64,000 nucleotides of DNA from Mesorhizobium sp. BR1-1-16 (GTDB taxonomy: Bacteria > Pseudomonadota > Alphaproteobacteria > Rhizobiales > Kaistiaceae), in the NCBI RefSeq assembly GCF_020165495.1, contig NZ_JAIUIE010000016.1:1-64000 (forward strand), given 5' to 3'. Below, piece by piece: positions 1-64,000 of the stretch. The position numbers were made by a program, and so were the translations under genes. Position 1 is the stretch's first letter, and each line of letters begins with the position of its first letter. The notes beneath the pieces were generated by a model, which saw only the letters and a list, made by a program, of their open reading frames with translations, ran no database searches and was not told the DNA's origin.

Positions 1-18
1 CGACGAAAGAAAGTCTGG

Positions 19-41
19 ATTGCCGGGTCAAGCCCGGCAAT
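19..41. repeat. Small palindromic intergenic repeat
   Basis: Perfect 9-bp inverted repeat (ATTGCCGGG at 19-27, CCCGGCAAT at 33-41) around the 5-nt loop TCAAG. No T-tract follows on either strand, so it is not a canonical terminator. Short GC-rich palindromes of this shape recur between genes in many alphaproteobacterial chromosomes; that it is one copy of a dispersed family is inference, since no second copy with this core was seen in the window. Confidence 0.5.
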
Positions 42-124
42 GACAGGCGAGAGATAATTCAAGCCGGCGAAAGACTATTGGCGTCGGCCAAAGACCATCC
101 GAGCAGAAGAGTGAGCAGCGCGAC

Positions 125-931
125 ATGACCCTCCCCCGCCCCTATTGGCACGAAATGCAGGCCCCGGACTTTCTTGGTGGCGAGAAGAACTGGATCGCCG
201 TCCTTCCCGTCTGCGCCATCGAGCAGCATGGACCGCATCTCCCCGTCTATACCGATCATTGCATCGGCGAAGGCATGGTGAAGCGCACGGTCGAGCTGCT
301 GCCAGAAGGGCTGCCGGTGACGTTCCTGCCGATCCAGCCGATCGGCAAGTCGAACGAGCACATCGCGTCGCCCGGAACCATCACCTTCTCCTGGGAAACG
401 GCGCTTCGCATCTGGATGGAAATCGGCGATTCGATCGCCCGCGCCGGTGTCCGCAAGCTCGTCATCGTCACCTCGCATGGCGGCAATGTTCCCGTCGCCG
501 ATATCCTGGCCCGCGAACTGCGCATCAAGCATAGCATGGTCGCGGTCTCGACCGGCTGGGCCGGTGCGGGTGAGCCGGCCGGCCTCGTGCCGCCCGAGGA
601 AGACCTCTACGGCATCCATGGCGGCGATGTCGAAACCTCGATCATGCTGCATTTCAGGCCCGACCTCGTAAAGATGGACAAGGCCGAGGACTTCCGCTCG
701 CAGCAGCTCGATCTCCTCAAGGAGTTCAAGCGGCTGCGCTTCCACATGGCGCCCGCGCGCATCGGCTGGCAGGCGCAGGATTTGAACCCCGCCGGAGCCG
801 TCGGCAACGCGGCTCGCGCCACGGCAGAGCGCGGCCGCCTGATCGTCGATCATCAGGCCAGAGCGTTCATCGAACTGCTGGAAGAACTGGCGCGCTTCGA
901 CCGCTCACGCCTCTGGCATGCCGTGATCTGA
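125..931 (+). CDS. Creatininase-family amidohydrolase
   Basis: 268 aa, close to the usual 240-270 aa of the family. The metal-binding signature is visible: E33, H35 and D44 in the stretch AIEQHGPHLPVYTD, the SHGGN motif at H118, and E170 in GGDVETS, matching the family's HAGExETS. These ligands hold a binuclear metal centre that hydrolyses cyclic or linear amides. The family covers creatininase, MftE-like peptidases and formamide hydrolases, so the substrate cannot be read from the sequence. It lies 190 bp ahead of a peptide ABC importer on the same strand, and may act on a compound that importer brings in (inference). The start at 125 follows a purine-rich GAGCAGCG. Confidence 0.88.
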   Translation: MTLPRPYWHEMQAPDFLGGEKNWIAVLPVCAIEQHGPHLPVYTDHCIGEGMVKRTVELLPEGLPVTFLPIQPIGKSNEHIASPGTITFSWETALRIWMEIGDSIARAGVRKLVIVTSHGGNVPVADILARELRIKHSMVAVSTGWAGAGEPAGLVPPEEDLYGIHGGDVETSIMLHFRPDLVKMDKAEDFRSQQLDLLKEFKRLRFHMAPARIGWQAQDLNPAGAVGNAARATAERGRLIVDHQARAFIELLEELARFDRSRLWHAVI

Positions 932-984
932 TACCGTTCAGCAGACCCCTCCACTCGAAGCGCTTTGGATGAACCGGGCGCGCG

Positions 985-1000
985 GCAAGTTTTAACTTGC
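985..1000. promoter_or_regulatory. Candidate operator palindrome before the peptide importer
   Basis: Perfect inverted repeat: GCAAGTT (985-991), centre TT, AACTTGC (994-1000). It lies in the 193-bp gap between the creatininase gene and the solute-binding protein gene, 125 nt before the latter's start. The spacing and lack of a loop suggest a protein-binding site for a dimeric regulator rather than an RNA hairpin. The regulator is unknown. Confidence 0.4.
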
Positions 1001-1124
1001 TTTCGGTCGCCGCCTCGGCTCGATTTGAAGGTGATCGCCCGTTCGAGATCCACGACAGATGGATCCGATGCAGGGGCGAGACCGGATCGCGCCGTGTCGG
1101 CGCCCGCGTGAGGGGACTTTTGCG

Positions 1125-2711
1125 ATGAAAAGACTGATGGGCCTTCTGGCTGCGACCATGCTGGTTGGCGGCCTCGCCGCAGGGGCAGAAGCGAAAACTC
1201 TGGTCTACTGCGCCGAGGGCAGCCCCGAGAATTTCAATCCGCAGATCAACACCACCGGAACCTCGTTCGACGCCGCGCGGCCGGCCTTCAACCAGTTGGT
1301 CGAGTTCGAACCGGGCACCACCAATGTCATTCCGGGCCTCGCCGAATCCTGGGACGTCTCGCCAGACGGGCTTGAGGTGACCTTCCATCTGCGCAAGGGC
1401 GTCAAGTTCCATTCGGTGAAAGGCTTCACGCCGACGCGCGACTTCAACGCCGACGACGTGCTGTTCTCGTTCAACCGCATGTGGAAGGAAGACAGTCCCT
1501 ATCACAAGGTTTCCGGCGGCGCTTATGACTACTTCAACGACATGGGCATGCCGGATTTGCTGAAGTCGATCGACAAGGTCGACGACTACACCGTCAAGTT
1601 CACGCTGACCCGTCCCGAGGCGCCGTTCCTGGCCAATCTCGCTATGGACTTCGCCACGATCCTCTCGGGCGAATATGCCGATGCGATGCTGAAGGCCGGC
1701 ACGCCCGAGCAGGTCGACCAGGTGCCGGTCGGCACCGGGCCGTTCGAATTCGTCGCCTACCAGAAGGACGCGGTCATCCGCTACAAGGCGTTCCCCGAAT
1801 ATTGGGGCGGCGCGCCGAAGATCGACCTCGTCTTCGCGATCACCAAGGACGCGACACAGCGCTGGTCGAAGGTTCAGAAGGGCGAGTGCCAGGTCATGCC
1901 CTATCCGAACCCGGCCGACCTCGAAGCGATCGGCAAGGATCCGAACGTCAACCTGATGCAGCAGGCCGGCCTCAATATCGGCTACATGGCCTTCAACGTC
2001 ACCAAGAAGCCGTTTGACGACAAGCGCGTCCGCCTCGCCATCACCTATGCGATCGACAAGGACGCGATCCTCAAGGACGTCTATCTCGGCGCCGGCCAGC
2101 CGGCCAAGAACTTCATCCCGCCGACGATCTGGAGCTACAACGACGCGATCGTCGATTATCCGCATGACGTCGACAAGGCCAAGGAACTCCTGAAGGAGGC
2201 CGGGCTGGAGAAGGGTTTCGAAACCGACATCTGGTGGATGCCGGTGCAGCGCCCCTACAACCCGAACGCCAAGCGCGTCGCCGAGATCATCCAGTCCGAT
2301 CTCGAAAAGGTCGGCATCAAGGCCAATCTCGTTTCCTATGAATGGGGCGAATATCGCAAGCGCATGCAGGCGGGCGAGCACCAGATGGGCCAGCTCGGCT
2401 GGACGGGCGACAATGGCGATCCCGACAACTTCTTCTTCCTGCTCGGCTGCGACGCGGCCCGCGACGGCGGCCAGAATATCTCGAAGTGGTGCAACAAGGA
2501 CTTCGACGACAAGCTGAAGAAGGCCAAGAGCATCACCGACAAGGCCGAGCGCACCAAGCTCTATGAGGAGATGCAGGTCATCGCCCATGACGAGGTGCCG
2601 GTGTTCAACATCGCCCATTCGGTCGTGTTCGAACCGGTCCGCAAGGAAGTCGTCGGCTACAAGGTCAGCCCGCTCGGCCGGCACGAATTCGCCGCGGTCG
2701 ACCTGAAATAG
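1125..2711 (+). CDS. Peptide/nickel-type ABC transporter solute-binding protein (DppA family)
   Basis: 528 aa. A Sec signal peptide is clear (KRLMG, then a hydrophobic stretch to about residue 23, ending AEA before KTLVYCAEGSPENFNPQ). The mature start is typical of DppA-type family 5 binding proteins, and the family motif with RPAFNQLVEFEPGT and GLAESW follows. It would capture oligopeptides or similar solutes in the periplasm and hand them to the permeases encoded just downstream. The start at 1125 is chosen over an in-frame ATG at 1059 because it has an AGGGGAC ribosome site 8 nt upstream and begins the signal peptide directly. First gene of a five-gene importer operon; the ligand is not predictable. 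Confidence 0.93.
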   Translation: MKRLMGLLAATMLVGGLAAGAEAKTLVYCAEGSPENFNPQINTTGTSFDAARPAFNQLVEFEPGTTNVIPGLAESWDVSPDGLEVTFHLRKGVKFHSVKGFTPTRDFNADDVLFSFNRMWKEDSPYHKVSGGAYDYFNDMGMPDLLKSIDKVDDYTVKFTLTRPEAPFLANLAMDFATILSGEYADAMLKAGTPEQVDQVPVGTGPFEFVAYQKDAVIRYKAFPEYWGGAPKIDLVFAITKDATQRWSKVQKGECQVMPYPNPADLEAIGKDPNVNLMQQAGLNIGYMAFNVTKKPFDDKRVRLAITYAIDKDAILKDVYLGAGQPAKNFIPPTIWSYNDAIVDYPHDVDKAKELLKEAGLEKGFETDIWWMPVQRPYNPNAKRVAEIIQSDLEKVGIKANLVSYEWGEYRKRMQAGEHQMGQLGWTGDNGDPDNFFFLLGCDAARDGGQNISKWCNKDFDDKLKKAKSITDKAERTKLYEEMQVIAHDEVPVFNIAHSVVFEPVRKEVVGYKVSPLGRHEFAAVDLK

Positions 2712-2723
2712 GCACGCGCGCGA

Positions 2724-2748
2724 CGGCGGGGAGACGACTGCCCCGCCG
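2724..2748 (+). promoter_or_regulatory. Intercistronic hairpin between binding-protein and permease genes
   Basis: Perfect 8-bp stem (CGGCGGGG at 2724-2731, CCCCGCCG at 2741-2748) with a 9-nt loop, in the 55-bp gap after the binding-protein gene. There is no T-run, so full termination is unlikely. In ABC operons such hairpins often protect the upstream mRNA and lower downstream expression, giving excess binding protein over permease; that role here is inference. Confidence 0.45.
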
Positions 2749-2766
2749 CCGCCGCCGGTCACGCCC

Positions 2767-3777
2767 ATGTTCGGATTCATCGTCCGGCGAACGCTTCTGG
2801 TCATCCCGACCTTCCTTGCGATCGCCTTCCTGACCTTCGTCGCGATCCGCCTCGTTCCGGGCGATCCCATCGAGGTGCGCACCGGCGAGCGTGGCATCTC
2901 GCCCGAGCGCCTGGCGGAGTTTCGTCATCAGCTCGGCCTCGACCAGCCGGTCTGGAAGCAGTTCATCGACTATCTCTGGCAGATCGCCCATGGCGATCTC
3001 GGCACGTCGATCTCGACACATGCGCCGGTGCTCCAGGAATTCCTGACGCTGTTCCCGGCAACGATTGAACTCGCCCTCTGCGCGATGATCTTCGCGGTCG
3101 TGCTCGGCATCCCCGCCGGCGTCATCGCCGCGACACGGCGCGGCACCTTCATCGACTATTCCGTCATGGGCGTCGCGCTCACCGGCTATTCGATGCCGAT
3201 CTTCTGGTGGGGCTTGCTGCTGATCCTGTTCTTCTCGGTCCAGCTCGACCTGACGCCGGTCTCCGGCCGCATCGACCTGCTCTATTATTTCGAGCCGGTC
3301 ACCGGCTTCATGCTCATCGACAGCCTGCTGTCCGACCAGGACGGCGCGTTCCTTTCGGCGCTCTCGCATCTCATCCTGCCGACCATCGTGCTCGGCACCA
3401 TTCCGCTCGCCACCATTGCCCGCATGACGCGCTCGACGATGCTGGAAGTGCTCGGCGAAGATTATGTCCGCACGGCACGGGCCAAGGGCCTCTCGCCGTT
3501 CCGCGTCGTCGGCATCCATGCGCTGCGCAATGCGCTGATCCCGGTCGTCACCGTCATCGGCCTGCAAATCGGCAGCCTGATGGCCGGTGCCGTGCTGACG
3601 GAATACATCTTCTCCTGGCCCGGCATCGGCACATGGCTGATCGAATCCATCCAGCGCCGTGACTACCCGGTGCTGCAGGGCGGCATCCTGCTGGTCTCGG
3701 GCATGGTCATCCTGGTCAACATCTTCGTCGACGTCCTCTATGGCGTGCTGAACCCGAGGATCCGTCATGGCCGCTGA
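2767..3777 (+). CDS. Peptide ABC transporter permease, DppB family
   Basis: 336 aa with about six hydrophobic segments, the first at residues 8-29 (VRRTLLVIPTFLAIAFLTFV). The usual DppB hallmarks are present: RLVPGDPIEV near residue 37, the GYSMPIFWWGLLLILFFSV segment, and the EAA loop (YVRTARAKGLSPFRVVGIHA) that docks on the ATPases. It forms the inner-membrane channel with the next gene product. It overlaps that gene by 11 nt, indicating translational coupling. Confidence 0.93.
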   Translation: MFGFIVRRTLLVIPTFLAIAFLTFVAIRLVPGDPIEVRTGERGISPERLAEFRHQLGLDQPVWKQFIDYLWQIAHGDLGTSISTHAPVLQEFLTLFPATIELALCAMIFAVVLGIPAGVIAATRRGTFIDYSVMGVALTGYSMPIFWWGLLLILFFSVQLDLTPVSGRIDLLYYFEPVTGFMLIDSLLSDQDGAFLSALSHLILPTIVLGTIPLATIARMTRSTMLEVLGEDYVRTARAKGLSPFRVVGIHALRNALIPVVTVIGLQIGSLMAGAVLTEYIFSWPGIGTWLIESIQRRDYPVLQGGILLVSGMVILVNIFVDVLYGVLNPRIRHGR

Positions 3778-4684
3778 TCGATCCCCCGCAGCCGATGCGG
3801 CCGTCGCCGCGGTCAAGCCGCCGCCCGGCGCCTTTGCCCCCTTCTTCCGCGACTTCTCCGAGAACCGTGCCGCGCTGATCGGTTTCATACTGCTCGGCCT
3901 GCTCGTCTTCATCGCCGTCTTCGCCAACTTCCTCGCGCCTTACGGACCGAGCGAACAGTTCCGCGACTTCGTGCGCGTGCCGCCGATGTGGGTCGAAGGC
4001 GGCACGGCCGCCTTCCCGCTCGGCACCGACGAGGTCGGCCGCGACATGCTTTCGCGGCTGATGTTCGGCGCCCGGCTGTCGCTGTTCATCGGCGTCGCGG
4101 TGGTCATCGCCTCGATGTTCGCCGGCATCGCGCTCGGTCTCGTGGCGGCGTTCGCGCCGGGCTGGCCGTCGATCGTCATCATGCGGGCGATGGACGTCAT
4201 CCTGTCGGTGCCGAGCCTGCTGCTCGCCATCGTCATCGTCGCGATCATCGGCCCGAGTCTCACCAACACCATCGTCGCGATCACCGTCGTCTACCTGCCG
4301 AATTATGTCCGCCTCGTGCGCGCCTCGGCGCTCAGCGAGAAATCGCGCGACTATGTGATCGCGGCACGGGTCGCCGGCGCCGGCACGCTGCGCATCATGT
4401 TCCTGACGGTGCTGCCCAATTGCATGGCGCCGATCATCGTGCAGGCGGCGCTGACCATTTCCAACGCCATCCTCGAAGCCGCCGCGCTCGGCTTCCTCGG
4501 CCTCGGCGCGCAGCCGCCCTCACCGGAATGGGGCGCGATGCTCGCCTCGGCGCGCGAGTTCCTGCAGTCGGCGTCCTGGATCGTCACGGAGCCGGGCCTG
4601 GCGATCCTCATCACCGTCCTCTCGATCAATCTCGTCGGCGACGGTCTTCGCGACGCCCTCGACCCGAAGATGCGGAGGAGCTGA
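3767..4684 (+). CDS. Peptide ABC transporter permease, DppC family
   Basis: 305 aa. A Pro/Ala-rich N-terminal tail of about 40 residues precedes the first membrane segment (LIGFILLGLLVFIAVFANF). The periplasmic motif FPLGTDEVGRDMLSRLMFGARLSL and the EAA loop YVIAARVAGAGTLRIMFLTV are standard for DppC. It pairs with the preceding permease. Its stop codon shares one base with the ATG of the next gene (TGATG at 4682-4686), so the five genes are tightly coupled. Confidence 0.93.
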   Translation: MAADRSPAADAAVAAVKPPPGAFAPFFRDFSENRAALIGFILLGLLVFIAVFANFLAPYGPSEQFRDFVRVPPMWVEGGTAAFPLGTDEVGRDMLSRLMFGARLSLFIGVAVVIASMFAGIALGLVAAFAPGWPSIVIMRAMDVILSVPSLLLAIVIVAIIGPSLTNTIVAITVVYLPNYVRLVRASALSEKSRDYVIAARVAGAGTLRIMFLTVLPNCMAPIIVQAALTISNAILEAAALGFLGLGAQPPSPEWGAMLASAREFLQSASWIVTEPGLAILITVLSINLVGDGLRDALDPKMRRS

Positions 4685-5691
4685 TGGCGCTTCTGGAAAT
4701 CAACGATCTCTCGGTCGATTTCGCCACCGCCTCCGGGCAATTCCGCGCCGTCGACGGCGTTTCGCTCAGCGTCGATGCCGGCGAGATCCTGGCGATCGTC
4801 GGCGAATCCGGTTCCGGCAAATCGGTCGCGATGCTGGCGGTCATGGGGCTGCTGCCCTGGAGCGCGACCGTGACGGCAAAGCGGCTCGCCTTCGACGGCC
4901 GCGATCTGCTGACGCTGACGTCGCGCGAGCGGCGGAAGCTCGTCGGCAAGGACATGGCGATGATCTTCCAGGAGCCGATGTCGAGCCTCAACCCGTGCTT
5001 CACGGTCGGCTTCCAGATCGGCGAGGCATTGAAAGTGCATCTCGGCCTCGACAAGGCCCAGCGCCGACAGCGGACGATCGAGCTTCTGGCGGCGGTCGGC
5101 ATTCCCGATCCGGAGCGGCGGCTCACCGCCTTCCCGCACCAGCTTTCAGGCGGCATCAGCCAGCGCGTGATGATCGCCATGGCGCTCGCCTGCCGGCCGA
5201 AACTCATCATCGCCGACGAGCCGACGACGGCGCTCGACGTCACCATCCAGGCACAGATCCTCGATCTCCTGATCGCCCTGCAGCGGGAGACAGGTACCGG
5301 CCTTGTGTTGATCACCCATGACATGGGCGTCGTCGCCGAAACCGCCGAGCGTGTATCGGTGCACTATGCCGGACAGAAGATCGAGGAACAGCCGGTCCGG
5401 CCGCTGTTCGACGATCCGCATCATCCTTATACCGCCGCCCTCCTCGCCGCGCTGCCGGAACGCGCCAAAGGCCGCTTCCTGCCATCGATTCCTGGCACCG
5501 TTCCGGGTCAGTTCGACAGGCCGCCGGCCTGCCTGTTCGAGCCGCGCTGCCGCTTCGCCACTGATCGCTGCCGGGAAAAAGTGCCGCCGCGCCAGGGCGC
5601 CATCGCCGGTTTCGCGCTCTGCCACTACCCGCTTGTCCACGGCCGGCCGCTCGGCCATCCCCGGCCGGAAGGGCGCGAGGTGGCGGCATGA
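4684..5691 (+). CDS. Peptide ABC transporter ATP-binding protein, DppD family
   Basis: 335 aa. It has Walker A GESGSGKS (about residues 40-47), the Q-loop FQEPMSSLNPCF, the signature LSGGISQRV (LSGGI in place of the usual LSGGM), Walker B LIIADEPTTALD and the switch His in THDMGVV. The C-terminal oligopeptide-transporter extension carries the CLFEPRCRFATDRC cysteine cluster found in this family. It powers the importer together with the next ATPase. The start at 4684 was chosen because it abuts the stop of the permease gene; the frame is open further upstream but lies inside that gene. Confidence 0.93.
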   Translation: MALLEINDLSVDFATASGQFRAVDGVSLSVDAGEILAIVGESGSGKSVAMLAVMGLLPWSATVTAKRLAFDGRDLLTLTSRERRKLVGKDMAMIFQEPMSSLNPCFTVGFQIGEALKVHLGLDKAQRRQRTIELLAAVGIPDPERRLTAFPHQLSGGISQRVMIAMALACRPKLIIADEPTTALDVTIQAQILDLLIALQRETGTGLVLITHDMGVVAETAERVSVHYAGQKIEEQPVRPLFDDPHHPYTAALLAALPERAKGRFLPSIPGTVPGQFDRPPACLFEPRCRFATDRCREKVPPRQGAIAGFALCHYPLVHGRPLGHPRPEGREVAA

Positions 5692-6683
5692 ACACGGTGA
5701 TGAACGATGACCGCACGGTCCTGACGGCGCAACACCTGGCGCGCCATTACGAAGTCGGAGGCGGCGCTTTCCGCAAGGGGGCGACGATAAAGGCGCTTGC
5801 CGATGCGAGCTTCACGCTGGAGGCCGGGCGAACGCTGGCCGTCGTCGGCGAATCCGGCTGCGGCAAGTCGACCCTCGCCCGCCTCGTCACGATGATCGAG
5901 CCGCCGACGGCCGGCTCGCTCACCATTGCCGGCGTCGATATCGTCGGCGCCGACCGCGCGGCGCTCGCCCGCCTGCGCTCACGCGTGCAGATCGTATTCC
6001 AGAACCCCTATGGCTCACTCAACCCGCGGCAAAAGATCGGCGCGGCGCTGGCCGAGCCGCTCGTCATCAACCGCAAGGACATGAGCGCGGACGACCGGCG
6101 CACCGCCGTGCTTGAGATCCTGCGGCTGGTCGGCCTGCGTCCGGAGCATGCCGATCGCTATCCGCACATGTTCTCGGGCGGCCAGCGCCAGCGTATCGCC
6201 ATTGCCCGGGCGCTGATGCTGCGTCCGGATATCCTCGTCCTCGACGAGCCTGTGTCAGCGCTCGACGTGTCCGTGCAGGCGCAGGTGCTCAATCTGCTGG
6301 TCAAGCTGCAGGAGAGCCTCGGCCTCGCTTATCTCTTCATCAGCCACGGCCTCTCGGTCGTCCGGCACATGGCCGATGAGATCGTCGTCATGTATCTCGG
6401 TCGGATCGTTGAGCAGGCGCCGCGCGACGTCCTGTTCGCCGGCCCGCTTCATCCCTATAGCCGCGCGCTCCTCTCGGCGACGCCGGTCGCCGATCCGGCG
6501 CGGGAGCGCGAGCGCGTGCCGCTGAAGGGCGAATTGCCCTCGCCTTTCAATCCGCCGCGCGGTTGTGCCTTCCACACGCGCTGCCCGCTCGCTTTCGACC
6601 GCTGCCGTGTCGAGCGCCCGGAACTCACCTGGCACGGCGAGACCAAGGTCGCCTGCTGGGCCGTCGAGCGCGACGACGCCTAG
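5688..6683 (+). CDS. Peptide ABC transporter ATP-binding protein, DppF family
   Basis: 331 aa. It has Walker A GESGCGKST, the Q-loop VFQNPYGSLNPRQ, the signature FSGGQRQRIAIARAL, Walker B ILVLDEPVSALD, the switch His in SHGLSVV and the C-terminal RGCAFHTRCPLAFDRC segment of the family. It overlaps the preceding gene by 4 nt (ATGA). A second in-frame ATG at 5700 is also possible. It ends the operon; its stop codon overlaps the stop codon of the convergent cytochrome b561 gene. Confidence 0.93.
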   Translation: MNTVMNDDRTVLTAQHLARHYEVGGGAFRKGATIKALADASFTLEAGRTLAVVGESGCGKSTLARLVTMIEPPTAGSLTIAGVDIVGADRAALARLRSRVQIVFQNPYGSLNPRQKIGAALAEPLVINRKDMSADDRRTAVLEILRLVGLRPEHADRYPHMFSGGQRQRIAIARALMLRPDILVLDEPVSALDVSVQAQVLNLLVKLQESLGLAYLFISHGLSVVRHMADEIVVMYLGRIVEQAPRDVLFAGPLHPYSRALLSATPVADPARERERVPLKGELPSPFNPPRGCAFHTRCPLAFDRCRVERPELTWHGETKVACWAVERDDA

Positions 6684-7180
6684 CGGGCCGGCACGAACAT
6701 GCGCCGGAGCGTGCCGTCCTTCAGCCAGAGCTGGTGATAGAGCGCGCCGAGCACATGCAGCGCAATCAGCACGATGAAGGCCGGCTTGCCGAGCTCATGA
6801 ATTTCGCCGACCTCTGGCCAGACATAGACCGCGAGCAGGCCGGTGACAGGCATGGCGACGAGCAGGATATAGAACAGCCAGTGCGCGGCATGCGCCAGCG
6901 TATCGAGCACGGGCGTTCCTGAGGATTGCGGGTCAGGCGCACCGCCGGCGAGCCGCACGGCGAGGCGCAAGGCTACGAGCACGAGGATCGCGATGCCGAC
7001 CCAGTAATGCGCCGAGGCAAGCGTCGCATCGGTCGGATCGAGTTCCGTACCGCGCCGCGCGGCGCGGGTTGCCGTCGACATGCTTTCGCCGAAAATGAGC
7101 TGGAAGAAAACCAGCGCTGCGATGACCCAATGCAGCAGAATCTGCACGCTCGAATATCCACCGATGGTCCGGCCGTTCAC
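6680..7180 (-). CDS. Cytochrome b561 family protein
   Basis: 166 aa with four membrane segments. Histidines suited to bind two b-type haems lie in QILLHWVIAALVF, SAHYWVGIAIL, HAAHWLFYILLVAMPVTG and LHVLGALYHQLW, the layout of the bacterial CybB-like family that moves electrons between quinol and periplasmic acceptors. The GTG at 7180 is preferred because GGGGAG sits 7 nt upstream and the protein then starts with the family's typical short N terminus (NGRTIGGYSS). The frame is open for 39 codons further up, but that part does not look like protein. Convergent with the peptide importer. The physiological partner is unknown. Confidence 0.88.
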   Translation of the reverse strand: MNGRTIGGYSSVQILLHWVIAALVFFQLIFGESMSTATRAARRGTELDPTDATLASAHYWVGIAILVLVALRLAVRLAGGAPDPQSSGTPVLDTLAHAAHWLFYILLVAMPVTGLLAVYVWPEVGEIHELGKPAFIVLIALHVLGALYHQLWLKDGTLRRMFVPAR

Positions 7181-7345
7181 GGCAATCTCCCCGAATGTCA
7201 GGAGATAGCGGCCTACCCGCCACCACCCGTAAGCTGGAAGAGTTCTAAACTGTGGACAGTACCGATGGAAGCTTCTTCCGGTTGAAGACTGATGCAATCG
7301 GGCCTGACATCCCCTATATCACCTGCCTCTGACCCCATCCTTCAA

Positions 7346-7362
7346 GCGGCGCCAGGCGCCGC
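7346..7362. promoter_or_regulatory. 17-bp perfect palindrome before the COG0523 GTPase gene
   Basis: GCGGCGCC (7346-7353), one central A, GGCGCCGC (7355-7362), ending 15 nt before the start codon at 7378. It could be an operator or an mRNA hairpin limiting access to the ribosome site (CCGGAG at 7364-7369). High GC raises the chance of such a palindrome, so the functional claim is weak. No AT-rich Zur-type box was seen in this leader. Confidence 0.3.
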
Positions 7363-7377
7363 CCCGGAGATTGCCTC

Positions 7378-8463
7378 ATGACGGAAACCCAGGCCACGGT
7401 CACTCAGGTCCCGGTCACCGTGCTCACCGGCTATCTTGGCGCCGGCAAGACCACGCTTCTGAACCGCATTCTCTCGGAGAACCACGGCAAGAAATACGCC
7501 GTCGTCGTCAACGAGTTCGGCGAAATCGGCATCGACAACGACCTCATCGTCGAGAGCGACGAAGAGATCTACGAGATGAACAACGGCTGCATCTGCTGCA
7601 CCGTGCGCGGAGACTTGATCCGCGTCGTCGAAGGGCTGATGAAGCGGCCCGGCAATTTCGACGGCATCCTGGTCGAGACCACCGGCCTCGCCAATCCGGC
7701 CCCGGTTGCGCAGACCTTCTTCATGGACGAGGACGTGCGCGCCAAGTCGCGGCTCGACGCCGTCATCACGGTTGCCGACGCGCTCAACCTCCTGAAGCGG
7801 CTCGACGATGCCCCCGAGGCTGAGGAGCAGATCGCCTTCGCCGACGTCGTGCTGCTCAACAAGATCGATCTCGTCAGCCCGGAAGAGCTCGCCAATGTCG
7901 AGCGCCGCATCCGCGCGATCAATCCGCACGCCACGATCCACCGGACCGAGCGCTCTGCCATCGACCTCGACAAGGTGCTCGACCGCGGCGCCTTCGACCT
8001 CGACCGCATCCTCACGCTCGACCCGGAATTTCTCGAGGGCGAGGATCATGACCATGATCACGTCCATGACGAGAATTGCGGCCACGACCACCACCATCAT
8101 GATCACGACCATGCCCATCACGGCCATGATCATGACCATCACCACGATCATACGCGCCACGACAATTCGGTGTTCAGCGTCTCGCTGCGCGGCGGCGTGC
8201 TCGATCCGCAGAAGTTCTTCCCCTGGATCCAGGAGGTGACGCAGGTCGAGGGTCCGAACATCCTGCGTCTGAAGGGCATTCTCGCCATGGACCGCGACCC
8301 GGATCGCTATGTGATCCAGGGCGTGCACATGATCATCGAGGGCACCCATCAGCGGCCGTGGCGCGACGACGAGAAGCGCGAGAGCCGCATGGTCTTCATC
8401 GGCCGCAAGCTGAATGAAGAGGCGATCCGCAAGAGCTTCGAAGCCTGCCTCAAGGCAGCCTGA
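7378..8463 (+). CDS. COG0523 (CobW/ZNG-type) GTPase with His-rich metal-binding insert
   Basis: 361 aa. The G3E-family motifs are complete: Walker A GYLGAGKTT (residues 18-26), the metal-binding CxCC motif C71-I-C73-C74, and the NKID base-recognition motif at 161-164. Residues 223-261 form an extreme His/Asp run, then the CobW C-terminal domain follows to the end. Such proteins are GTP-driven metallochaperones, most often for zinc, some for cobalt or nitrile hydratase; the His-rich insert favours a Zn, Co or Ni role. It starts a three-gene operon, with only 11 nt to the globin gene. No cobalamin genes are nearby, so a vitamin B12 role is not supported here. Confidence 0.92.
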   Translation: MTETQATVTQVPVTVLTGYLGAGKTTLLNRILSENHGKKYAVVVNEFGEIGIDNDLIVESDEEIYEMNNGCICCTVRGDLIRVVEGLMKRPGNFDGILVETTGLANPAPVAQTFFMDEDVRAKSRLDAVITVADALNLLKRLDDAPEAEEQIAFADVVLLNKIDLVSPEELANVERRIRAINPHATIHRTERSAIDLDKVLDRGAFDLDRILTLDPEFLEGEDHDHDHVHDENCGHDHHHHDHDHAHHGHDHDHHHDHTRHDNSVFSVSLRGGVLDPQKFFPWIQEVTQVEGPNILRLKGILAMDRDPDRYVIQGVHMIIEGTHQRPWRDDEKRESRMVFIGRKLNEEAIRKSFEACLKAA

Positions 8464-8474
8464 GCAAGCGAGTG

Positions 8475-8951
8475 ATGGAAAGCGCGGACACCATACCGAC
8501 GCTGGTTGACTGGGCGGGCGGCGTTGAGCCGTTTCGCAGGCTGACCGCGCTTTTCTACGCGAAGGTGCCCAAGGATGCGATCCTGGGGCCGATCTTTGCC
8601 GGCATGGACCCGCATCACGCCGAGCATGTCGCGGCCTTTGTCGCCGAGGTGCTCGGCGGACCGCCCGACTATACGGCGAGCGGCGGTTCGCATCGCGCGA
8701 TGATCGTCCGGCATATGGGGCGACATCTCACCGAAACTCAGCGTCGGCGCTGGATCGACATGATGCTGGACACACTCGACGAGGCCGGGCTTCCGGCCGA
8801 CCCGGAGTTCCGCGCAGCGGTCGTCGGCTATCTCGAATGGGGCACTCGCCTCGCGGTGATCAACTCGGCCGACGGCGCCGTGCCGCCCCCGGAGGGCGCG
8901 CCGATGCCAGGCTGGAACTGGGGACCGCCCGGCGGCCCTTATCGCGGTTAG
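8475..8951 (+). CDS. Group II truncated haemoglobin-like globin
   Basis: 158 aa. The fold signature is visible: LTALFYAKVPKD for helix B (aromatic pair F27-Y28 at the B9/B10 region), GPIFAGMDPHHAEHV for the CD/E region, a candidate proximal His at H80 in MIVRHMGRHLT, and QRRRWIDMMLDTLDEAG for helix G. The C terminus is a Pro/Gly-rich tail (PPEGAPMPGWNWGPPGG). Trunc-globins bind O2 or NO or take part in redox chemistry. A GTG at 8472 directly precedes the chosen ATG. It sits between a metallochaperone gene and a WD40 gene with gaps of 11 and 13 nt, so all three are very likely co-transcribed. Confidence 0.87.
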   Translation: MESADTIPTLVDWAGGVEPFRRLTALFYAKVPKDAILGPIFAGMDPHHAEHVAAFVAEVLGGPPDYTASGGSHRAMIVRHMGRHLTETQRRRWIDMMLDTLDEAGLPADPEFRAAVVGYLEWGTRLAVINSADGAVPPPEGAPMPGWNWGPPGGPYRG

Positions 8952-8964
8952 TTTCAAAGGCACC

Positions 8965-9948
8965 ATGCCCAGCATCCAGTCCTTCCCCCTCGGCGCCTAT
9001 GTCGTCGCCGCCACCTTTCTCGGTGATCGTCCTCTCGTCGCGCTTGGCGATGGCAAGGTCGCGCTGATCGACGGCGCGGCCGCCGAAACGCTCGGCGTTC
9101 ACGCCGGCGGCCTGCTCGCCGCCGCGCGCACTGAAGCCCGCGATCACCTGATCACATCCGGTGACGACGGACGGGTCATGTCGATCGATGCGAGCGGCAC
9201 CCTCCATGAGATAGCCACGCGGCCGAAGAAATGGATCGACCAGGTCGCGACAGGCCCCGGCGGCGTCATCGCCTTTGCCGGCGGGCGCGAGGCGGTCGTC
9301 GTGTTCCCCGACGGCAAGGAGAAGCAATTCGCGCATGAGCGCACCGTGGCCGGCCTCGCCTTCGCGCCGAAAGGCGTTCGTCTGGCCGTGGCGCGCTACA
9401 ACGGCGTCTCGCTGTGGTGGGTCGGCACGGACGCGAAGCCGACCGAGTTCGAATGGAAGGGCTCGCATATCGGCGTCACCTGGTCGCCGGATGGACGCCA
9501 TGTCGTGACCGCGATGCAGGAGAACGCACTGCATGGCTGGCGCGTCGCCGATGGCGGCGGCAACATGCGGATGTCGGGCTATCCCGGCAAGGTCAAGTCG
9601 ATGTCCTGGTCGACCAAGGGCCGCTTCCTTGCCACCTCAGGCGCCGAAATGGCCGTGCTCTGGCCGTTCCACTTCAAGGACGGCCCGATGGGCAAGCAGC
9701 CGCTGCAGCTCGGGTTGAGCGCACAAAGCGTCGTGACGCAGGTCGCCTGCCACCCGACCGAGGATGTCGTGGCAATCGGCTACAAGGACGGCTCGATCAT
9801 CGCGGCGCGCTTCGCCGATGGCGACGAGGCGCGGCTGCGCAAGGCCGAGGGCGGCCCGGTCAGCGCGCTCGGTTGGGACGCCGCGGGCATCCGCCTCGCC
9901 TTCGGCACCGAGGACGGGACCGCCGGCATCGTCGATCTCGCGGGCTGA
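8965..9948 (+). CDS. WD40-repeat beta-propeller protein
   Basis: 327 aa with no signal peptide. Repeating WD40-like units are visible, such as VTWSPDGRHVVTAMQENALHGW, MSWSTKGRFLATSGAEMAVLWPF, and VACHPTEDVVAIGYKDGSIIAARF, each with the hydrophobic-spaced pattern and a Trp or equivalent at the end; about seven blades fit the length. No catalytic motif. It is probably a cytoplasmic scaffold. It is the last gene of the GTPase-globin operon; WD40 genes next to COG0523 genes are known in alphaproteobacteria, suggesting a link with metal homeostasis (inference). Confidence 0.82.
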   Translation: MPSIQSFPLGAYVVAATFLGDRPLVALGDGKVALIDGAAAETLGVHAGGLLAAARTEARDHLITSGDDGRVMSIDASGTLHEIATRPKKWIDQVATGPGGVIAFAGGREAVVVFPDGKEKQFAHERTVAGLAFAPKGVRLAVARYNGVSLWWVGTDAKPTEFEWKGSHIGVTWSPDGRHVVTAMQENALHGWRVADGGGNMRMSGYPGKVKSMSWSTKGRFLATSGAEMAVLWPFHFKDGPMGKQPLQLGLSAQSVVTQVACHPTEDVVAIGYKDGSIIAARFADGDEARLRKAEGGPVSALGWDAAGIRLAFGTEDGTAGIVDLAG

Positions 9949-10015
9949 CACCCTCCCCGCTTGATCGCCGCGCGGCGAGGCGGCAGCATGGCCCGACCTT
10001 CAGGACCGGCCATCC

Positions 10016-10879
10016 ATGCTGCGAGCCATGCTTCCGATCATGCGACGGTCCTGCCTTTGGCTGGCCGCGGCGGTCCTATGCGCGATGGCTCTTCCGGGCC
10101 TCGCGGTGGCAGCGGCTGAGGAAACGACCGAGGAAACAATCTGCCGGCTGATCGAGCAGGCGGCCGGGCAAAAGGCGCTGCCGGTCGATTTCTTTACCCG
10201 GCTGATCTGGCGCGAAAGCAGCTTCCGCCCCGGCGTCACAAGCGGCGCGGGCGCGCAGGGCATCGCGCAATTCATGCCCGGCACCGCAACCGAGCGCGGC
10301 CTCGACGATCCGTTTGATCCCGAACAGGCCATTCCCGCCTCGGCCGGCTATCTTTCGGAACTGCGCCTGCGCTTCGGCAATCTCGGCCTTGCGGCAGCTG
10401 CCTACAATGCCGGCCCGACGCGCCTTTCCGGCTGGCTTAGAAATGGCGGCTGGCTGCCGGCCGAGACCGAAGACTACGTGCTCTTCGTCACCGGCCGCAG
10501 CGCTGCCGACTGGCGCGACAATGGCATCCGTCCGCCAGACGACGACAAGGAACGGGGCAAGGACGACTGCGGACGGATCGTCGCTTCGATCCGCACTTAT
10601 GCGCCGCGGCTGATCGAAGGCGCTTATGCGCCCTATGGCGTGCAGCTGTCCGGCAATTTCTCCAAGGCGCGCGCCATCGCCTCCTATCAGCGCATGGTCG
10701 GCCGCTTTCCTGCAGTCCTCGAAGGCCGGCCGACGCTGATCCTCGGATCGCGTCTCGCCGGTCGCGGCCGGCGGGCCTTTTATCGCGTGCGACTGCCTGC
10801 GCCTACGATGAGAGAGGCCGCCGGAATCTGCGCGAGCCTGCGCAGGGCCGGTGGCGCCTGCGTCGTCCTCCGCAACTGA
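10016..10879 (+). CDS. Lytic transglycosylase (SLT domain), exported
   Basis: 287 aa. An N-terminal signal peptide (RRSCLWLAAAVLCAMALPGLAVAAA) is followed by an SLT fold: the catalytic Glu in FTRLIWRESSFRP, then GAQGIAQFMPGTA and AAAYNAGPTRLSGWL, the three standard motifs of family 1 transglycosylases. It cleaves peptidoglycan between MurNAc and GlcNAc with 1,6-anhydro formation in the periplasm. The C-terminal third (from about residue 200) holds a SPOR-like segment (YQRMVGRFPAVLEGRPTLIL ... FYRVRLPA), which may bind denuded glycan. A second in-frame ATG at 10028 is possible. Confidence 0.9.
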   Translation: MLRAMLPIMRRSCLWLAAAVLCAMALPGLAVAAAEETTEETICRLIEQAAGQKALPVDFFTRLIWRESSFRPGVTSGAGAQGIAQFMPGTATERGLDDPFDPEQAIPASAGYLSELRLRFGNLGLAAAAYNAGPTRLSGWLRNGGWLPAETEDYVLFVTGRSAADWRDNGIRPPDDDKERGKDDCGRIVASIRTYAPRLIEGAYAPYGVQLSGNFSKARAIASYQRMVGRFPAVLEGRPTLILGSRLAGRGRRAFYRVRLPAPTMREAAGICASLRRAGGACVVLRN

Positions 10880-11041
10880 TTGCGCCGCCTGATCGACAGG
10901 CCGCCCATTAAATTCGATCAAATTTCATCTGCGTGTTTACACATCGTCATCTCACCATTGGCAAAATGAGATGGCCATTCAAAGTGAATCGCGCGATGCG
11001 GAAAGCAGCGCTCAAGCTTAGTGCCTCTGAGGGGAAAGACC
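10880..11041. other. 162-bp intergenic stretch, AT-rich in the middle
   Basis: It separates the transglycosylase from the exported amidohydrolase. The part 10905-10990 is distinctly richer in A/T than the surroundings and is the likely promoter region for the amidohydrolase, but no confident -35/-10 pair or operator was identified. A good ribosome site (GAGGGGA) lies at about 11030-11036. Confidence 0.35.
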
Positions 11042-12856
11042 ATGTGCATCAACTGCGGACTGAATGAGGTGCTCGGCGCGTTCGTGGCGGCCAATCCGGG
11101 CCCGCTGGCATCGCGCTTTGCCGTCAGCCGGCGTGGTTTCGTCCGCGGCGCGCTGGCCTGCACGGCCGCGCTTGGTGCCAGCAGCATTCCTGCATTCGCC
11201 GCGACCGACGGCAAGCCGACCTTCATTTTCCGCGGCGGCAAGGTCTATACGCAGAACGACGCCCTGCCCTGGGCGGAGGCCGTCGCGGTGGATGGCAAGA
11301 CGATCATGGCGGTCGGCACCAATGATGAAATCGACAAGCTGAAGGGGCCATCGACCAAGGTCGTCGAACTGGACGGGCGCCTCGTGTTGCCAGGATTTGT
11401 CGAGGGTCACATCCACCCCTTCCTCGGCTCATTTCTGACGTCGGGCGTCGATCTGCAGTTGCCGGATCTCGATGCCGTGATCGCCGCCATCGACAGCTAT
11501 GCCAAGGCCCACCCGAAGGGGCCGATCCGCGGCTTCGGCTGGCGCGTCGACATGTTCCCGCCTGAGGGGCCGACCCGGCAGATCCTCGACAAGATCATCT
11601 CGGATCGCCCTGCCTTCTTCTTCGCTATCGACGGTCACAGCCTCTGGGCGAACACCAAGGCGCTGGAGATCGCAGGCATCAACAAGGACACGCCCGACCC
11701 GATCCCGCGCTTCAGCTTCTATGCACGCGACAGCGACGGCTATCCGACCGGATATGCGCTCGAAGTGAACGCCGTGCTGCAACTGGTCAATGCGGTGCAG
11801 CCGATCGCGCCGGCCGCCATGGGCCAGTTGATGGAGGAGTGGCTGCCCAAGGCCTCCGCCGCCGGCATCACAGCCATCTTCGACGCCGGCGTGCCGCCGA
11901 TCGGCTCGGACCAGGCCGCGGTGCTGTCGATGTACACCAATCTCGACAAGCAGGGCCGCCTGCCGTTCCGGGTCGTCGGCTCCTATATCGTCAAGTCGCC
12001 GCCGGTCGACACTGCCGTCAAGGAACTGGAGGCGCTGCAGAAGACCATCAAGTCCGAGCTCGTCGAAATCTCCGTCATGAAGATTGTCGGAGACGGCGTG
12101 CAAGGCGGCTATACCGCATGGCTGGTCGAGCCCTATGCCGACAGGCCTGATTACCGCGGCGGCTCGCCCTTTTCGCTGGAGGAGTGGCATTCGCTGGTCG
12201 GGGCCACCGACGCCGCCGGCTATGACGTGCATATCCATGCCTGCGGCGAGGGTACGGCACGGATGGGGCTGGATGCGATCGAGAAGGCGATCGCCACCAA
12301 CCCCCCGCGCGAGCGGCGCCACACCATCGCCCATCTCGTCTATGTGACCGACGAGGACATGCCGCGCTTCGGCAAGCTCGGCGTCAACTCGCAGTTCTCG
12401 GCCAACTGGTTCTCCGCCGATCCGGACACGCTCATCAACATGAAGCAGCGCTATGGCGCACGGGCGGATCTCATGTACCGGGCGAAGTCGGCGCTTGAGG
12501 CCGGCGGCACCATCTCCTTTGGCACCGACTGGCCGGCGGCGGGTTATTTCTCCACGTACAAGCCACTCGACTCGATCCAGATCGCGGTGACGCGGCAGCT
12601 GATCGGCAACAAGGACAATCCGATCCTGGTGCCGCTCGACGAGCGGCTGTCGCTCGCCGAGGCCGTTCACGCCAATACGATGGGCGCGGCCCGGCAGATC
12701 CGCCTCGACGACAAGATCGGATCGATCGAGGCCGGCAAGATGGCCGACCTCCTCGTGCTCGAACGGAACATCTTCGAGGGCGACGTGCATGACATCGCCA
12801 GCACGCGGATTGATCTGACGCTGATGAACGGCAAGATTGTGCATGGCAGCGCGTGA
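11042..12856 (+). CDS. Tat-exported metal-dependent amidohydrolase, YtcJ-like
   Basis: 604 aa. The amidohydrolase-3 fold is clear: the first metal motif VEGHIHPFLG, later DGHSLWANTKALE, DVHIHACGEG, TIAHLVYVTDEDM and the Asp motif SFGTDWPAAGYFS. A twin-arginine signal (SRRGFVRGALACTAALGASSIPAFA) starts at about residue 29, so a folded metalloenzyme is sent to the periplasm. Unusually, a leading stretch with a CxxC pair (C2, C5) precedes the RR motif. The YtcJ/exoenzyme-regulatory group hydrolyses varied amides; the substrate is unknown. The start at 11042 follows GAGGGGA by about 6 nt. No operon partner. Confidence 0.9.
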   Translation: MCINCGLNEVLGAFVAANPGPLASRFAVSRRGFVRGALACTAALGASSIPAFAATDGKPTFIFRGGKVYTQNDALPWAEAVAVDGKTIMAVGTNDEIDKLKGPSTKVVELDGRLVLPGFVEGHIHPFLGSFLTSGVDLQLPDLDAVIAAIDSYAKAHPKGPIRGFGWRVDMFPPEGPTRQILDKIISDRPAFFFAIDGHSLWANTKALEIAGINKDTPDPIPRFSFYARDSDGYPTGYALEVNAVLQLVNAVQPIAPAAMGQLMEEWLPKASAAGITAIFDAGVPPIGSDQAAVLSMYTNLDKQGRLPFRVVGSYIVKSPPVDTAVKELEALQKTIKSELVEISVMKIVGDGVQGGYTAWLVEPYADRPDYRGGSPFSLEEWHSLVGATDAAGYDVHIHACGEGTARMGLDAIEKAIATNPPRERRHTIAHLVYVTDEDMPRFGKLGVNSQFSANWFSADPDTLINMKQRYGARADLMYRAKSALEAGGTISFGTDWPAAGYFSTYKPLDSIQIAVTRQLIGNKDNPILVPLDERLSLAEAVHANTMGAARQIRLDDKIGSIEAGKMADLLVLERNIFEGDVHDIASTRIDLTLMNGKIVHGSA

Positions 12857-12905
12857 AGGAGCCAATGACGCCGGCGATCATTGAACCTCCATCAGGGAGC
12901 CCTCA

Positions 12906-13424
12906 ATGATCGGACGGACCGCACTGCTCGCCGCCGCAGTCTTCGGCGGCGTCGTTGCCTCGCAGGCGCCGGAGTTCGCCCAGCAATATCGACAGCGTCT
13001 CGGCGGCGCTGTCGACGAGCTGCGCCGCGTCGTGGCCGATTTCGACCGCGACGCCGCAACGGCTGGCATGGATCGCGAGCGGGCGATCGCCAGTCTTCTC
13101 AGCGACGACACGAAGCTGGTGCAACTGCGCGGCGCCAGCACCGAGGCGTCCGTCGAGCGCTATGAACGCCTCAGTGCCCAGCAGGCAGCGTTCGAGGCGA
13201 GCGGCCCGCTCGGCCGTGTCGAGGCGGTGGTACGGGCGCCGGATCGCGAACTGGTCGACGCGACATGGCAGACCTATGAGCCAGCCGTTCCGACGACGAC
13301 GGCCGGCGCGGTCACCGCGGCCATAGGCTTCGTGGCCGTCTACATTCTCGCAGCCTGCTGCCGTCTCGCCGCCGTGCCATTCAGGCGCCGGCGGCGGATG
13401 CGGGAGCGTCGCGAGATGGTGTAA
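12906..13424 (+). CDS. DUF2937 family membrane protein
   Basis: 172 aa. It has an N-terminal hydrophobic segment (TALLAAAVFGGVVASQ), a central soluble helical region with the conserved start APEFAQQYRQRLGGAVDELRRVV, and one C-terminal membrane segment (GAVTAAIGFVAVYILAACC) followed by a basic tail (RRRRRMRERRE). This is the layout of DUF2937, a family without known function found mainly in proteobacteria. AGGGAG lies 7 nt before the ATG. Convergent with homospermidine synthase; only 6 nt separate the two stop codons. Confidence 0.8.
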   Translation: MIGRTALLAAAVFGGVVASQAPEFAQQYRQRLGGAVDELRRVVADFDRDAATAGMDRERAIASLLSDDTKLVQLRGASTEASVERYERLSAQQAAFEASGPLGRVEAVVRAPDRELVDATWQTYEPAVPTTTAGAVTAAIGFVAVYILAACCRLAAVPFRRRRRMRERREMV

Positions 13425-13430
13425 CCTCGA

Positions 13431-14870
13431 TCAGCCGAGGCCGTGCACCAGCACGTTGCGGAACTGCCAGGGGTCGCTGGTATCGATGTCCTCAGGGAAG
13501 AAGCCAGGACGATCGGTGAGCGGCGTCCAGTCGGTGTAGACGCCCTCGACCGTGCCGAGATACGGCCGCTGGATGCGCAGGCAGAAGTGATAGTCCATCT
13601 CGTCCGCCTCGACGATGCCGGCGGCCGGATGCTCAAGTGCCCACACCATGCCCGCGACGACGGCTGAGGTCACCTGCATGCCGGTGGCGTTTTGATAGGG
13701 CGCGTTCTGCCTTGCTTCGTCGATCGTCAGGCGCGAGCCATACCAATAGGCATTCTTGGCATGGCCGTAGAGCAGCACGCCGAGCTCGTCGCGGCCGGCG
13801 ATGATCTCCTCTTCCGAGAGGATGTGCTGCTTGGCCTGGCGTTGGCCTGACCGGCCGAACAATTCATGCAGCGACAGCACCGCATCGTTGGAAGGGTGAT
13901 AGGCATAATGGCAGGTCGGCCGGTAGACCACCTCGCCTTCCTCGCGCACCGTGAAATGATCGGCGATCGAGATGGCCTCGTTATGCGTCACCAGGAAGCC
14001 GAGCTGCGGTCCCGGCGTCGGGCACCAGGAGCGCACGCGCGTATCAGCGCCTGGCCCAAGCAGAAAGATCGCAGCGCCCGAACCGGTGTCATGCGCGCGG
14101 GCATGATCGGGGACCCATTTCTCATGCGTGCCCCAGCCGAGTTCCGCCGGCTGCAGGCCCTCCGACACGAAGCCGTCCACCGACCAGGTGTTAACGAAGG
14201 TGTCGAGCGGCTTCGGATTGCGCGAACGCTGCGTGTCGCGCTCGGCGATGTGGATGCCCTTGACGCCGGTGGCGCGCATCAGCGCGGCCCATTCGCGGCG
14301 GCTCTTCGGCTCCTCGAAATCGATGCCGAGATCGCGCGCGACATCGACCAGCGCATGCTTGACGAACCACGAAACCATGCCCGGATTGGCGCCGCAGCAC
14401 GAAACCGCGGTCGGCCCGCCCGGATGGGCGCGCTTTTCGGCCAGGAGTTCCTCGCGCAGCGCATAGTTGGAGCGCGAGGCCGGATCGGCCTTGTGGTCGT
14501 AATAGAAGCCCGGCCAAGGCTCGATCACGGTGTCGATATAGAGGCTGCCGAGCTCGCGCGTCAGCTTCATGATGTCGAGCGAGGACGTGTCGACCGAGAG
14601 ATTGACGCAGAACGCCTGTCCCTCCCCGCCCGTCAAAAGCGGCGTCAGCACCTCGCGATAGTTTTCACGCGTCAGCGCGACGCGAACATGGCGCGCGCCG
14701 AAGGTGGCGAGCAGTCCGGCGTTCTCGTCGCCAGGCTCGACAACGACGATCTGCGCGCGATCAAGCGCGAAATGACGCCGAAGCAAAGGCAGGATGCCGC
14801 GTCCGATCGAACCGAAGCCGATAATGACCACGGGGCCATCGATACGACCATAGACCGGCCAACTTGCCAT
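13431..14870 (-). CDS. hss: Homospermidine synthase
   Basis: 479 aa, the normal length. An N-terminal Rossmann fold (VVIIGFGSIGRGILPLL, about residues 13-29) binds NAD; the conserved stretches VNLSVDTSSLDIM, YIDTVIEPWPGFYYD, SCCGANPGMVSWFVKHAL and the Trp-rich C-terminal region match bacterial Hss. It makes sym-homospermidine from two putrescines (or putrescine plus spermidine) in the cytoplasm, using putrescine from the ornithine decarboxylase encoded upstream. The ATG at 14870 is chosen since AAGGAG lies 9 nt upstream; an in-frame ATG at 14888 contains that ribosome site. A terminator separates it from the acetyltransferase gene, so it may have its own promoter or depend on read-through. 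Confidence 0.95.
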   Translation of the reverse strand: MASWPVYGRIDGPVVIIGFGSIGRGILPLLRRHFALDRAQIVVVEPGDENAGLLATFGARHVRVALTRENYREVLTPLLTGGEGQAFCVNLSVDTSSLDIMKLTRELGSLYIDTVIEPWPGFYYDHKADPASRSNYALREELLAEKRAHPGGPTAVSCCGANPGMVSWFVKHALVDVARDLGIDFEEPKSRREWAALMRATGVKGIHIAERDTQRSRNPKPLDTFVNTWSVDGFVSEGLQPAELGWGTHEKWVPDHARAHDTGSGAAIFLLGPGADTRVRSWCPTPGPQLGFLVTHNEAISIADHFTVREEGEVVYRPTCHYAYHPSNDAVLSLHELFGRSGQRQAKQHILSEEEIIAGRDELGVLLYGHAKNAYWYGSRLTIDEARQNAPYQNATGMQVTSAVVAGMVWALEHPAAGIVEADEMDYHFCLRIQRPYLGTVEGVYTDWTPLTDRPGFFPEDIDTSDPWQFRNVLVHGLG

Positions 14871-14945
14871 TTGCTCATTCTCCTTCATTCAACCCAACAG
14901 AACGCGGCTAACCTACAGTCCTTCTGTGACGAACTGAACCTTCAT

Positions 14946-14985
14946 GAAAAAAGCCCGGCCGCTCCCTCGCGGGAACGGCCGGGCT
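14946..14985 (-). terminator. Rho-independent terminator after the odc-GNAT pair
   Basis: On the minus strand a perfect 10-bp stem (arms 14976-14985 and 14952-14961) with an inner 4-bp stem (14971-14974 with 14963-14966) is followed by a run of six T. It lies 19 nt past the GNAT stop codon and about 80 nt before hss, so it should end most odc-GNAT transcripts and uncouple hss. Confidence 0.85.
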
Positions 14986-15003
14986 CTGTCGTTTCGGCGA
15001 AGG

Positions 15004-15558
15004 TCAAGCTGCGAGGCGCAGCGGCTCCAGCACCTCGAAATCCGGTCCGACCAGCGACGGCGTCGCGAAATCGCCCGTTGGGAGCAGCATGCCGGCGGCA
15101 CCCGACAGAGCGCCTTCCGCGAATTCGAGCGCCATGAAGCGACGACGGTCGACGGGCCCAGGCATCAGCAGCCGCGTCGTGAGCGCGACCGAAAAGCCGA
15201 AGCGGCTGTAATAGTCCGCGTCGCCGACGAGGATCACGGCCTTGTGGCCGAGCATCGCCGCGCGGTTCAGCGCTGCGCGCATCAGCTTGGAGCCGAGGCC
15301 TTCGCTCTGGCGCTCCGGCGCCACGGCGAGGGGGCCAAGCAGCAGCGCGTCGCGGCCGCCGGCCGCAACGTTCCACAGCCGCACCGTGCCGACCAGCGCA
15401 TCGCCATCGCGCGCAGTGAGAGCGAGGCCGGCAGCCGGAAGACGGCCTTCGCGCAGGCGTTCGGAGCTCTTCAGGAAGCGGTCCGGACCCATCGCGCGGT
15501 CGAGCAGGAGTTCACGGGCGCCGGCTTCCGCCGGCGCCTCTGCGCCAATCACGATCAT
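15004..15558 (-). CDS. YhbS-like GNAT N-acetyltransferase
   Basis: 184 aa. The acetyl-CoA binding motif A is visible in LGPLAVAPERQSEGLGSKLM (R/Q-x-x-G-x-G/A), and LVGDADYYSRFGF matches the COG3153 (YhbS) group. The substrate is not known for this group. It is 12 nt downstream of the ornithine decarboxylase gene and before a strong terminator, so it belongs to the decarboxylase transcript. This position raises the possibility of acetylating a diamine or polyamine, but neighbouring conservation rather than sequence would be needed to support that. Confidence 0.85.
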   Translation of the reverse strand: MIVIGAEAPAEAGARELLLDRAMGPDRFLKSSERLREGRLPAAGLALTARDGDALVGTVRLWNVAAGGRDALLLGPLAVAPERQSEGLGSKLMRAALNRAAMLGHKAVILVGDADYYSRFGFSVALTTRLLMPGPVDRRRFMALEFAEGALSGAAGMLLPTGDFATPSLVGPDFEVLEPLRLAA

Positions 15559-15570
15559 GATGCGATGCCT

Positions 15571-16704
15571 TCAGATCACGTAGGAGGCAAGCGGCTCAAA
15601 GCCGTTGAAGGCGACGGCCGAATAGGTCGTCGTATAGGCGCCCGTACCCTCGATCAGGACCTCGTCGCCGATCGAAAGCGTAACGGGCAGGTTGTACGGG
15701 GTCTTCTCGTAGAGCACGTCGGCCGAATCGCAGGTCGGGCCAGCGAGGATGCAGGGCGCGACGGTATCGCCGTCATGCGTCGTGCGGATCGGGTAGCGGA
15801 TCGATTCGTCCATCGTCTCGGCGAGGCCGCCGAACTTGCCGATGTCGAGATAGACCCAGCGCGGATCATCCTCGCGGTCGCTCTTCTTGGAGATAAGCAC
15901 GACCTCGGACTTGATGATGCCGGCATTGCCGACCATGCCGCGGCCCGGCTCGATGATCGTCTCCGGAATGCGGTTGCCGAAATGCCGCTTCAGCGCCTGG
16001 TCGATCGACGAGCCATAGCTCTCGACGCCGGGAACTTCCTTGAGGTAGCGGGTCGGGAAACCACCGCCGAGATTGACCATCGACAGCTGGATGCCACGCT
16101 CGGCGAGCGTCTCGAAGATGCCGGCAGCCGATGCGAGCGCGCCGTCCCAGGCTTCCGTGTTGCCCTGCTGCGAGCCGACATGGAAAGAGATGCCATAGGC
16201 GACGAGACCGAGGCGCTGGGCATGCTCGAGCACGCCGACAGCCATTTCGGGCTCGCAGCCGAACTTGCGCGACAGCGGCCATTCGGCGCCGGCGCCATCG
16301 CAGAGGATGCGGCAGAACACGCGCATGCCGGGAGCGGCGCGCGCGACCTTCTCGACCTCGGCTTCGCAATCGACCGAATAGAGGGCAATGCCGCGCGAGA
16401 AGGCGGCGGCGATGTCGCGCTCCTTCTTGATCGTGTTGCCATAGGAGATGCGGTCGGGCGTCGCGCCGGCGGCCAGCGCCATGTCGATTTCAGCCACAGA
16501 GGCGCAATCGAAGCACGAGCCGAGCGAGGCGAGCAGACGCAGCACTTCCGGCGCCGGGTTTGCCTTCACCGCATAGAAGATGCGGGTGTCAGGCAGCGCA
16601 TGCGCGAAGGCCAGGAAATTTTCCCGCACGACATCGAGATCGACCACGAGGCAGGGGCCATCGGGACGTCGGGTGTTGAGGAAGTCGATGATGCGAGCGG
16701 TCAT
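15571..16704 (-). CDS. Ornithine/lysine decarboxylase, PLP fold type III
   Basis: 377 aa. The alanine-racemase-like barrel is clear: PLP lysine K47 in FYAVKANP, HVGSQ with H175, the glycine loop NLGGGFP (211-217), EPGR at 252-255 and the catalytic Cys C325 in GPTCDSADVLYEK. The length and motifs match alphaproteobacterial ODC/LDC-like enzymes making putrescine (or cadaverine) in the cytoplasm. The ATG at 16704 is used; an ATG two codons upstream (16710) is equally possible, and neither has a strong ribosome site. The gene has an unusually long 5' region (see leader entry), which is the likely level of control by polyamines. Confidence 0.93.
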   Translation of the reverse strand: MTARIIDFLNTRRPDGPCLVVDLDVVRENFLAFAHALPDTRIFYAVKANPAPEVLRLLASLGSCFDCASVAEIDMALAAGATPDRISYGNTIKKERDIAAAFSRGIALYSVDCEAEVEKVARAAPGMRVFCRILCDGAGAEWPLSRKFGCEPEMAVGVLEHAQRLGLVAYGISFHVGSQQGNTEAWDGALASAAGIFETLAERGIQLSMVNLGGGFPTRYLKEVPGVESYGSSIDQALKRHFGNRIPETIIEPGRGMVGNAGIIKSEVVLISKKSDREDDPRWVYLDIGKFGGLAETMDESIRYPIRTTHDGDTVAPCILAGPTCDSADVLYEKTPYNLPVTLSIGDEVLIEGTGAYTTTYSAVAFNGFEPLASYVI

Positions 16705-16710
16705 GGACAT

Positions 16711-17240
16711 GATCCCAAGGGCCGAGCGAAGGCCCACTAAGCGTTGCGAAACGGCGAAGCGGAGCAGAGCCTTCGCGCCAACCGCTATGGACGCGGTGGG
16801 AACGTTGACAGAGCGCCGTTTTGCCGGCTAAGCCGGCAGATTTCGCGGGTGGCGGTCGCGGCTGGAACTCTCTCGAGTTTCGTGAGCGCCGCCGTCGCTT
16901 GGAACGGGAAGACCCGATCCGCACGCCCGGCAAGGATGTAGTGCCTCTTCAGTGACCACGGCCGATGGAGAGCCGGTAGAGACCAAAAAAGCCCGCTACG
17001 TCGTTGCTTCAAGTCGCGTCCTCCGCGGAGACGGAGTTCACCGGTTCGCTTTCCGGCTGCCGACCTTTCCAGGATCACTCCTGGACTCCTTCGTGGCCCT
17101 TTCGGGATCCACATGGGCGTCGCCCCGGCCTCTTGTCCGGAGCCCCACCGGTCGGCACGCAACCACAGGCACGTGCGATAATTGGGCAAGGCGTACGTAT
17201 GATGATCGACCGTCGCATTCAAGCGGTTTTTGGTCTCGCG
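16711..17240 (-). ncRNA. Candidate speF-type structured leader of ornithine decarboxylase
   Basis: About 530 nt of non-coding sequence precede the decarboxylase gene. Minus-strand hairpins seen: a 6-bp stem closed by a GTGA (GNRA) tetraloop at 17069-17084, a 7-bp stem with a 3-nt loop at 16822-16838, a 6-bp stem at 16754-16776 and a 5-bp stem at 16719-16735 just before the start codon. Alphaproteobacterial ornithine decarboxylase genes are known to carry the speF regulatory RNA motif (Rfam speF) in this position. That this leader is a speF member is inference from position and structure; I could not align it to the covariance model. Boundaries are approximate. Confidence 0.55.
17075..17218 (-). 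other. Possible upstream ORF inside the odc leader
   Basis: A 47-codon frame starts at ATG 17218 (MRRSIIIRTP...) and ends with TGA at 17075-17077, placing the stop codon inside the GNRA-capped hairpin. It is Arg/Pro/Cys-rich and has no clear ribosome site. Ornithine-sensing leader peptides control speF in gammaproteobacteria, so a leader ORF would make sense, but nothing in the sequence proves translation. Confidence 0.25.
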
Positions 17241-17458
17241 GCCAGAAAATTGCGGAAGGCGGCGCCGGCACCGCCCAAATCCGGAAAATCGCCCCGCGCG
17301 TGACACGAAACCGTCGCATTTCCCGCCGGAACACACGGATTTCATGCCCGCCGCTTTGTTGGGCGGTGCCTGCCCGATCGACATGCAGCGTGCTGATTCG
17401 GCCTTTTGAGCGGACCCGCTTTCGCTTAAGCACGAGGACACGGAAACGGGAGAGCGGC

Positions 17459-19048
17459 ATGAGCGAAACGGTCGTCGGCGAAAAGGGCATGGTGGTGGCG
17501 CCACACAGGGCGGCCGCGGAGGCCGGCGCCGAGATCCTGCGGGCCGGCGGCAATGCCATCGAGGCGATGATCGCCACTGCGGCCACCATCGCAGTCGTCT
17601 ATCCGCATATGAATGCAATCGGGGGCGACGGCTTCTGGCTGATCCGCGAGCCGGGCAAGGAACCGCGCTATATCGAGGCCTGTGGCGGAGCGGGCGCGAA
17701 GGCAACCATCCGCGCCTATCACGACAAGGGTCACGAGCGCATTCCCGTGCGCGGCCCCGACGCCGCCGTGACGGTTGCTGGTGCCGTCTCGGGCTGGGAT
17801 CTCGCCTTCCAGCTCTCGCAAAGCTTCGGCGGCGCAATCGACCGCCGCACGCTGCTGGCCGATGCCATCGCGAGGGCCAAGAACGGCATCGCGGTGACAC
17901 GGTCGCAGGCGCATCTCACCAAGGTCCATCGGGACGCACTCGCCGCCGCCCCCGGCTTCTCGGACGTATTCCTCAAGAACGGTGAGGCACCGGATCTCGG
18001 CGATACAATCTGCCAGCCGCGACTAGCCGAGACGCTCGACCAACTCGCCCATGCCGGCTTTCCCGATTTCTACCGAGGCGACGTCGCACAGGTCATCGCC
18101 GATGATCTCGAGCGCATCGGCGCGCCGGTGACGCGGGATGATCTTGCCCGCCACGAAGCGCGCTTCCGCTCGCCGCTCTCGGTCCGCCTTGGCGATGCGA
18201 CCGTCTACAACGCCCCGCCGCCGACGCAAGGCCTCGCTTCGCTGATCATTCTCGGCATATTCGAGCGGCTCGGGGTCAAGCGCGGCGAAACGTTCGACCA
18301 TGTGCACGGCCTCGTCGAGGCGACGAAGCGCGCCTTCATGATCCGCGACCGCGCCGTGACCGACCCGCTCTTTGCCGGCGACGTCTCGGTGCATCTCAGC
18401 CCGCGCGCGCTGGAACGCGAGGCAGCGGCTGTTGACATGAAGCGCGCCCTGCCCTGGCCGCAGGTAGCCAACAAGGGCGATACGGTCTGGCTGGGCGCGA
18501 TCGACGCGAACGGCCTCGCCGTCTCCTATATCCAGTCGATCTTCTTCGAATTCGGCTCGGGTTGCGTCCTGCCGCAGACCGGCATCACCTGGCAGAATCG
18601 CGGCTCGAGCTTTTCGCTCGATCCGGGCGCGGTCAATCCGCTGGAGCCTGGCCGCAAGCCCTTCCACACGCTCAATCCGGCGATGGCGCGCTTCGACGAC
18701 GGCCGCATCATGAGCTATGGCACCATGGGCGGCGAAGGCCAGCCGCAGACGCAGGGCGCCGTCTTCACCCGCTATGCGCGTTTCGGCATGGACCTCGCGG
18801 CGGCCATCGACGCGCCACGCTGGCTGCTTGGAAGAACCTGGGGTTCGGATGCCACAAATCTTCGCCTCGAAAACCGCTTCGATCCCGACCTCGTCATCGC
18901 CCTCCAGCGCGCCGGCCATGACGTCGAGGTGATCGATGAAGCCTATTCCGATGTGATGGGTCATGCCGGCGCGATCGTTCGCCGCAAGGATGGCCGTCTC
19001 TTCGGTGCATCGGACCCGCGCTCCGACGGCGCAGCCGTGCCGGCGTGA
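17459..19048 (+). CDS. Gamma-glutamyltransferase-family Ntn hydrolase
   Basis: 529 aa. N-terminal half: GMVVAPHRAAAEAGAEILRAGGNAIEAMIA and PHMNAIGGDGFWLI, standard for the family. The autoprocessing site is Thr342 in NKGDTVWLGAIDANG, the new N terminus of the small subunit; GEGQPQTQGAVFTRYARFGMD and the C-terminal AGAIVRRKDG follow. No signal peptide, so it is likely cytoplasmic, unlike periplasmic GGT. The start at 17459 has GGGAGAG about 5 nt upstream; the frame stays open for 169 codons before it but that overlaps the decarboxylase leader. Likely co-transcribed with the amidase and LysR genes. Whether it acts on glutathione or another N-acyl compound is open; members of this branch include acylases. 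Confidence 0.88.
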   Translation: MSETVVGEKGMVVAPHRAAAEAGAEILRAGGNAIEAMIATAATIAVVYPHMNAIGGDGFWLIREPGKEPRYIEACGGAGAKATIRAYHDKGHERIPVRGPDAAVTVAGAVSGWDLAFQLSQSFGGAIDRRTLLADAIARAKNGIAVTRSQAHLTKVHRDALAAAPGFSDVFLKNGEAPDLGDTICQPRLAETLDQLAHAGFPDFYRGDVAQVIADDLERIGAPVTRDDLARHEARFRSPLSVRLGDATVYNAPPPTQGLASLIILGIFERLGVKRGETFDHVHGLVEATKRAFMIRDRAVTDPLFAGDVSVHLSPRALEREAAAVDMKRALPWPQVANKGDTVWLGAIDANGLAVSYIQSIFFEFGSGCVLPQTGITWQNRGSSFSLDPGAVNPLEPGRKPFHTLNPAMARFDDGRIMSYGTMGGEGQPQTQGAVFTRYARFGMDLAAAIDAPRWLLGRTWGSDATNLRLENRFDPDLVIALQRAGHDVEVIDEAYSDVMGHAGAIVRRKDGRLFGASDPRSDGAAVPA

Positions 19049-19148
19049 TCTGAGCCGGCACGAGAATTGGCACAGGTCCGCAAATAAGGCTATGAAACGA
19101 ACCATCGGCGGCCATGCCGATATCTTCCAGCCGAGCGAGCGTATCCTG

Positions 19149-20333
19149 ATGCCAAGTGCCAACGATCCGGTCGATGCCTTCGTTGACTACGATGCGATTT
19201 CCGTCGCGTCGGCCAAGACGGGGCCTCTCGCGGGGCTGAGGTTGGCGGTCAAGGACCTCTACGACGTTGCCGGCTATCCAACAGGTGCCGGCCACCCGCT
19301 GGTTCGCCAGCAAAGCGCGATCAAGACCGCCAACGCGCCCGCCGTCCAGGCACTGCTCGACGCCGGCGCCGCCTTTGTCGGCAAGACGCATACCGACGAA
19401 TTCGCCTATTCGATGAATGGCGAAAACGCGCATTACGGCACCCCGATCAATGTCCGCGCTCCCGGCCGCATTCCGGGCGGCTCGTCCTCGGGCTCGGCCG
19501 CGGCTGTCTCCGCCGGCCTCGCCGATATCGCCCTCGGTTCCGACACCGGCGGTTCCATCCGCGCGCCGGCCTCCTATAACGGCCTCATCGGCCTGCGCCC
19601 GACCTTCGGCCGCATCGACATCTCCAACGTGTTTCCGCTCGCCCACTCCTTCGACACCGTCGGTTGGTTCGCGCGCGATGCCGAAACCTTTGCCCGGGTC
19701 GGCGACGTGCTGCTCGGTCCCGACGCGACCGACACGCCGCTGACGCGTTTCATCGTCGGCGACGACATCCATGCTTTGCTCCTCGGCGATCTCGAGGAGG
19801 CCGCTGTCCGTTCCGCGACGCCGCGCATCGCCGTTCATCTCGAGCCCGCTGGCGCAGTGATCGTCGCGCAGGAAGGCCTCGCATCCTGGCGCATGATTTT
19901 CCGCACGATCCAGGCCTATGAGGCGTGGCAGGCCCACGGCGCCTGGATCACGGCCAACAACCCGGAATTCGGCCCCGGCGTCCGCGAGCGTTTCGAATGG
20001 GCGAGCCATGTCGCGGACGACGAATATGCGAGCGCCGGCGCCCGGCGCCGCCAGGTCCGCGAAAGGCTGACCGCGCTGCTCGGCGACGACACCGTCCTCG
20101 CCATTCCCACGACGCCGGGCATCGCGCCGCTCCGCGGGCTCGAGGGCGAGGTACTCGATTCCTATCGCAACCGCGCACTGTCGATGCTCTGTTCCGCTGG
20201 TCTTGCCGGGCTGCCGCAGATCAGCCTGCCGCTGGCGGAGCATCTCGACTGCCCGCTTGGCGTCTCGCTCGTGGCACCCGCGGGTCGCGACCAGGCGCTG
20301 ATCGACCTCGCCCGCCGCATCATGGCAGGCTGA
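19149..20333 (+). CDS. Amidase signature family hydrolase
   Basis: 394 aa. The Ser-cisSer-Lys triad is visible: K35 in LAVKDLYDV, the serine stretch GGSSSGSAAAV (cis-Ser about S112) and the nucleophile S136 in GSDTGGSIRAPAS. The order and length match stand-alone amidases rather than GatA (which is about 480 aa). It hydrolyses a carboxamide in the cytoplasm; the substrate is unknown. The start is uncertain: ATG 19149 fits the family N terminus (DPVDAFV), while an in-frame ATG at 19092 with a nearby AAGG would add 19 residues. It lies 100 nt after the GGT-like gene and 4 nt before the LysR gene. Confidence 0.88.
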   Translation: MPSANDPVDAFVDYDAISVASAKTGPLAGLRLAVKDLYDVAGYPTGAGHPLVRQQSAIKTANAPAVQALLDAGAAFVGKTHTDEFAYSMNGENAHYGTPINVRAPGRIPGGSSSGSAAAVSAGLADIALGSDTGGSIRAPASYNGLIGLRPTFGRIDISNVFPLAHSFDTVGWFARDAETFARVGDVLLGPDATDTPLTRFIVGDDIHALLLGDLEEAAVRSATPRIAVHLEPAGAVIVAQEGLASWRMIFRTIQAYEAWQAHGAWITANNPEFGPGVRERFEWASHVADDEYASAGARRRQVRERLTALLGDDTVLAIPTTPGIAPLRGLEGEVLDSYRNRALSMLCSAGLAGLPQISLPLAEHLDCPLGVSLVAPAGRDQALIDLARRIMAG

Positions 20334-20337
20334 GCCC

Positions 20338-21243
20338 ATGGACACGCTGACGCGGATGCGCACCTTCGTCGAAGTCGTCGAAGCTGGCGGCTTCTCGGCC
20401 GCCGCGCGCAAGATGGGACGATCGAAGGCCCTGATTTCGAAATATGTGCGCGAACTGGAGGACGAGCTCGGTGCCCGCCTCCTGAACCGCACGACGCGAA
20501 CGCTCTCGCTGACTGAGGTCGGCCAGACCTATGCCCGCGACGCGACCGAAATTCTCCAGCGCATCGATGACCTGCAGACCTCGGTCGGCGATGCCCATGC
20601 CGCCGCGCGCGGTCGCCTGAAAGTCAGCGCCCCGCGCACCTTCGGCGACGGCGAACTCGGTCGCGCCATCATGGATTTCGTGATGGAGGAGCCGGATATC
20701 AGCCTTGAGCTGCATCTCGAGGACCGCTTCGTCGATCTCGTCGACGAGGGCTTCGACGTCGCCATCCGCATCTCCTCGCTCGGCGATTCAAGCCTCATCG
20801 CTCGGCGCCTCTCGGCCTTCCGCATCGTCTGCTGCGCCTCGCCCGAGGTCATTGCGCAATACGGCCTGCCGGAATACCCGATCGACCTGCTGGACCGCCC
20901 CTGCATCATCGACTGGAACGTCAATCGCGGCCATTGGCCTTTCATGGTCGAAGGCGAGCGCGTGACGATCCCCGTCAAGGGCCGCGTCGAGATCAACAGT
21001 CCGAGCGTCGGCCGCCAGGCAGCGCTCGCCGGTCTCGGCTTCCTGATGGTGCCCTACCTCGTCGTGCGCGACGACATCGAAAGCGGCCGGCTCGTTGCCG
21101 TGCTCGAGCCGTTCGAGACCTCGGCGGTTGCGATCCACGCCGTCTATCCGCACCGCCGCCATCTCTCCGGCAAGGTACGGGCCTTCATCGATTTTCTCGT
21201 GCGCTGGTTTGACGGCAAAGGCCCGCCCCCGGGTGGCTGCTGA
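20338..21243 (+). CDS. LysR family transcriptional regulator
   Basis: 301 aa. N-terminal winged helix-turn-helix (MRTFVEVVEAGGFSAAARKMGRSKALISKYVRELEDELG, residues 6-44) with the usual RTTRTLSLTEVG wing, then a periplasmic-binding-like effector domain (LKVSAPRTFGDGELG...). The group resembles CrgA/DmlR-type regulators. The ATG is 4 nt after the amidase stop, so it is likely part of the GGT-amidase operon and may regulate it; LysR genes inside the operon they control are less common than divergent ones. Confidence 0.92.
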   Translation: MDTLTRMRTFVEVVEAGGFSAAARKMGRSKALISKYVRELEDELGARLLNRTTRTLSLTEVGQTYARDATEILQRIDDLQTSVGDAHAAARGRLKVSAPRTFGDGELGRAIMDFVMEEPDISLELHLEDRFVDLVDEGFDVAIRISSLGDSSLIARRLSAFRIVCCASPEVIAQYGLPEYPIDLLDRPCIIDWNVNRGHWPFMVEGERVTIPVKGRVEINSPSVGRQAALAGLGFLMVPYLVVRDDIESGRLVAVLEPFETSAVAIHAVYPHRRHLSGKVRAFIDFLVRWFDGKGPPPGGC

Positions 21244-21311
21244 CCGGTCCGACACGATCTGGCCGCAGTTGTCGGGCGAAGTCTCCCCGTTCGTCGTTTC
21301 CGGAACGATTC

Positions 21312-21962
21312 ATGCTCAGACGCCGCCTTCTGCTCGCTGTCGCGCTTCTTTCCGCCGGAATGGCGACCGCCAGCGCTCATCCGCATGTCTTTGTCGATGC
21401 CCGCGAGGAAATCGTCTTCGACGCCACTGGTAAGATGACGGCGATCCGGCATAGCTGGCAATTCGACGAAGCGTTTACCGCCTTTGCGGTGCAGGGCCTC
21501 GATGCCAATGGCGACGGCAAGCTCTCCGACGACGAACTGCAGCCCCTCGCCAAGGTCAATGTCGATTCCCTCAAAGAATACCGCTACTTCACCAATCTGA
21601 AGGTCGGCAACAAGCATGTCTCCGTGGACTTTCCGAGCGAATACTGGCTCGATTTTCACGGTGGCCGGCTCACCCTTTTCTATACGCTGCCGATCAGGAC
21701 ACCGATCGCGCCCGGCGCGCACGCGACGCTTGAAGTGTTTGACCCGGAATATTTCGTGGCCTTCAGCTTCGTGAAGAACCATGAGATTGCCCTCACCGGC
21801 GCTCCGGCCGGATGCAAGGCGAGCGTCCGTCCGCCGCATGAGCTCGACGACGCCACGATGGCACAGCTCGCCGCGATCCCTGCCGACCAGCACGACCTGC
21901 CGCAGGAGCTCGCCGACGCCGCTTCGAGCCTTGCGACGCTGATCACGATCGGTTGCTCATGA
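21312..21962 (+). CDS. DUF1007 periplasmic protein with EF-hand-like loop
   Basis: 216 aa. A signal peptide ends in ATASA before HPHVFVDAREEIVFD, the conserved mature start of DUF1007, whose His pair suits metal binding. Residues about 56-67 contain an EF-hand-like loop (DANGDGKLSDDE). It overlaps the NicO gene by 4 nt, the usual partner; in related species the pair is sometimes fused. It is therefore probably a periplasmic metal-binding helper for nickel or cobalt transport (inference from partner). Confidence 0.87.
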   Translation: MLRRRLLLAVALLSAGMATASAHPHVFVDAREEIVFDATGKMTAIRHSWQFDEAFTAFAVQGLDANGDGKLSDDELQPLAKVNVDSLKEYRYFTNLKVGNKHVSVDFPSEYWLDFHGGRLTLFYTLPIRTPIAPGAHATLEVFDPEYFVAFSFVKNHEIALTGAPAGCKASVRPPHELDDATMAQLAAIPADQHDLPQELADAASSLATLITIGCS

Positions 21963-23086
21963 AACGCGCGGCCGCCTTTCTCGCAGCCCTGCTGCTCGCG
22001 CCGAGCACGTCCTTCGCCGTCAGCAGCCCGTTCGGTATCGCAACGCCGGATGGCGGCGGCGCGCTCGGCTGGGCAGGTCCGTTCCGCGGCTTCTTCGTCT
22101 GGATCGCCGCCGAGCAGTCGAGCTTCTACCGGTCGCTGACCGGCGCCTTGTCGGAACTGTCGCAAAGCAGCCATGCCGCCTGGTTCCTGATCGGTCTTTC
22201 CTTCGCCTATGGCGTTTTCCATGCCGTCGGACCTGGCCATGGCAAGGCGGTCATCGCCTCCTATCTGCTCGCAACCGGCGACACGCTCAAGCGCGGCATC
22301 GCCATCTCCTTCGCGTCGGGCTTCGTCCAGGGATTGACGGCGATCGTCGTCGTCGGCATCGGGACGATCCTGCTCAAGGTCACCGCTGTGACGATGACCC
22401 GCGCCACCGACGCTCTGGAGATCGCCAGTTTCGCGATGATCGCGCTCTGCGGTGTCTGGCTGCTGTGGTCGAAGACAGTCGGCCGGCATGAGCATGGCGG
22501 CGGATCGACGGCTGGGGCAGGCACGCATGTCCATGACGCCTCCTGCGCGATCCACGGCCATGGCCGGCTCGGGCTCGACCGGAGCGGGATCGGCCAGCGG
22601 GACATGACCGCCGCGCCGGCGCGGTTCAGCGCCGCGACGCTCGGTCAGCCGCGACTCGCCTACAGCGGCTTTTCCGCGACATCGGCCACCACCAGCGTTG
22701 ATCTCAGCTGCGATTGCGGCCATGCGCATATCCCCGACCCAGCGACGCTGACCATGCCGCTGACCTTCAGAAGTGGTCTCGCGGCCATCTTCGCGGTTGG
22801 GATCAGGCCCTGCTCCGGCGCGGTGATCGTGCTCGTCTTCGCCCTGGCGCAGCAGCTCTGGTGGGCCGGCATCCTCTCGGTTCTGGCGATGTCGCTCGGC
22901 ACCGGCGCCACGGTCTCGGCACTCGCGATCCTCGCCGTGAAGGCCAAGGACATCGCCGTACGGTTCACCGGCAACGGCCGCTCGGTCTTGGCCAACCGCG
23001 TGTTGCGAGGGTTCGAACTCGCCGCGGCAGGCGGCATCCTGCTCTTCGGGCTCGCGATGCTCGGCGGGGCGCTCGCGAGCGGCTGA
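21959..23086 (+). CDS. Nickel/cobalt transporter, NicO (RcnA-like) family
   Basis: 375 aa. A signal-like first segment (RAAAFLAALLLAPSTSFA) is followed by about six membrane helices. Family motifs: GVFHAVGPGHGKAVIASYLL with the His/Gly metal signature, and VGIRPCSGAVIVLVFAL in the second half. Between them is a long soluble loop with His clusters (RHEHGG, THVHDASCAIHGHG, CDCGHAHIP), likely binding metal in the cytoplasm or periplasm. It moves Ni2+ or Co2+ across the inner membrane, export being the role known for RcnA. The start at 21959 overlaps the DUF1007 stop (ATGA). Confidence 0.88.
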   Translation: MKRAAAFLAALLLAPSTSFAVSSPFGIATPDGGGALGWAGPFRGFFVWIAAEQSSFYRSLTGALSELSQSSHAAWFLIGLSFAYGVFHAVGPGHGKAVIASYLLATGDTLKRGIAISFASGFVQGLTAIVVVGIGTILLKVTAVTMTRATDALEIASFAMIALCGVWLLWSKTVGRHEHGGGSTAGAGTHVHDASCAIHGHGRLGLDRSGIGQRDMTAAPARFSAATLGQPRLAYSGFSATSATTSVDLSCDCGHAHIPDPATLTMPLTFRSGLAAIFAVGIRPCSGAVIVLVFALAQQLWWAGILSVLAMSLGTGATVSALAILAVKAKDIAVRFTGNGRSVLANRVLRGFELAAAGGILLFGLAMLGGALASG

Positions 23087-23088
23087 AA

Positions 23089-23877
23089 CTACTCGGCAGC
23101 GACCTTGTAGCCGCCGCGCGCCTGCATGCGCGTCCGCATCGCATCACCGAAGGCGCGGAAGAGCCGCCCGGACGGCGCATCGGTCGCGACCCAATATTCC
23201 GGATGCCATTGCACGCCGACGGCAAAGCCCGCCGCACCTGTGACGCTCACCGCCTCGACGGTACCGTCAGGCGCCACCGCCTCGACGGTCAGCCCGTCGG
23301 CAAGCGTGCCCACCGCCTGCCGATGCAGCGAGTTGACCTTGAACGCCTCGGCTTCAACGATGCGGCCGAGGCAGCCGCCCGTGGTAATCACGACATCCTG
23401 GCGGATAGCGAAGCGCTCCGCCTGATCGTCGGAGACCGGCGCGCGGTGATCATTCCGCCCGGGCAGGTCCTGGACTTCCGAGATCAACGTGCCGCCGAGC
23501 GCGACATTCAGCTCCTGGAAGCCGCGGCAGATGGCGAGCAGCGGCACGCCATGGCGGATCGCGGCGCGAATGAGCGGCAGCGTCGTGGCATCGCGCGCAT
23601 GGTCATAGGGCTCTGACGCGGCGTCCGCCGCGGCGCCATAGAGCGGCGGATGAACATTCGACCGGCTGCCGGTAACCAGCACCCCGTCGACCCGCTCCAG
23701 CAGCCGCTCGATGTCGAGCCCATCGCCGAGCGAGGGAACGATCACGGGAATGCCGGCAAGGCCGACCGTCACTGCCTTCACATAAGTCTCGGCCGCCGCA
23801 TGCCAGCGATAGTTCTCGACATCCTTGACGTCTGCCGTGACGGCGACGATCGGCGTGAGCTGGGGCGACTGGGTCAT
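23089..23877 (-). CDS. Class I glutamine-amidotransferase-like hydrolase (PuuD-type)
   Basis: 262 aa. The catalytic Cys lies in LLAICRGFQELNVALGG and the His-Glu pair in VQWHPEYW, the signature of the peptidase C26 group including gamma-glutamyl-GABA hydrolase PuuD, which acts in putrescine breakdown. No other puu gene is next to it, so the assignment to that pathway is tentative; folate gamma-glutamyl hydrolases and other C26 members look alike. It converges with the NicO gene (2 nt apart). Confidence 0.82.
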   Translation of the reverse strand: MTQSPQLTPIVAVTADVKDVENYRWHAAAETYVKAVTVGLAGIPVIVPSLGDGLDIERLLERVDGVLVTGSRSNVHPPLYGAAADAASEPYDHARDATTLPLIRAAIRHGVPLLAICRGFQELNVALGGTLISEVQDLPGRNDHRAPVSDDQAERFAIRQDVVITTGGCLGRIVEAEAFKVNSLHRQAVGTLADGLTVEAVAPDGTVEAVSVTGAAGFAVGVQWHPEYWVATDAPSGRLFRAFGDAMRTRMQARGGYKVAAE

Positions 23878-23937
23878 GACGGTCTCTGATGGCTCGAAGA
23901 CGATGCGATCTCTATCGCTGAGAAAGAGTTGGCGAAA

Positions 23938-24915
23938 TTACGCCATGTCTGCAACAGGCACACGTTCGGAAACGGGATCGGGACCTTCCTCCGTCGGCCC
24001 GTCCTCATCCTCGGGCTGAGGCACGAGGGCCAGGAAGGCGCGCGCGGCGGCATTGGAAGGCCCGTCCTTGTGCTCGCTCGCAACATGCATCAGGGCCAGT
24101 TCCCAGCAGATCGACTCGCCGGACAATTCGGCAATGGCGATCGGCAGCTTGCCTGTCTCGGCCGCGCGCGCCTCGGCGACCGCCTGCGGCATCAGGGCGA
24201 TGCCGAGCCCGCGCGCAACGAGGTCCAGCAGCGTCGCGAGATCGTTGACCTCGAAAGCGATGCGTCGCGCGACGCCCGCCTCTGCGAACGCCGTATCGAC
24301 CAGCCGCCGCGTCGACCAGTCGGCCTGGAAATCGACGAAGGTCGCGCCGGCGAGATCGGCAATGCGGAGATTGCGGCGTCGCGCCAGTGGATGACCCTCG
24401 GCCGCGACCAGCACCATCTCCTCGCAGGCGACGATCCGCGCGGCCATGCCTTCGAGAGGCTCGCCGAAAAACGGCACGAAGGCGAGATCGACCCGGCCGT
24501 CGCGCAGCTTCGCCGTCATGTGCTCCGATCCGGCCTGGCAGAGATGGATCTCGATCGAGGGATGGGCCGCATGAAAGCGGGCGAGCAGGTCCGGCAGGTC
24601 GATGAACGGCGCGGGCGACTGCACGAGGCCGATCGACAGACTGCCGCGCACCAGCCCCTCGACATCGGCGAGCGCCTGCCGCGCCTCGCGCGCCGTCGCC
24701 AACACCCGCTTCGCGTGGGTGAGAAACACCGTTCCGGCTGTCGTCAGATCGACACGGCGCGTCGAGCGGCGAAAAAGTGACGTTCCAAGCTGCGCCTCCA
24801 GCGCACGGATCGAGGCGGAGAGCCCCGACTGCACGATGTTGAGGCGTTGCGCGGCCCGCGTGAAATGCTGATCCTCAGCGACGGCGACGAAATGCTCGAG
24901 CTGGCGCAGATCCAT
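23938..24915 (-). CDS. LysR family transcriptional regulator
   Basis: 325 aa. HTH at residues 1-60 (QLEHFVAVAEDQHFTRAAQRLNIVQSGLSASIRALE) with wing RRVDLTTAGTVFL; the C-terminal ligand-binding domain starts near residue 90 (GSLSIGLVQSPAPF). The last about 25 residues are an acidic tail (PQPEDEDGPTEEGPD). It is divergent from an aldo/keto reductase gene with 153 bp between starts; autoregulation and control of that gene are the usual arrangement. Confidence 0.92.
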   Translation of the reverse strand: MDLRQLEHFVAVAEDQHFTRAAQRLNIVQSGLSASIRALEAQLGTSLFRRSTRRVDLTTAGTVFLTHAKRVLATAREARQALADVEGLVRGSLSIGLVQSPAPFIDLPDLLARFHAAHPSIEIHLCQAGSEHMTAKLRDGRVDLAFVPFFGEPLEGMAARIVACEEMVLVAAEGHPLARRRNLRIADLAGATFVDFQADWSTRRLVDTAFAEAGVARRIAFEVNDLATLLDLVARGLGIALMPQAVAEARAAETGKLPIAIAELSGESICWELALMHVASEHKDGPSNAAARAFLALVPQPEDEDGPTEEGPDPVSERVPVADMA

Positions 24916-24986
24916 CGCTGAACTCCGGGCGCGCTAGAGGTCGGTAGCGGAACGCGGCCGGCTTCTGCGGATTGATCCTTGGTCCT

Positions 24987-24999
24987 GCTGAATATCAGC
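24987..24999. promoter_or_regulatory. Candidate LysR-type operator
   Basis: GCTGA (24987-24991), centre ATA, TCAGC (24995-24999): a short interrupted palindrome in the divergent LysR / aldo-keto reductase intergenic region, 70 nt before the reductase start. LysR sites are usually T-N11-A dyads; this is compatible but short. Confidence 0.3.
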
Positions 25000-25068
25000 T
25001 CAGATTTCTATTGGAAAGATCAATGGCGCGTGCTGATCATGCGCGCCGACAGTTCCCGGAGATTCCTA

Positions 25069-26073
25069 ATGCCCAAGACGACGCTTCCCACCCGCCCGCT
25101 CGGCAAGACTGGCCTCGACATCACGCCCGTCGGCTTCGGCGCCTGGGCCATCGGCGGCGATGCCTGGGGACCGCAGGACGACAGCGCCTCGATTGCCGCC
25201 ATTCGCCATGCGGTTTCTGCCGGCGTGAACTGGATCGACACGGCTGCCATCTATGGCCTCGGCCATTCCGAGGAAGTCGTCGCGGCAGCGCTGAAGGACA
25301 TTCCAAAATCCGAGCGGCCCTACGTCTTCACCAAATGCGGCCTCGTCTGGCCGCCGGCAGATCGTGACCGCACCAATGTCCGCCGCTCGGGCAAGCGGGA
25401 CAGCATCCGACGCGAGGTCGAGCTGTCGCTGAAGCGCCTCGATGTCGAGGTCATCGATCTCTACCAGATGCATTGGCCGGCGCCCGACGCGCCGATGGAG
25501 GAATACTGGCAGGCGCTGCTCGACCTCAAGCAGGAGGGAAAGGTGCTGCATGTCGGCCTGTCCAATCATGACGAGACGCAGCTCGAAACCTGCGAGGCGC
25601 TCGGCCATGTCGAGACGCTGCAGCCGCCCTTCTCGATGATCCGCCGCGATGTCGGCGCTGCGATCCTACCCTGGTGCAAGGCGCATGGCACCGGCACGAT
25701 CGTCTATAGCCCGATGCAGGCCGGCCTGCTGACCGGCACCTTCTCGGAAGAACGGGCGGCCAAGCTTCCCAGCAATGACTGGCGCAAGAAGGACGGTCAG
25801 TTCACGGGTGAGACGCTGAAGAAGAACCTCACCCTCGTCGAGGCGCTGCGGCCGATTGCCGACAAGCATGGCGCCACGGTCGGTTCGGTCGCGCTGGCCT
25901 GGGCGCTTGCCTGGCCGGGCCTGACCGCCACCATCGTCGGTGCCCGCGCGCCGGAGCAGATCGATGGCTGGATCGGCGCAGCAAAGCTGACGCTCGACGA
26001 TGCCGACTTTGCGGCGATCGACAAGGCGATCGCCACCACCGGAGCCGGCACCGGTCCCGCCCACGCCGCCTGA
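25069..26073 (+). CDS. Aldo/keto reductase
   Basis: 334 aa. It starts PTRPLGKTGLDITPVGFGAWAIGG; the tetrad Asp-Tyr-Lys-His is visible in NWIDTAAIYG (Asp, Tyr), VFTKCGL (Lys) and YQMHWP (His). LSNHDETQL and the C-terminal TIVGARAPEQIDGW are standard. It reduces an aldehyde or ketone with NADPH in the cytoplasm; the closest-looking group is the IolS/YajO type. The ATG at 25069 has CGGAG 9 nt upstream; an open frame further up is not supported. Divergent LysR suggests inducible expression. Confidence 0.9.
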   Translation: MPKTTLPTRPLGKTGLDITPVGFGAWAIGGDAWGPQDDSASIAAIRHAVSAGVNWIDTAAIYGLGHSEEVVAAALKDIPKSERPYVFTKCGLVWPPADRDRTNVRRSGKRDSIRREVELSLKRLDVEVIDLYQMHWPAPDAPMEEYWQALLDLKQEGKVLHVGLSNHDETQLETCEALGHVETLQPPFSMIRRDVGAAILPWCKAHGTGTIVYSPMQAGLLTGTFSEERAAKLPSNDWRKKDGQFTGETLKKNLTLVEALRPIADKHGATVGSVALAWALAWPGLTATIVGARAPEQIDGWIGAAKLTLDDADFAAIDKAIATTGAGTGPAHAA

Positions 26074-26083
26074 CGGATCGATT

Positions 26084-26119
26084 CGCCGCATCCGGCCAAC
26101 TCACCGGCCGGATGCGGCG
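26084..26119. terminator. Bidirectional terminator-like hairpin
   Basis: Perfect 14-bp stem (26084-26097 with 26106-26119) and an 8-nt loop between the convergent aldo/keto reductase and 5'-nucleotidase genes. Only short T/A stretches flank it, so it may act with weak intrinsic termination on both strands. Confidence 0.65.
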
Positions 26120-26127
26120 GTTTCGAC

Positions 26128-27660
26128 CTATTTCTCGACGATGCGACCCTCGACCTTTGGCGCGATCGTCTTTTTTGCCGCAACATAATCGATGACCTGG
26201 CTCGCCATGATCTGGGCATCGATCGGCCCCAGCAGCACCTTGGCATCGCGGAACATCGCATAGCCGTCGCCGCCACCCGCCATGAAGTCGTTGGTGGCAA
26301 GCGTATAGGTCGCGGCGGGATCAAGCGGCTTGCCGTCGACCATCACCGAAAGCACGCGGTCGCTCGGCCGCTTGGAGAGATCGACGTCGACCGTCATGCC
26401 CGAAATCTGCGGGAAACGGCCGGCGCCCATATCGGCCTGACTGAAGCCATTGGTCAGCGCGTCCTTGAGGGTCGCCCCGGAAACCTCGAGCTTCACCGTC
26501 TTGTTGCCGAACGGTAGCTCCGCGAAAATATCAGCGCGGGTCAGCACAGTGCCGGCGGGATATTCGCGATCGGCGCGGATGCCGCCGCCATTGGTGATCG
26601 CGACATCGGCCTCGACAGCCGCGCGCATCGCATCGGCGAAGAGATTGCCGATCGCAGCCTCCTCCTCGCGCACGGTGGCGCGGCGGCTGTCGAGCGGGGT
26701 CTCCGTCGTGCCGATATCGACCTTCAAGGCCTCATCAAGCTTGTCCTGATAGCCCTTTACCACCGCCGCGATCTTGGGATCGGGCGTGACGTCGGCCGTG
26801 TCGACAATGTCGAAATGCGGCGTCCAGGTGACGCTCGTCTTGCCGTCCTTCTCGGTCTTGTCGAGTTTGACGGTGGTGACGACGACGCTGTCGCCCTGCG
26901 AACCGGACTCGGTCAGCACCGTCTTGCCGTCATAGAAGGCGAGGAGGTGCTCGTCATGGCCCGAAAGCACGAGATCGGCGGCATGGGCGCGCGTCAGCGC
27001 CATGTCGACGGAGAGCGGCGTGTGCACCACGGCGATGACCAGATCTGCACCGGCCTCGCGCAGCGCTTTAGCGCGCGCCTTACCTGTCTCGATCGAGGAA
27101 TTAAACACCATGTCGCCCGGACTTGAGACAACCGGCGTATCCTCCGTCGTCAAGCCGTAGAAGCCGAGCTTGATGCCATCGACCTCGACGATCTTCGTAT
27201 CGAGCGTATTCGGCGGCTGGCTGCCATCAGGCTCGCGCATGTTCGAGGTCACGACCGGGAATTTGGCGGCGGCGATCTGCGTCTCGAAATTCGCCTTCCC
27301 GAAATCAAATTCGTGGTTGCCCGGCGTCATGGCATCGACGCCCATCTGATTGAGGATGTCGACGATATGCGCGCCCTTGTCGATGCCGGACAGCAACGAG
27401 GGCGACAGCGTATCGCCTGAATGCACGAAGAAGGTCGGCCCCTTGGCACGCTCGGCGGCGACGACGGCCGCAACGCGGGCAAAACCGCCGCGCCCCTTTT
27501 CGTCCTGCATCCGGTCGATGTCGTTGGTCTGCACAAAGCGCAGCGTCACCGTTTCGGCGAGCGCCGCCGCTGGCAACAGGCCGGCGATGAGCAGCGCAGC
27601 GGCCGTGTGACAGAGCCGGGCACGCAGCCTGTCGGCATTCAGACGGGAAATGACGGGCAT
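26128..27660 (-). CDS. Periplasmic bifunctional metallophosphatase/5'-nucleotidase
   Basis: 510 aa. Signal peptide ending PAAALAE. The metallophosphoesterase domain carries HSGDTLSPS (80-88), TPGNHEFDFG (112-121), VIAVVHTPLSVDM and LSGHDEHLL; the C-terminal nucleotidase domain has AITNGGGIRAD, ELPFGNKTVKLEVSGATL and TNDFMAGGGDGYAMF. Like UshA it should hydrolyse nucleotides or UDP-sugars in the periplasm. Odd point: the first metal motif reads TNDIDRM (D47, D49) where UshA-type enzymes have D-x-H. The start at 27660 has GAGGAG 7 nt upstream. Confidence 0.9.
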   Translation of the reverse strand: MPVISRLNADRLRARLCHTAAALLIAGLLPAAALAETVTLRFVQTNDIDRMQDEKGRGGFARVAAVVAAERAKGPTFFVHSGDTLSPSLLSGIDKGAHIVDILNQMGVDAMTPGNHEFDFGKANFETQIAAAKFPVVTSNMREPDGSQPPNTLDTKIVEVDGIKLGFYGLTTEDTPVVSSPGDMVFNSSIETGKARAKALREAGADLVIAVVHTPLSVDMALTRAHAADLVLSGHDEHLLAFYDGKTVLTESGSQGDSVVVTTVKLDKTEKDGKTSVTWTPHFDIVDTADVTPDPKIAAVVKGYQDKLDEALKVDIGTTETPLDSRRATVREEEAAIGNLFADAMRAAVEADVAITNGGGIRADREYPAGTVLTRADIFAELPFGNKTVKLEVSGATLKDALTNGFSQADMGAGRFPQISGMTVDVDLSKRPSDRVLSVMVDGKPLDPAATYTLATNDFMAGGGDGYAMFRDAKVLLGPIDAQIMASQVIDYVAAKKTIAPKVEGRIVEK

Positions 27661-27852
27661 CGGATGCTCCTCTTGAACGGGGCGGGGGATGAGCGGGTGC
27701 ATCTTAGGCGTTCAATGTGTCAATCGCGCCGCGCCCTGTCACGCCCAAACGACCGCGGCGGCATATTGGCCACAGCGCTCTCGGGGGTTTGAGAAGCGTC
27801 TGCGGAACCCTATTCTCTGCCGCGACCCATCGATCAGGAAGACGAGAGCTCC

Positions 27853-28896
27853 ATGACCGCCGCACCGACCGAACTTTCCGCCCTGCCGCCCGGCCATCCG
27901 CCGGTAGCGCGGGGCCGCATCGGCGTGCTGCTCGTCAATCTCGGCACGCCCGACGCCACCGACTACTGGTCGATGCGCCGCTATCTGAAGGAATTCCTGT
28001 CGGACCGCCGCGTGATCGAGGTGCCGAAGCTCATCTGGTGGCCCATCCTCAACCTGGTCATCCTGAGCTTCCGGCCGAAGAAGTCAGGCCACGCCTATGC
28101 GTCGATCTGGAACAAGGAGCGCAACGAATCCCCGCTACGCACCATCACGCGGGCGCAGGCGGAAAAGCTGGCGCCCCGCTTTGCGGACGATAAGCGCATC
28201 CTCGTCGACTGGGCGATGCGTTACGGCACACCCTCGATTCCCGAGCGGCTGACGGCAATGAAGGAAGCCGGCTGCGAGCGCATCCTGATCGCGCCGCTCT
28301 ATCCGCAATATGCCGCCTCGACGACCGCGACGGTCAATGACAAGGCTTTCGAGGTGCTGAAGGCCATGCGCTGGCAGCCGGCGATCCGCACGCTGCCGCC
28401 GTATCACGACGATCCCGTCTATATCGACGCCTTGGCGCGCTCGATGGAGAAGTCGATCGCGGCGCTCGATTTCGAGCCGGAACTGGTGCTGGCCTCGTTC
28501 CACGGCCTGCCGAAGGAATATCTCGACAAGGGCGATCCGTATCACTGCCATTGCCAGAAGACGGCGCGGCTGCTGCGCGACCGGCTCGGCTGGGCCAAGG
28601 ACAAGTTGAAGCTCACCTTCCAGTCACGTTTCGGTCGGGCCGAATGGCTGCAGCCTTATACGGATGTCACGGTCGAGGCGCTGGCGAAGAGCGGCGTCAA
28701 GCGGCTTGCCGTGATCAGTCCCGGCTTCGCCGCCGATTGCGTCGAGACGCTGGAGGAGATCGCCATGCAGAATGGCGAGATCTTCCATGAGCATGGCGGC
28801 GAGCATTTTGCCGCCCTGCCCTGCCTCAACGACAGCGAAGAGAGCATCGCCCTCTTCGAACATCTCGTCCGCCGCGAACTCGCCGGCTGGATCTGA
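27853..28896 (+). CDS. hemH: Ferrochelatase (protoporphyrin/coproporphyrin ferrochelatase)
   Basis: 347 aa. Conserved blocks: GVLLVNLGTPDATDYWSMRRYLKEFL near the start, PLYPQYAASTTATV, and the catalytic His (H217) in ASFHGLPKEYLDKGDPYHCHCQKTARL, plus FQSRFGRAEWLQPYTD and CVETLEEI. It inserts Fe2+ into the porphyrin ring, the last step of haem synthesis. A GAAGACGAGAG stretch precedes the ATG. It is a single gene, divergent from the 5'-nucleotidase; no other haem genes are nearby. Confidence 0.96.
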   Translation: MTAAPTELSALPPGHPPVARGRIGVLLVNLGTPDATDYWSMRRYLKEFLSDRRVIEVPKLIWWPILNLVILSFRPKKSGHAYASIWNKERNESPLRTITRAQAEKLAPRFADDKRILVDWAMRYGTPSIPERLTAMKEAGCERILIAPLYPQYAASTTATVNDKAFEVLKAMRWQPAIRTLPPYHDDPVYIDALARSMEKSIAALDFEPELVLASFHGLPKEYLDKGDPYHCHCQKTARLLRDRLGWAKDKLKLTFQSRFGRAEWLQPYTDVTVEALAKSGVKRLAVISPGFAADCVETLEEIAMQNGEIFHEHGGEHFAALPCLNDSEESIALFEHLVRRELAGWI

Positions 28897-28908
28897 CCCA
28901 GAGGCGGA

Positions 28909-30369
28909 TCAGCCGGACGCTGCTTCCTTCATCAGCGGATAGTAGCGCTGCCAGAGTGCATAGCGCGCCTCATAGGCTGCCGCGAGAGCCGGATCCGGCG
29001 TGAACGTCCTGAGTCGCTTCGGCGGCGGGCAAACTTCGCGCGGCGAGAGACCGGTTGCCGCGATCCGCGCCAGCCGCGCCGCGCCGAACGCGCCGCCGAT
29101 CTCACCGTCCTCAACGGTGTGAACCGGAATGCCGAGCACATTCGCCATGATCGAAGCCCAAAGCGCCGAGCGCGAGCCGCCGCCGACGAGATCGATCTCG
29201 GCGACATGGCTGCCGGCTGCCTCGAGCACTGCCTGGCAGCTCCGCGTCGCAAAGGCAACGCCTTCGAGCACCGCCTGCGTCAGCACCGCGCGATCATGCT
29301 CATGCGCGAGCCCGATGAAAGCGCCACGCGCGCCGACATCGTTATGCGGCGTCCGCTCGCCCGAGAGATAGGGCAGGAACAGAACCGGCGCCGGCGCGGC
29401 CACAGTCTCGCCCAGCGCCGCGAGCAATTCGCCTTCCTTGACGCCGACGAGGTTTGAATACCACGAGAGCGCCGAGGCGGCCGAGAGCATGACGCCCATC
29501 TGGTGCCAGGTTTCGGGGATGGCGTGGCAGAAGGCATGCACGGCCGAGGCCGGGTTTGGCAGGAAGCGGTCGGTCGTGACCCAGAGAACGCCAGATGTGC
29601 CGAGCGAAAGGAACGCTGAGCCGGCCGCGATCGCGCCGAGCCCGACTGCCGCGGCGGCATTGTCGCCGGCACCGCCGGCCACGACCGGCGGTGTCGCCAT
29701 GCCCCAGCGCTTGGCGAGGCCCGCATCAAGCGGCCCGCCCGACTGCGAACCCTCGACGAGGCGCGGCATGAAGCTGCGATCGAGGCCGGTCGCTGCGAGC
29801 ACCGCATCCGACCAGTCGCGCTTGCCGACATCGAGCCAAAGCGTGCCGGAAGCGTCGGACATCTCGTCGACCATCTCGCCGGTCATCCGGTAACGCACAT
29901 AGGCCTTCGGCAGCAACACGCTGCGCGTGCGGGAGAAGATCTCCGGTTCGTGCTTGCGCACCCAGATGAGCTTCGGCGCCGTAAAGCCCGGCATGGCGAG
30001 ATTGCCGGTGATGGCGTGCAGATCGGGGCATGCCGCCTCGAGCTCGGCGCATTCCGCCGCCGCGCGCCCGTCATTCCAGAGAATGCAGGGCCGCAGCACG
30101 GCGCCGTTTTCGTCCAGCAGCGTCGCACCATGCATCTGGCCCGAAAGCGCGATGCCCTGCGTCGCCGCCATCTCGGCCGGGAAGGTCGCCGCAAGGGCGT
30201 CCATGGTCTCGAGCGTCGCGGTCCACCAACTCTCCGGATCCTGCTCGGACCAACCAGGCTCGGGGCGCTGAACGGCCAGGGGGCGCGATTCCGATCCGAG
30301 GACCACGCCATCGCCTGACATCAGCACTGTCTTGACGCTGGACGTCCCTATGTCGATCCCGACGAACAT
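28909..30369 (-). CDS. xylB: Xylulokinase
   Basis: 486 aa. FGGY-type sugar kinase: N-terminal phosphate motif FVGIDIGTSSVKTVLMSGDG, SGQMHGATLL, AGGAGDNAAAAVGLGA, LSLGTSGVLWV, YLSGERTPHND and the C-terminal FGGY signature region GGGSRSALWASIMANVLG. It phosphorylates D-xylulose made by the divergent xylA product. AGGAGGAG precedes the ATG by about 7 nt. Control is likely from the shared palindrome between xylB and xylA. Confidence 0.95.
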   Translation of the reverse strand: MFVGIDIGTSSVKTVLMSGDGVVLGSESRPLAVQRPEPGWSEQDPESWWTATLETMDALAATFPAEMAATQGIALSGQMHGATLLDENGAVLRPCILWNDGRAAAECAELEAACPDLHAITGNLAMPGFTAPKLIWVRKHEPEIFSRTRSVLLPKAYVRYRMTGEMVDEMSDASGTLWLDVGKRDWSDAVLAATGLDRSFMPRLVEGSQSGGPLDAGLAKRWGMATPPVVAGGAGDNAAAAVGLGAIAAGSAFLSLGTSGVLWVTTDRFLPNPASAVHAFCHAIPETWHQMGVMLSAASALSWYSNLVGVKEGELLAALGETVAAPAPVLFLPYLSGERTPHNDVGARGAFIGLAHEHDRAVLTQAVLEGVAFATRSCQAVLEAAGSHVAEIDLVGGGSRSALWASIMANVLGIPVHTVEDGEIGGAFGAARLARIAATGLSPREVCPPPKRLRTFTPDPALAAAYEARYALWQRYYPLMKEAASG

Positions 30370-30518
30370 CTCTTTCTCCTCCTGCCGTGCCGCGCGCGGT
30401 CACCCGACAGCCCGCCGCCACGCTTCCATTTTTGAGTTGCGTACCGCAAATCGCGATCGTATACCACCACCTGCAGGCGTCGAGCCGCCGGCAAAGTGGC
30501 CTTTGATTGACTTTATTT

Positions 30519-30533
30519 ATTTGATTATCAAAT
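30519..30533. promoter_or_regulatory. Operator palindrome between xylB and xylA (XylR-type candidate)
   Basis: Perfect 15-bp dyad: ATTTGAT (30519-30525), central T, ATCAAAT (30527-30533), followed at once by a repeated half-site (ATCAAAT at 30532-30538). It overlaps the most promoter-like AT-rich stretch. A xylose repressor (ROK- or LacI-type XylR) is the natural candidate. Confidence 0.6.
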
Positions 30534-30650
30534 CAAATATCTCATTCCTCAAAGCCGCTTGCTCCATGACGTACGCCCCTCATTGTTGAGAGGCTCTCGC
30601 TCCGCCATTCGTTTTGAGCGCCTCTCCTATCGAGGTGCCATCGCTTAACT

Positions 30651-30659
30651 GAGGAGGAA
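30651..30659 (+). promoter_or_regulatory. Ribosome binding site deciding the xylA start
   Basis: GAGGAGGAA ends right before the first ATG (30660). Spacing of about 8 nt from GGAGG to the second in-frame ATG (30666) favours that codon as the true start. Confidence 0.6.
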
Positions 30660-30665
30660 ATGCCC

Positions 30666-31976
30666 ATGGCTCCGTTCTTCACCCAGAAGGACACCATCAC
30701 GTTCGAAGGCCCGGATGCAACCTCTCCGCTGGCCTTCCGCTGGTACGACAAGGATCGGGTTGTCTTCGGCAAGCGCCTTGAGGATCACCTGCGCTTTTCG
30801 GTCGCCTATTGGCACTCGTTCACCTGGCCGGGCGGCGATCCCTTCGGCGGCGAGACGTTCATGCGCCCCTGGATGCATGGCAGCGACCCGCTGACGCTGG
30901 CGAAGCAGAAGGCGGACGTCGCCTTCGACATGTTCCGCCTGCTCGACGTGCCCTTCTTCGCCTTCCACGATGTCGACGTCGCACCCGAGGGCGCAACGCT
31001 CGCCGAGTCGATCGACAATCTGAAAGCGATCACCGACATCTTCGCGAAGAAGATGGAGACCGAGAAGGTCCGCCTGCTCTGGGGCACGGCCAATCTCTTC
31101 TCGCATCGCCGCTACATGGCCGGCGCGGCGACCAACCCCGATCCCGATGTCTTCACCTATGCGGTCGGCCAGGTGCGCGCGGCGATCGAGGCGACACACA
31201 AGCTCGGCGGCGCCAACTATGTCTGCTGGGGTGGCCGCGAGGGCTACGAGACGCTGCTCAACACCGACATGAAGCGCGAACTTGATCAGCTCGGCCGCTT
31301 CCTCAACATGCTGGTCGAGCACAAGCACAAGATCGGCTTCAAGGGCCCGATCCTGATCGAGCCGAAGCCGAAGGAGCCGACCAAGCACCAGTACGACTAT
31401 GATGTCGCGACGGTGTACGGCTTCCTCGAGCGTTACGGCCTCGCCAAGGAAGTGAAGCTCAATATCGAGCAGAACCACGCCATCCTTGCCGGGCACTCGT
31501 TCCACCATGAAGTGATGCTGGCCTTCGCGCTTGGCATCTTCGGCTCGCTCGATATCAACCGCGGCGACAATCTGCTTGGCTGGGACACCGATCAGTTCGC
31601 GATGGATGTCGGCGAACTCGTGCCCGTCTTCCATGAATTCCTGAAGGGCGGCGGCTTCACCACCGGCGGTCTGAATTTCGACGCCAAGATCCGCCGCCAG
31701 TCGATCGATCCGGACGATCTGCTGATCGGCCATGTCGCCTCGATGGACGCCTGCGCCCGTGCACTGATCGGAGCGGCCCGCATGCTCGAGGAAAAGGGCC
31801 TCGAAGGTCCTCTGGCCGCACGCTATGCCGGCTGGGACAGCGCCGAGAGCAAGAGCATCCTTGCTGGCGAGAAGAGCCTCGATCAGGTTGCCGATCGCGC
31901 GCTTTCCATGGCCGACCCGCAGCCGCGCTCGGGTCGCCAGGAATTCCTCGAGGGCGTCGTCAACCGCTACCTCTGA
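30666..31976 (+). CDS. xylA: Xylose isomerase
   Basis: 436 aa, the length of the larger (class II) isomerases. Catalytic His and Asp lie in [13 protein letters not shown]; metal ligands are in [53 protein letters not shown] and FDAKIRRQS. It converts D-xylose to D-xylulose in the cytoplasm. A strong terminator follows. It is divergent from xylB, a common layout with a shared regulatory region. Confidence 0.97.
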
Positions 31977-32000
31977 GCGGAACGCCCTACCTTGTGACGC

Positions 32001-32029
32001 GGGAACGGCCTCCGGCCGTTCCCTTTTTT
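32001..32029 (+). terminator. Rho-independent terminator after xylA
   Basis: Perfect 10-bp stem (GGGAACGGCC at 32001-32010, GGCCGTTCCC at 32014-32023), TCC loop, followed by six T (32024-32029). Confidence 0.93.
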
Positions 32030-32093
32030 CTGCGTCGATTGCCTCCCTGCCGCGAAGATCGTAAAGCTCGACCCGGCAAAGTGGAGGCGCGAC

Positions 32094-33080
32094 ATGGACG
32101 TTCTGGGTTTCAACGCGACCATTCTCGTGCTGGTCGTCCTCGTCGTCCTGGTGCTGGCCGCCGGCATCAAGACCGTGTCGCAGGGCTTCAACTATACGAT
32201 CGAGCGTTTCGGCCGCTATACGCGCACGTTGAAGCCTGGCCTCAACCTCATCGTTCCCTTCGTCGACCGCATCGGCGCGAAGATGAACATGATGGAACAG
32301 GTGCTGGACGTTCCGACGCAGGAAATCATCACCAAGGACAACGCGACCGTCAGCGTCGATGGCGTCACCTTCTATCAGGTGCTCGATGCTGCGCGCGCCG
32401 CCTATGAGGTGCAGGGTCTCGAGAACGCGCTGCTGAACCTGACCATGACCAATGTGCGGACGGTCATGGGATCGATGGACCTCGACCAGCTCCTCTCGCA
32501 TCGCGACGAGATCAACGACCGCCTTCTGCGCGTCGTCGACAGCGCGGCCGCCTCCTGGGGCATCAAGATCACCCGCATCGAGATCAAGGATATCGTGCCG
32601 CCGGCGGACCTCATCTCCTCGATGGGTCGCCAGATGAAGGCCGAGCGCGAGAAGCGCGCCCAGATCCTCGAGGCTGAGGGCCTCCGCCAGTCGGCAATCC
32701 TGCGCGCCGAAGGCGAGAAGCAGGCGCAGATCCTGCAGGCCGAGGGCCGCCGCGAAGCCGCCTTCCGGGACGCCGAGGCGCGCGAGCGTGCTGCCGAGGC
32801 CGAGGCCAAGGCGACCGAGCTCGTCAGCCGCGCTATCGCCGCCGGCGACGTGCAGGCAATCAACTATTTCGTGGCGCAGGGCTACACCAAGGCGATCGAG
32901 GCGCTCGCCTCGGCACCGAACCAGAAAGTGCTGATGATGCCGGTCGAGGCCGGCGCGCTGCTCGGCTCGATCGGCGGCATCGCCGAGATCGCCCGCGAGG
33001 CCTTTGGCGGCGAGACCGCCGCCTCACGTAACCAGCCCCGGCGCAGCCCGTCAGTTCCGCGCACCGGCGATGGCACCTGA
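32094..33080 (+). CDS. SPFH/Band 7 (stomatin-like, QmcA type) membrane protein
   Basis: 328 aa. One N-terminal membrane helix ([17 protein letters not shown]) then the SPFH domain ([29 protein letters not shown] ... [25 protein letters not shown]) and a long charged Ala/Glu/Arg coiled coil from about residue 180 ([22 protein letters not shown]). Such proteins oligomerise into membrane microdomain scaffolds and bind proteases. GGAGG precedes the ATG. Overlaps or abuts the NfeD-like gene, its usual partner. Confidence 0.92.
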
Positions 33081-33525
33081 GATGGCCGCATGGTTCGCCG
33101 CGCTCGGCACCTGGAATTGGGTGATCGTCGGACTGGTGCTGCTCGCCCTCGAACTCTTTGCGCCCGGCGCGTTCCTGATGTGGTTCGGCCTCGCCGCTAT
33201 CGCGGTCGGGCTGCTGTCGCTCGCCATCATGATTCCCTGGCAGCTGGCGGCGGTGATCTTCGTCGTTCTGGCGGTCATTTTCGTGCTGATCGCCCGCCGG
33301 ATGGCGCTTCGCCGCGCCGATGCCGAGGACGATCTCCGCCTCAACGACCGTGCTTCACGCCTGATCGGCCGGACATTCGTACTGAACGAGGCCATCCGCG
33401 AAGGGCAGGGTCGCATCCGCGTCGACGATTCAAGCTGGGGCGTAGAAGGGCCGGACCTGCCGGTCGGCACGCTGGTGCGGGTTATCGGCCATGACGGCAC
33501 CCGCCTGAAGGTGATCGCAGCCTAG
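33070..33525 (+). CDS. NfeD-like membrane protein (short form)
   Basis: 151 aa. About three membrane helices ([50 protein letters not shown]) and a C-terminal OB-fold ([31 protein letters not shown]). It lacks the protease domain of long NfeD. It overlaps the SPFH gene by 11 nt with ATG 33070; ATG 33082, just after the SPFH stop, is an alternative. Together they form the typical SPFH-NfeD operon. Its stop codon overlaps that of the convergent TetR gene. Confidence 0.88.
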
Positions 33526-34124
33526 GTTCGGGGCGGCTCGGACGGTGCGAGGCCGTCGCGGCCCGGCGTCGCGGCCAGGATATCGGAGAGCGTCGCGAAG
33601 ATGCGATCCGTCTCCTGCTCGCTGATCGGATTGGCGTCGAATATCTGCAGGCAGCGCAGCCCCTCGACCACCAGAAAAGTCATCAACGCGATTTCCGGCT
33701 CGCGCGCCTGCCTGAGACAATCGACGATGCGCTGATTGTGATCGCGGATCGGCTCCAGCAATTCCGGCGTCTCGGCGAGCGCAGCGAGAAAGCCCTGGGC
33801 GCCCCCCGGCTTGGCCGCCGGCGTCGCGCAGAAGGCGCGCATGAGTGCCACGGCGGTCAGGCTGCCATCCGGCGGCGGCGCGCCGGCCTCGATGCCAGCC
33901 GACCGCGCGACCGTTTCGAGGTGACGCTCGATGACTGCTTTGATCAGCGACGCCTTGGTCGGGAAGTGATAAAGTAGACCGCCTTTGGAAACGCCCGCCT
34001 TTTCGGCGACGGCATCGAGGGACAGATGGGCGGGGCCCACAGCATGGGCAACGGCGGTCGCCGCTTCCATGATGCGGTCGCGCGTATTGGCGCGCTGGGC
34101 CTTGGGCGATTTCTCCGCGTCCAC
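33522..34124 (-). CDS. TetR family repressor of the adjacent RND pump
   Basis: 200 aa. HTH in residues about 8-56 (RDRIMEAATAVAHAVG ... AVAEKAGVSKGGLLYHFPTKASLI), then a helical ligand domain of the TetR_C type. A GTG start at 34124 fits with AGGAGA about 5 nt upstream; no in-frame ATG exists nearby. Divergent from an RND efflux operon, with a perfect palindrome in the intergenic region, so it very likely represses the pump and itself. Confidence 0.9.
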   Translation of the reverse strand: MDAEKSPKAQRANTRDRIMEAATAVAHAVGPAHLSLDAVAEKAGVSKGGLLYHFPTKASLIKAVIERHLETVARSAGIEAGAPPPDGSLTAVALMRAFCATPAAKPGGAQGFLAALAETPELLEPIRDHNQRIVDCLRQAREPEIALMTFLVVEGLRCLQIFDANPISEQETDRIFATLSDILAATPGRDGLAPSEPPRT

Positions 34125-34200
34125 TCTGTCTCCTAGGTTCGGGCAAGCGTTGCCAGGTTGCAACGCGGCGGCACCAGATTCGCTGCCGCAGCGCAGCATA

Positions 34201-34227
34201 TTGACTTGACCGTCCAGACGGTACACT
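34201..34227 (+). promoter_or_regulatory. Promoter with embedded TetR operator before the RND pump
   Basis: Perfect dyad ACCGTC (34209-34214), CA, GACGGT (34217-34222) lies just after TTGACT (34201-34206) and runs into TACACT (34222-34227), possible -35 and -10 boxes (spacer 15 nt, shorter than ideal). A repressor bound here would block RNA polymerase. Confidence 0.65.
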
Positions 34228-34331
34228 CTTTTGTGCTGTGCGATCAAGGATGCTGCTGAGAAGCGCTCCGTCATTGATCGATGCAGAAGCGGTTGCCGAT
34301 TGGGCGGCAATCCGAAACGCTGGATAGCCTC

Positions 34332-35516
34332 ATGCTGCGTGCCATCATCGCCACGGTGTTCCTGCTGATCGTGGGCGCAATCTGCGGCCTGCTGATTTTC
34401 ATGAACGTCTTCTTCGACAAGGCGACGGCGCAGTTCTTCGCCAACATGAAACGCCCGGTCGTGACGGTTTCGGCCATCGAGGTAAAGCCGTCGACATGGA
34501 AGCCCGGCATCAGCGCCGTCGGCACCGTCGCCGCCTCGCAGGGCGTCGACGTCGCGGTCCAGGCCGGCGGCATCGTCGAGCAGATCCTGTTCAAGGCGAA
34601 CGACAAGGTCCAGAAGGGCCAGCTCCTGGTTCAGATCGATGACGCCGTCGATCGCGCCGGTCTTGCCAGCGCCAAGACATCGGTTTCCGTGTCGCAGGAC
34701 GCCCTGACCCGCTCGCAGGCCCTGCTTGACCGCAAGGTCGGCACGATCGCCTCGCAGCAGGACGCCCAGAACGCACTCGACAAGGCCAAGGGCGCGCTGC
34801 AGCAGATCGAGGCAACGGTCGACCAGAAGGCGATCAAGGCGCCGTTTGCCGGCACGATCGGCATTCCGAAGATTGACGTTGGCCAATATGTCCAGCCCGG
34901 CACGGTCATCGCCACGCTGCAGGACCTCGACACGATGAAGGTCAACTTCACCGTTCCCGAGCAGCAGCTCAGCTCGTTGAAGATCGGCCAGACGGCGAAG
35001 TTCGGCCTCACCGAGGACAACCTCAACTATACCGGCCAGATCACCGGCATCGATCCCAAGATCGACCAGGCATCACGCCTTGTGACGCTTCAGGCTTTGG
35101 TCAGCAATTCCGATGGCGCATTGCGCCCCGGCATGTTCATCCATGTCCGCGTCGACCTTCCGGTCGAGGACAATGTCATCGCCGTGCCCCAGACCGCCGT
35201 GACGATCAGCCTTTACGGCACCTACGTCTACGTCCTCGACAAGCCGCAAGCCGCCGCGGCCACGCCTGCGGCCGCCACCGACGATAAGGCCGCCGCCGCG
35301 CCGCCGGCAGCCGCCGGCCCCGATCTCGTCGCCAAGCAGGTCTTCGTCACCACCGGTCGCCGCTCGGGCGATTCGATCGAGGTGCTCAAGGGCCTCGAGG
35401 CTGGAGAGATGATCGCGACGTCTGGCCAGAACAAGCTCTCGCCCGGCAGTCCCGTCGCGATCGACAAGGATGGCGAGCCGCCGCAGGGCGCCGTGAAGCC
35501 GGCGGGAGCGCTCTGA
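34332..35516 (+). CDS. RND efflux periplasmic adaptor (membrane fusion protein)
   Basis: 394 aa. N-terminal membrane anchor (AIIATVFLLIVGAICGLLIFMNV) without lipobox Cys; lipoyl half (VDVAVQAGGIVEQILFKANDKVQKGQLLVQIDD), helical hairpin, second lipoyl half (IKAPFAGTIGIPKIDVGQYVQPG), then beta-barrel. An Ala/Pro-rich insert lies near residues 305-330. It links the inner-membrane pump to an outer-membrane channel, no gene for which is in the window. The start at 34332 is chosen because it begins at the anchor; 34281 is possible but lacks a ribosome site. 2 nt before the pump gene. Confidence 0.92.
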   Translation: MLRAIIATVFLLIVGAICGLLIFMNVFFDKATAQFFANMKRPVVTVSAIEVKPSTWKPGISAVGTVAASQGVDVAVQAGGIVEQILFKANDKVQKGQLLVQIDDAVDRAGLASAKTSVSVSQDALTRSQALLDRKVGTIASQQDAQNALDKAKGALQQIEATVDQKAIKAPFAGTIGIPKIDVGQYVQPGTVIATLQDLDTMKVNFTVPEQQLSSLKIGQTAKFGLTEDNLNYTGQITGIDPKIDQASRLVTLQALVSNSDGALRPGMFIHVRVDLPVEDNVIAVPQTAVTISLYGTYVYVLDKPQAAAATPAAATDDKAAAAPPAAAGPDLVAKQVFVTTGRRSGDSIEVLKGLEAGEMIATSGQNKLSPGSPVAIDKDGEPPQGAVKPAGAL

Positions 35517-35518
35517 CA

Positions 35519-38500
35519 ATGGGTTTCTCCGAACTCTTCATCCGCCGCCCGGTCCTGTCGACGGTCGTCAGCCTGATGATCCTGCTGCTCGGCGCCCAGG
35601 GCATCCTGTCGATGTCCGTCCGGCAATATCCCAAGGTGGACGAGACCGTGATCACGGTCACGACCGCCTATCCGGGCGCCAGCTCGGACGTCATCCAGGG
35701 CTTTATCACCTCGACGATCACCAAGTCGGTCTCGGCCGCCGAGGGCGTCGATTATGTGACATCATCGAGCGCGCTCGGCCTTTCGACCGTCTCGGTCCAC
35801 ATGCGTCTCAACACCGACCCTGACAAGGCACTGACCGAGGTCATCGCCAAGGTGCAGCAGGTACGCGGCGACCTTCCGACCGAAGCGAAGGACCCTGTGA
35901 TCCAGAAGGGCACCGGCTTCTCCTTCGCGCTCATGTATCTTGCCGCGCGCAGCGATACGATGAATGCGCAGCAGCTGACGGATTACCTGATCCGCGTGAT
36001 CCAGCCACGCTTTGCCACCGTCAACGGCGTCGCCAACGCCGACGTGCTCGGCGCGCAGGAATTCGCGATGCGCGTCTGGCTCGATCCGATGGAGCTCGCC
36101 TCACGCCAGGTGACGGCGACCGACGTGCTCAGCGCGATCACCTCGTCGAACTTCCTGTCGGCACCCGGCAAGACCAAGAACGAGTACTACGCCTATTCGA
36201 TCGAGGCGAAGACGACGCTGCAGGATCCCGAGACATTCGGTGCCCTGCCGATCCGCACCAATGGCGACGAGGTGGTCCGCCTGCGCGATGTCGCGCGGAT
36301 CGAACTCGCCGCCGCCTCCAACGATACGCGCGTTCGCTTCAACGGCGAGGACGGCGTCTTCCTCGGCATCTTCCAGACGCCGTCAGCCAACCCGCTCGAC
36401 GTTTCGGCTGGCGTTCGCGCCGAGCTGCCGCTGATCCAGTCCTCGCTGCCAGCCGGGATGCATATCGAGCTCGTCTACGACTCCACCGAGGCGATCAGTG
36501 CCTCGATCGAGGAGGTGCTGCACACGATCGTCGAGGCGGCGCTCATCGTCGTCGTCGTGATCCTGCTGTTCCTCGGCTCGTTCCGCTCGGTGGTCATCCC
36601 GATCGTCACGATCCCGCTGTCGCTGATCGGCGTCTGCTTCATGTTGTGGGCGCTCGGCTATTCGCTGAACACGCTCACGCTGCTGGCGATGGTGCTGGCG
36701 ATCGGCCTCGTCGTCGATGACGCCATCGTTGTGGTGGAAAACATCCACCGCCATATCGACGAGGGACTGCCGCCGATGAAGGCAGCAATCGTCGGCATGC
36801 AGGAGATCACGGGCGCCGTCATCTCGATGACGGTGACACTCGCCGCGGTCTACGCGCCAATCGCCTTCACACAGGGCGTCACCGGCGCGCTATTCCGCGA
36901 ATTCTCGCTGACCTTGGCCGGTGCGGTGGTTCTTTCAGGCTTCATCGCGCTGACCATTTCACCAATGATGGCGGCCTATCTGCTGAAGCCCGGCGGCAGC
37001 CGCCTGCAGCATTTCATCGACCGGATTTTCTCCAGGTTCAGCGGCTGGTATGGCCGCCGGCTCGAGGGCTCGCTGCGGGTCCGCCCGATCACGCTCCTGA
37101 TCGTCGTCGTCGTGATCGGCACGGTCGGTTTCCTCTTCGTGAATACCAAATCCGAGCTTGCGCCCGAAGAGGACCAGGGTGCGATGTTTGCGCTGATCAA
37201 CGCACCGCAATATGCGACCGTCGATTACACGCAACATTATGTCGACCAGATCGCGCAGCGCACCAAGGATATCCCTGAGCGGCAGGCGCTGTTCTCGATC
37301 GCCGGCAGCGGCGCCGCCAACTCGGCTTTTTCCGGCATGGTACTGAAGCCCTGGGACCAGCGGACGCGTTCGCAGGCCCAAGTGCAGCAGGAAGTGCAGG
37401 GCCGGCTCGACAAGGTGGCCGGTGTGCAGGCCTTCGTCTTCGGCGTGCCCTCGCTTCCAGGCACCGGCGGCGGCCTGCCGATCCAGATGGTGGTGCAGTC
37501 GACCGCCGCGGCCGATCGCGTCTATGAGGTCGCCGAAGAGATCAAGAACCGCGCCCAGGCCTCGGGCAAGTTCATCGTGGTACAGAACTCGCTCTCCTTC
37601 GATACGCCGAAGGTCAATGTCACCATCGATCGCGCCCGCGCCGCCGCCCTCGGCGTCTCGATCGCCGATATCGGTAACACGCTGACCTTGCTGGTCGGCG
37701 AGAACGGCATCTCGAAATTCGACCGCGAGGCCCGCGCCTACGACATCATCACGCAGGTGCCGCAGCAGTACCGCAACAATCCCGAGAGCCTCGGCACGTT
37801 CTTCGTCCGCTCGCAATCGGGCAAGATGGTGCCGCTGTCGGCGGTGGTGACGATTTCCACCCAGGGTTCGGCACCGGCGATCGAGCAGTTCAACCAGCTC
37901 AACTCCGCGACGCTCTCGGCTTTGCCCGTACCCGGCGTCACCTCGGGCACAGGCCTTGCCGCATTGCAGGACATCGCCCGCGAGGTGATGCCGCAGGGCT
38001 TCTTCATCGAATATGCCGGCCAGTCGCGAACGGAAATCGAGACCGGCAACACGCTGCTGATCGTGTTCGGCCTCGCCATCGTCGTCATCTATCTCGTGCT
38101 GGCAGCGCAGTTCGAGAGCTTCCGCGATCCGCTCATCATCATGATGTCGGTGCCGTTGTCGCTGTTCGGTGCTGTTGCCGTGCTGAATGTCTGTTCGCGG
38201 CTCGGCAATTTCGTGCCGGCGCTCTCGGGTGGAACGCTCAACATCTACAGTCAGGTCGGGCTGATCACGCTGGTCGGCCTTATCACCAAGCACGGCATCC
38301 TGATGGTGGAGTTCGCCAACCAGCTGCGCGAGGAGCGTGGCCTCAACAAGCATGACGCGATCGTCGAATCGGCCCGGGTCCGCCTTCGTCCGATCCTGAT
38401 GACCACCGCGGCCATGGTGTTCGGTGTCATCCCGCTGATCCTGTCGGTCGGCGCCGGCGCCAAGGCCCGGTTCGCGATGGGCATCGTCATTGCCTCGGGC

Positions 38501-38698
38501 ATGTCGGTCGGCACGATCTTCACGCTGTTCGTGGTGCCGATGTTCTACACCTATCTCTCCAGCGCCCATCGCCGCCATACCGACGACGATGCCGCCGCGC
38601 CCGAGGCCGTCGCCCATCCCGAGACAAAGCTCGCCGACGGAACGCCCATGCCTCCGCCCGCGGCCGAGCCGCCGCCCGGCGCGCTGCCGGCGCACTGA
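35519..38698 (+). CDS. RND multidrug efflux transporter, AcrB/MexB type
   Basis: 1059 aa. It starts FSELFIRRPVLSTVVSLMILLLG; the proton-relay Asp pair D400-D401 lies in GLVVDDAIVVVENIHRHIDEG; a second repeat has TLVGLITKHGILMVEFANQLREERG. Twelve membrane helices and two large periplasmic loops fit the length. This is the HAE-1 group, for drug, detergent or fatty-acid-like efflux. The C-terminal tail is Pro/Ala-rich. Co-transcribed with the adaptor and followed by a strong terminator. Confidence 0.95.
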   Translation: MGFSELFIRRPVLSTVVSLMILLLGAQGILSMSVRQYPKVDETVITVTTAYPGASSDVIQGFITSTITKSVSAAEGVDYVTSSSALGLSTVSVHMRLNTDPDKALTEVIAKVQQVRGDLPTEAKDPVIQKGTGFSFALMYLAARSDTMNAQQLTDYLIRVIQPRFATVNGVANADVLGAQEFAMRVWLDPMELASRQVTATDVLSAITSSNFLSAPGKTKNEYYAYSIEAKTTLQDPETFGALPIRTNGDEVVRLRDVARIELAAASNDTRVRFNGEDGVFLGIFQTPSANPLDVSAGVRAELPLIQSSLPAGMHIELVYDSTEAISASIEEVLHTIVEAALIVVVVILLFLGSFRSVVIPIVTIPLSLIGVCFMLWALGYSLNTLTLLAMVLAIGLVVDDAIVVVENIHRHIDEGLPPMKAAIVGMQEITGAVISMTVTLAAVYAPIAFTQGVTGALFREFSLTLAGAVVLSGFIALTISPMMAAYLLKPGGSRLQHFIDRIFSRFSGWYGRRLEGSLRVRPITLLIVVVVIGTVGFLFVNTKSELAPEEDQGAMFALINAPQYATVDYTQHYVDQIAQRTKDIPERQALFSIAGSGAANSAFSGMVLKPWDQRTRSQAQVQQEVQGRLDKVAGVQAFVFGVPSLPGTGGGLPIQMVVQSTAAADRVYEVAEEIKNRAQASGKFIVVQNSLSFDTPKVNVTIDRARAAALGVSIADIGNTLTLLVGENGISKFDREARAYDIITQVPQQYRNNPESLGTFFVRSQSGKMVPLSAVVTISTQGSAPAIEQFNQLNSATLSALPVPGVTSGTGLAALQDIAREVMPQGFFIEYAGQSRTEIETGNTLLIVFGLAIVVIYLVLAAQFESFRDPLIIMMSVPLSLFGAVAVLNVCSRLGNFVPALSGGTLNIYSQVGLITLVGLITKHGILMVEFANQLREERGLNKHDAIVESARVRLRPILMTTAAMVFGVIPLILSVGAGAKARFAMGIVIASGMSVGTIFTLFVVPMFYTYLSSAHRRHTDDDAAAPEAVAHPETKLADGTPMPPPAAEPPPGALPAH

Positions 38699-38700
38699 TC

Positions 38701-38736
38701 AATCAAAAGGCCGGCGCTCGCGCCGGCCTTTTGATT
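38701..38736. terminator. Strong terminator after the RND operon
   Basis: Perfect 16-bp stem (38701-38716 with 38721-38736) with loop CTCG; the descending arm ends in CCTTTTGATT, so the T-run is part of the stem and works on both strands. Confidence 0.9.
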
Positions 38737-38799
38737 TCAGGGGGCATCCGGCATGATGCGCCCGCACTTCTTCCTGCCTGTCCTCAAGGAATGCACGAC

Positions 38800-39738
38800 A
38801 TGCTGAAACGGCTGATCCTGCCTGCCCTCCTCCTGATCAGCGCTGCCGCGCCGGGCTTCGCCGACGATACGGACGCAATGAAGTCCGCCGGCGCTACCGA
38901 AATGGCGCGGCCGGCCGGCGCCACCGAGGAGAGCACGGTCAAGATCACGCGCGGCGGCGAGACTATCGTTGGCACGCTCGAAATGCCGAAGGGCGCCGTG
39001 AAGCCGCCGGTTGTCCTGCTTTTGCACGGGTTCACCGGTTCGCGCGACGAGCTTGCGATCAAGGGCACCAATGAGGGCATCTTCTCGCGCACCGCGCGCA
39101 TCCTTGCCGAACGCGGCATTGCCAGCCTGCGCATCGATTTCACCGGCTCGGGCGAGAGCTCCGGCAAATGGGAGGATATGACCGCGACGAGCGAAATCGC
39201 CGACGGCATCGCCGCCTTCGACTGGCTGAAGACGTCTGAACTCGTCGATCCCACCCGGATCCATGTGCTCGGCTGGAGCCTCGGCGGTCTGGTGGCCGCC
39301 CATGTCGCGGCCGAACGTCCCGTCGCCAGCGCGACGCTTTGGGCAGCTGCCGCCGATCCGACCTATAATTTCGCGCATTTCATCGGCCCGGAAGCGGTCG
39401 AGGCCGCCATCGCGGATCCCGATCCGGCGCGCGTCGTCGAGATGACGCTGCCCTGGGGCATCAAGACCAAGCTGAAGACCAACTTCTTCAAGTCATTGAC
39501 GACGGTTGACCCGGTCGCGGCGATTACCCGCTACAAGGGCCCGCTCTTCGTCATCGTCGGCACCAAGGACATCATCGTCACGCCGCAGCCGGCTGCTGGC
39601 GAGATCTTCCTCACCTATCACGACGGCCCGGAGAAGATCATGATCCTGCCAACCGACCATGGCTTCGATGCCGTCACCGGCCCGGAGACGGTCGACACCA
39701 TGGCCGCGGCGAGCCTCGCCTTCATCGAAGGCAAATAG
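38800..39738 (+). CDS. Exported alpha/beta hydrolase
   Basis: 312 aa. A signal peptide (KRLILPALLLISAAAPGFA) is followed by a serine hydrolase fold: oxyanion block LLLHGFTGSRDE, nucleophile elbow LGWSLGG (GxSxG), and the catalytic His in LPTDHGFDAV. It resembles esterase/dienelactone-type hydrolases; substrate unknown. The ATG at 38800 has AAGGA 9 nt upstream, whereas the in-frame ATG at 38791 touches that site. Single gene after a terminator. Confidence 0.87.
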   Translation: MLKRLILPALLLISAAAPGFADDTDAMKSAGATEMARPAGATEESTVKITRGGETIVGTLEMPKGAVKPPVVLLLHGFTGSRDELAIKGTNEGIFSRTARILAERGIASLRIDFTGSGESSGKWEDMTATSEIADGIAAFDWLKTSELVDPTRIHVLGWSLGGLVAAHVAAERPVASATLWAAAADPTYNFAHFIGPEAVEAAIADPDPARVVEMTLPWGIKTKLKTNFFKSLTTVDPVAAITRYKGPLFVIVGTKDIIVTPQPAAGEIFLTYHDGPEKIMILPTDHGFDAVTGPETVDTMAAASLAFIEGK

Positions 39739-39761
39739 CCCGGACGACGACAGGTCTGAAG

Positions 39762-39793
39762 GCCCGGACGGTCACCGCCGTCTGGGCGTTCTT
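39762..39793 (+). terminator. Hairpin between convergent hydrolase and SDR genes
   Basis: 10-bp stem with one G-T pair (39762-39771 with 39778-39787), 6-nt loop, followed by GTTCTT. Likely a weak intrinsic terminator for the hydrolase gene. Confidence 0.55.
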
Positions 39794-39796
39794 CAC

Positions 39797-40552
39797 TTAT
39801 AGGGCGAAGCCGCCATCGGCTGAGAAGCACTGGCCGGTCGTGTAGCTCGCCTCGTCGGAGGCGAGGTAGACGGCGAGCCACGCGATCTCGTCCGCCGTGC
39901 CAAGCCGGCCCATCGGCTGCCGATCGACGAATTGCTGGCGGATTTCCTCGACGCTCTTGCCGGTCTTTGCCGCCTGATCGGCGATGCGGCCATCGAGCGA
40001 CGGCGACTGGATCGTGCCCGGCGCGATGGCGTTCACGCGGACGCCCTGGCGGATATGGTCGGCCGCCACCGCCTTGGTGAGACCGATCACCGCTGCCTTC
40101 GAGGCGCCATAGGCATAGCGGTTGGCAAGTCCGCGGATCGAGCTGGCCCCCGAGGCGATATTGATGATCGAGCCCGCGCCGGAATCGAGCATGCCCGGCA
40201 GGAAGGCACGGATCGTTCGGTGCATCGACTTCACATTGACGTCGAACGAGAAGTCCCAATCCTCGTCTGACGTCGTCAGCGCCGACCCGTGATGGACGAA
40301 GCCGGCACAATTGAAGAGAATGTCGACCGGGCCGACATCGGCTGCGAGCGCCTCGACGGCCTTGGTGCTGCGCACATCGAGCGGATGGATCTCGGTGATG
40401 CCCTGCTCGGGCAGATCCGCCAGCAGGGTGCCGTTCAGATCGGTCGCGATCACGGTCGCGCCCTCGGCAGCGAAGGCAATGGCGGTGGCGCGGCCGATAC
40501 CGGCGCCGGCGGCGGTGAGAAAGGCGCGCTTGCCTTCGAGACGGCGTGTCAT
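39797..40552 (-). CDS. SDR family oxidoreductase
   Basis: 251 aa, classical SDR. Cofactor motif TAAGAGIGRATA (TGxxxGxG type), NCAGFVHHG (NAG), catalytic Ser in INIASGASS, YAYGASKAAV (YxxxK), and C-terminal GQCFSADGGFAL. The overall look, including DLPEQGITEIHPLDVR, resembles DHRS6-like 3-hydroxybutyrate and 2-keto-3-deoxy-L-fuconate dehydrogenases, so a sugar-acid or hydroxy-acid dehydrogenase role is likely; the exact substrate is not set. GGAGGAG lies 5 nt before the ATG at 40552. Confidence 0.87.
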   Translation of the reverse strand: MTRRLEGKRAFLTAAGAGIGRATAIAFAAEGATVIATDLNGTLLADLPEQGITEIHPLDVRSTKAVEALAADVGPVDILFNCAGFVHHGSALTTSDEDWDFSFDVNVKSMHRTIRAFLPGMLDSGAGSIINIASGASSIRGLANRYAYGASKAAVIGLTKAVAADHIRQGVRVNAIAPGTIQSPSLDGRIADQAAKTGKSVEEIRQQFVDRQPMGRLGTADEIAWLAVYLASDEASYTTGQCFSADGGFAL

Positions 40553-40587
40553 GATGCTCCTCCCAGAGCGATGTTGGTGGTTGTTTG

Positions 40588-41067
40588 TCAGAGCGGTGGC
40601 GGGGTTTCCCCGCACAGTGCCTTCGCCATATGGACGCGGCGGCGCTGCCCGATCACCTCGATGCTCGATACAGCAAAGCCCTTGCGGCCATACCAGTCGA
40701 TATTGAATGTCATCAGCGCATTGACCGTCAAAGAGATCTGGTCGCGCGATGATCGGAGCGCCCGGCTTTCGGCATGGGCGATCAGCTGGTTGCCGATGCC
40801 GCGCCCCTTGGCGCGCGGCGCGACCGCGATGCTCTCAATGTACAATTCATCAGGCCTAGGCTCGAGGATCAGCGCGCCGCAAAGGCCGTTATCGTCCTCT
40901 GCGAGCCAGACTTCCCACTGCTCCAGGACCGCGTCGTAGTCCCAGCCGAGCGGTGTCGGTACGCCGCCGATGATCGCCCGATTTGGCTCATAGGCTGCCA
41001 TCTGCATGGCGACGAGCGCGTCCCGATCGCTGGGTTCGGCTCGCCGGAGGACGACCCGATCAGGCAC
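40588..41067 (-). CDS. GNAT N-acetyltransferase
   Basis: 159 aa. RRAEPSDRDALVAMQMAAYEPN at the start and motif A in ESIAVAPRAKGRGIGNQLIAHAE, then WYGRKGF near the end, typical for small GNAT enzymes. Substrate unknown. A GTG start at 41067 overlaps the preceding gene's end by 8 nt, so it is translationally coupled to the fused GNAT gene. No ATG is available in the right place, and the GTG has GGGGA directly in front, so the start is moderately certain. Confidence 0.8.
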   Translation of the reverse strand: MPDRVVLRRAEPSDRDALVAMQMAAYEPNRAIIGGVPTPLGWDYDAVLEQWEVWLAEDDNGLCGALILEPRPDELYIESIAVAPRAKGRGIGNQLIAHAESRALRSSRDQISLTVNALMTFNIDWYGRKGFAVSSIEVIGQRRRVHMAKALCGETPPPL

Positions 41068-41944
41068 TCCCCGTTCCCTCGCGCAGCGCTGCGAGGCTGG
41101 AGCGCTGGATGCCGTCCTCGCCGAAATTTTCCGGATCGAGCCATGCCTCGAACGCGGCCTTCGCGCGCGGCCATTCATGATTGAGCATCGAGAACCAGGC
41201 GGTATCCCGGTTGCGACCCTTGACGATCATGTGCTGACGGAACGTGCCCTCGTAGGTGAAGCCGAGACGGAGCGCCGCGCGCCGCGACGGCGCGTTGAGA
41301 GCGTTGCACTTCCACTCATAGCGCCGATAGCCGAGATCCTCGAAGGCGTGCCGCGCCATCAGGTACATCGCCTCGGTCGCGCCGCGCGTCTGCTGCAGCA
41401 GCGGCGAATAGAGAATGTTGCCGACTTCGACGACCCTGTCGGTCGGCGCGATCCGCAGATAGGTCGCGTGTCCGACGGCCGCCCCGCTCGCCCGATCGAT
41501 GATCGCGAACAAGAGCGGATCGGATTTCTCCGCCGCCGCCGCATAATGCGCGGTGAAGCTGTCGAGATCGGGAAACGGACCTGATGCCAGATAGGCCCAG
41601 AGGTCATCGCGACCGGCGACCGCCTCGAACAGCGCAGGCGCATGCGCCTCGGCATCGAAAGGAACGAGATCGACGACGCTTCCCTCGATCGTCACGGGGC
41701 GCGGCGGCACAGCCGGCACAGGATCGACGAGATCGCCGAGCGGCACGCTGCCGACTGGTGCACTCGCCATGGTCTCCCGGCGCTTCGGCACCGGAACACC
41801 GCGGCGCTTCAGCTCCTGCTTGATGCTTTCGGGAATATCGCGACAGCCGCAATGCGCGGCGTGGTCGAGATGCCATGCGATACGCTGGTCAAGCGTCGCC
41901 TGGGGCGGCATAGGGTTGGCTTCATGCCAGGCCTTGTCGATCAC
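41060..41944 (-). CDS. GNAT N-acetyltransferase fused to a small N-terminal Cys/His module
   Basis: 294 aa. Residues 1-57 form a separate charged module (DKAWHEANPMPPQATLDQR, HLDHAAHCGCRDIPESIK) with a CGC pair and several His. From about residue 85 a RimJ/RimL-type GNAT domain follows (VDLVPFDAEAHAPALFEAV ... YRRYEWKCNALNAPSRRAALRLGFTYEG). The GTG at 41944 has GAGGGAGA about 7 nt upstream. An internal ATG at 41770, with GGGAGA before it, could give a separate GNAT-only product. Function and substrate unknown; in a minus-strand run after the dehydratase. Confidence 0.82.
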   Translation of the reverse strand: MIDKAWHEANPMPPQATLDQRIAWHLDHAAHCGCRDIPESIKQELKRRGVPVPKRRETMASAPVGSVPLGDLVDPVPAVPPRPVTIEGSVVDLVPFDAEAHAPALFEAVAGRDDLWAYLASGPFPDLDSFTAHYAAAAEKSDPLLFAIIDRASGAAVGHATYLRIAPTDRVVEVGNILYSPLLQQTRGATEAMYLMARHAFEDLGYRRYEWKCNALNAPSRRAALRLGFTYEGTFRQHMIVKGRNRDTAWFSMLNHEWPRAKAAFEAWLDPENFGEDGIQRSSLAALREGTGSA

Positions 41945-41984
41945 GGCTCTCCCTCGGCGCTTCGATCGGCAGGACGTGGCCGTC

Positions 41985-42278
41985 TCAGAAGCGTGTTTCG
42001 ATCTCCCAATCCGCGCCGAGTTCGTCCTTCAACGCCGCCGCGATCAGCTGGCCTTCGGCCCGCCAGACGATTTCCGCCTCCGGCGAGGGAAAACCCGTCG
42101 CCGGAGGCAGGGAATCATCGATCACCGCGTCAAAGGCATCGCCCCACGCTTCGATACGATCCGCCAGATCGTCCGAGATGTCGAGATCGTCGATCTCAAT
42201 CGGCTGGGCCGGCTTCCGTTCCGGCACGAGCCAGAGATGGAGACCGATCCCTTCCGGGGCAATGCGCAAATGCGGCAT
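41985..42278 (-). CDS. Small acidic hypothetical protein
   Basis: 97 aa, no family recognised. It starts MPHLRIAPEGIGLHLWLVPERK, is strongly acidic in the middle (EIDDLDISDDLADRIEAWGDAFDAVIDD) and ends DWEIETRF. No signal peptide or membrane segment. It begins 10 nt after the stop of the dehydratase gene and has codon use like its neighbours, so it is probably a real co-transcribed gene; ribosome site weak. Confidence 0.6.
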   Translation of the reverse strand: MPHLRIAPEGIGLHLWLVPERKPAQPIEIDDLDISDDLADRIEAWGDAFDAVIDDSLPPATGFPSPEAEIVWRAEGQLIAAALKDELGADWEIETRF

Positions 42279-42288
42279 GGAGGGTCGC

Positions 42289-44082
42289 TCAGTGATTGTC
42301 GCGCGGAATCCCCATTTCCTGCGCCACATGCTGGTACTTCACGGCCGGCTTCAGCACCATGCCCTCGTCGAACTGGTCGACCAGAACGCGCTGGATCTCC
42401 TGCCAGGGCGTCTGGTTGCCGGCGAAGTGATACCCGCCATGCTTCGAGAGCTCGGCCTTGCGCTCGGCATATTCCTCCGACGAGATCAGGATATCGGCCG
42501 TCCCCTTGGCGAGGTCGATCCGCACCCGGTCGCCGGTCTTGAGCAGCGCGAGGCCGCCATTGGCCGCCGCCTCGGGCGAGGCGTTGAGGATCGAGGGCGA
42601 ACCCGACGTTCCCGACTGGCGGCCATCGCCGATGCAGGGCAGCGCATGGATGCCGCGCTTGATGAGCGCCGCCGGCGGCTGCATGTTCACGACCTCGGCC
42701 CCGCCCGGATAACCGATCGGCCCGGTGCCGCGCATGAAGAGCAGTGTGAATTCGTCGATCTCCAGCGAGGGATCGTCGATCCGGTGGTGATAATCCTCCG
42801 GCCCGTCGAACACGACCGCGCGGCCTTCGAAGGCATTCGGGTCATCAGGGTTGGAGAGATAGCGCTGGCGGAACTCGCCCGAGATCACGCTGGTCTTCAT
42901 GATCGCGCTGTCGAAAAGATTGCCGCGCAGCACGATGAAGCCGGCATCCTTCACGAGAGGCGCGTCATAGGGGAGGATGACGTCGAGATCCTCGCTCTCG
43001 CGGCCGCGGCAATTATCGGCAAGCGTCTTGCCGTTCGCCGTCATCGCGTTGCGGATCTTGCCCTTCTTGACGAGCTCGTTGACGACGGCGGGAACGCCGC
43101 CGGCGCGATGGAACTCCTCGCCGAGATATTTGCCGGCGGGCTGCAGGTTGACCAGCAGCGGGATCTCGTACCCGACCTCCTGCCAGTCATCCATCTTGAT
43201 CGGGACGCCGGCATGCTTGGCGATCGCATTGATATGGATCTGGGCGTTGGTCGAGCCGCCGATCGCCGAATTGACGACGATGGCGTTCTCGATCGCCTCG
43301 CGGGTGATGATGTCGGAAGGCTTCAGGTCTTCCCAGACCATCTCGACCGCGCGCTTGCCGGTCTCATAGGCGATCTGGCCGCGCTCGCGATAGGGCGCCG
43401 GAATGGCCGCGCAGCCCGGCAGCGTCATGCCGAGCGCCTCGGCCAGCGCGTTCATGGTCGAGGCGGTGCCCATGGTGTTGCAATGGCCAACCGACGGCGC
43501 CGAGGAGGCGACGATCTCGATGAATTCGTCATAGTCGATCTCGCCGGCGGCAAGCCGCTCGCGGCTTTTCCAGACGATCGTGCCGGAGCCGGCGCGCTCG
43601 CCCTTCCACCAGCCGTTCAGCATCGGCCCGCCCGAAAGGACGATCGCCGGGATATTGACGGTCGCGGCAGCCATGATGCAGGCCGGCGTCGTCTTGTCGC
43701 AGCCCGTCGTGAGCACGACGCCATCGAGCGGATAGCCGTAGAGAACTTCGACGAGGCCGAGATAGGCGAGGTTGCGGTCAAGCGCCGCGGTCGGCCGCTT
43801 GCCGGTTTCCTGGATCGGATGGACGGGAAACTCCATCGCGAGGCCGCCGGCCGCCGTGATTCCGTCGCGAACGCGCTTGGCGAGATCGAGATGATGACGG
43901 TTGCAGGGCGAAAGGTCCGAGCCGGTCTGCGCGATGCCGATGATCGGCTTGCCCGACTGCAGCTCGTGCCGCGTCAGGCCGTAGTTGAGATAGCGCTCAA
44001 GATAGAGCGCCGTCATGCCGGGATTGTCTGGATTGTCGAACCAGGCCTGAGACCGGAGTTTTTTGGATGTGGTAGAGGTCAT
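42289..44082 (-). CDS. IlvD/Edd-family dehydratase, D-xylonate dehydratase-like
   Basis: 597 aa. Iron-sulfur Cys ligands lie in [26 protein letters not shown] and [39 protein letters not shown] at the start and the C-terminal [27 protein letters not shown] resemble Caulobacter XylD and related pentonate dehydratases more than IlvD of branched-chain amino acid synthesis. It would dehydrate D-xylonate (or L-arabonate) to a 2-keto-3-deoxy acid. The ATG at 44082 has GGGAGA 6 nt upstream. No xylose dehydrogenase or lactonase gene is next to it. Divergent from an aminotransferase gene. Confidence 0.87.
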
Positions 44083-44210
44083 GGGAATCTCCCGGTTCAA
44101 TCGGTTTGATTTTGGCCGGAGGATGCGCTGAAACATCATACGAAATCAACAAGCGAGTATGCCGCGGCGCCCCTGCCGCAATGCCGCACCGAAGCTGAGG
44201 AACGCCAAGG

Positions 44211-45395
44211 ATGTTCAGGACCGTCGCCCAATTCGACCGGATCGGCGAGGAAAACGCCTTTGCCGTGCTTGCCAGAGCCACGGCTCTTGCCAGGGCCGGC
44301 CGCGACATCATCAATCTCGGCATCGGCCAGCCGGACTTCCGCACGCCGGATCACATCGTCGAGGCAGCGGTCAAGGCGCTGCGCGACGGAGAGCACGGCT
44401 ATACGCCCGCGACCGGCATCCTGCCGCTGCGCGAGGCCGTGGCCGCCGACGTCACGAAACGGACCGGCGCGCCTGTCTCGCCCGACAATGTCGTGGTCGT
44501 GCCCGGCGGCAAGGTGACGATGTTCGCGGCGATCCTGATGTTCGGCGAGCCGGGTGCCGATATCCTTTATCCGGATCCGGGCTTCCCGATCTACCGCTCG
44601 ATGATCGAGTTCACCGGCGCGCGCCCGGTGCCGGTTCCGATCCGCGAGGAGAACGGCTTCGCCTTCTCCGCGGAAGAGACACTGGGGCTGATCACGCCGG
44701 CGACGCGGCTGATCATCCTGAATTCGCCCGCCAATCCCACGGGGGGCGTCACGCCGAAGGCCGAGATCGACAAGCTGGTCGCGGGCCTCGTCGACCGGCC
44801 CGACATCGCCATTCTCTCCGACGAGATCTACGGCCAGATGGTCTATGACGGCCTGCCGCACACCTCGCTGCTCTCCTATCCCGAGATCCGCGACCGCGTG
44901 ATCCTGCTCGACGGCTGGTCGAAGACCTACGCGATGACCGGTTGGCGCATGGGTTATGCCGTGTGGCCGGAAGCACTCGTCGACAAGGTGCGGAAGCTCG
45001 CCGTCAATTGCTGGTCCTGCGTCAATGCGCCGGCGCAGTGGGCAGGCCTTGCCGCGCTCACCGGGCCACAGGACGCCGTCTCAGTCATGGTGGCGGAATT
45101 CGACCGCCGCCGCCGCGTCGTGGTGGAAGAAGCCAACAAGCTCCCCGGCGTCTCCTGCGCCACGCCGAAAGGCGCCTTCTACGCCTTCCCGAATATCAGC
45201 AGGACCGGATGGAAGGCGAAGCCACTCGCCTCGGCACTTCTGGAAGAGTCAGGCGTCGCAACCATCGGCGGGCCGGATTTTGGTATCCATGGCGAGGGCT
45301 ATATCCGCCTCTCCTATGCCAATTCGACCGAGAACATCCTGAAGGCGATGGATCGCATCGGGACGTTCCTCGCGAAGAACGCAAAGGCGGCGTGA
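44211..45395 (+). CDS. Class I/II PLP-dependent aminotransferase
   Basis: 394 aa. Substrate-domain start INLGIGQPDFRTPDHIVEAAVKAL, LNSPANPTGGVTPKAEI, ILSDEIYGQMVYDG, and the PLP lysine K238 in DGWSKTYAMTGWRMGYAV are standard for aspartate/aromatic aminotransferase-like fold type I enzymes. The amino-acid substrate is not predictable. The region after it has small inverted repeats. Confidence 0.92.
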   Translation: MFRTVAQFDRIGEENAFAVLARATALARAGRDIINLGIGQPDFRTPDHIVEAAVKALRDGEHGYTPATGILPLREAVAADVTKRTGAPVSPDNVVVVPGGKVTMFAAILMFGEPGADILYPDPGFPIYRSMIEFTGARPVPVPIREENGFAFSAEETLGLITPATRLIILNSPANPTGGVTPKAEIDKLVAGLVDRPDIAILSDEIYGQMVYDGLPHTSLLSYPEIRDRVILLDGWSKTYAMTGWRMGYAVWPEALVDKVRKLAVNCWSCVNAPAQWAGLAALTGPQDAVSVMVAEFDRRRRVVVEEANKLPGVSCATPKGAFYAFPNISRTGWKAKPLASALLEESGVATIGGPDFGIHGEGYIRLSYANSTENILKAMDRIGTFLAKNAKAA

Positions 45396-45413
45396 GAGGG
45401 CATCGCTTCGCCA

Positions 45414-45511
45414 AGCCCTCCCCCGCACGCGGCAGAGTGAGCCTGAACCGCAATCTTCATCGACGCAGTTTCCGATCAATAGCGTCCCCTCTCCCGCGTG
45501 CGGGGGAGGGG
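45414..45511. repeat. Pair of inverted intergenic repeat copies
   Basis: A GC-rich unit (CCCTCCCCCGCACGCGG at 45417-45433) reappears in the opposite orientation at 45495-45511, where it forms its own near-perfect 12-bp hairpin (45486-45497 with 45500-45511). One copy looks degraded on its right side. Such CCCTC-CGC-type units are common between genes in Hyphomicrobiales and other proteobacteria; here they lie between convergent genes and may help termination. Confidence 0.6.
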
Positions 45512-45543
45512 CTAGGGAAGGGCTCCGCTGTTCCCCAGTCGCT

Positions 45544-46356
45544 TTACGCCGCGGCGCTCGCGACGGTCTGTTCGATCGCGGTCTTGAGGCCCGGTTCAAT
45601 TCCTAGCCGCGCGGCGAGCATGTCGAGATAGCCGCGCTCGGCCGGCTGGTCCGCATTGATGGCCAGCAGCGAGGCGGCATAAAGCTGGATCGCATGTTCC
45701 TGGCTGGTCGCAAGCCCCACCACGCGATTGAAATCGAGCGGCGCGGCGAGTTCCCGGTCCAGGAAAGCCTGCTCTTCGGCGGTGAGGCCGTTTTCCGACA
45801 ATTTGCCGAGGATCTTCTGCCGTTCCTCGTCGTCGACATGGCCGTCGGCCTTTGCGGCGGCGATCATGGCGATGATGATCGACAGCGCGGCAGCATCCTC
45901 GGCCGTTGCGGTCGACTGCGTCACGGCAGGCGGCAGGCTCGCTCCGGCTGGCGCCGGCGCGGGCGCGGCAGGCGCTGCGGGATTATTGACCTGATATTGC
46001 TGATAGGCCTTGTAGGCGAGCGTACCGAGCGCCGCGAGACCGCCGAGCGTCAGCGCATTCGGCTTCAGCTTGGAGCCGCCGCCCATCAGCACCGAAGCAA
46101 GACCGCCGGCAATGACGGTCGACATGCCGGGATTCTTTTTGGCGTAGTCGGTCACCTGACCGAGAACACCACCGAGGCCGCCAGAGGCGCCACCGCCCGT
46201 GAGACCGCCGAGGAGGTCACCGAGCCCGCCGAGGCCGCCGGGCATGCCGGAGCCGCCCAGGGGGGCGCCGCCGGATGATCCGACCCCCGTCGGAACGCCT
46301 GAGCGTCCCGCTTCCGCCCCGAGAAACTGATCTAGAAGCTTCTTGCCGTCGATCAT
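45544..46356 (-). CDS. DUF533 / TerB-fold inner membrane protein
   Basis: 270 aa. N-terminal IDGKKLLDQFLGAEAG, then a Gly-rich low-complexity region (residues 16-65), one membrane-like segment (STVIAGGLASVLMGG), an Ala/Pro linker (PAAPAAPAPAPAGAS) and a C-terminal TerB-like all-helical domain (LSIIIAMIAAAKADGHVDDEERQKILGKL) of the YebE group. Function unknown. The start at 46356 has GGGGAGA upstream; the frame upstream of it is not protein-like. Confidence 0.85.
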   Translation of the reverse strand: MIDGKKLLDQFLGAEAGRSGVPTGVGSSGGAPLGGSGMPGGLGGLGDLLGGLTGGGASGGLGGVLGQVTDYAKKNPGMSTVIAGGLASVLMGGGSKLKPNALTLGGLAALGTLAYKAYQQYQVNNPAAPAAPAPAPAGASLPPAVTQSTATAEDAAALSIIIAMIAAAKADGHVDDEERQKILGKLSENGLTAEEQAFLDRELAAPLDFNRVVGLATSQEHAIQLYAASLLAINADQPAERGYLDMLAARLGIEPGLKTAIEQTVASAAA

Positions 46357-46427
46357 GCCCGTCTCCCCACCTTTGTTCAAACCAACCGATTGAACGTAGG
46401 GAGCAGCAACTGCCGCCGCAAGCCGCG

Positions 46428-47069
46428 TCAGGCGGCCTTGAGCGCAGCAGCCTCTGCGGCGAGCGTGGTGATCGCCGCCCAGTCGCCGGCTGCGACGGCC
46501 GCGGCCGGAGCCACCCACGAACCGCCGACGCACATGACATTCGGCAGCGACAGATAAGTCGGCGCGTTCTTGAGGCTGACGCCGCCGGTCGGGCAGAACA
46601 TCAGGCCGGGGATCGGCGAGGACAGCGCCTTCAGATAGGGCGCGCCGCCGGCCTGCTCGGCGGGGAAGAATTTCGCGGCGCCATAACCGGCTTCCAGCAG
46701 CGCCATCGCCTCGCTGGCGGTCGCAATGCCCGGCAGGAGCGGCACGGGCGATCCGTCCGCATGCGCCAACAGGCGCGGCGTCGCGCCGGGGCTGACGAGG
46801 AAGGTCGAGCCCGCCGCAACCGCGGCATCGAACTGCTTTTCATCGAGGATCGTGCCGGCGCCGACATTGGCGCCCTCGACCTCGGCCTTGATCGCGCGGA
46901 TGCATTCGAGCGCGGCCGGCGTGCGCAGCGTCACCTCAAGCGCTGTCAAGCCGCCAGCGACCAGCGCGCGGGCCAGCGGAACGGCCGTCTTCACACCCTC
47001 GATGATCAGCACCGGGACGACGGGAGCGGCTTTGACGATAGGAAGGAGAGCGGCGAGGTTCTGGGTCAT
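46428..47069 (-). CDS. eda: 2-keto-3-deoxy-6-phosphogluconate (KDPG/KHG) aldolase
   Basis: 213 aa. Catalytic Glu E45 in LEVTLRT, the GAGTIL motif (70-75) and the Schiff-base lysine K133 in AAKFFPAEQAGG, with TGGVS near the C terminus. It splits KDPG into pyruvate and glyceraldehyde-3-phosphate in the Entner-Doudoroff pathway. No edd or zwf gene is adjacent. It is the upstream neighbour of the DUF533 gene on the same strand, 71 nt apart. Confidence 0.93.
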   Translation of the reverse strand: MTQNLAALLPIVKAAPVVPVLIIEGVKTAVPLARALVAGGLTALEVTLRTPAALECIRAIKAEVEGANVGAGTILDEKQFDAAVAAGSTFLVSPGATPRLLAHADGSPVPLLPGIATASEAMALLEAGYGAAKFFPAEQAGGAPYLKALSSPIPGLMFCPTGGVSLKNAPTYLSLPNVMCVGGSWVAPAAAVAAGDWAAITTLAAEAAALKAA

Positions 47070-47224
47070 GCGCGATTTGTAGCCAATGACGCGCCGCAGC
47101 GAAAGAGGCAGCAGCGCGCGATCCGGGAGCGGCAGCCATCCGGGCGCATCGGCGATTGACCCGGCGAAGGGTTGGCTCTATCGCATGCGGCATTGCACCA
47201 TCCCTTGGGGGACGCCGGATCGGC

Positions 47225-47899
47225 ATGATCGCGCTTGACGCCGTGAGCCATGATTTCGACGGCCGGCCGGTCCTTGCGGGGATCAGCCTCTCGCTCGCCG
47301 AGCAGCGCATCGGCATCGTCGGCGCTAACGGCTCGGGCAAGAGTACCTTCGCGCGGCTTCTCAATGGTCTCGTGATCCCGCGCGCCGGCCGTGTCACCAT
47401 CGACGGCCTCGACACCGCAGAGGACGTCAAGGCTGTCAGGCGCAAGGTTGGGTTCGTGTTCCAGAACCCGGATCACCAGATCGTCATGCCGATCGTCTCC
47501 GAGGACCTCGCCTTCGGTCTCAAGGCTCGCAAGGTGCCGAAAGCGGAAATCACCGAGCGTATCGACGCCGCCCTCGCCCGCTATGGCCTCGGCCATCTGC
47601 GCGAGCGGCCGGTGCACCAGCTTTCGGGCGGCGAGAAACAGCTCGTCGCGCTGTCGGCCGTGCTCGTCACCGATCCAGACATTCTCGTCTTCGATGAGCC
47701 GACGACACTCCTGGATCTCAGGAACCGCAACCGCGTCGCCGCCGCCATCGCGGCGCTGCCGCATCAGGCCGTGCTGGTCAGCCATGACCTCGACCTCGTC
47801 GCCGCATGCGAACGCGTGCTGATGATCGAGGACGGCCAGATCGCCGCCGATGGCGCGCCCGGCGATGTGCTCCCCTTCTACCGCGAGCGGATGCAATGA
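47225..47899 (+). CDS. bioM: Biotin ECF transporter ATPase
   Basis: 224 aa. Walker A GANGSGKST, Q-loop VFQNPDHQIVMPIV (the ECF-type QNPDxQ), signature HQLSGGEKQLVALS and Walker B ILVFDEPTTLLD. It drives biotin uptake with the next two products. The ATG at 47225 is used; an open frame upstream is not supported. No BioR-type box (TTATAGATAA) was seen in the upstream region. Confidence 0.92.
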   Translation: MIALDAVSHDFDGRPVLAGISLSLAEQRIGIVGANGSGKSTFARLLNGLVIPRAGRVTIDGLDTAEDVKAVRRKVGFVFQNPDHQIVMPIVSEDLAFGLKARKVPKAEITERIDAALARYGLGHLRERPVHQLSGGEKQLVALSAVLVTDPDILVFDEPTTLLDLRNRNRVAAAIAALPHQAVLVSHDLDLVAACERVLMIEDGQIAADGAPGDVLPFYRERMQ

Positions 47900-48495
47900 C
47901 GATCGGCCTCTACGCAGCCGGACGCTCATGGCTGCACCACCTTCCCGCCGGAGCGAAGGTGAGCGGCCTGCTCGCCGCCTCGCTGGCGCTCTTCCTGGTC
48001 GCCTCGCCTGCCGTGGCGATCTGCGCCGTGCCCGTCGCCGCGGCGATCTATCTTTCGACCGGCACGCCGTGGCGGCGCTTGATCAGCGATCTTCGCGGCC
48101 CGGCGGTTCTGGTCGGCTTCGTCTTCCTGTTTCATCTGGCCTTCGGCTCGGCCGAGGATGGCGCCCTCGCAGTCGGTCGTTTCGCGACGCTGATCCTCCT
48201 CGCCGGCGCCGTCACGCTGTCGACACCGGTCTCTGAAATGGCGGAACTGGTCGAATGGTTGCTCGGCCCGCTGGCCCGCTTCGGCTTCAGGCCCGAAAAG
48301 GTTGGCCTCGCAATCGGGCTCGCCATCCGCTTCATTCCGGTCATCGCCGAGGAATACCGTCATATCCGCGAAGCGCAGGCGGCGCGTGGGCTCGGCCGCA
48401 ATCCACTTGCTCTCATCGTGCCGCTGGTGATCCGAACGCTGAAAGCAGCCGATGCGCTCGCCGATGCGATCGACGCACGGGGCTATGACGCTTGA
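47896..48495 (+). CDS. bioN: Biotin ECF transporter transmembrane (T) component
   Basis: 199 aa, five or so membrane helices. The coupling motifs with Ala-Arg-Gly are visible: QAARGLG and IDARGYDA, which contact the ATPase. GLYAAGRSWLHHLPAGAK is the usual EcfT start. Overlaps bioM by 4 nt (ATGA). It connects BioM with the substrate-binding BioY. Confidence 0.92.
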   Translation: MTIGLYAAGRSWLHHLPAGAKVSGLLAASLALFLVASPAVAICAVPVAAAIYLSTGTPWRRLISDLRGPAVLVGFVFLFHLAFGSAEDGALAVGRFATLILLAGAVTLSTPVSEMAELVEWLLGPLARFGFRPEKVGLAIGLAIRFIPVIAEEYRHIREAQAARGLGRNPLALIVPLVIRTLKAADALADAIDARGYDA

Positions 48496-48549
48496 AGCCG
48501 CCCGCATCAGGGCGAATGATCCAACCGGATGAATGGGGGCCATGAACCG

Positions 48550-49110
48550 ATGACCAGAGACGTTTCCACCCGCGACATCGTCTATATCGCGCTGTTCGCC
48601 GCGCTGATGGCGGCGGTCAATCTCGTTCCGCCGATCTATCTCGGCTTTCTCCCGGTGCCGATCACGGCCGGGACGCTCGGCGTCATGCTGGCCGGCTGCC
48701 TGATCGGCGCCAAGCGCGGCGGCCTTGCCATCCTGCTGTTCGTGCTGCTTGTCGCCCTCGGCCTGCCCTTGCTTGCGGGCGGCCATGGCGGCCTCGGCGT
48801 CTTTTTCGGCCCCTCGGCGGGCTTCATCATCGCCTGGCCGATCGCCGCCTATGTCACCGGCTGGCTGACCGAAATGAACTGGAAGCGGATGAACGCCGTC
48901 TGGTTCTTCGTCTTCTCGGTGATCGGCGGCATCGGTGTCGTCTATCTCATCGGCATCCCCTGGCTTGCCGTCGTCGCCAAGCTCTCGCTCTTCGACGCCG
49001 CCAAGGGCTCGCTGGTCTTCGTGCCCGGCGATGTCATCAAGGCCATCGCCGCCGCGCTCATCGCCGAGACCGTGCGCCGCTCCTATCCGCTGATGCAGGC
49101 CGCGCGCTGA
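48550..49110 (+). CDS. bioY: Biotin-specific S component
   Basis: 186 aa, six membrane helices. DIVYIALFAALMAAVNLVP, GFLPVPITAGTLGVMLAG, GGHGGLGVFFGPSAGFIIAWPIAAY and GDVIKAIAAALIAE are the BioY signature blocks, in which the Gly-rich loop binds biotin. An in-frame ATG at 48529 would add 7 residues. Third gene of bioMNY, ended by a hairpin terminator. Confidence 0.93.
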   Translation: MTRDVSTRDIVYIALFAALMAAVNLVPPIYLGFLPVPITAGTLGVMLAGCLIGAKRGGLAILLFVLLVALGLPLLAGGHGGLGVFFGPSAGFIIAWPIAAYVTGWLTEMNWKRMNAVWFFVFSVIGGIGVVYLIGIPWLAVVAKLSLFDAAKGSLVFVPGDVIKAIAAALIAETVRRSYPLMQAAR

Positions 49111-49116
49111 CATGAA

Positions 49117-49144
49117 AAAGGGCCGGCGCTGACGCCGGCCCTTT
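49117..49144. terminator. Bidirectional terminator between bioY and ileS
   Basis: Perfect 12-bp stem (49117-49128 with 49133-49144), loop CTGA, with A-rich and T-rich flanks so that it suits both convergent operons. Confidence 0.85.
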
Positions 49145-49165
49145 GAACTCCAGAACGCCGCCGCC

Positions 49166-52333
<3,168 letters not shown>

Positions 52334-52476
52334 GGCGGATCGTCTTCGATGAAAGGGCGGAAATCGGCGCCTTCGATAGCGCCTTTGAGCGGCGGGCGCC
52401 ACCCCTTGGGGGCAGGCATGGCGCGCCGGACGGTCGCATATGGGGTCGCGGCCCGCCGATTGGAAGGCGGATTGGA

Positions 52477-53568
52477 TCAGCCGCGCTTCGGGCTGATCCG
52501 GTTCACATGACCCATCTTGCGGCCAGGCCGGCTCTCGGCCTTGCCATAAAGATGCAGCCGCGCGCCGGGCTCGGCGGCGAACCTCTGCCAGTCATCGGCG
52601 TCAGCGCCGATGAGATTGGTCATGACCGTATCGGAGTGGCGCGCGGTGGACGCCAACGGCCAGCCGGCAACGGCGCGAATGTGATTCTCGAACTGCGAGG
52701 CACCGGCGCCGTCCTGCGTCCAGTGGCCGGAATTGTGGACGCGCGGCGCGATCTCGTTGACGACCAGCCGCTCGAATGTCCCCTCCTCGACCACGAACAT
52801 CTCGACGGCCAGGACGCCGACATAATCGAGCGCCTCGGCGATGCGGATGCCGAGCGCGCGCGCCTCTGCGGCGGTCTCCGGCCGGATCACCGCGGGAACG
52901 GTGGAGGTATAGAGGATGTGGTTGCGGTGAACGTTCTCGGTGATGTCATAGACGGCGGTCTCTCCGCCACGGCCGCGAACCACCAGCGCCGAGACCTCGC
53001 GGACAAAAGAGACGAAGCCTTCGAGCACGGCCGGACGTTGGCCGATTGACTCATAGGCGGCAGCCGCATCATCGCCGGGCATGAGCTTGGCCTGACCTTT
53101 GCCGTCATAGCCGAAGCGGCGCGTCTTGAGGATGGCAGGCCGGCCGAGCGCCTCAAGCGCCGCTTCGAGATCGCCAAGGCTATCGACGGCCGCGAAGGGC
53201 GCGACATCGATACCGAGCGAGCGAATCAATTCCTTTTCGGCAAGCCGATCCTGCGAGGCCGCCAGCGCAGTGACGCCTGGCAGCACCGCGACCTGACCGC
53301 TCAGGACCTCGGCTGTGCTCGCCGGAACATTCTCGAATTCATAGGTGATGACATCGACCGAGCCGGCAAAGGCAGCAAGCGCCGCCTCGTTCTCATAGGA
53401 CGCGACCGTGCGCGCGGCCGCGACGTCGAAGGCCGGGCTTTCCCCGTCCGGGCAATAGACGTGGCAGCGAAAGCCGAGTTCGGCCGCCGCTACGGCGAGC
53501 ATGCGCCCAAGCTGTCCGCCACCGAGAATGCCGATGGTCGAGCCGGGCTTCAGGCCATTCTCATGCAT
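52477..53568 (-). CDS. purK: N5-carboxyaminoimidazole ribonucleotide synthase
   Basis: 363 aa. [27 protein letters not shown] at the start; ATP-grasp blocks [35 protein letters not shown] and [15 protein letters not shown]. With PurE it makes CAIR in purine synthesis. It starts 8 nt inside the end of purE, so the two are translationally coupled. Confidence 0.96.
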
Positions 53569-54058
53569 CGCGAACCGGCTCCTCGGCAACCCGCGCGGTC
53601 TGGTCCGCCCGCCACTGATCGAGGCGCGCCGCCAGTGCAGCGTCCTGGAGCGCCAGGATCGCCGCTGCGAGCAGCGCGGCATTGACCGCGCCGGCCCGCC
53701 CGATCGCCAGCGTCCCAACAGGGATGCCGGCGGGCATCTGCACGATGGAAAGCAGGCTGTCCTGGCCGGAAAGGGCCTTCGATTCGACGGGCACCCCGAG
53801 AACCGGCAGCGGCGTCATCGCCGCGCACATGCCTGGCAGATGGGCAGCGCCGCCGGCACCGGCGATGATGACCTTGTGGCCAGCATCACGCGCGCCACCC
53901 GCGAAGGCGACCAGGCGATCGGGTGTGCGATGCGCGGAGACGATGCGGTCGTCATGGCGGATGCCGAGCGCGTCGAGGGTTTCGGCGGCGGCCTTCATGG
54001 TCTGCCAATCGGATTGGCTGCCCATGATGATGGCGACCGGCGCAGCGGATCCTGCCAA
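53561..54058 (-). CDS. purE: N5-CAIR mutase (class I PurE)
   Basis: 165 aa. [34 protein letters not shown] and [15 protein letters not shown], with the C-terminal YLA-type helix. It converts N5-CAIR to CAIR. A TTG start at 54058 is proposed: GGAGAG is 6 nt upstream and no in-frame ATG or GTG gives a full N terminus; the first ATG in frame falls inside the conserved MGSQSD stretch. Confidence 0.93.
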
Positions 54059-54249
54059 GCGCGTCTCTCCATGTCGTCGTGATGCGGCGGACACTATAAA
54101 GCTCGACCCTCGCGCGCAAGCACGCGCCGGAAAAACTGCGGCGGCGGCACCCCTCGTCGGCGCTAAGGAATTGCGAAACCTACGCAAACAACTTGCTTCG
54201 CCCGCATCGTTAACCGAAGCTGAACCAAATTGGTCACACCATTCCTTTT

Positions 54250-54930
54250 ATGCCAGACCCGCGCATCGCCCCTCCCCTGCCGCAGCGTTCTCCCGAGCTG
54301 GAACGCCCGTCACGTCGCATGACCGTCGCGGCGGAGGATGAGCTCGCCGCCGTCCCGGTCGAACAGCGCGCCCTGGTGGTCCGGCTCTCGCAGGAGGTGG
54401 CGGCGCTTCGCGCGGCGCTCGACATGAGCCGCCATCGCATCGCGACCCTCGAGGTCGAGGCGGCGGTCGATCCGGTGTCCGGGCTCCTCAACCGCCGCAC
54501 ATTCGACCGCGAGGTCGAGAAGGCGTCAGCTTTTCGCAGCCGCTATCAGACGCCGGCCGTCGGCGTGCTGATCGCCATCGATGGTCTGGCTTCCGTTGCC
54601 GAGCGCCACGGGCAGCAGGTGGCCAACCGTGTCCTCGGGACGATCGGCGCGCGCCTCAAGGGCGTCATGCGCTCCTGCGACGTCGCAGCCCGCATCGATC
54701 CCTATCAGTTTGCGCTCGTCCTGTGGAATGCCGACGCCGCGGATTGCCAGCCGAGGCTCGACGCCCTGCGGGCGGCTGTCGGCGGCATGGACCGCCTGCT
54801 GGAAGGCCGCGTCGCCTCCGTCAGCGCGCGCATCGCGGCGGCCCAGATCGAGGCGGGCGAAACGCCGGACGGGCTCATCACGCGGATCGAGACGCTGCTC
54901 GGCGCACGGCGCCGGGGGCCTCGCGGCTGA
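54250..54930 (+). CDS. Degenerate GGDEF domain protein
   Basis: 226 aa. Residues 30-70 form a short helical lead (coiled-coil-like), then a GGDEF fold from DPVSGLLNRRTFDREV (74-89) with the first metal Asp kept (AIDGLASV). The active-site GG[D/E]EF is replaced by I149-D-P-Y-Q-F154, so diguanylate cyclase activity is not expected. It could be a c-di-GMP/GTP sensor or a structural domain. No signal peptide, no ribosome site of note. Divergent from purE. Confidence 0.83.
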   Translation: MPDPRIAPPLPQRSPELERPSRRMTVAAEDELAAVPVEQRALVVRLSQEVAALRAALDMSRHRIATLEVEAAVDPVSGLLNRRTFDREVEKASAFRSRYQTPAVGVLIAIDGLASVAERHGQQVANRVLGTIGARLKGVMRSCDVAARIDPYQFALVLWNADAADCQPRLDALRAAVGGMDRLLEGRVASVSARIAAAQIEAGETPDGLITRIETLLGARRRGPRG

Positions 54931-54936
54931 CCCGGA

Positions 54937-55143
54937 TCAGGCGATGATATCCGGCAGCAGCTGATCCTCGAGCACCGCAATCCGGTCCTTCAGCGCCAGC
55001 TTCTTCTTCTTCAGCCTTTGAATGCGCAGCGGGTCGATCTTGCCGGTTTCCGACATCACGGAGATCGCCGCATCGAGATCGCTGTGCTCCTGCCTGAGAC
55101 GTGCCAGCTCGAACCGGATCTCCTGCTCTTCTTCTTCCGTCAT
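54937..55143 (-). CDS. YdcH/DUF465 small coiled-coil protein
   Basis: 68 aa. Fully helical and charged; DPLRIQRLKKKKLALKDRIAVLE is the DUF465 core. Function unknown; E. coli YdcH is a small uncharacterised relative. It ends 6 nt after the GGDEF gene's stop, convergent with it, and is divergent from a second YdcH copy. Confidence 0.85.
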   Translation of the reverse strand: MTEEEEQEIRFELARLRQEHSDLDAAISVMSETGKIDPLRIQRLKKKKLALKDRIAVLEDQLLPDIIA

Positions 55144-55402
55144 ACGCGCCCAACCCCGCCGCGCCGCCGCCGGGGGGCGGCCGCTGCTCTCGCCCGCGAC
55201 GATACATGCTCGCCCGATCCCTTGCGAGCCGTTTCACCGGAAGGCCCTTGAACGGGGCTCCGGCACCTACACATCAGGAGAGGGAGTTTGTCAGCCGGCG
55301 GCGTCACGAAAGCGTCATCAAGGCACCGCGGCGTTCGACACCCCCAGGACTTTGTGGCACCATCCGAGGTGCCGTCATCGTAAGCGAAGGGAGGCATTCC
55401 AT

Positions 55403-55585
55403 ATGTCCATGCTGTCGCATCTTGAAGCGCTGGAGCGTCGTCACGAGGCGCTCGACAAGGAAATCGAGGATGTGATGAAGACTCATCCCAGCATCGATCC
55501 GCTTGAGATCAAAGCGCTCAAACGCAAGAAGCTTCAGGTCAAGGACGAGATTGCCAGACTGAAGGACGACCCAACGATGCATTGA
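55403..55585 (+). CDS. YdcH/DUF465 small coiled-coil protein, second copy
   Basis: 60 aa. MLSHLEALERRHEALDKEI and DPLEIKALKRKKLQVKDEI; the latter aligns with the core of the neighbouring protein. GGGAGG lies about 11 nt before the ATG. Divergent from its paralogue with 259 bp between them; the pair probably arose by duplication. Followed by a good terminator. Confidence 0.88.
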   Translation: MSMLSHLEALERRHEALDKEIEDVMKTHPSIDPLEIKALKRKKLQVKDEIARLKDDPTMH

Positions 55586-55615
55586 GCATCGGGCGACCTC
55601 GCGAATTTTGGAAAG

Positions 55616-55645
55616 CGCCGCGTCATCACGCGGCGTTTTCTTTTT
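55616..55645 (+). terminator. Rho-independent terminator after the second YdcH gene
   Basis: Perfect 8-bp stem CGCCGCGT (55616-55623) / ACGCGGCG (55628-55635), loop CATC, followed by TTTTCTTTTT. Confidence 0.92.
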
Positions 55646-55650
55646 GAGCG

Positions 55651-56847
55651 CTACTCCGCCGGCTCGAGTCGCCGGACGGCAAGGGGCGACCGGCCTTCGG
55701 CAGGCTGCGTCCGCGGCTTGGCGCCGGGCTTCGTCCAGTCGAGCAGTTGCGCCAGCGCAAACAGCATCGCCCCGCCGACAACGACGATCACGCAATCGAC
55801 CGCGAAGGACTTCGCCGTCAATATCGGATCGTTCGGCAGCATGAACACGTCCTCGCGGATGATGTGCCCGATGACCGCAAGCAGCGTCGACAGCCAGAAG
55901 ACAGGCAACGTGTTGCGGCCGAGGCTGACGATCCAGTTGTCATGCGTCAGCCTTGCCCGCAGAAACGCCGGGATCGGGCTGCACAGGACGACATAGACGA
56001 GCGCCAGCAGGTGGAACAGGCGGAAGAGACCGACCCAGCTCTTGTTGAAGCCCGAGATCCAGATCCATTCCGGCATCACCGGGAAACGGTCCCAGAGCGG
56101 CAGCATCACCAGGAGCGCCGCCGCGATCAGATAGGCCAGCGAAGCGCCGTAAAGAACCGGTGACGGAGCGACGCGCGTGCCGCGCCGCAGGTGGACGCCG
56201 CCGCAGAAGCCGATCGTGAAGATCAGCTGCCAGGTGAGCGGGTTGAAATACCAGATCCCGGTGCCCGGAAAATTGGGCGGTCCGAAGTGAAACACATTCG
56301 CCACGAGCCAGAGGAGCGCGCTGCTTGCCAGCGCCAGCAGGAGGCTGATCCGCGCCAGCATCATGATGAAGGGCAGCATCGCAAGCATGCCGATATACAT
56401 CGGCAGGATGTTGAAGTTGCCCGTCTGGTAGGTCAGCGCCCCGATACCGGCCAGCGACTGCACAGTCTGGTCGACGATCCAGTGTCGTTCGTCGGGAATG
56501 AGCAGTTCGGGCCGGTTCAGCCAAAGCGACGCTCCGGCATAAACAGCGAAACCGATCGCGATCGATGAAAGATGCGCGATATAGATCGTCCCGATCCGCT
56601 TGACGATCTGCGCGATCGAAAGCCCCGCCTGGCCATTGATGAAGCGGGGATAATAAGCGAGCGCCGCCGATATGCCGGCCAGCAGGACGAACACTTCCGC
56701 CGCATCGGACAAGCCGAAATTGCGATGCGTGAAGTTCGAGAACCAGTTCCCGGGGATGTGATTGACAAAAATGGAAATGAGCGCGAGCCCGCGGAAGAAG
56801 TCGATCCGATAGTCGCGCGGCATCTTGCCTGAAATTACCGTGTCCAC
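55651..56847 (-). CDS. OpgC-family membrane acyltransferase
   Basis: 398 aa, about ten membrane helices. RDYRIDFFRGLALISIFVNHIPGNW at the start (with the conserved DxxRG-type segment and NH), DAAEVFVLLAGISAAL and SLGRNTLPVFWLSTLL are typical of OpgC_C/acyltransferase 3 relatives that succinylate periplasmic glucans or similar polysaccharides. GTG start at 56847 with GAGGGGA about 7 nt upstream. Single gene, converging with the second YdcH gene. Whether the substrate is really osmoregulated glucan is not shown by the neighbourhood. Confidence 0.85.
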   Translation of the reverse strand: MDTVISGKMPRDYRIDFFRGLALISIFVNHIPGNWFSNFTHRNFGLSDAAEVFVLLAGISAALAYYPRFINGQAGLSIAQIVKRIGTIYIAHLSSIAIGFAVYAGASLWLNRPELLIPDERHWIVDQTVQSLAGIGALTYQTGNFNILPMYIGMLAMLPFIMMLARISLLLALASSALLWLVANVFHFGPPNFPGTGIWYFNPLTWQLIFTIGFCGGVHLRRGTRVAPSPVLYGASLAYLIAAALLVMLPLWDRFPVMPEWIWISGFNKSWVGLFRLFHLLALVYVVLCSPIPAFLRARLTHDNWIVSLGRNTLPVFWLSTLLAVIGHIIREDVFMLPNDPILTAKSFAVDCVIVVVGGAMLFALAQLLDWTKPGAKPRTQPAEGRSPLAVRRLEPAE

Positions 56848-57032
56848 CGCAATCCCCTCTGCAATCCACTTTCTGCGAGGCGGCTAAACATAAATCAAGG
56901 CCGGCTTGCGGCACAAAGCGCCTCAATCAACAACGACCTGCCTCACGAGACCGATCGCCCAGAGTAGGTTCGAGTCCAGGAAGCGGCGGCGGCGCGCCAA
57001 CGAAACGGGACCCGAGGCCGATGATGTCTCTT

Positions 57033-57043
57033 GATATTATATC
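57033..57043. promoter_or_regulatory. Candidate MarR operator in the promoter of marR-emrAB
   Basis: GATAT (57033-57037), T, ATATC (57039-57043), set in the most AT-rich stretch of the area (57028-57058), with TATTAT at 57051-57056 as a possible -10. It ends 22 nt before the proposed MarR start, a typical place for autorepression. Confidence 0.45.
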
Positions 57044-57065
57044 TTTGACTTATTATCTTGCCCCC

Positions 57066-57578
57066 ATGGATACGATGCCCCCGGAAAAGCACCTCGGCTT
57101 CCTGATCAACGATGTTGCGCGACTTCTCCGTCGCGCCTTCGACCAGGCGGCACAAGGCTGTGCGCTGACCCGCGCGCAGTGGCAGGTGCTCGCCTTTCTG
57201 TATCACAATGAGGGTTCGAACCAGGCCGTCGTCGCCGAGGCGCTGGATGTCGAGCCGATCACGCTCTCGCGCCATATCGATCGCCTGGAGGCGCTTGGCT
57301 ATGTCGTCCGCCTGCCCGATCCGTCCGATCGACGGGCGCGCCGCCTTCAGTTGACCGAGACGGTGAAGCCGCATCTTCAGGCCATGAAGGCCATTGGCAA
57401 TGAGGTCGTTAAGTCGGCGCTCGAAGGCATGAGCGAGACCGAGACCGAGCAGTTGGTGAGCGCGCTGACCGTGATGCGTGCCAACATGGCCCGTTACGGT
57501 GCCGAAACTGTCAGTGACTGCGCGGCGACTGTCGCCGCCGCCGCTCGTATCCAGCAGGAAGAGAAGAGTGCGTCGTGA
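57066..57578 (+). CDS. MarR family regulator
   Basis: 170 aa. KHLGFLINDVARLLRRAFDQAA, winged HTH AVVAEALDVEPITLSRHIDRLEALGYVVRLPDPSDRRARRLQLTE. First gene of an efflux operon, so likely an autorepressor lifted by a substrate of the pump. Start uncertain: ATG 57066 has no ribosome site and might be read from a nearly leaderless mRNA; ATG 57021 has CGAGG but would translate the AT-rich promoter-like stretch. Confidence 0.87.
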   Translation: MDTMPPEKHLGFLINDVARLLRRAFDQAAQGCALTRAQWQVLAFLYHNEGSNQAVVAEALDVEPITLSRHIDRLEALGYVVRLPDPSDRRARRLQLTETVKPHLQAMKAIGNEVVKSALEGMSETETEQLVSALTVMRANMARYGAETVSDCAATVAAAARIQQEEKSAS

Positions 57579-58744
57579 GCGCTGAACCCGTCAAAGAGGC
57601 CGACAGGCCCGCACCACAGCTTTCCATCGTCGCCGAAGCCACGCCGCCGAAGCGTCGCCGCAGCATGCGTTTCGTGCTGATGCTGGCGCTTCCGCTCGTT
57701 CTCGCAGTCGGCGGCGGCTATCTCTGGCTCACCGGCGGCCGCTACGCCTCGACGGACAACGCCTATCTCGAGCAGAACCGCGTCGCGATCACGGCGGACC
57801 AGTCGGGCCGCATCGTGGAGGTCGCGGTGCGTGAAAATCAGGCCGTGAAGAAGGGGGATCTGCTCTTCAAGATCGACCCGGAGCCCTATGCGATCGCCCT
57901 GAACCAGGCCGACGCGGCGGTTGCCGTCGCGCGCCTGCAGGTCGAACAGCTTCGATCCTCCTATCAGCAGGCGATCTCCGAGGAGAAGTCAGCCGAGGAT
58001 TCCCTCGACTATCAGCAGAAGGTTTTCAGCCGCCAGCAGGACCTCCTGAAGCGCGGCGTCAGTTCGAATGCGGATTTCGACTCGGCACAGAACAATCTGA
58101 GCAATGCGACGCGGAATGTAACGCAGGCCAAGGAAAAGGTCGCGGGCGCGCTGACGGCACTTGGCGGCCAGCCGGACCTGCCGACCGATGAGCACCCGAC
58201 CGTGATGCAGGCGATCGCAGCACGCGACAATGCGGCTCTCGCCCTCAAGCAGACCGCGGTCTACTCGCCTGCCGATGGCATTGTCTCGCAGACGGATCGC
58301 CTCCGCGTCGGGCAGTATGTGACCAACCCGGCCATGGCGCCGACGGTTCTGATGAGCCTCGTGGAGACCAGCACCTCCTATATCGAGGCGAATTTCAAGG
58401 AGACCGATCTCACCCATATGAAGATCGGCCAGGCAGCGACCATCACGTTCGACGCCTATCCCGACCATATGTTCCACGCCCAGGTGGAATCGATCGATGC
58501 AGGCACCGGCTCGGCGTTCTCGCTGTTGCCGGCGCAGAACGCGACCGGCAACTGGGTCAAGGTCGTGCAGCGCGTTCCGGTCCGCTTGAAGATCGACGGC
58601 CCCCTCGACATTGCCGCCATCCCGACCGGTCTCAGCGCCTCCGTCGAGGTCGACACGGGCTTCAAACGCTCCCTGCCCGGCTTTGGAGGCACGGCCGCGG
58701 CCCAGACACCTGCTGCGGCCGATGGAGCGGCGACGACCCGCTGA
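57575..58744 (+). CDS. emrA: HlyD-family secretion protein, EmrA type
   Basis: 389 aa. A single N-terminal membrane helix (RFVLMLALPLVLAVGGGYLWL), then lipoyl half (QSGRIVEVAVRENQAVKKGDLLFKIDPEPY), coiled coil, second half (VYSPADGIVSQTDRLRVGQYV) and beta-barrel. It bridges EmrB to an outer-membrane channel. GTG start at 57575 overlaps the MarR stop (GTGA). Confidence 0.93.
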   Translation: MSAEPVKEADRPAPQLSIVAEATPPKRRRSMRFVLMLALPLVLAVGGGYLWLTGGRYASTDNAYLEQNRVAITADQSGRIVEVAVRENQAVKKGDLLFKIDPEPYAIALNQADAAVAVARLQVEQLRSSYQQAISEEKSAEDSLDYQQKVFSRQQDLLKRGVSSNADFDSAQNNLSNATRNVTQAKEKVAGALTALGGQPDLPTDEHPTVMQAIAARDNAALALKQTAVYSPADGIVSQTDRLRVGQYVTNPAMAPTVLMSLVETSTSYIEANFKETDLTHMKIGQAATITFDAYPDHMFHAQVESIDAGTGSAFSLLPAQNATGNWVKVVQRVPVRLKIDGPLDIAAIPTGLSASVEVDTGFKRSLPGFGGTAAAQTPAAADGAATTR

Positions 58745-58786
58745 CGGCTGCGGTGACCGGATCTACGGTCTGCTAGGAATATGCCG

Positions 58787-60304
58787 ATGACCACCACGAG
58801 CGCAGGACCTGTCGTTCCCTTTCGCGGGCTGATCACCGTTTCGATCATGCTCGCGACGATCATGCAGGTGCTCGACACCACGATCGCCAATGTCGCGCTG
58901 CCCTCGATGCAGGGCTCGCTCGGCGCGGCGCAGGACACGATCACCTGGGTCCTGACCTCCTATATCGTGGCGGCGGCAATCGCGACGCCGATCACAGGCT
59001 GGGTCGCCGACCGGATCGGCATCAAGCGGCTGTTCCTGACCTGCATCGTCGGCTTCACGCTGGCGTCGATGCTGTGCGGCCTCTCGACAAGCCTGATGCA
59101 GATGGTCGGCTTCCGCATCTTGCAAGGCGTCTTCGGTGCAGCGCTGGTGCCGCTGTCTCAGTCCGTCCTGCTGAGCATCAATCCCAAGGAACGTCACGGC
59201 CAGGCCATGGCGATGTGGGGCGCCGGCATCATGGTCGGCCCGATCATCGGCCCGACGCTCGGCGGCTGGCTGACCGATAGCTTCAACTGGCGCTGGGTGT
59301 TCTTCATCAACCTTCCCGTCGGCATCGTCGCTTTTCTCGGCATCTTCTTCTTCATGAGCGAAGGTGCGATCCGCGAGCGCAAGTTCGATTTCTTCGGCTT
59401 CGCCTTCCTTTCGCTCGGCATCGGCGCGTTGCAGCTGATGCTCGATCGCGGCGAGCAGCTTGACTGGTTCTCCTCGCCCGAAATCCTCATCGAGGCGAGC
59501 CTGACGGCGATCGGCTTCTGGGTCTTCACGATCCACATGGCGACCTCGAAGCTGACCTTCATCGATCCGCATATCTTCAAGGATCGCAATTTCGTTACCG
59601 GCCTCGTCTTCATCTTCATCATCGGCATCATCCTGCTCGCCACGATGGCGCTGCTGCCGCCGATGCTGCAGAATCTCTATGGCTACCCGGTCATCACCAC
59701 CGGCATCATCCTGGCGCCGCGCGGCGTCGGGACCATGATCGCCATGATGCTCGTCGGGCGCCTCGTGGGGCGGGTCGACGCGCGGCTTCTGATCCTGGTC
59801 GGCCTCTCGCTCACCTCATGGTCGCTCTATGAGATGACGACCTGGTCGCCCGAAATGGATTCCATCCCGTTCATGGTGACGGGTATCACGCAGGGCTTTG
59901 GTCTCGGCTTTGTCTTCGTGCCGCTATCGACGATCGCCTTCGCGACGCTGCCCCCGCATTGGCGCACCGACGCCGCGAGCCTTTTCAGCCTCGTCCGCAA
60001 TCTCGGCTCGTCGATCGGCGTTTCGATCGTCGCGACGCTGCTGTCGCAGAACACGCAAATCTATCACCAGTCCCTCGCCGGCCATGTTACTGCGACCAAC
60101 CCGGCGCTGCCGGCGGACATCGCCAATGGCAGCCTCAGCGCCATGGCATCGCTCGACGCCTTCATCATGCGCGAATCCGCCTTCGTCGCTTACATCGACG
60201 ACTTCAAGTTCATGATGTTCGTGACGCTGGTCACCATTCCGCTGCTGCTTCTGCTGCGCAACAAGCCGCAGAAGGGTCCTGCCGAGCACATCGCACTCGA
60301 CTGA
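58787..60304 (+). CDS. emrB: MFS drug transporter, EmrB (DHA2, 14-helix) type
   Basis: 505 aa. ATIMQVLDTTIANVALPSMQGSLG with the DHA2 motif LDxTIVNVA-like, SYIVAAAIATPITGWVADRIGIKRL (MFS motif A), GILQGV-like RILQGVFGAALVPLSQ and GPTLGGWLTDSFNWRWVFFINLP (motif C). It exports hydrophobic drugs with EmrA. AGGA lies 8 nt before ATG 58787 and only 2-3 nt before the first ATG (58781), so the second is preferred. Confidence 0.93.
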   Translation: MTTTSAGPVVPFRGLITVSIMLATIMQVLDTTIANVALPSMQGSLGAAQDTITWVLTSYIVAAAIATPITGWVADRIGIKRLFLTCIVGFTLASMLCGLSTSLMQMVGFRILQGVFGAALVPLSQSVLLSINPKERHGQAMAMWGAGIMVGPIIGPTLGGWLTDSFNWRWVFFINLPVGIVAFLGIFFFMSEGAIRERKFDFFGFAFLSLGIGALQLMLDRGEQLDWFSSPEILIEASLTAIGFWVFTIHMATSKLTFIDPHIFKDRNFVTGLVFIFIIGIILLATMALLPPMLQNLYGYPVITTGIILAPRGVGTMIAMMLVGRLVGRVDARLLILVGLSLTSWSLYEMTTWSPEMDSIPFMVTGITQGFGLGFVFVPLSTIAFATLPPHWRTDAASLFSLVRNLGSSIGVSIVATLLSQNTQIYHQSLAGHVTATNPALPADIANGSLSAMASLDAFIMRESAFVAYIDDFKFMMFVTLVTIPLLLLLRNKPQKGPAEHIALD

Positions 60305-60359
60305 GGGCTGCGTTTCCGATCCTCTTCGGCGTCGTCGTCTCGCCCCTGCCGGTGGTCCC

Positions 60360-61592
60360 CTACCCCCCGGCGAGCGAGCCGGCGGCGCCGATCCATTCAA
60401 GGACCAGACCTGTCAGCGCCCCAAGGATGACGACGCTCCAGGCCGGCCAGCGCGCCAGTGTCAGCAATCCCCAGGCCACCAGCGCAAGCGCGACATCGCG
60501 CGGGCGATGCACTGCGGTGACGAAGACCGGATCATAAAGTGCCGCCGCGAGCAGCCCGACGACAGCCGCATTGACGCCGGTGAGTGCCCGCCGCACGGGC
60601 TGGTAGCCGCCGATGCGACGCCAGAATGGCAGCACGCCGACAATGAGCAGAAAGCCGGGCGCAAACAGCGCCACGGTTCCGATCAGCGCGCCAGCAGTGG
60701 CGTTCGGCACGGCCGCCGCGGCGCCGAGAAAGGCCGCGATCGAGAACAGCGGCCCGGGCATCGCCTGCGCGGCGCCATAGCCCGCCACGAAGGTTTCCGC
60801 CGGCACGAACCCAGCCGCGACGACGCTCCGCTCGAGAAGCGGCAGCACCACATGGCCACCGCCGAAGACCAGCGCCCCGGCGCGATAGAACGCATCGGCA
60901 AGCGCCACCACGACCGAGCCCGTCACCCCGGCGACCAGGGGCAATCCGGCGAGGAGCAGCACGAACACGGCAAGTGCGCCGACAGCGAGACGGCGCGAGC
61001 CGATCGCGTCACGGGGCCGGGACGGCGACAGATCGGCGAGCGGCAGGAGAGCTCCAAGACACGCGGCCGCGAGGATCAGCGCCAGTTGTGTCAGGCCGCC
61101 CGGGAAGAACAGTGCAAGCGCCGCGGTGGCAACCGCCACGGCGCCGGTCCGCCGGTTGGCGGCGAGCGATCCAGCCATCCCCCGCACCGCTTCGGCGACC
61201 ACTGCGACGGCAACGATCGCAAGCCCGCCCAGCAATCCCGGATCAATATGCGCGCCGCTCGAAAGCGCCACGCCGAGGCCAGCCATGACAAGGCCCGAAG
61301 GCAGCGTAAAGCCCATAAAGGCCGCGACGGCACCGGGGAGCCTGCGCTTTTCATAACCGATCCCCATGCCGACCTGGCTCGATGTCGGCCCGGGCAGGAA
61401 CTGGCAGAGCGCGACCAGATCCGCATAGGCCGCCTCCTCGATCCAGCCCAGCCGGACCACGAAAGCATCGCGGAAATAGCCAAGATGCGCCACCGGACCG
61501 CCAAAAGCCGTGAGCCCGAGCCGCAGGAACGCCAGGAAGATCGTCATGACGCCGGGGGAGTGCCCGCCGCCAATCAAATGAGGATCGCGCAT
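60360..61592 (-). CDS. chrA: Chromate transporter, two-domain ChrA
   Basis: 410 aa with both CHR halves: FGGPVAHLGYFRDAFV ... LCQFLPGPTSSQVGMGIGY in the first and FGGGHVVLPLLERSVV ... YGAAQAMPGPLFSIAAFLG in the second, the hallmark pairs of long ChrA. It exports chromate from the cytoplasm. The start at 61592 has AGGA about 8 nt upstream; an ATG at 61547 is possible. It follows the hydroxyacid dehydrogenase gene by 43 nt on the same strand; no chrB is present. Confidence 0.9.
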   Translation of the reverse strand: MRDPHLIGGGHSPGVMTIFLAFLRLGLTAFGGPVAHLGYFRDAFVVRLGWIEEAAYADLVALCQFLPGPTSSQVGMGIGYEKRRLPGAVAAFMGFTLPSGLVMAGLGVALSSGAHIDPGLLGGLAIVAVAVVAEAVRGMAGSLAANRRTGAVAVATAALALFFPGGLTQLALILAAACLGALLPLADLSPSRPRDAIGSRRLAVGALAVFVLLLAGLPLVAGVTGSVVVALADAFYRAGALVFGGGHVVLPLLERSVVAAGFVPAETFVAGYGAAQAMPGPLFSIAAFLGAAAAVPNATAGALIGTVALFAPGFLLIVGVLPFWRRIGGYQPVRRALTGVNAAVVGLLAAALYDPVFVTAVHRPRDVALALVAWGLLTLARWPAWSVVILGALTGLVLEWIGAAGSLAGG

Positions 61593-61635
61593 CCCAAGAT
61601 CCTGATCGGCGATCAAGTCGGCCGCACGACAGGAG

Positions 61636-62604
61636 CTAGCGCGGTTGCCAACCCTTGAACGGCGTCTCGGCCACCGGGCTGACTGGAGGCTTTCCGGCCA
61701 CCCAGGCAAGGAGGTTATCGACGACGCGCTGGCCCATCGCGTCGCGCGTATAGACCGACGCCGAGCCGACATGCGGCAGCAGGACCGCATTGTCGAGGGC
61801 CATCAGCTCCGCCGGCACCTGCGGCTCCTTCTCGAATACGTCGAGCCCCGCGGCATGGATGCGCCGCTCCTTGAGCGCTGCGATCAGTTCCACCTCGTCG
61901 ACCACCGTGCCACGGCCGATATTGATGAGGATGCCGCGCGGCCCCAGAGCATCGAGCACAGCGCGACCGATCAGCTTGTCCGTCGCCGCGCCGCCGGGCA
62001 GAACGCTGACGATCGTATCGACGTCGCGCGCCATCTCGATGAGATCGGAATAATAGCGATAGCCGACATCATCCTGGGGACGGCGATTGTGATAGACGAC
62101 CGTCACGCCGAAGGCCTCGAGCCGCCGGGCGATCGCCTTGCCGATCCGGCCGAGCCCGACAATGCCGACGGTCCGCTCGCGCAGCGTCGCGTTGGTCAGG
62201 GGATAGGGACCAGACGGCCAACGGCCGGCGCGCAGATAGCGCTCGGCGGCCGAAAACTCCCGCACCGTCATCAAGATGAGGCCGAGCGCCGTATCGGCGA
62301 CCTCTTCCGTCAGCACGTCGGGCGTATTGGTGACGATGATGCCCTTCGCAGCCGCGTGCCGGGCGTCGACATTGTCATAGCCGACACCGAAATTCGCGAT
62401 GATCTCGAGATGCGGCAGAGCATCGATCAGCGCCGCATCGACTGCGCCGCCGGCGGCGATGCCGCGAATGCGCGGCGCAATCGCCGAGAGCGCCGCCGCC
62501 CGGTCATCGCGGAGATAGATCCGATGCACCGTGAAATGCGCATCGAGGGCGCGCTCGACATTTTCCAGCATGCGGCCGGGCATGAGAATTTCGGGCCTTG
62601 TCAT
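61636..62604 (-). CDS. D-2-hydroxyacid dehydrogenase (glyoxylate/hydroxypyruvate reductase-like)
   Basis: 322 aa. NAD(P) Rossmann motif GIVGLGRIGKAIARRLEAFG, VVYHNR (Arg at the cofactor 2'-phosphate region, favouring NADPH), catalytic Arg in VLPGGAATDKLI/NIGRGTVVDE, Glu, and His in LLPHVGSASVYTRDAMG. The family reduces glyoxylate, hydroxypyruvate or 2-ketogluconate. It is 27 nt after a LacI-type gene and near a hydroxyisobutyrate-dehydrogenase-like gene, suggesting breakdown of a small hydroxy- or sugar-acid. Confidence 0.88.
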   Translation of the reverse strand: MTRPEILMPGRMLENVERALDAHFTVHRIYLRDDRAAALSAIAPRIRGIAAGGAVDAALIDALPHLEIIANFGVGYDNVDARHAAAKGIIVTNTPDVLTEEVADTALGLILMTVREFSAAERYLRAGRWPSGPYPLTNATLRERTVGIVGLGRIGKAIARRLEAFGVTVVYHNRRPQDDVGYRYYSDLIEMARDVDTIVSVLPGGAATDKLIGRAVLDALGPRGILINIGRGTVVDEVELIAALKERRIHAAGLDVFEKEPQVPAELMALDNAVLLPHVGSASVYTRDAMGQRVVDNLLAWVAGKPPVSPVAETPFKGWQPR

Positions 62605-62631
62605 CGGGCAATATCTCCTCGGACGATGGGT

Positions 62632-63747
62632 TCAAGCGGATGGAAGGGGGCGGGTCGAGGCACGGATCCTGAGTTCCGGCTCGATCAGGATGCGCGTCGG
62701 CGTCGCCGGCCCGCCATCGATCTGCGCGCTCAGAAGGTTTGCGGCGAGGCTACCGATCTGCTCGGCCGCATTGAAGACAGAGGTCAGCGCGGGCGCAGAC
62801 CAGGCGGCGCCATCGGTGTCGTCATAGCCCGCGACGGCCACGTCCCGGCCGGGCTCCAGCCCGGCATGGCGCAGCGCCGACATGAGACCGGATGCGACGA
62901 GATCGTTGAAGCCGATCACCGCCGTCGGTGGCGCATCGAGCGCCAGAAGCGCCATGGCCGCCTCGCGAACCGCGGCCTGCGTCATAGCTTCCGGCACGTC
63001 CAGCGCGGGATCGGCCTCGATGCCGGCTTCCGCGAGCGCCGCGACATAGCCGGCGTGACGTTCGCGCCCGGCGCTCGTCGCGCGCCGCCCCCCGACAAAG
63101 GCGATGCGGCGGTGACCCTCTGCCACCAGATGGCGACCAAGCGCCCGCCCACCGGTAAAATCATCGCCCCGCACCATGGGCACCGCTATATCGGCGACCT
63201 CGCGGCAGATCATGACGAAGGGCAGCCCCGACCCGACAATCCGCGCGACAGCATCCGCATCTGTGCCGATGGCCGGGCACATGATCAGCCCGTCGGCGCG
63301 ATGCTGCATGAGCGTGTCGACAAAGGTTCGCTGGCGGCGAATGTCGTCAGCGTGATTGCAAATCATGATCGCCAGCTTGCGCTCATTGAGGGCTGCCTCG
63401 AGCGCACGGAAGATCTCGGCGAAATAGGGATTGATGACGTCATGCACCATGACGCCGACCATATTGGTGCGCGCGGTCCTGAGGCTCGCCGCCGACCGAT
63501 TGACGACATAGCCGGCTTCCGCAGCCAGGGCCTGCACACGCAGCCGTGTTGCGTCGGCAACAAGGGGCGAATCGCGTAGCGCCAGCGAAATGGTGGCCGT
63601 CGAAAGGCCGAGTTCAGCGCCGAGCATGCGCAACGTCAGCCCACGCCGCCCACCTCTGAGCCGCGCCCCGGTCGAAAGGCCGGGCGTCTCGTCGCGATCC
63701 GCCATCATCCCTCCACGGAGCCGTGGCCGCGCGACGGGAGCGGCCAT
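62632..63747 (-). CDS. LacI family transcriptional regulator
   Basis: 371 aa. HTH at about residues 38-62 (LTLRMLGAELGLSTATISLALRDSP) with the hinge ATRLRVQALAAEAGYVVN, then a periplasmic-binding-protein-like effector domain (TNMVGVMVHDVINPYFAEIFRALEAAL). The start at 63747 has AAAGGGG about 6 nt upstream; ATG 63705 with GGAGG is an alternative. It heads a minus-strand run with a dehydrogenase and faces a divergent gene; both are likely its targets. Confidence 0.92.
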   Translation of the reverse strand: MAAPVARPRLRGGMMADRDETPGLSTGARLRGGRRGLTLRMLGAELGLSTATISLALRDSPLVADATRLRVQALAAEAGYVVNRSAASLRTARTNMVGVMVHDVINPYFAEIFRALEAALNERKLAIMICNHADDIRRQRTFVDTLMQHRADGLIMCPAIGTDADAVARIVGSGLPFVMICREVADIAVPMVRGDDFTGGRALGRHLVAEGHRRIAFVGGRRATSAGRERHAGYVAALAEAGIEADPALDVPEAMTQAAVREAAMALLALDAPPTAVIGFNDLVASGLMSALRHAGLEPGRDVAVAGYDDTDGAAWSAPALTSVFNAAEQIGSLAANLLSAQIDGGPATPTRILIEPELRIRASTRPLPSA

Positions 63748-63771
63748 GCAACCCCTTTGCTCATTCGCTTA

Positions 63772-63785
63772 AACCAATTTAGGTT
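63772..63785. promoter_or_regulatory. Candidate LacI-type operator between divergent genes
   Basis: AACC (63772-63775), AATTTA, GGTT (63782-63785) inside the 78-bp divergent intergenic region, in the AT-rich part. LacI-family sites usually have a CG centre, which this lacks, so it is only a candidate. Confidence 0.3.
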
Positions 63786-63825
63786 CGGGCAAAATCGGAA
63801 ATCAGCAAAGCGGGATAGGAACATC

Positions 63826-64000
63826 ATGGCAGGCAGCACGGTCGGCTTCATCGGCCTCGGCTATATGGGCGAGGGCATGGCCGCTAATCTGATGGCGAAG
63901 GGCAACACGCTCGTCGTGATGGCCAACCGTCGTCGCGACGCGGTCGACCGACTTGTTGCAGCCGGTGCGCGCGAAGTGGCGAGTGCTGCCGAAATGGCCA
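63826..64000 (+). CDS. NAD(P)-dependent 3-hydroxyisobutyrate dehydrogenase-family protein (3'-truncated by window)
   Basis: First 58 codons only. STVGFIGLGYMGEGMAANLMAKG is the N-terminal Rossmann motif of beta-hydroxyacid dehydrogenases (GarR, GlxR, MmsB, LtnD). AGGAA lies about 6 nt upstream of ATG 63826. It is divergent from the LacI gene. Members reduce tartronate semialdehyde or oxidise hydroxyisobutyrate or threonate; the missing part hides the substrate motifs. Confidence 0.83.
   Translation, partial: MAGSTVGFIGLGYMGEGMAANLMAKGNTLVVMANRRRDAVDRLVAAGAREVASAAEMA

Follow-up and report, generated by a model that had tools for sequence, protein, structure and literature searches.

The DNA analysed here (the window) is a stretch of 64,000 nucleotides from the Kaistia-like genome of Mesorhizobium sp. 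BR1-1-16. Its minus strand carries a run of genes headed by an ornithine decarboxylase gene:

15571..16704, minus strand: ornithine decarboxylase gene (odc); Pfam PF02784 and PF00278, both above cut-off
15004..15558, minus strand: GNAT acetyltransferase gene (Pfam), the next gene after odc
13431..14888, minus strand: homospermidine synthase gene, third of the run; matches solved homospermidine synthases, best E 3.7e-236

Among solved structures, the best matches of the Odc protein, which we take to be of fold type III, are lysine/ornithine decarboxylases, and its closest named relative is from Kaistia soli (99%). The gene starts at a conserved ATG at 16704, and a second ATG lies in frame at 16710. 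A divergent gamma-glutamyltransferase frame, recognised by a domain match, lies on the plus strand with an apparent start near 17459, so that the gap between this frame and odc is about 750 nt. In NCBIfam, Odc falls under the lysA cut-off (168.8 vs 297.9) with no model naming Odc above its cut-off, and the homospermidine synthase has no match of any kind; there is thus a risk that the two are misannotated as lysA or saccharopine dehydrogenase. A 598-codon open frame at 14944-16740 on the plus strand, antisense to odc and its neighbour, is probably a by-product of G+C-rich codon choice.

The original prediction had called attention to a long non-coding stretch before the decarboxylase, at 16711..17240. 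The minus strand bears this out, and those limits nearly coincide with the transcribed leader and promoter that we propose (start 17187, -35 at about 17222). The leader and its surroundings contain the following features:

17194..17222, minus strand: promoter-like sequence; -35 TTGAAT at 17222-17217, 17-nt spacer, -10 TACGTA at 17199-17194
16987..17187, minus strand: ar45 domain, Rfam RF02347, the 5' half of the leader; 47.8 bits, gathering score 40, full model length
17184..17187, minus strand: P1 5' strand GCCC of the ar45 closing stem, pairing with GGGC at 16994-16991
16991..16994, minus strand: P1 3' strand GGGC, pairing with GCCC at 17184-17187
16985..16990, minus strand: U-tract, six T directly after P1, the presumed intrinsic termination point giving the ar45 RNA
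16982..16999, minus strand: 5' arm of the covarying helix H1, GUAG ... GCUUUUUUGGU
16938..16953, minus strand: 3' arm of H1, ACUGAAGAGGC-A-CUAC, a highly conserved speF stretch
16830..16978, minus strand: speF leader, Rfam RF00518; 51.2 bits, gathering score 37, full model length
16717..16733, minus strand: GGGCC..GGCCC hairpin directly before the start codon, from the window sequence alone

The prediction of a single speF leader, with a check against the Rfam covariance model, was right as to speF, which matches on the minus strand and lies on the same strand as, and upstream of, a COG0019-type ornithine decarboxylase. It needs amending as to extent, since about 200 of the 530 nt belong to a second family, ar45, with a U-tract of its own. 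Both hairpins that had been singled out are present; the GNRA one, CCC-GAAA-GGG, is situated within ar45. The whole genome contains a single match to each family, and the two are separated by 8 nt. Compared with dinucleotide shuffles, the ar45 part (16985-17187) folds with z = -3.80 (0/200 as stable), the speF part by itself with z = -0.13 (88/200) and the whole leader with z = -2.13 (2/100). The structure signal therefore stems mainly from the ar45 half.

The association of the two families extends well beyond the window. Among 297 genomes of the order, Rfam matches to speF occur in 145 and to ar45 in 127, and 123 of the 127 ar45 matches sit 6-12 nt upstream of a same-strand speF. The gap is 6 nt in 1 pair, 7 nt in 16, 8 nt in 96, 9 nt in 9 and 12 nt in 1, so that 112 of the 123 pairs are spaced 7-8 nt apart, though ar45 itself ranges from 56 to 226 nt. 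Reading the DNA after the other four ar45 matches (G052, G089, G186, G264) showed speF-like sequence, and none of the ar45 matches read in the order is solitary. Conversely, 20 of the 23 speF matches without an Rfam ar45 match have the ar45 3' end (GGGCTTTTTTGGT) by reading, one of these loci being cut by a contig end; the 23 include two weak second-site matches (G265:C30 and G052:C3), which were left out. The ar45 3' end was not seen by reading in G033, which was dropped (weak speF match, no ar45, no Odc). Across 386 genomes of the class, speF was found in 15 and ar45 in 14; all 10 genomes outside the order with both families have a gap of 8-9 nt, and the other ar45 match outside the order (G538) was dropped as weak and coding-like.

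The odc gene lies on the same strand as the leader in 157 of 158 loci, and its start follows the speF start by 167-482 nt in all 155 of the 158 loci in which a start was found; in the window, it lies 483 nt downstream of the ar45 start. The 3' core of ar45 and the U-tract are present in 79 of 80 named odc loci, 77 of which have the 5' core too, and in the exception (L112) the contig extends just 333 nt upstream of the gene. In 8 of the 9 genomes of family f22, ar45 is merely 56-57 nt long, hardly more than the two core strands. This minimal form, consisting of the core strands joined by a short loop, is seen at 859-915 of locus L182 (G068) and in the relatives G104, G135, G186, G208, G228, G264 and G280. 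In three of these (G104, G186 and G264) the P1 strands are no longer complementary, and the terminator may therefore be decaying there.

An attenuator would have two helices that share nucleotides. The first, P1, is nearly invariant: of 150 parsed genomes, 145 carry GCCC/GGGC, two from one family carry the compensated pair ACCC/GGGU and three are non-complementary (7 of 157 rows were lost to pattern parsing). The core strand TCGCACGT, found in 142 of 156 genomes around an insertion of variable length, and the core strand GCAACGAC, found in 148 of 150 parsed genomes, are similarly constant, with the reservation that these counts lean upwards because the search patterns already require part of those strands. 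It could be argued that the leader is structured for mRNA stability alone and has no regulatory role, in keeping with the failure to find a ligand in 2005. We consider this very improbable, given that near-invariant strands flank an insertion of variable length and that short ar45 RNAs have been published.

The U-tract that follows P1 consists of six T in 123 of 156 genomes and of five in 11, and is broken in 22. Interrupted tracts (such as CCUUUCU and UUCCUU) occur in 12/12 genomes of family f23 and in 5/10 of family f17, and H1 pairing is largely retained in them; the tract may therefore be selected there more for pairing than for termination. A terminator scan of the window did not find the U-tract site. 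An intrinsic terminator is a GC-rich local hairpin with a U-tract after it; here P1 is predicted directly before a U-tract, in a stem that is long and interrupted.

Computed folds suggest that P1 depends on where the RNA ends. In RNA ending at the U-tract, P1 has a probability of 0.97 in the window; averaged over its pairs, the probability is above 0.5 in 152 of the 156 genomes compared (G279 and G033 were left out of these counts). When the RNAs are extended 75 nt into speF, P1 exceeds 0.5 in 0/156, the U-tract is paired downstream in 155/156 and the first eight H1 pairs exceed 0.5 in 127/156. In the longer transcript, the U-tract and its flanks pair with ACUGAAGAGGC of speF, which excludes the ar45 stem. 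Stepwise lengthening in 52 genomes gave P1 above 0.5 in 50 at the U-tract, 37 at +5, 20 at +20, 27 at +30, 42 at +40, 10 at +45, 2 at +50 and 0 at +65. In the model, P1 thus fluctuates and returns before it finally disappears at +40 to +45 nt, as ACUGAAGAGGC emerges; this exchange is not a clean step, because computed P1 is weaker already before +35 nt. With shuffled tails, P1 above 0.5 was kept in 96/520 shuffles vs 0/52 real sequences. Since shuffled tails often dissolve P1 too, its loss alone is weak evidence, and the specific evidence for a switch is covariation, not energy.

This covariation lies in H1, whose general form is GUAG-(n)-GCUUUUUUGGU pairing with ACUGAAGAGGC-(n)-CUAC. In the window, H1 folds alone with z = -2.05 (7/200 shuffles as stable). 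We aligned 52 non-redundant segments from 23 families, obtained from 156 after removal of near-duplicates, and RNAalifold predicted 9 of the 15 H1 pairs although H1 was not supplied. In this alignment, 92.9% of H1 cells are paired vs 88.2% in shuffles (0/500 as high), the covariation score of 0.231 stands above both the shuffles (0.161; 0/500 reach it) and slid partners (0.07-0.11), and changes on both sides are found in 38 cells vs 21.9 in shuffles (0/500). Neither the number of H1 pairs with a double change (311/500) nor the number of pair types (207/500) exceeds the shuffles. These shuffles are generous because relatedness is not kept in them, and the covariation tool itself warns that related sequences can beat shuffles without any structure.

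The distal segment of H1 takes different forms in different families, namely GUAG/CUAC, GGUG/CACC, GUAA/UUAC, GAUG/CAUC, GGAU/GUCC and GAAC/GUUU. Its mean pairing score is 9.37 vs 7.80 after permutation (0/2000 reach it), and 9.48 vs 8.05 with one genome per family (0/2000). Counting distal helices of at least 4 bp gave a significant result over all sequences (19/2000 permutations) and no difference from permutations by family, one genome each (292/2000); helices of at least 3 bp were not significant over all sequences (138/2000) or by family (750/2000). In G089, UUUUUUCGGU replaces its relatives' UUUUUUGGU and ACCGAGGGGAC replaces ACUGAAGAGGC, and the helix, paired by eye, is preserved.

H1 starts 9 nt upstream of the U-tract, inside ar45, and extends three bases beyond it; selection in cis therefore needs one RNA that contains both. 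Alternatively, the same complementarity would serve in trans if the 3' end of terminated ar45 (GUAG..GGGCUUUUUU) paired with ACUGAAGAGGC..CUAC of separate odc mRNAs, the covariation then being that of an sRNA with its target; the binding of ar45 to Hfq in S. meliloti would fit such a role. We regard this as improbable, as the helix runs beyond the U-tract into GGU, which would be absent from terminated ar45, and the two strands belong to a single stretch, with about 45 nt between them. The pairs 26-67, 27-66 and 29-65 hold in 49/50, 49/52 and 47/51 sequences, in columns that are also simply conserved.

Other pairings around the two domains were set aside. A helix H0 between ar45 UCGCACG and speF CGUGCGG is complementary in most of the 156 genomes and remains unproven, since the variable genomes lack covariation (within family f34, 1177/2000 permutations do as well). 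The distal speF segment UUGCC..GUGCGG (about 16933-16912 in the window), which complements ar45 UCGCACG, is itself highly conserved in most loci. A separate stem between the spacer GGUCUC and GAGGC is superseded by H1, which shares its 3' strand and takes in the U-tract. Masking of the Shine-Dalgarno sequence by the GGUCUC spacer is not claimed: GAGACC precedes the start codon in 16/155 genomes and a 6-bp match in 55/155, uncontrolled counts on sequences that are purine-rich anyway.

The promoter-like site has its -10 element ending 6 nt ahead of the ar45 start. A TTG begins 32-40 nt upstream of this start in 152/152 parsed genomes, and when the candidate start sites from there to odc are scored with a promoter profile that was trained on other families, the ar45 start ranks first in 144 of the 152. 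Six of the 158 loci were left out of this count: G249, G235 and G279, in which no start site was parsed, G162 and G066, in which no odc start was found, and G033. A generic consensus scan gave no sigma-70 match at the promoter-like site of the window.

A promoter-like site would also be expected if ar45 were its own transcription unit, and it has been proposed as such. In this reading, ar45 is an sRNA gene acting in trans via Hfq, and odc and speF have a promoter of their own. In Bartonella, ar45 occurs as a discrete RNA apart from a speF-containing transcript of over 700 nt, and the authors of that work take ar45 to be expressed independently of speF; in S. meliloti, ar45 co-purifies with Hfq. 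A possible -35 element of an inner start, a TTG in the strand just before GCAACGAC, is present in 68 of 156 genomes, and in 8 of 152 some other site outscores the ar45 start. We nevertheless judge two independent neighbours to be unlikely. The possible inner -35 is missing in the other 88 of 156 genomes, and the 56-57-nt forms of ar45 leave little space for an inner promoter. The spacing of 7-8 nt in most pairs, the lack of a solitary ar45 among the matches read in the order and an H1 helix that reaches into ar45 and over the U-tract call independence from odc into question.

A translated upstream frame could also control odc. In the enterobacterial speFL leader, such a frame acts through ribosome stalling, and in the window a frame of 114 codons from TTG 16933 overlaps the odc start. 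We rejected this candidate, which we consider highly unlikely: the G+C-rich DNA here contains many long open frames, and the stretch after UUG varies by 1-2 nt within families (UUGCCGCGUGCGG vs UUGCCGGGCGUGCGG in f45; UUGCCGGCGUGCGG vs UUGCCGGACGUGCGG in f27), length changes that a conserved frame would not survive.

We favor, with moderate confidence, the interpretation that ar45 is the prematurely terminated leader of odc and that ar45 and speF together form one transcription attenuator. Sequence comparison, through the linkage, the spacing, the promoter-like site before ar45 and the covarying H1, suggests that what is catalogued next to speF as an 'independent small RNA' is in fact the truncated first half of this leader, so that the two RNA families probably act together as a single on/off switch. 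Transcription, including that of the full odc mRNA, would begin at the ar45 start. The nascent 5' end would pair with a strand 50-220 nt later, forming P1 and a nearly invariant interrupted stem. This fold would arise first, directly before the U-tract, where RNA polymerase may often stop and release the ar45 RNA. If the polymerase passes the U-tract, ACUGAAGAGGC is predicted by energy calculation to emerge 40-45 nt later and capture the U-tract and its flanks, whereby H1 would displace P1 and lock the transcript in a read-through fold toward odc. H1 cannot prevent the stop on the first pass, because its 3' arm is downstream of the U-tract; the decision must therefore lie in the ar45 core. The near-invariant core strands within the terminator stem probably bind a signal, whether metabolite or protein, which would set the frequency of the stop at the U-tract.

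As to the nature of this signal, six related compounds, including ornithine, putrescine and spermidine, showed no binding to speF in 2005 (PMC1273637), and the accessible part of that report does not list homospermidine among the compounds tried. A homospermidine synthase gene follows odc in the window and, within at most 2.5 kb, in 56 of 80 named loci. For these two reasons homospermidine is a candidate ligand, and our naming it as the signal is a guess; the position of the S. meliloti synthase gene, which according to the accessible text of PMC13293326 is not near other polyamine genes, speaks mildly against it. A more far-reaching reading, which we find doubtful although conceivable, is that ar45 is not an sRNA gene at all: it would be the released 5' piece of a so far unrecognised, terminator-embedded polyamine riboswitch, with homospermidine as candidate ligand, and the speF half would serve as an unlocking strand with a set timing, undoing the terminator 40-45 nt past the point of escape and committing the RNA to expression of odc. 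If true, the two Rfam families would become a single class of switch.

Should ar45 and speF be one attenuator, the earlier binding assays would have to be repeated with an RNA that stops at the U-tract, looking for targets of ar45 in trans would be the wrong course, and regulation of the principal putrescine-forming gene in many alphaproteobacteria could be tested directly. The two families and their adjacency are already in print: PMC2573895 lists 'smrC45 (speF)', and PMC7717549 places speF immediately downstream of ar45, as far as the accessible parts of both go. In the open literature, we did not find ar45 described as a terminated odc leader with an exclusive, covarying second fold, and priority is uncertain. 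The joint two-state mechanism may be new; part of what counts as new here may be contained in Greenlee 2018, which the available text of PMC7266159 cites for additional conserved sequence and structure of speF. The same text still counts speF among the orphan riboswitch candidates, and ar45 is termed an sRNA of unknown function in the portions available of PMC7717549 and PMC12403871.

Discrete ar45 RNAs have been reported, in the accessible parts of the sources, from S. meliloti, with a length of 181 nt (PMC2780559) or coordinates spanning 148 nt (PMC7143759), from B. bacilliformis (PMC7717549) and from M. sporium (PMC12403871). In another M. sporium record (L134), the ar45 core sits before odc. 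The window shares with ar45 / SmrC45 / SmelC706 (RF02347) a family match above cut-off and a position before odc, which in S. meliloti is between SMc02983 and SMc02984; the published RNA is described as an independent, possibly trans-acting sRNA, whereas we interpret it as the terminated odc leader. With speF (RF00518; Corbino et al. 2005, PMC1273637) it shares a match above cut-off and the same downstream gene. According to the 2005 text, the motif includes a stem carrying a four-stem junction and, after it, a long stem-loop with bulges; in its accessible part, the first stem is treated neither as a terminator nor as exclusive with the second (PMC1273637). The Rfam speF model begins past the U-tract, omits the 5' arm of H1 and pairs GGCA with UGCC instead.

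The enterobacterial speF leader (PMC6386406, as far as available) also belongs to an ornithine decarboxylase gene, and shares the gene name speF. The 'speF' RNA of Clostridioides difficile listed in a review (PMC11477304, accessible part) has, by that review's own account, no sequence conservation with the family and reflects a naming clash. The spermidine riboswitch, a SAM-I variant (PMC10853860, available text), likewise exerts RNA control of polyamine biosynthesis and is a different RNA from speF/ar45; SAM-I has no match above its gathering score in the window. A precedent for a conserved aptamer inside an intrinsic terminator stem is found in the HMP-PP riboswitch, in the accessible part of PMC6478431. 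We claim no sequence relation to it; unlike in that riboswitch, the competing helix proposed here lies downstream of the U-tract, and the ligand is a candidate only.
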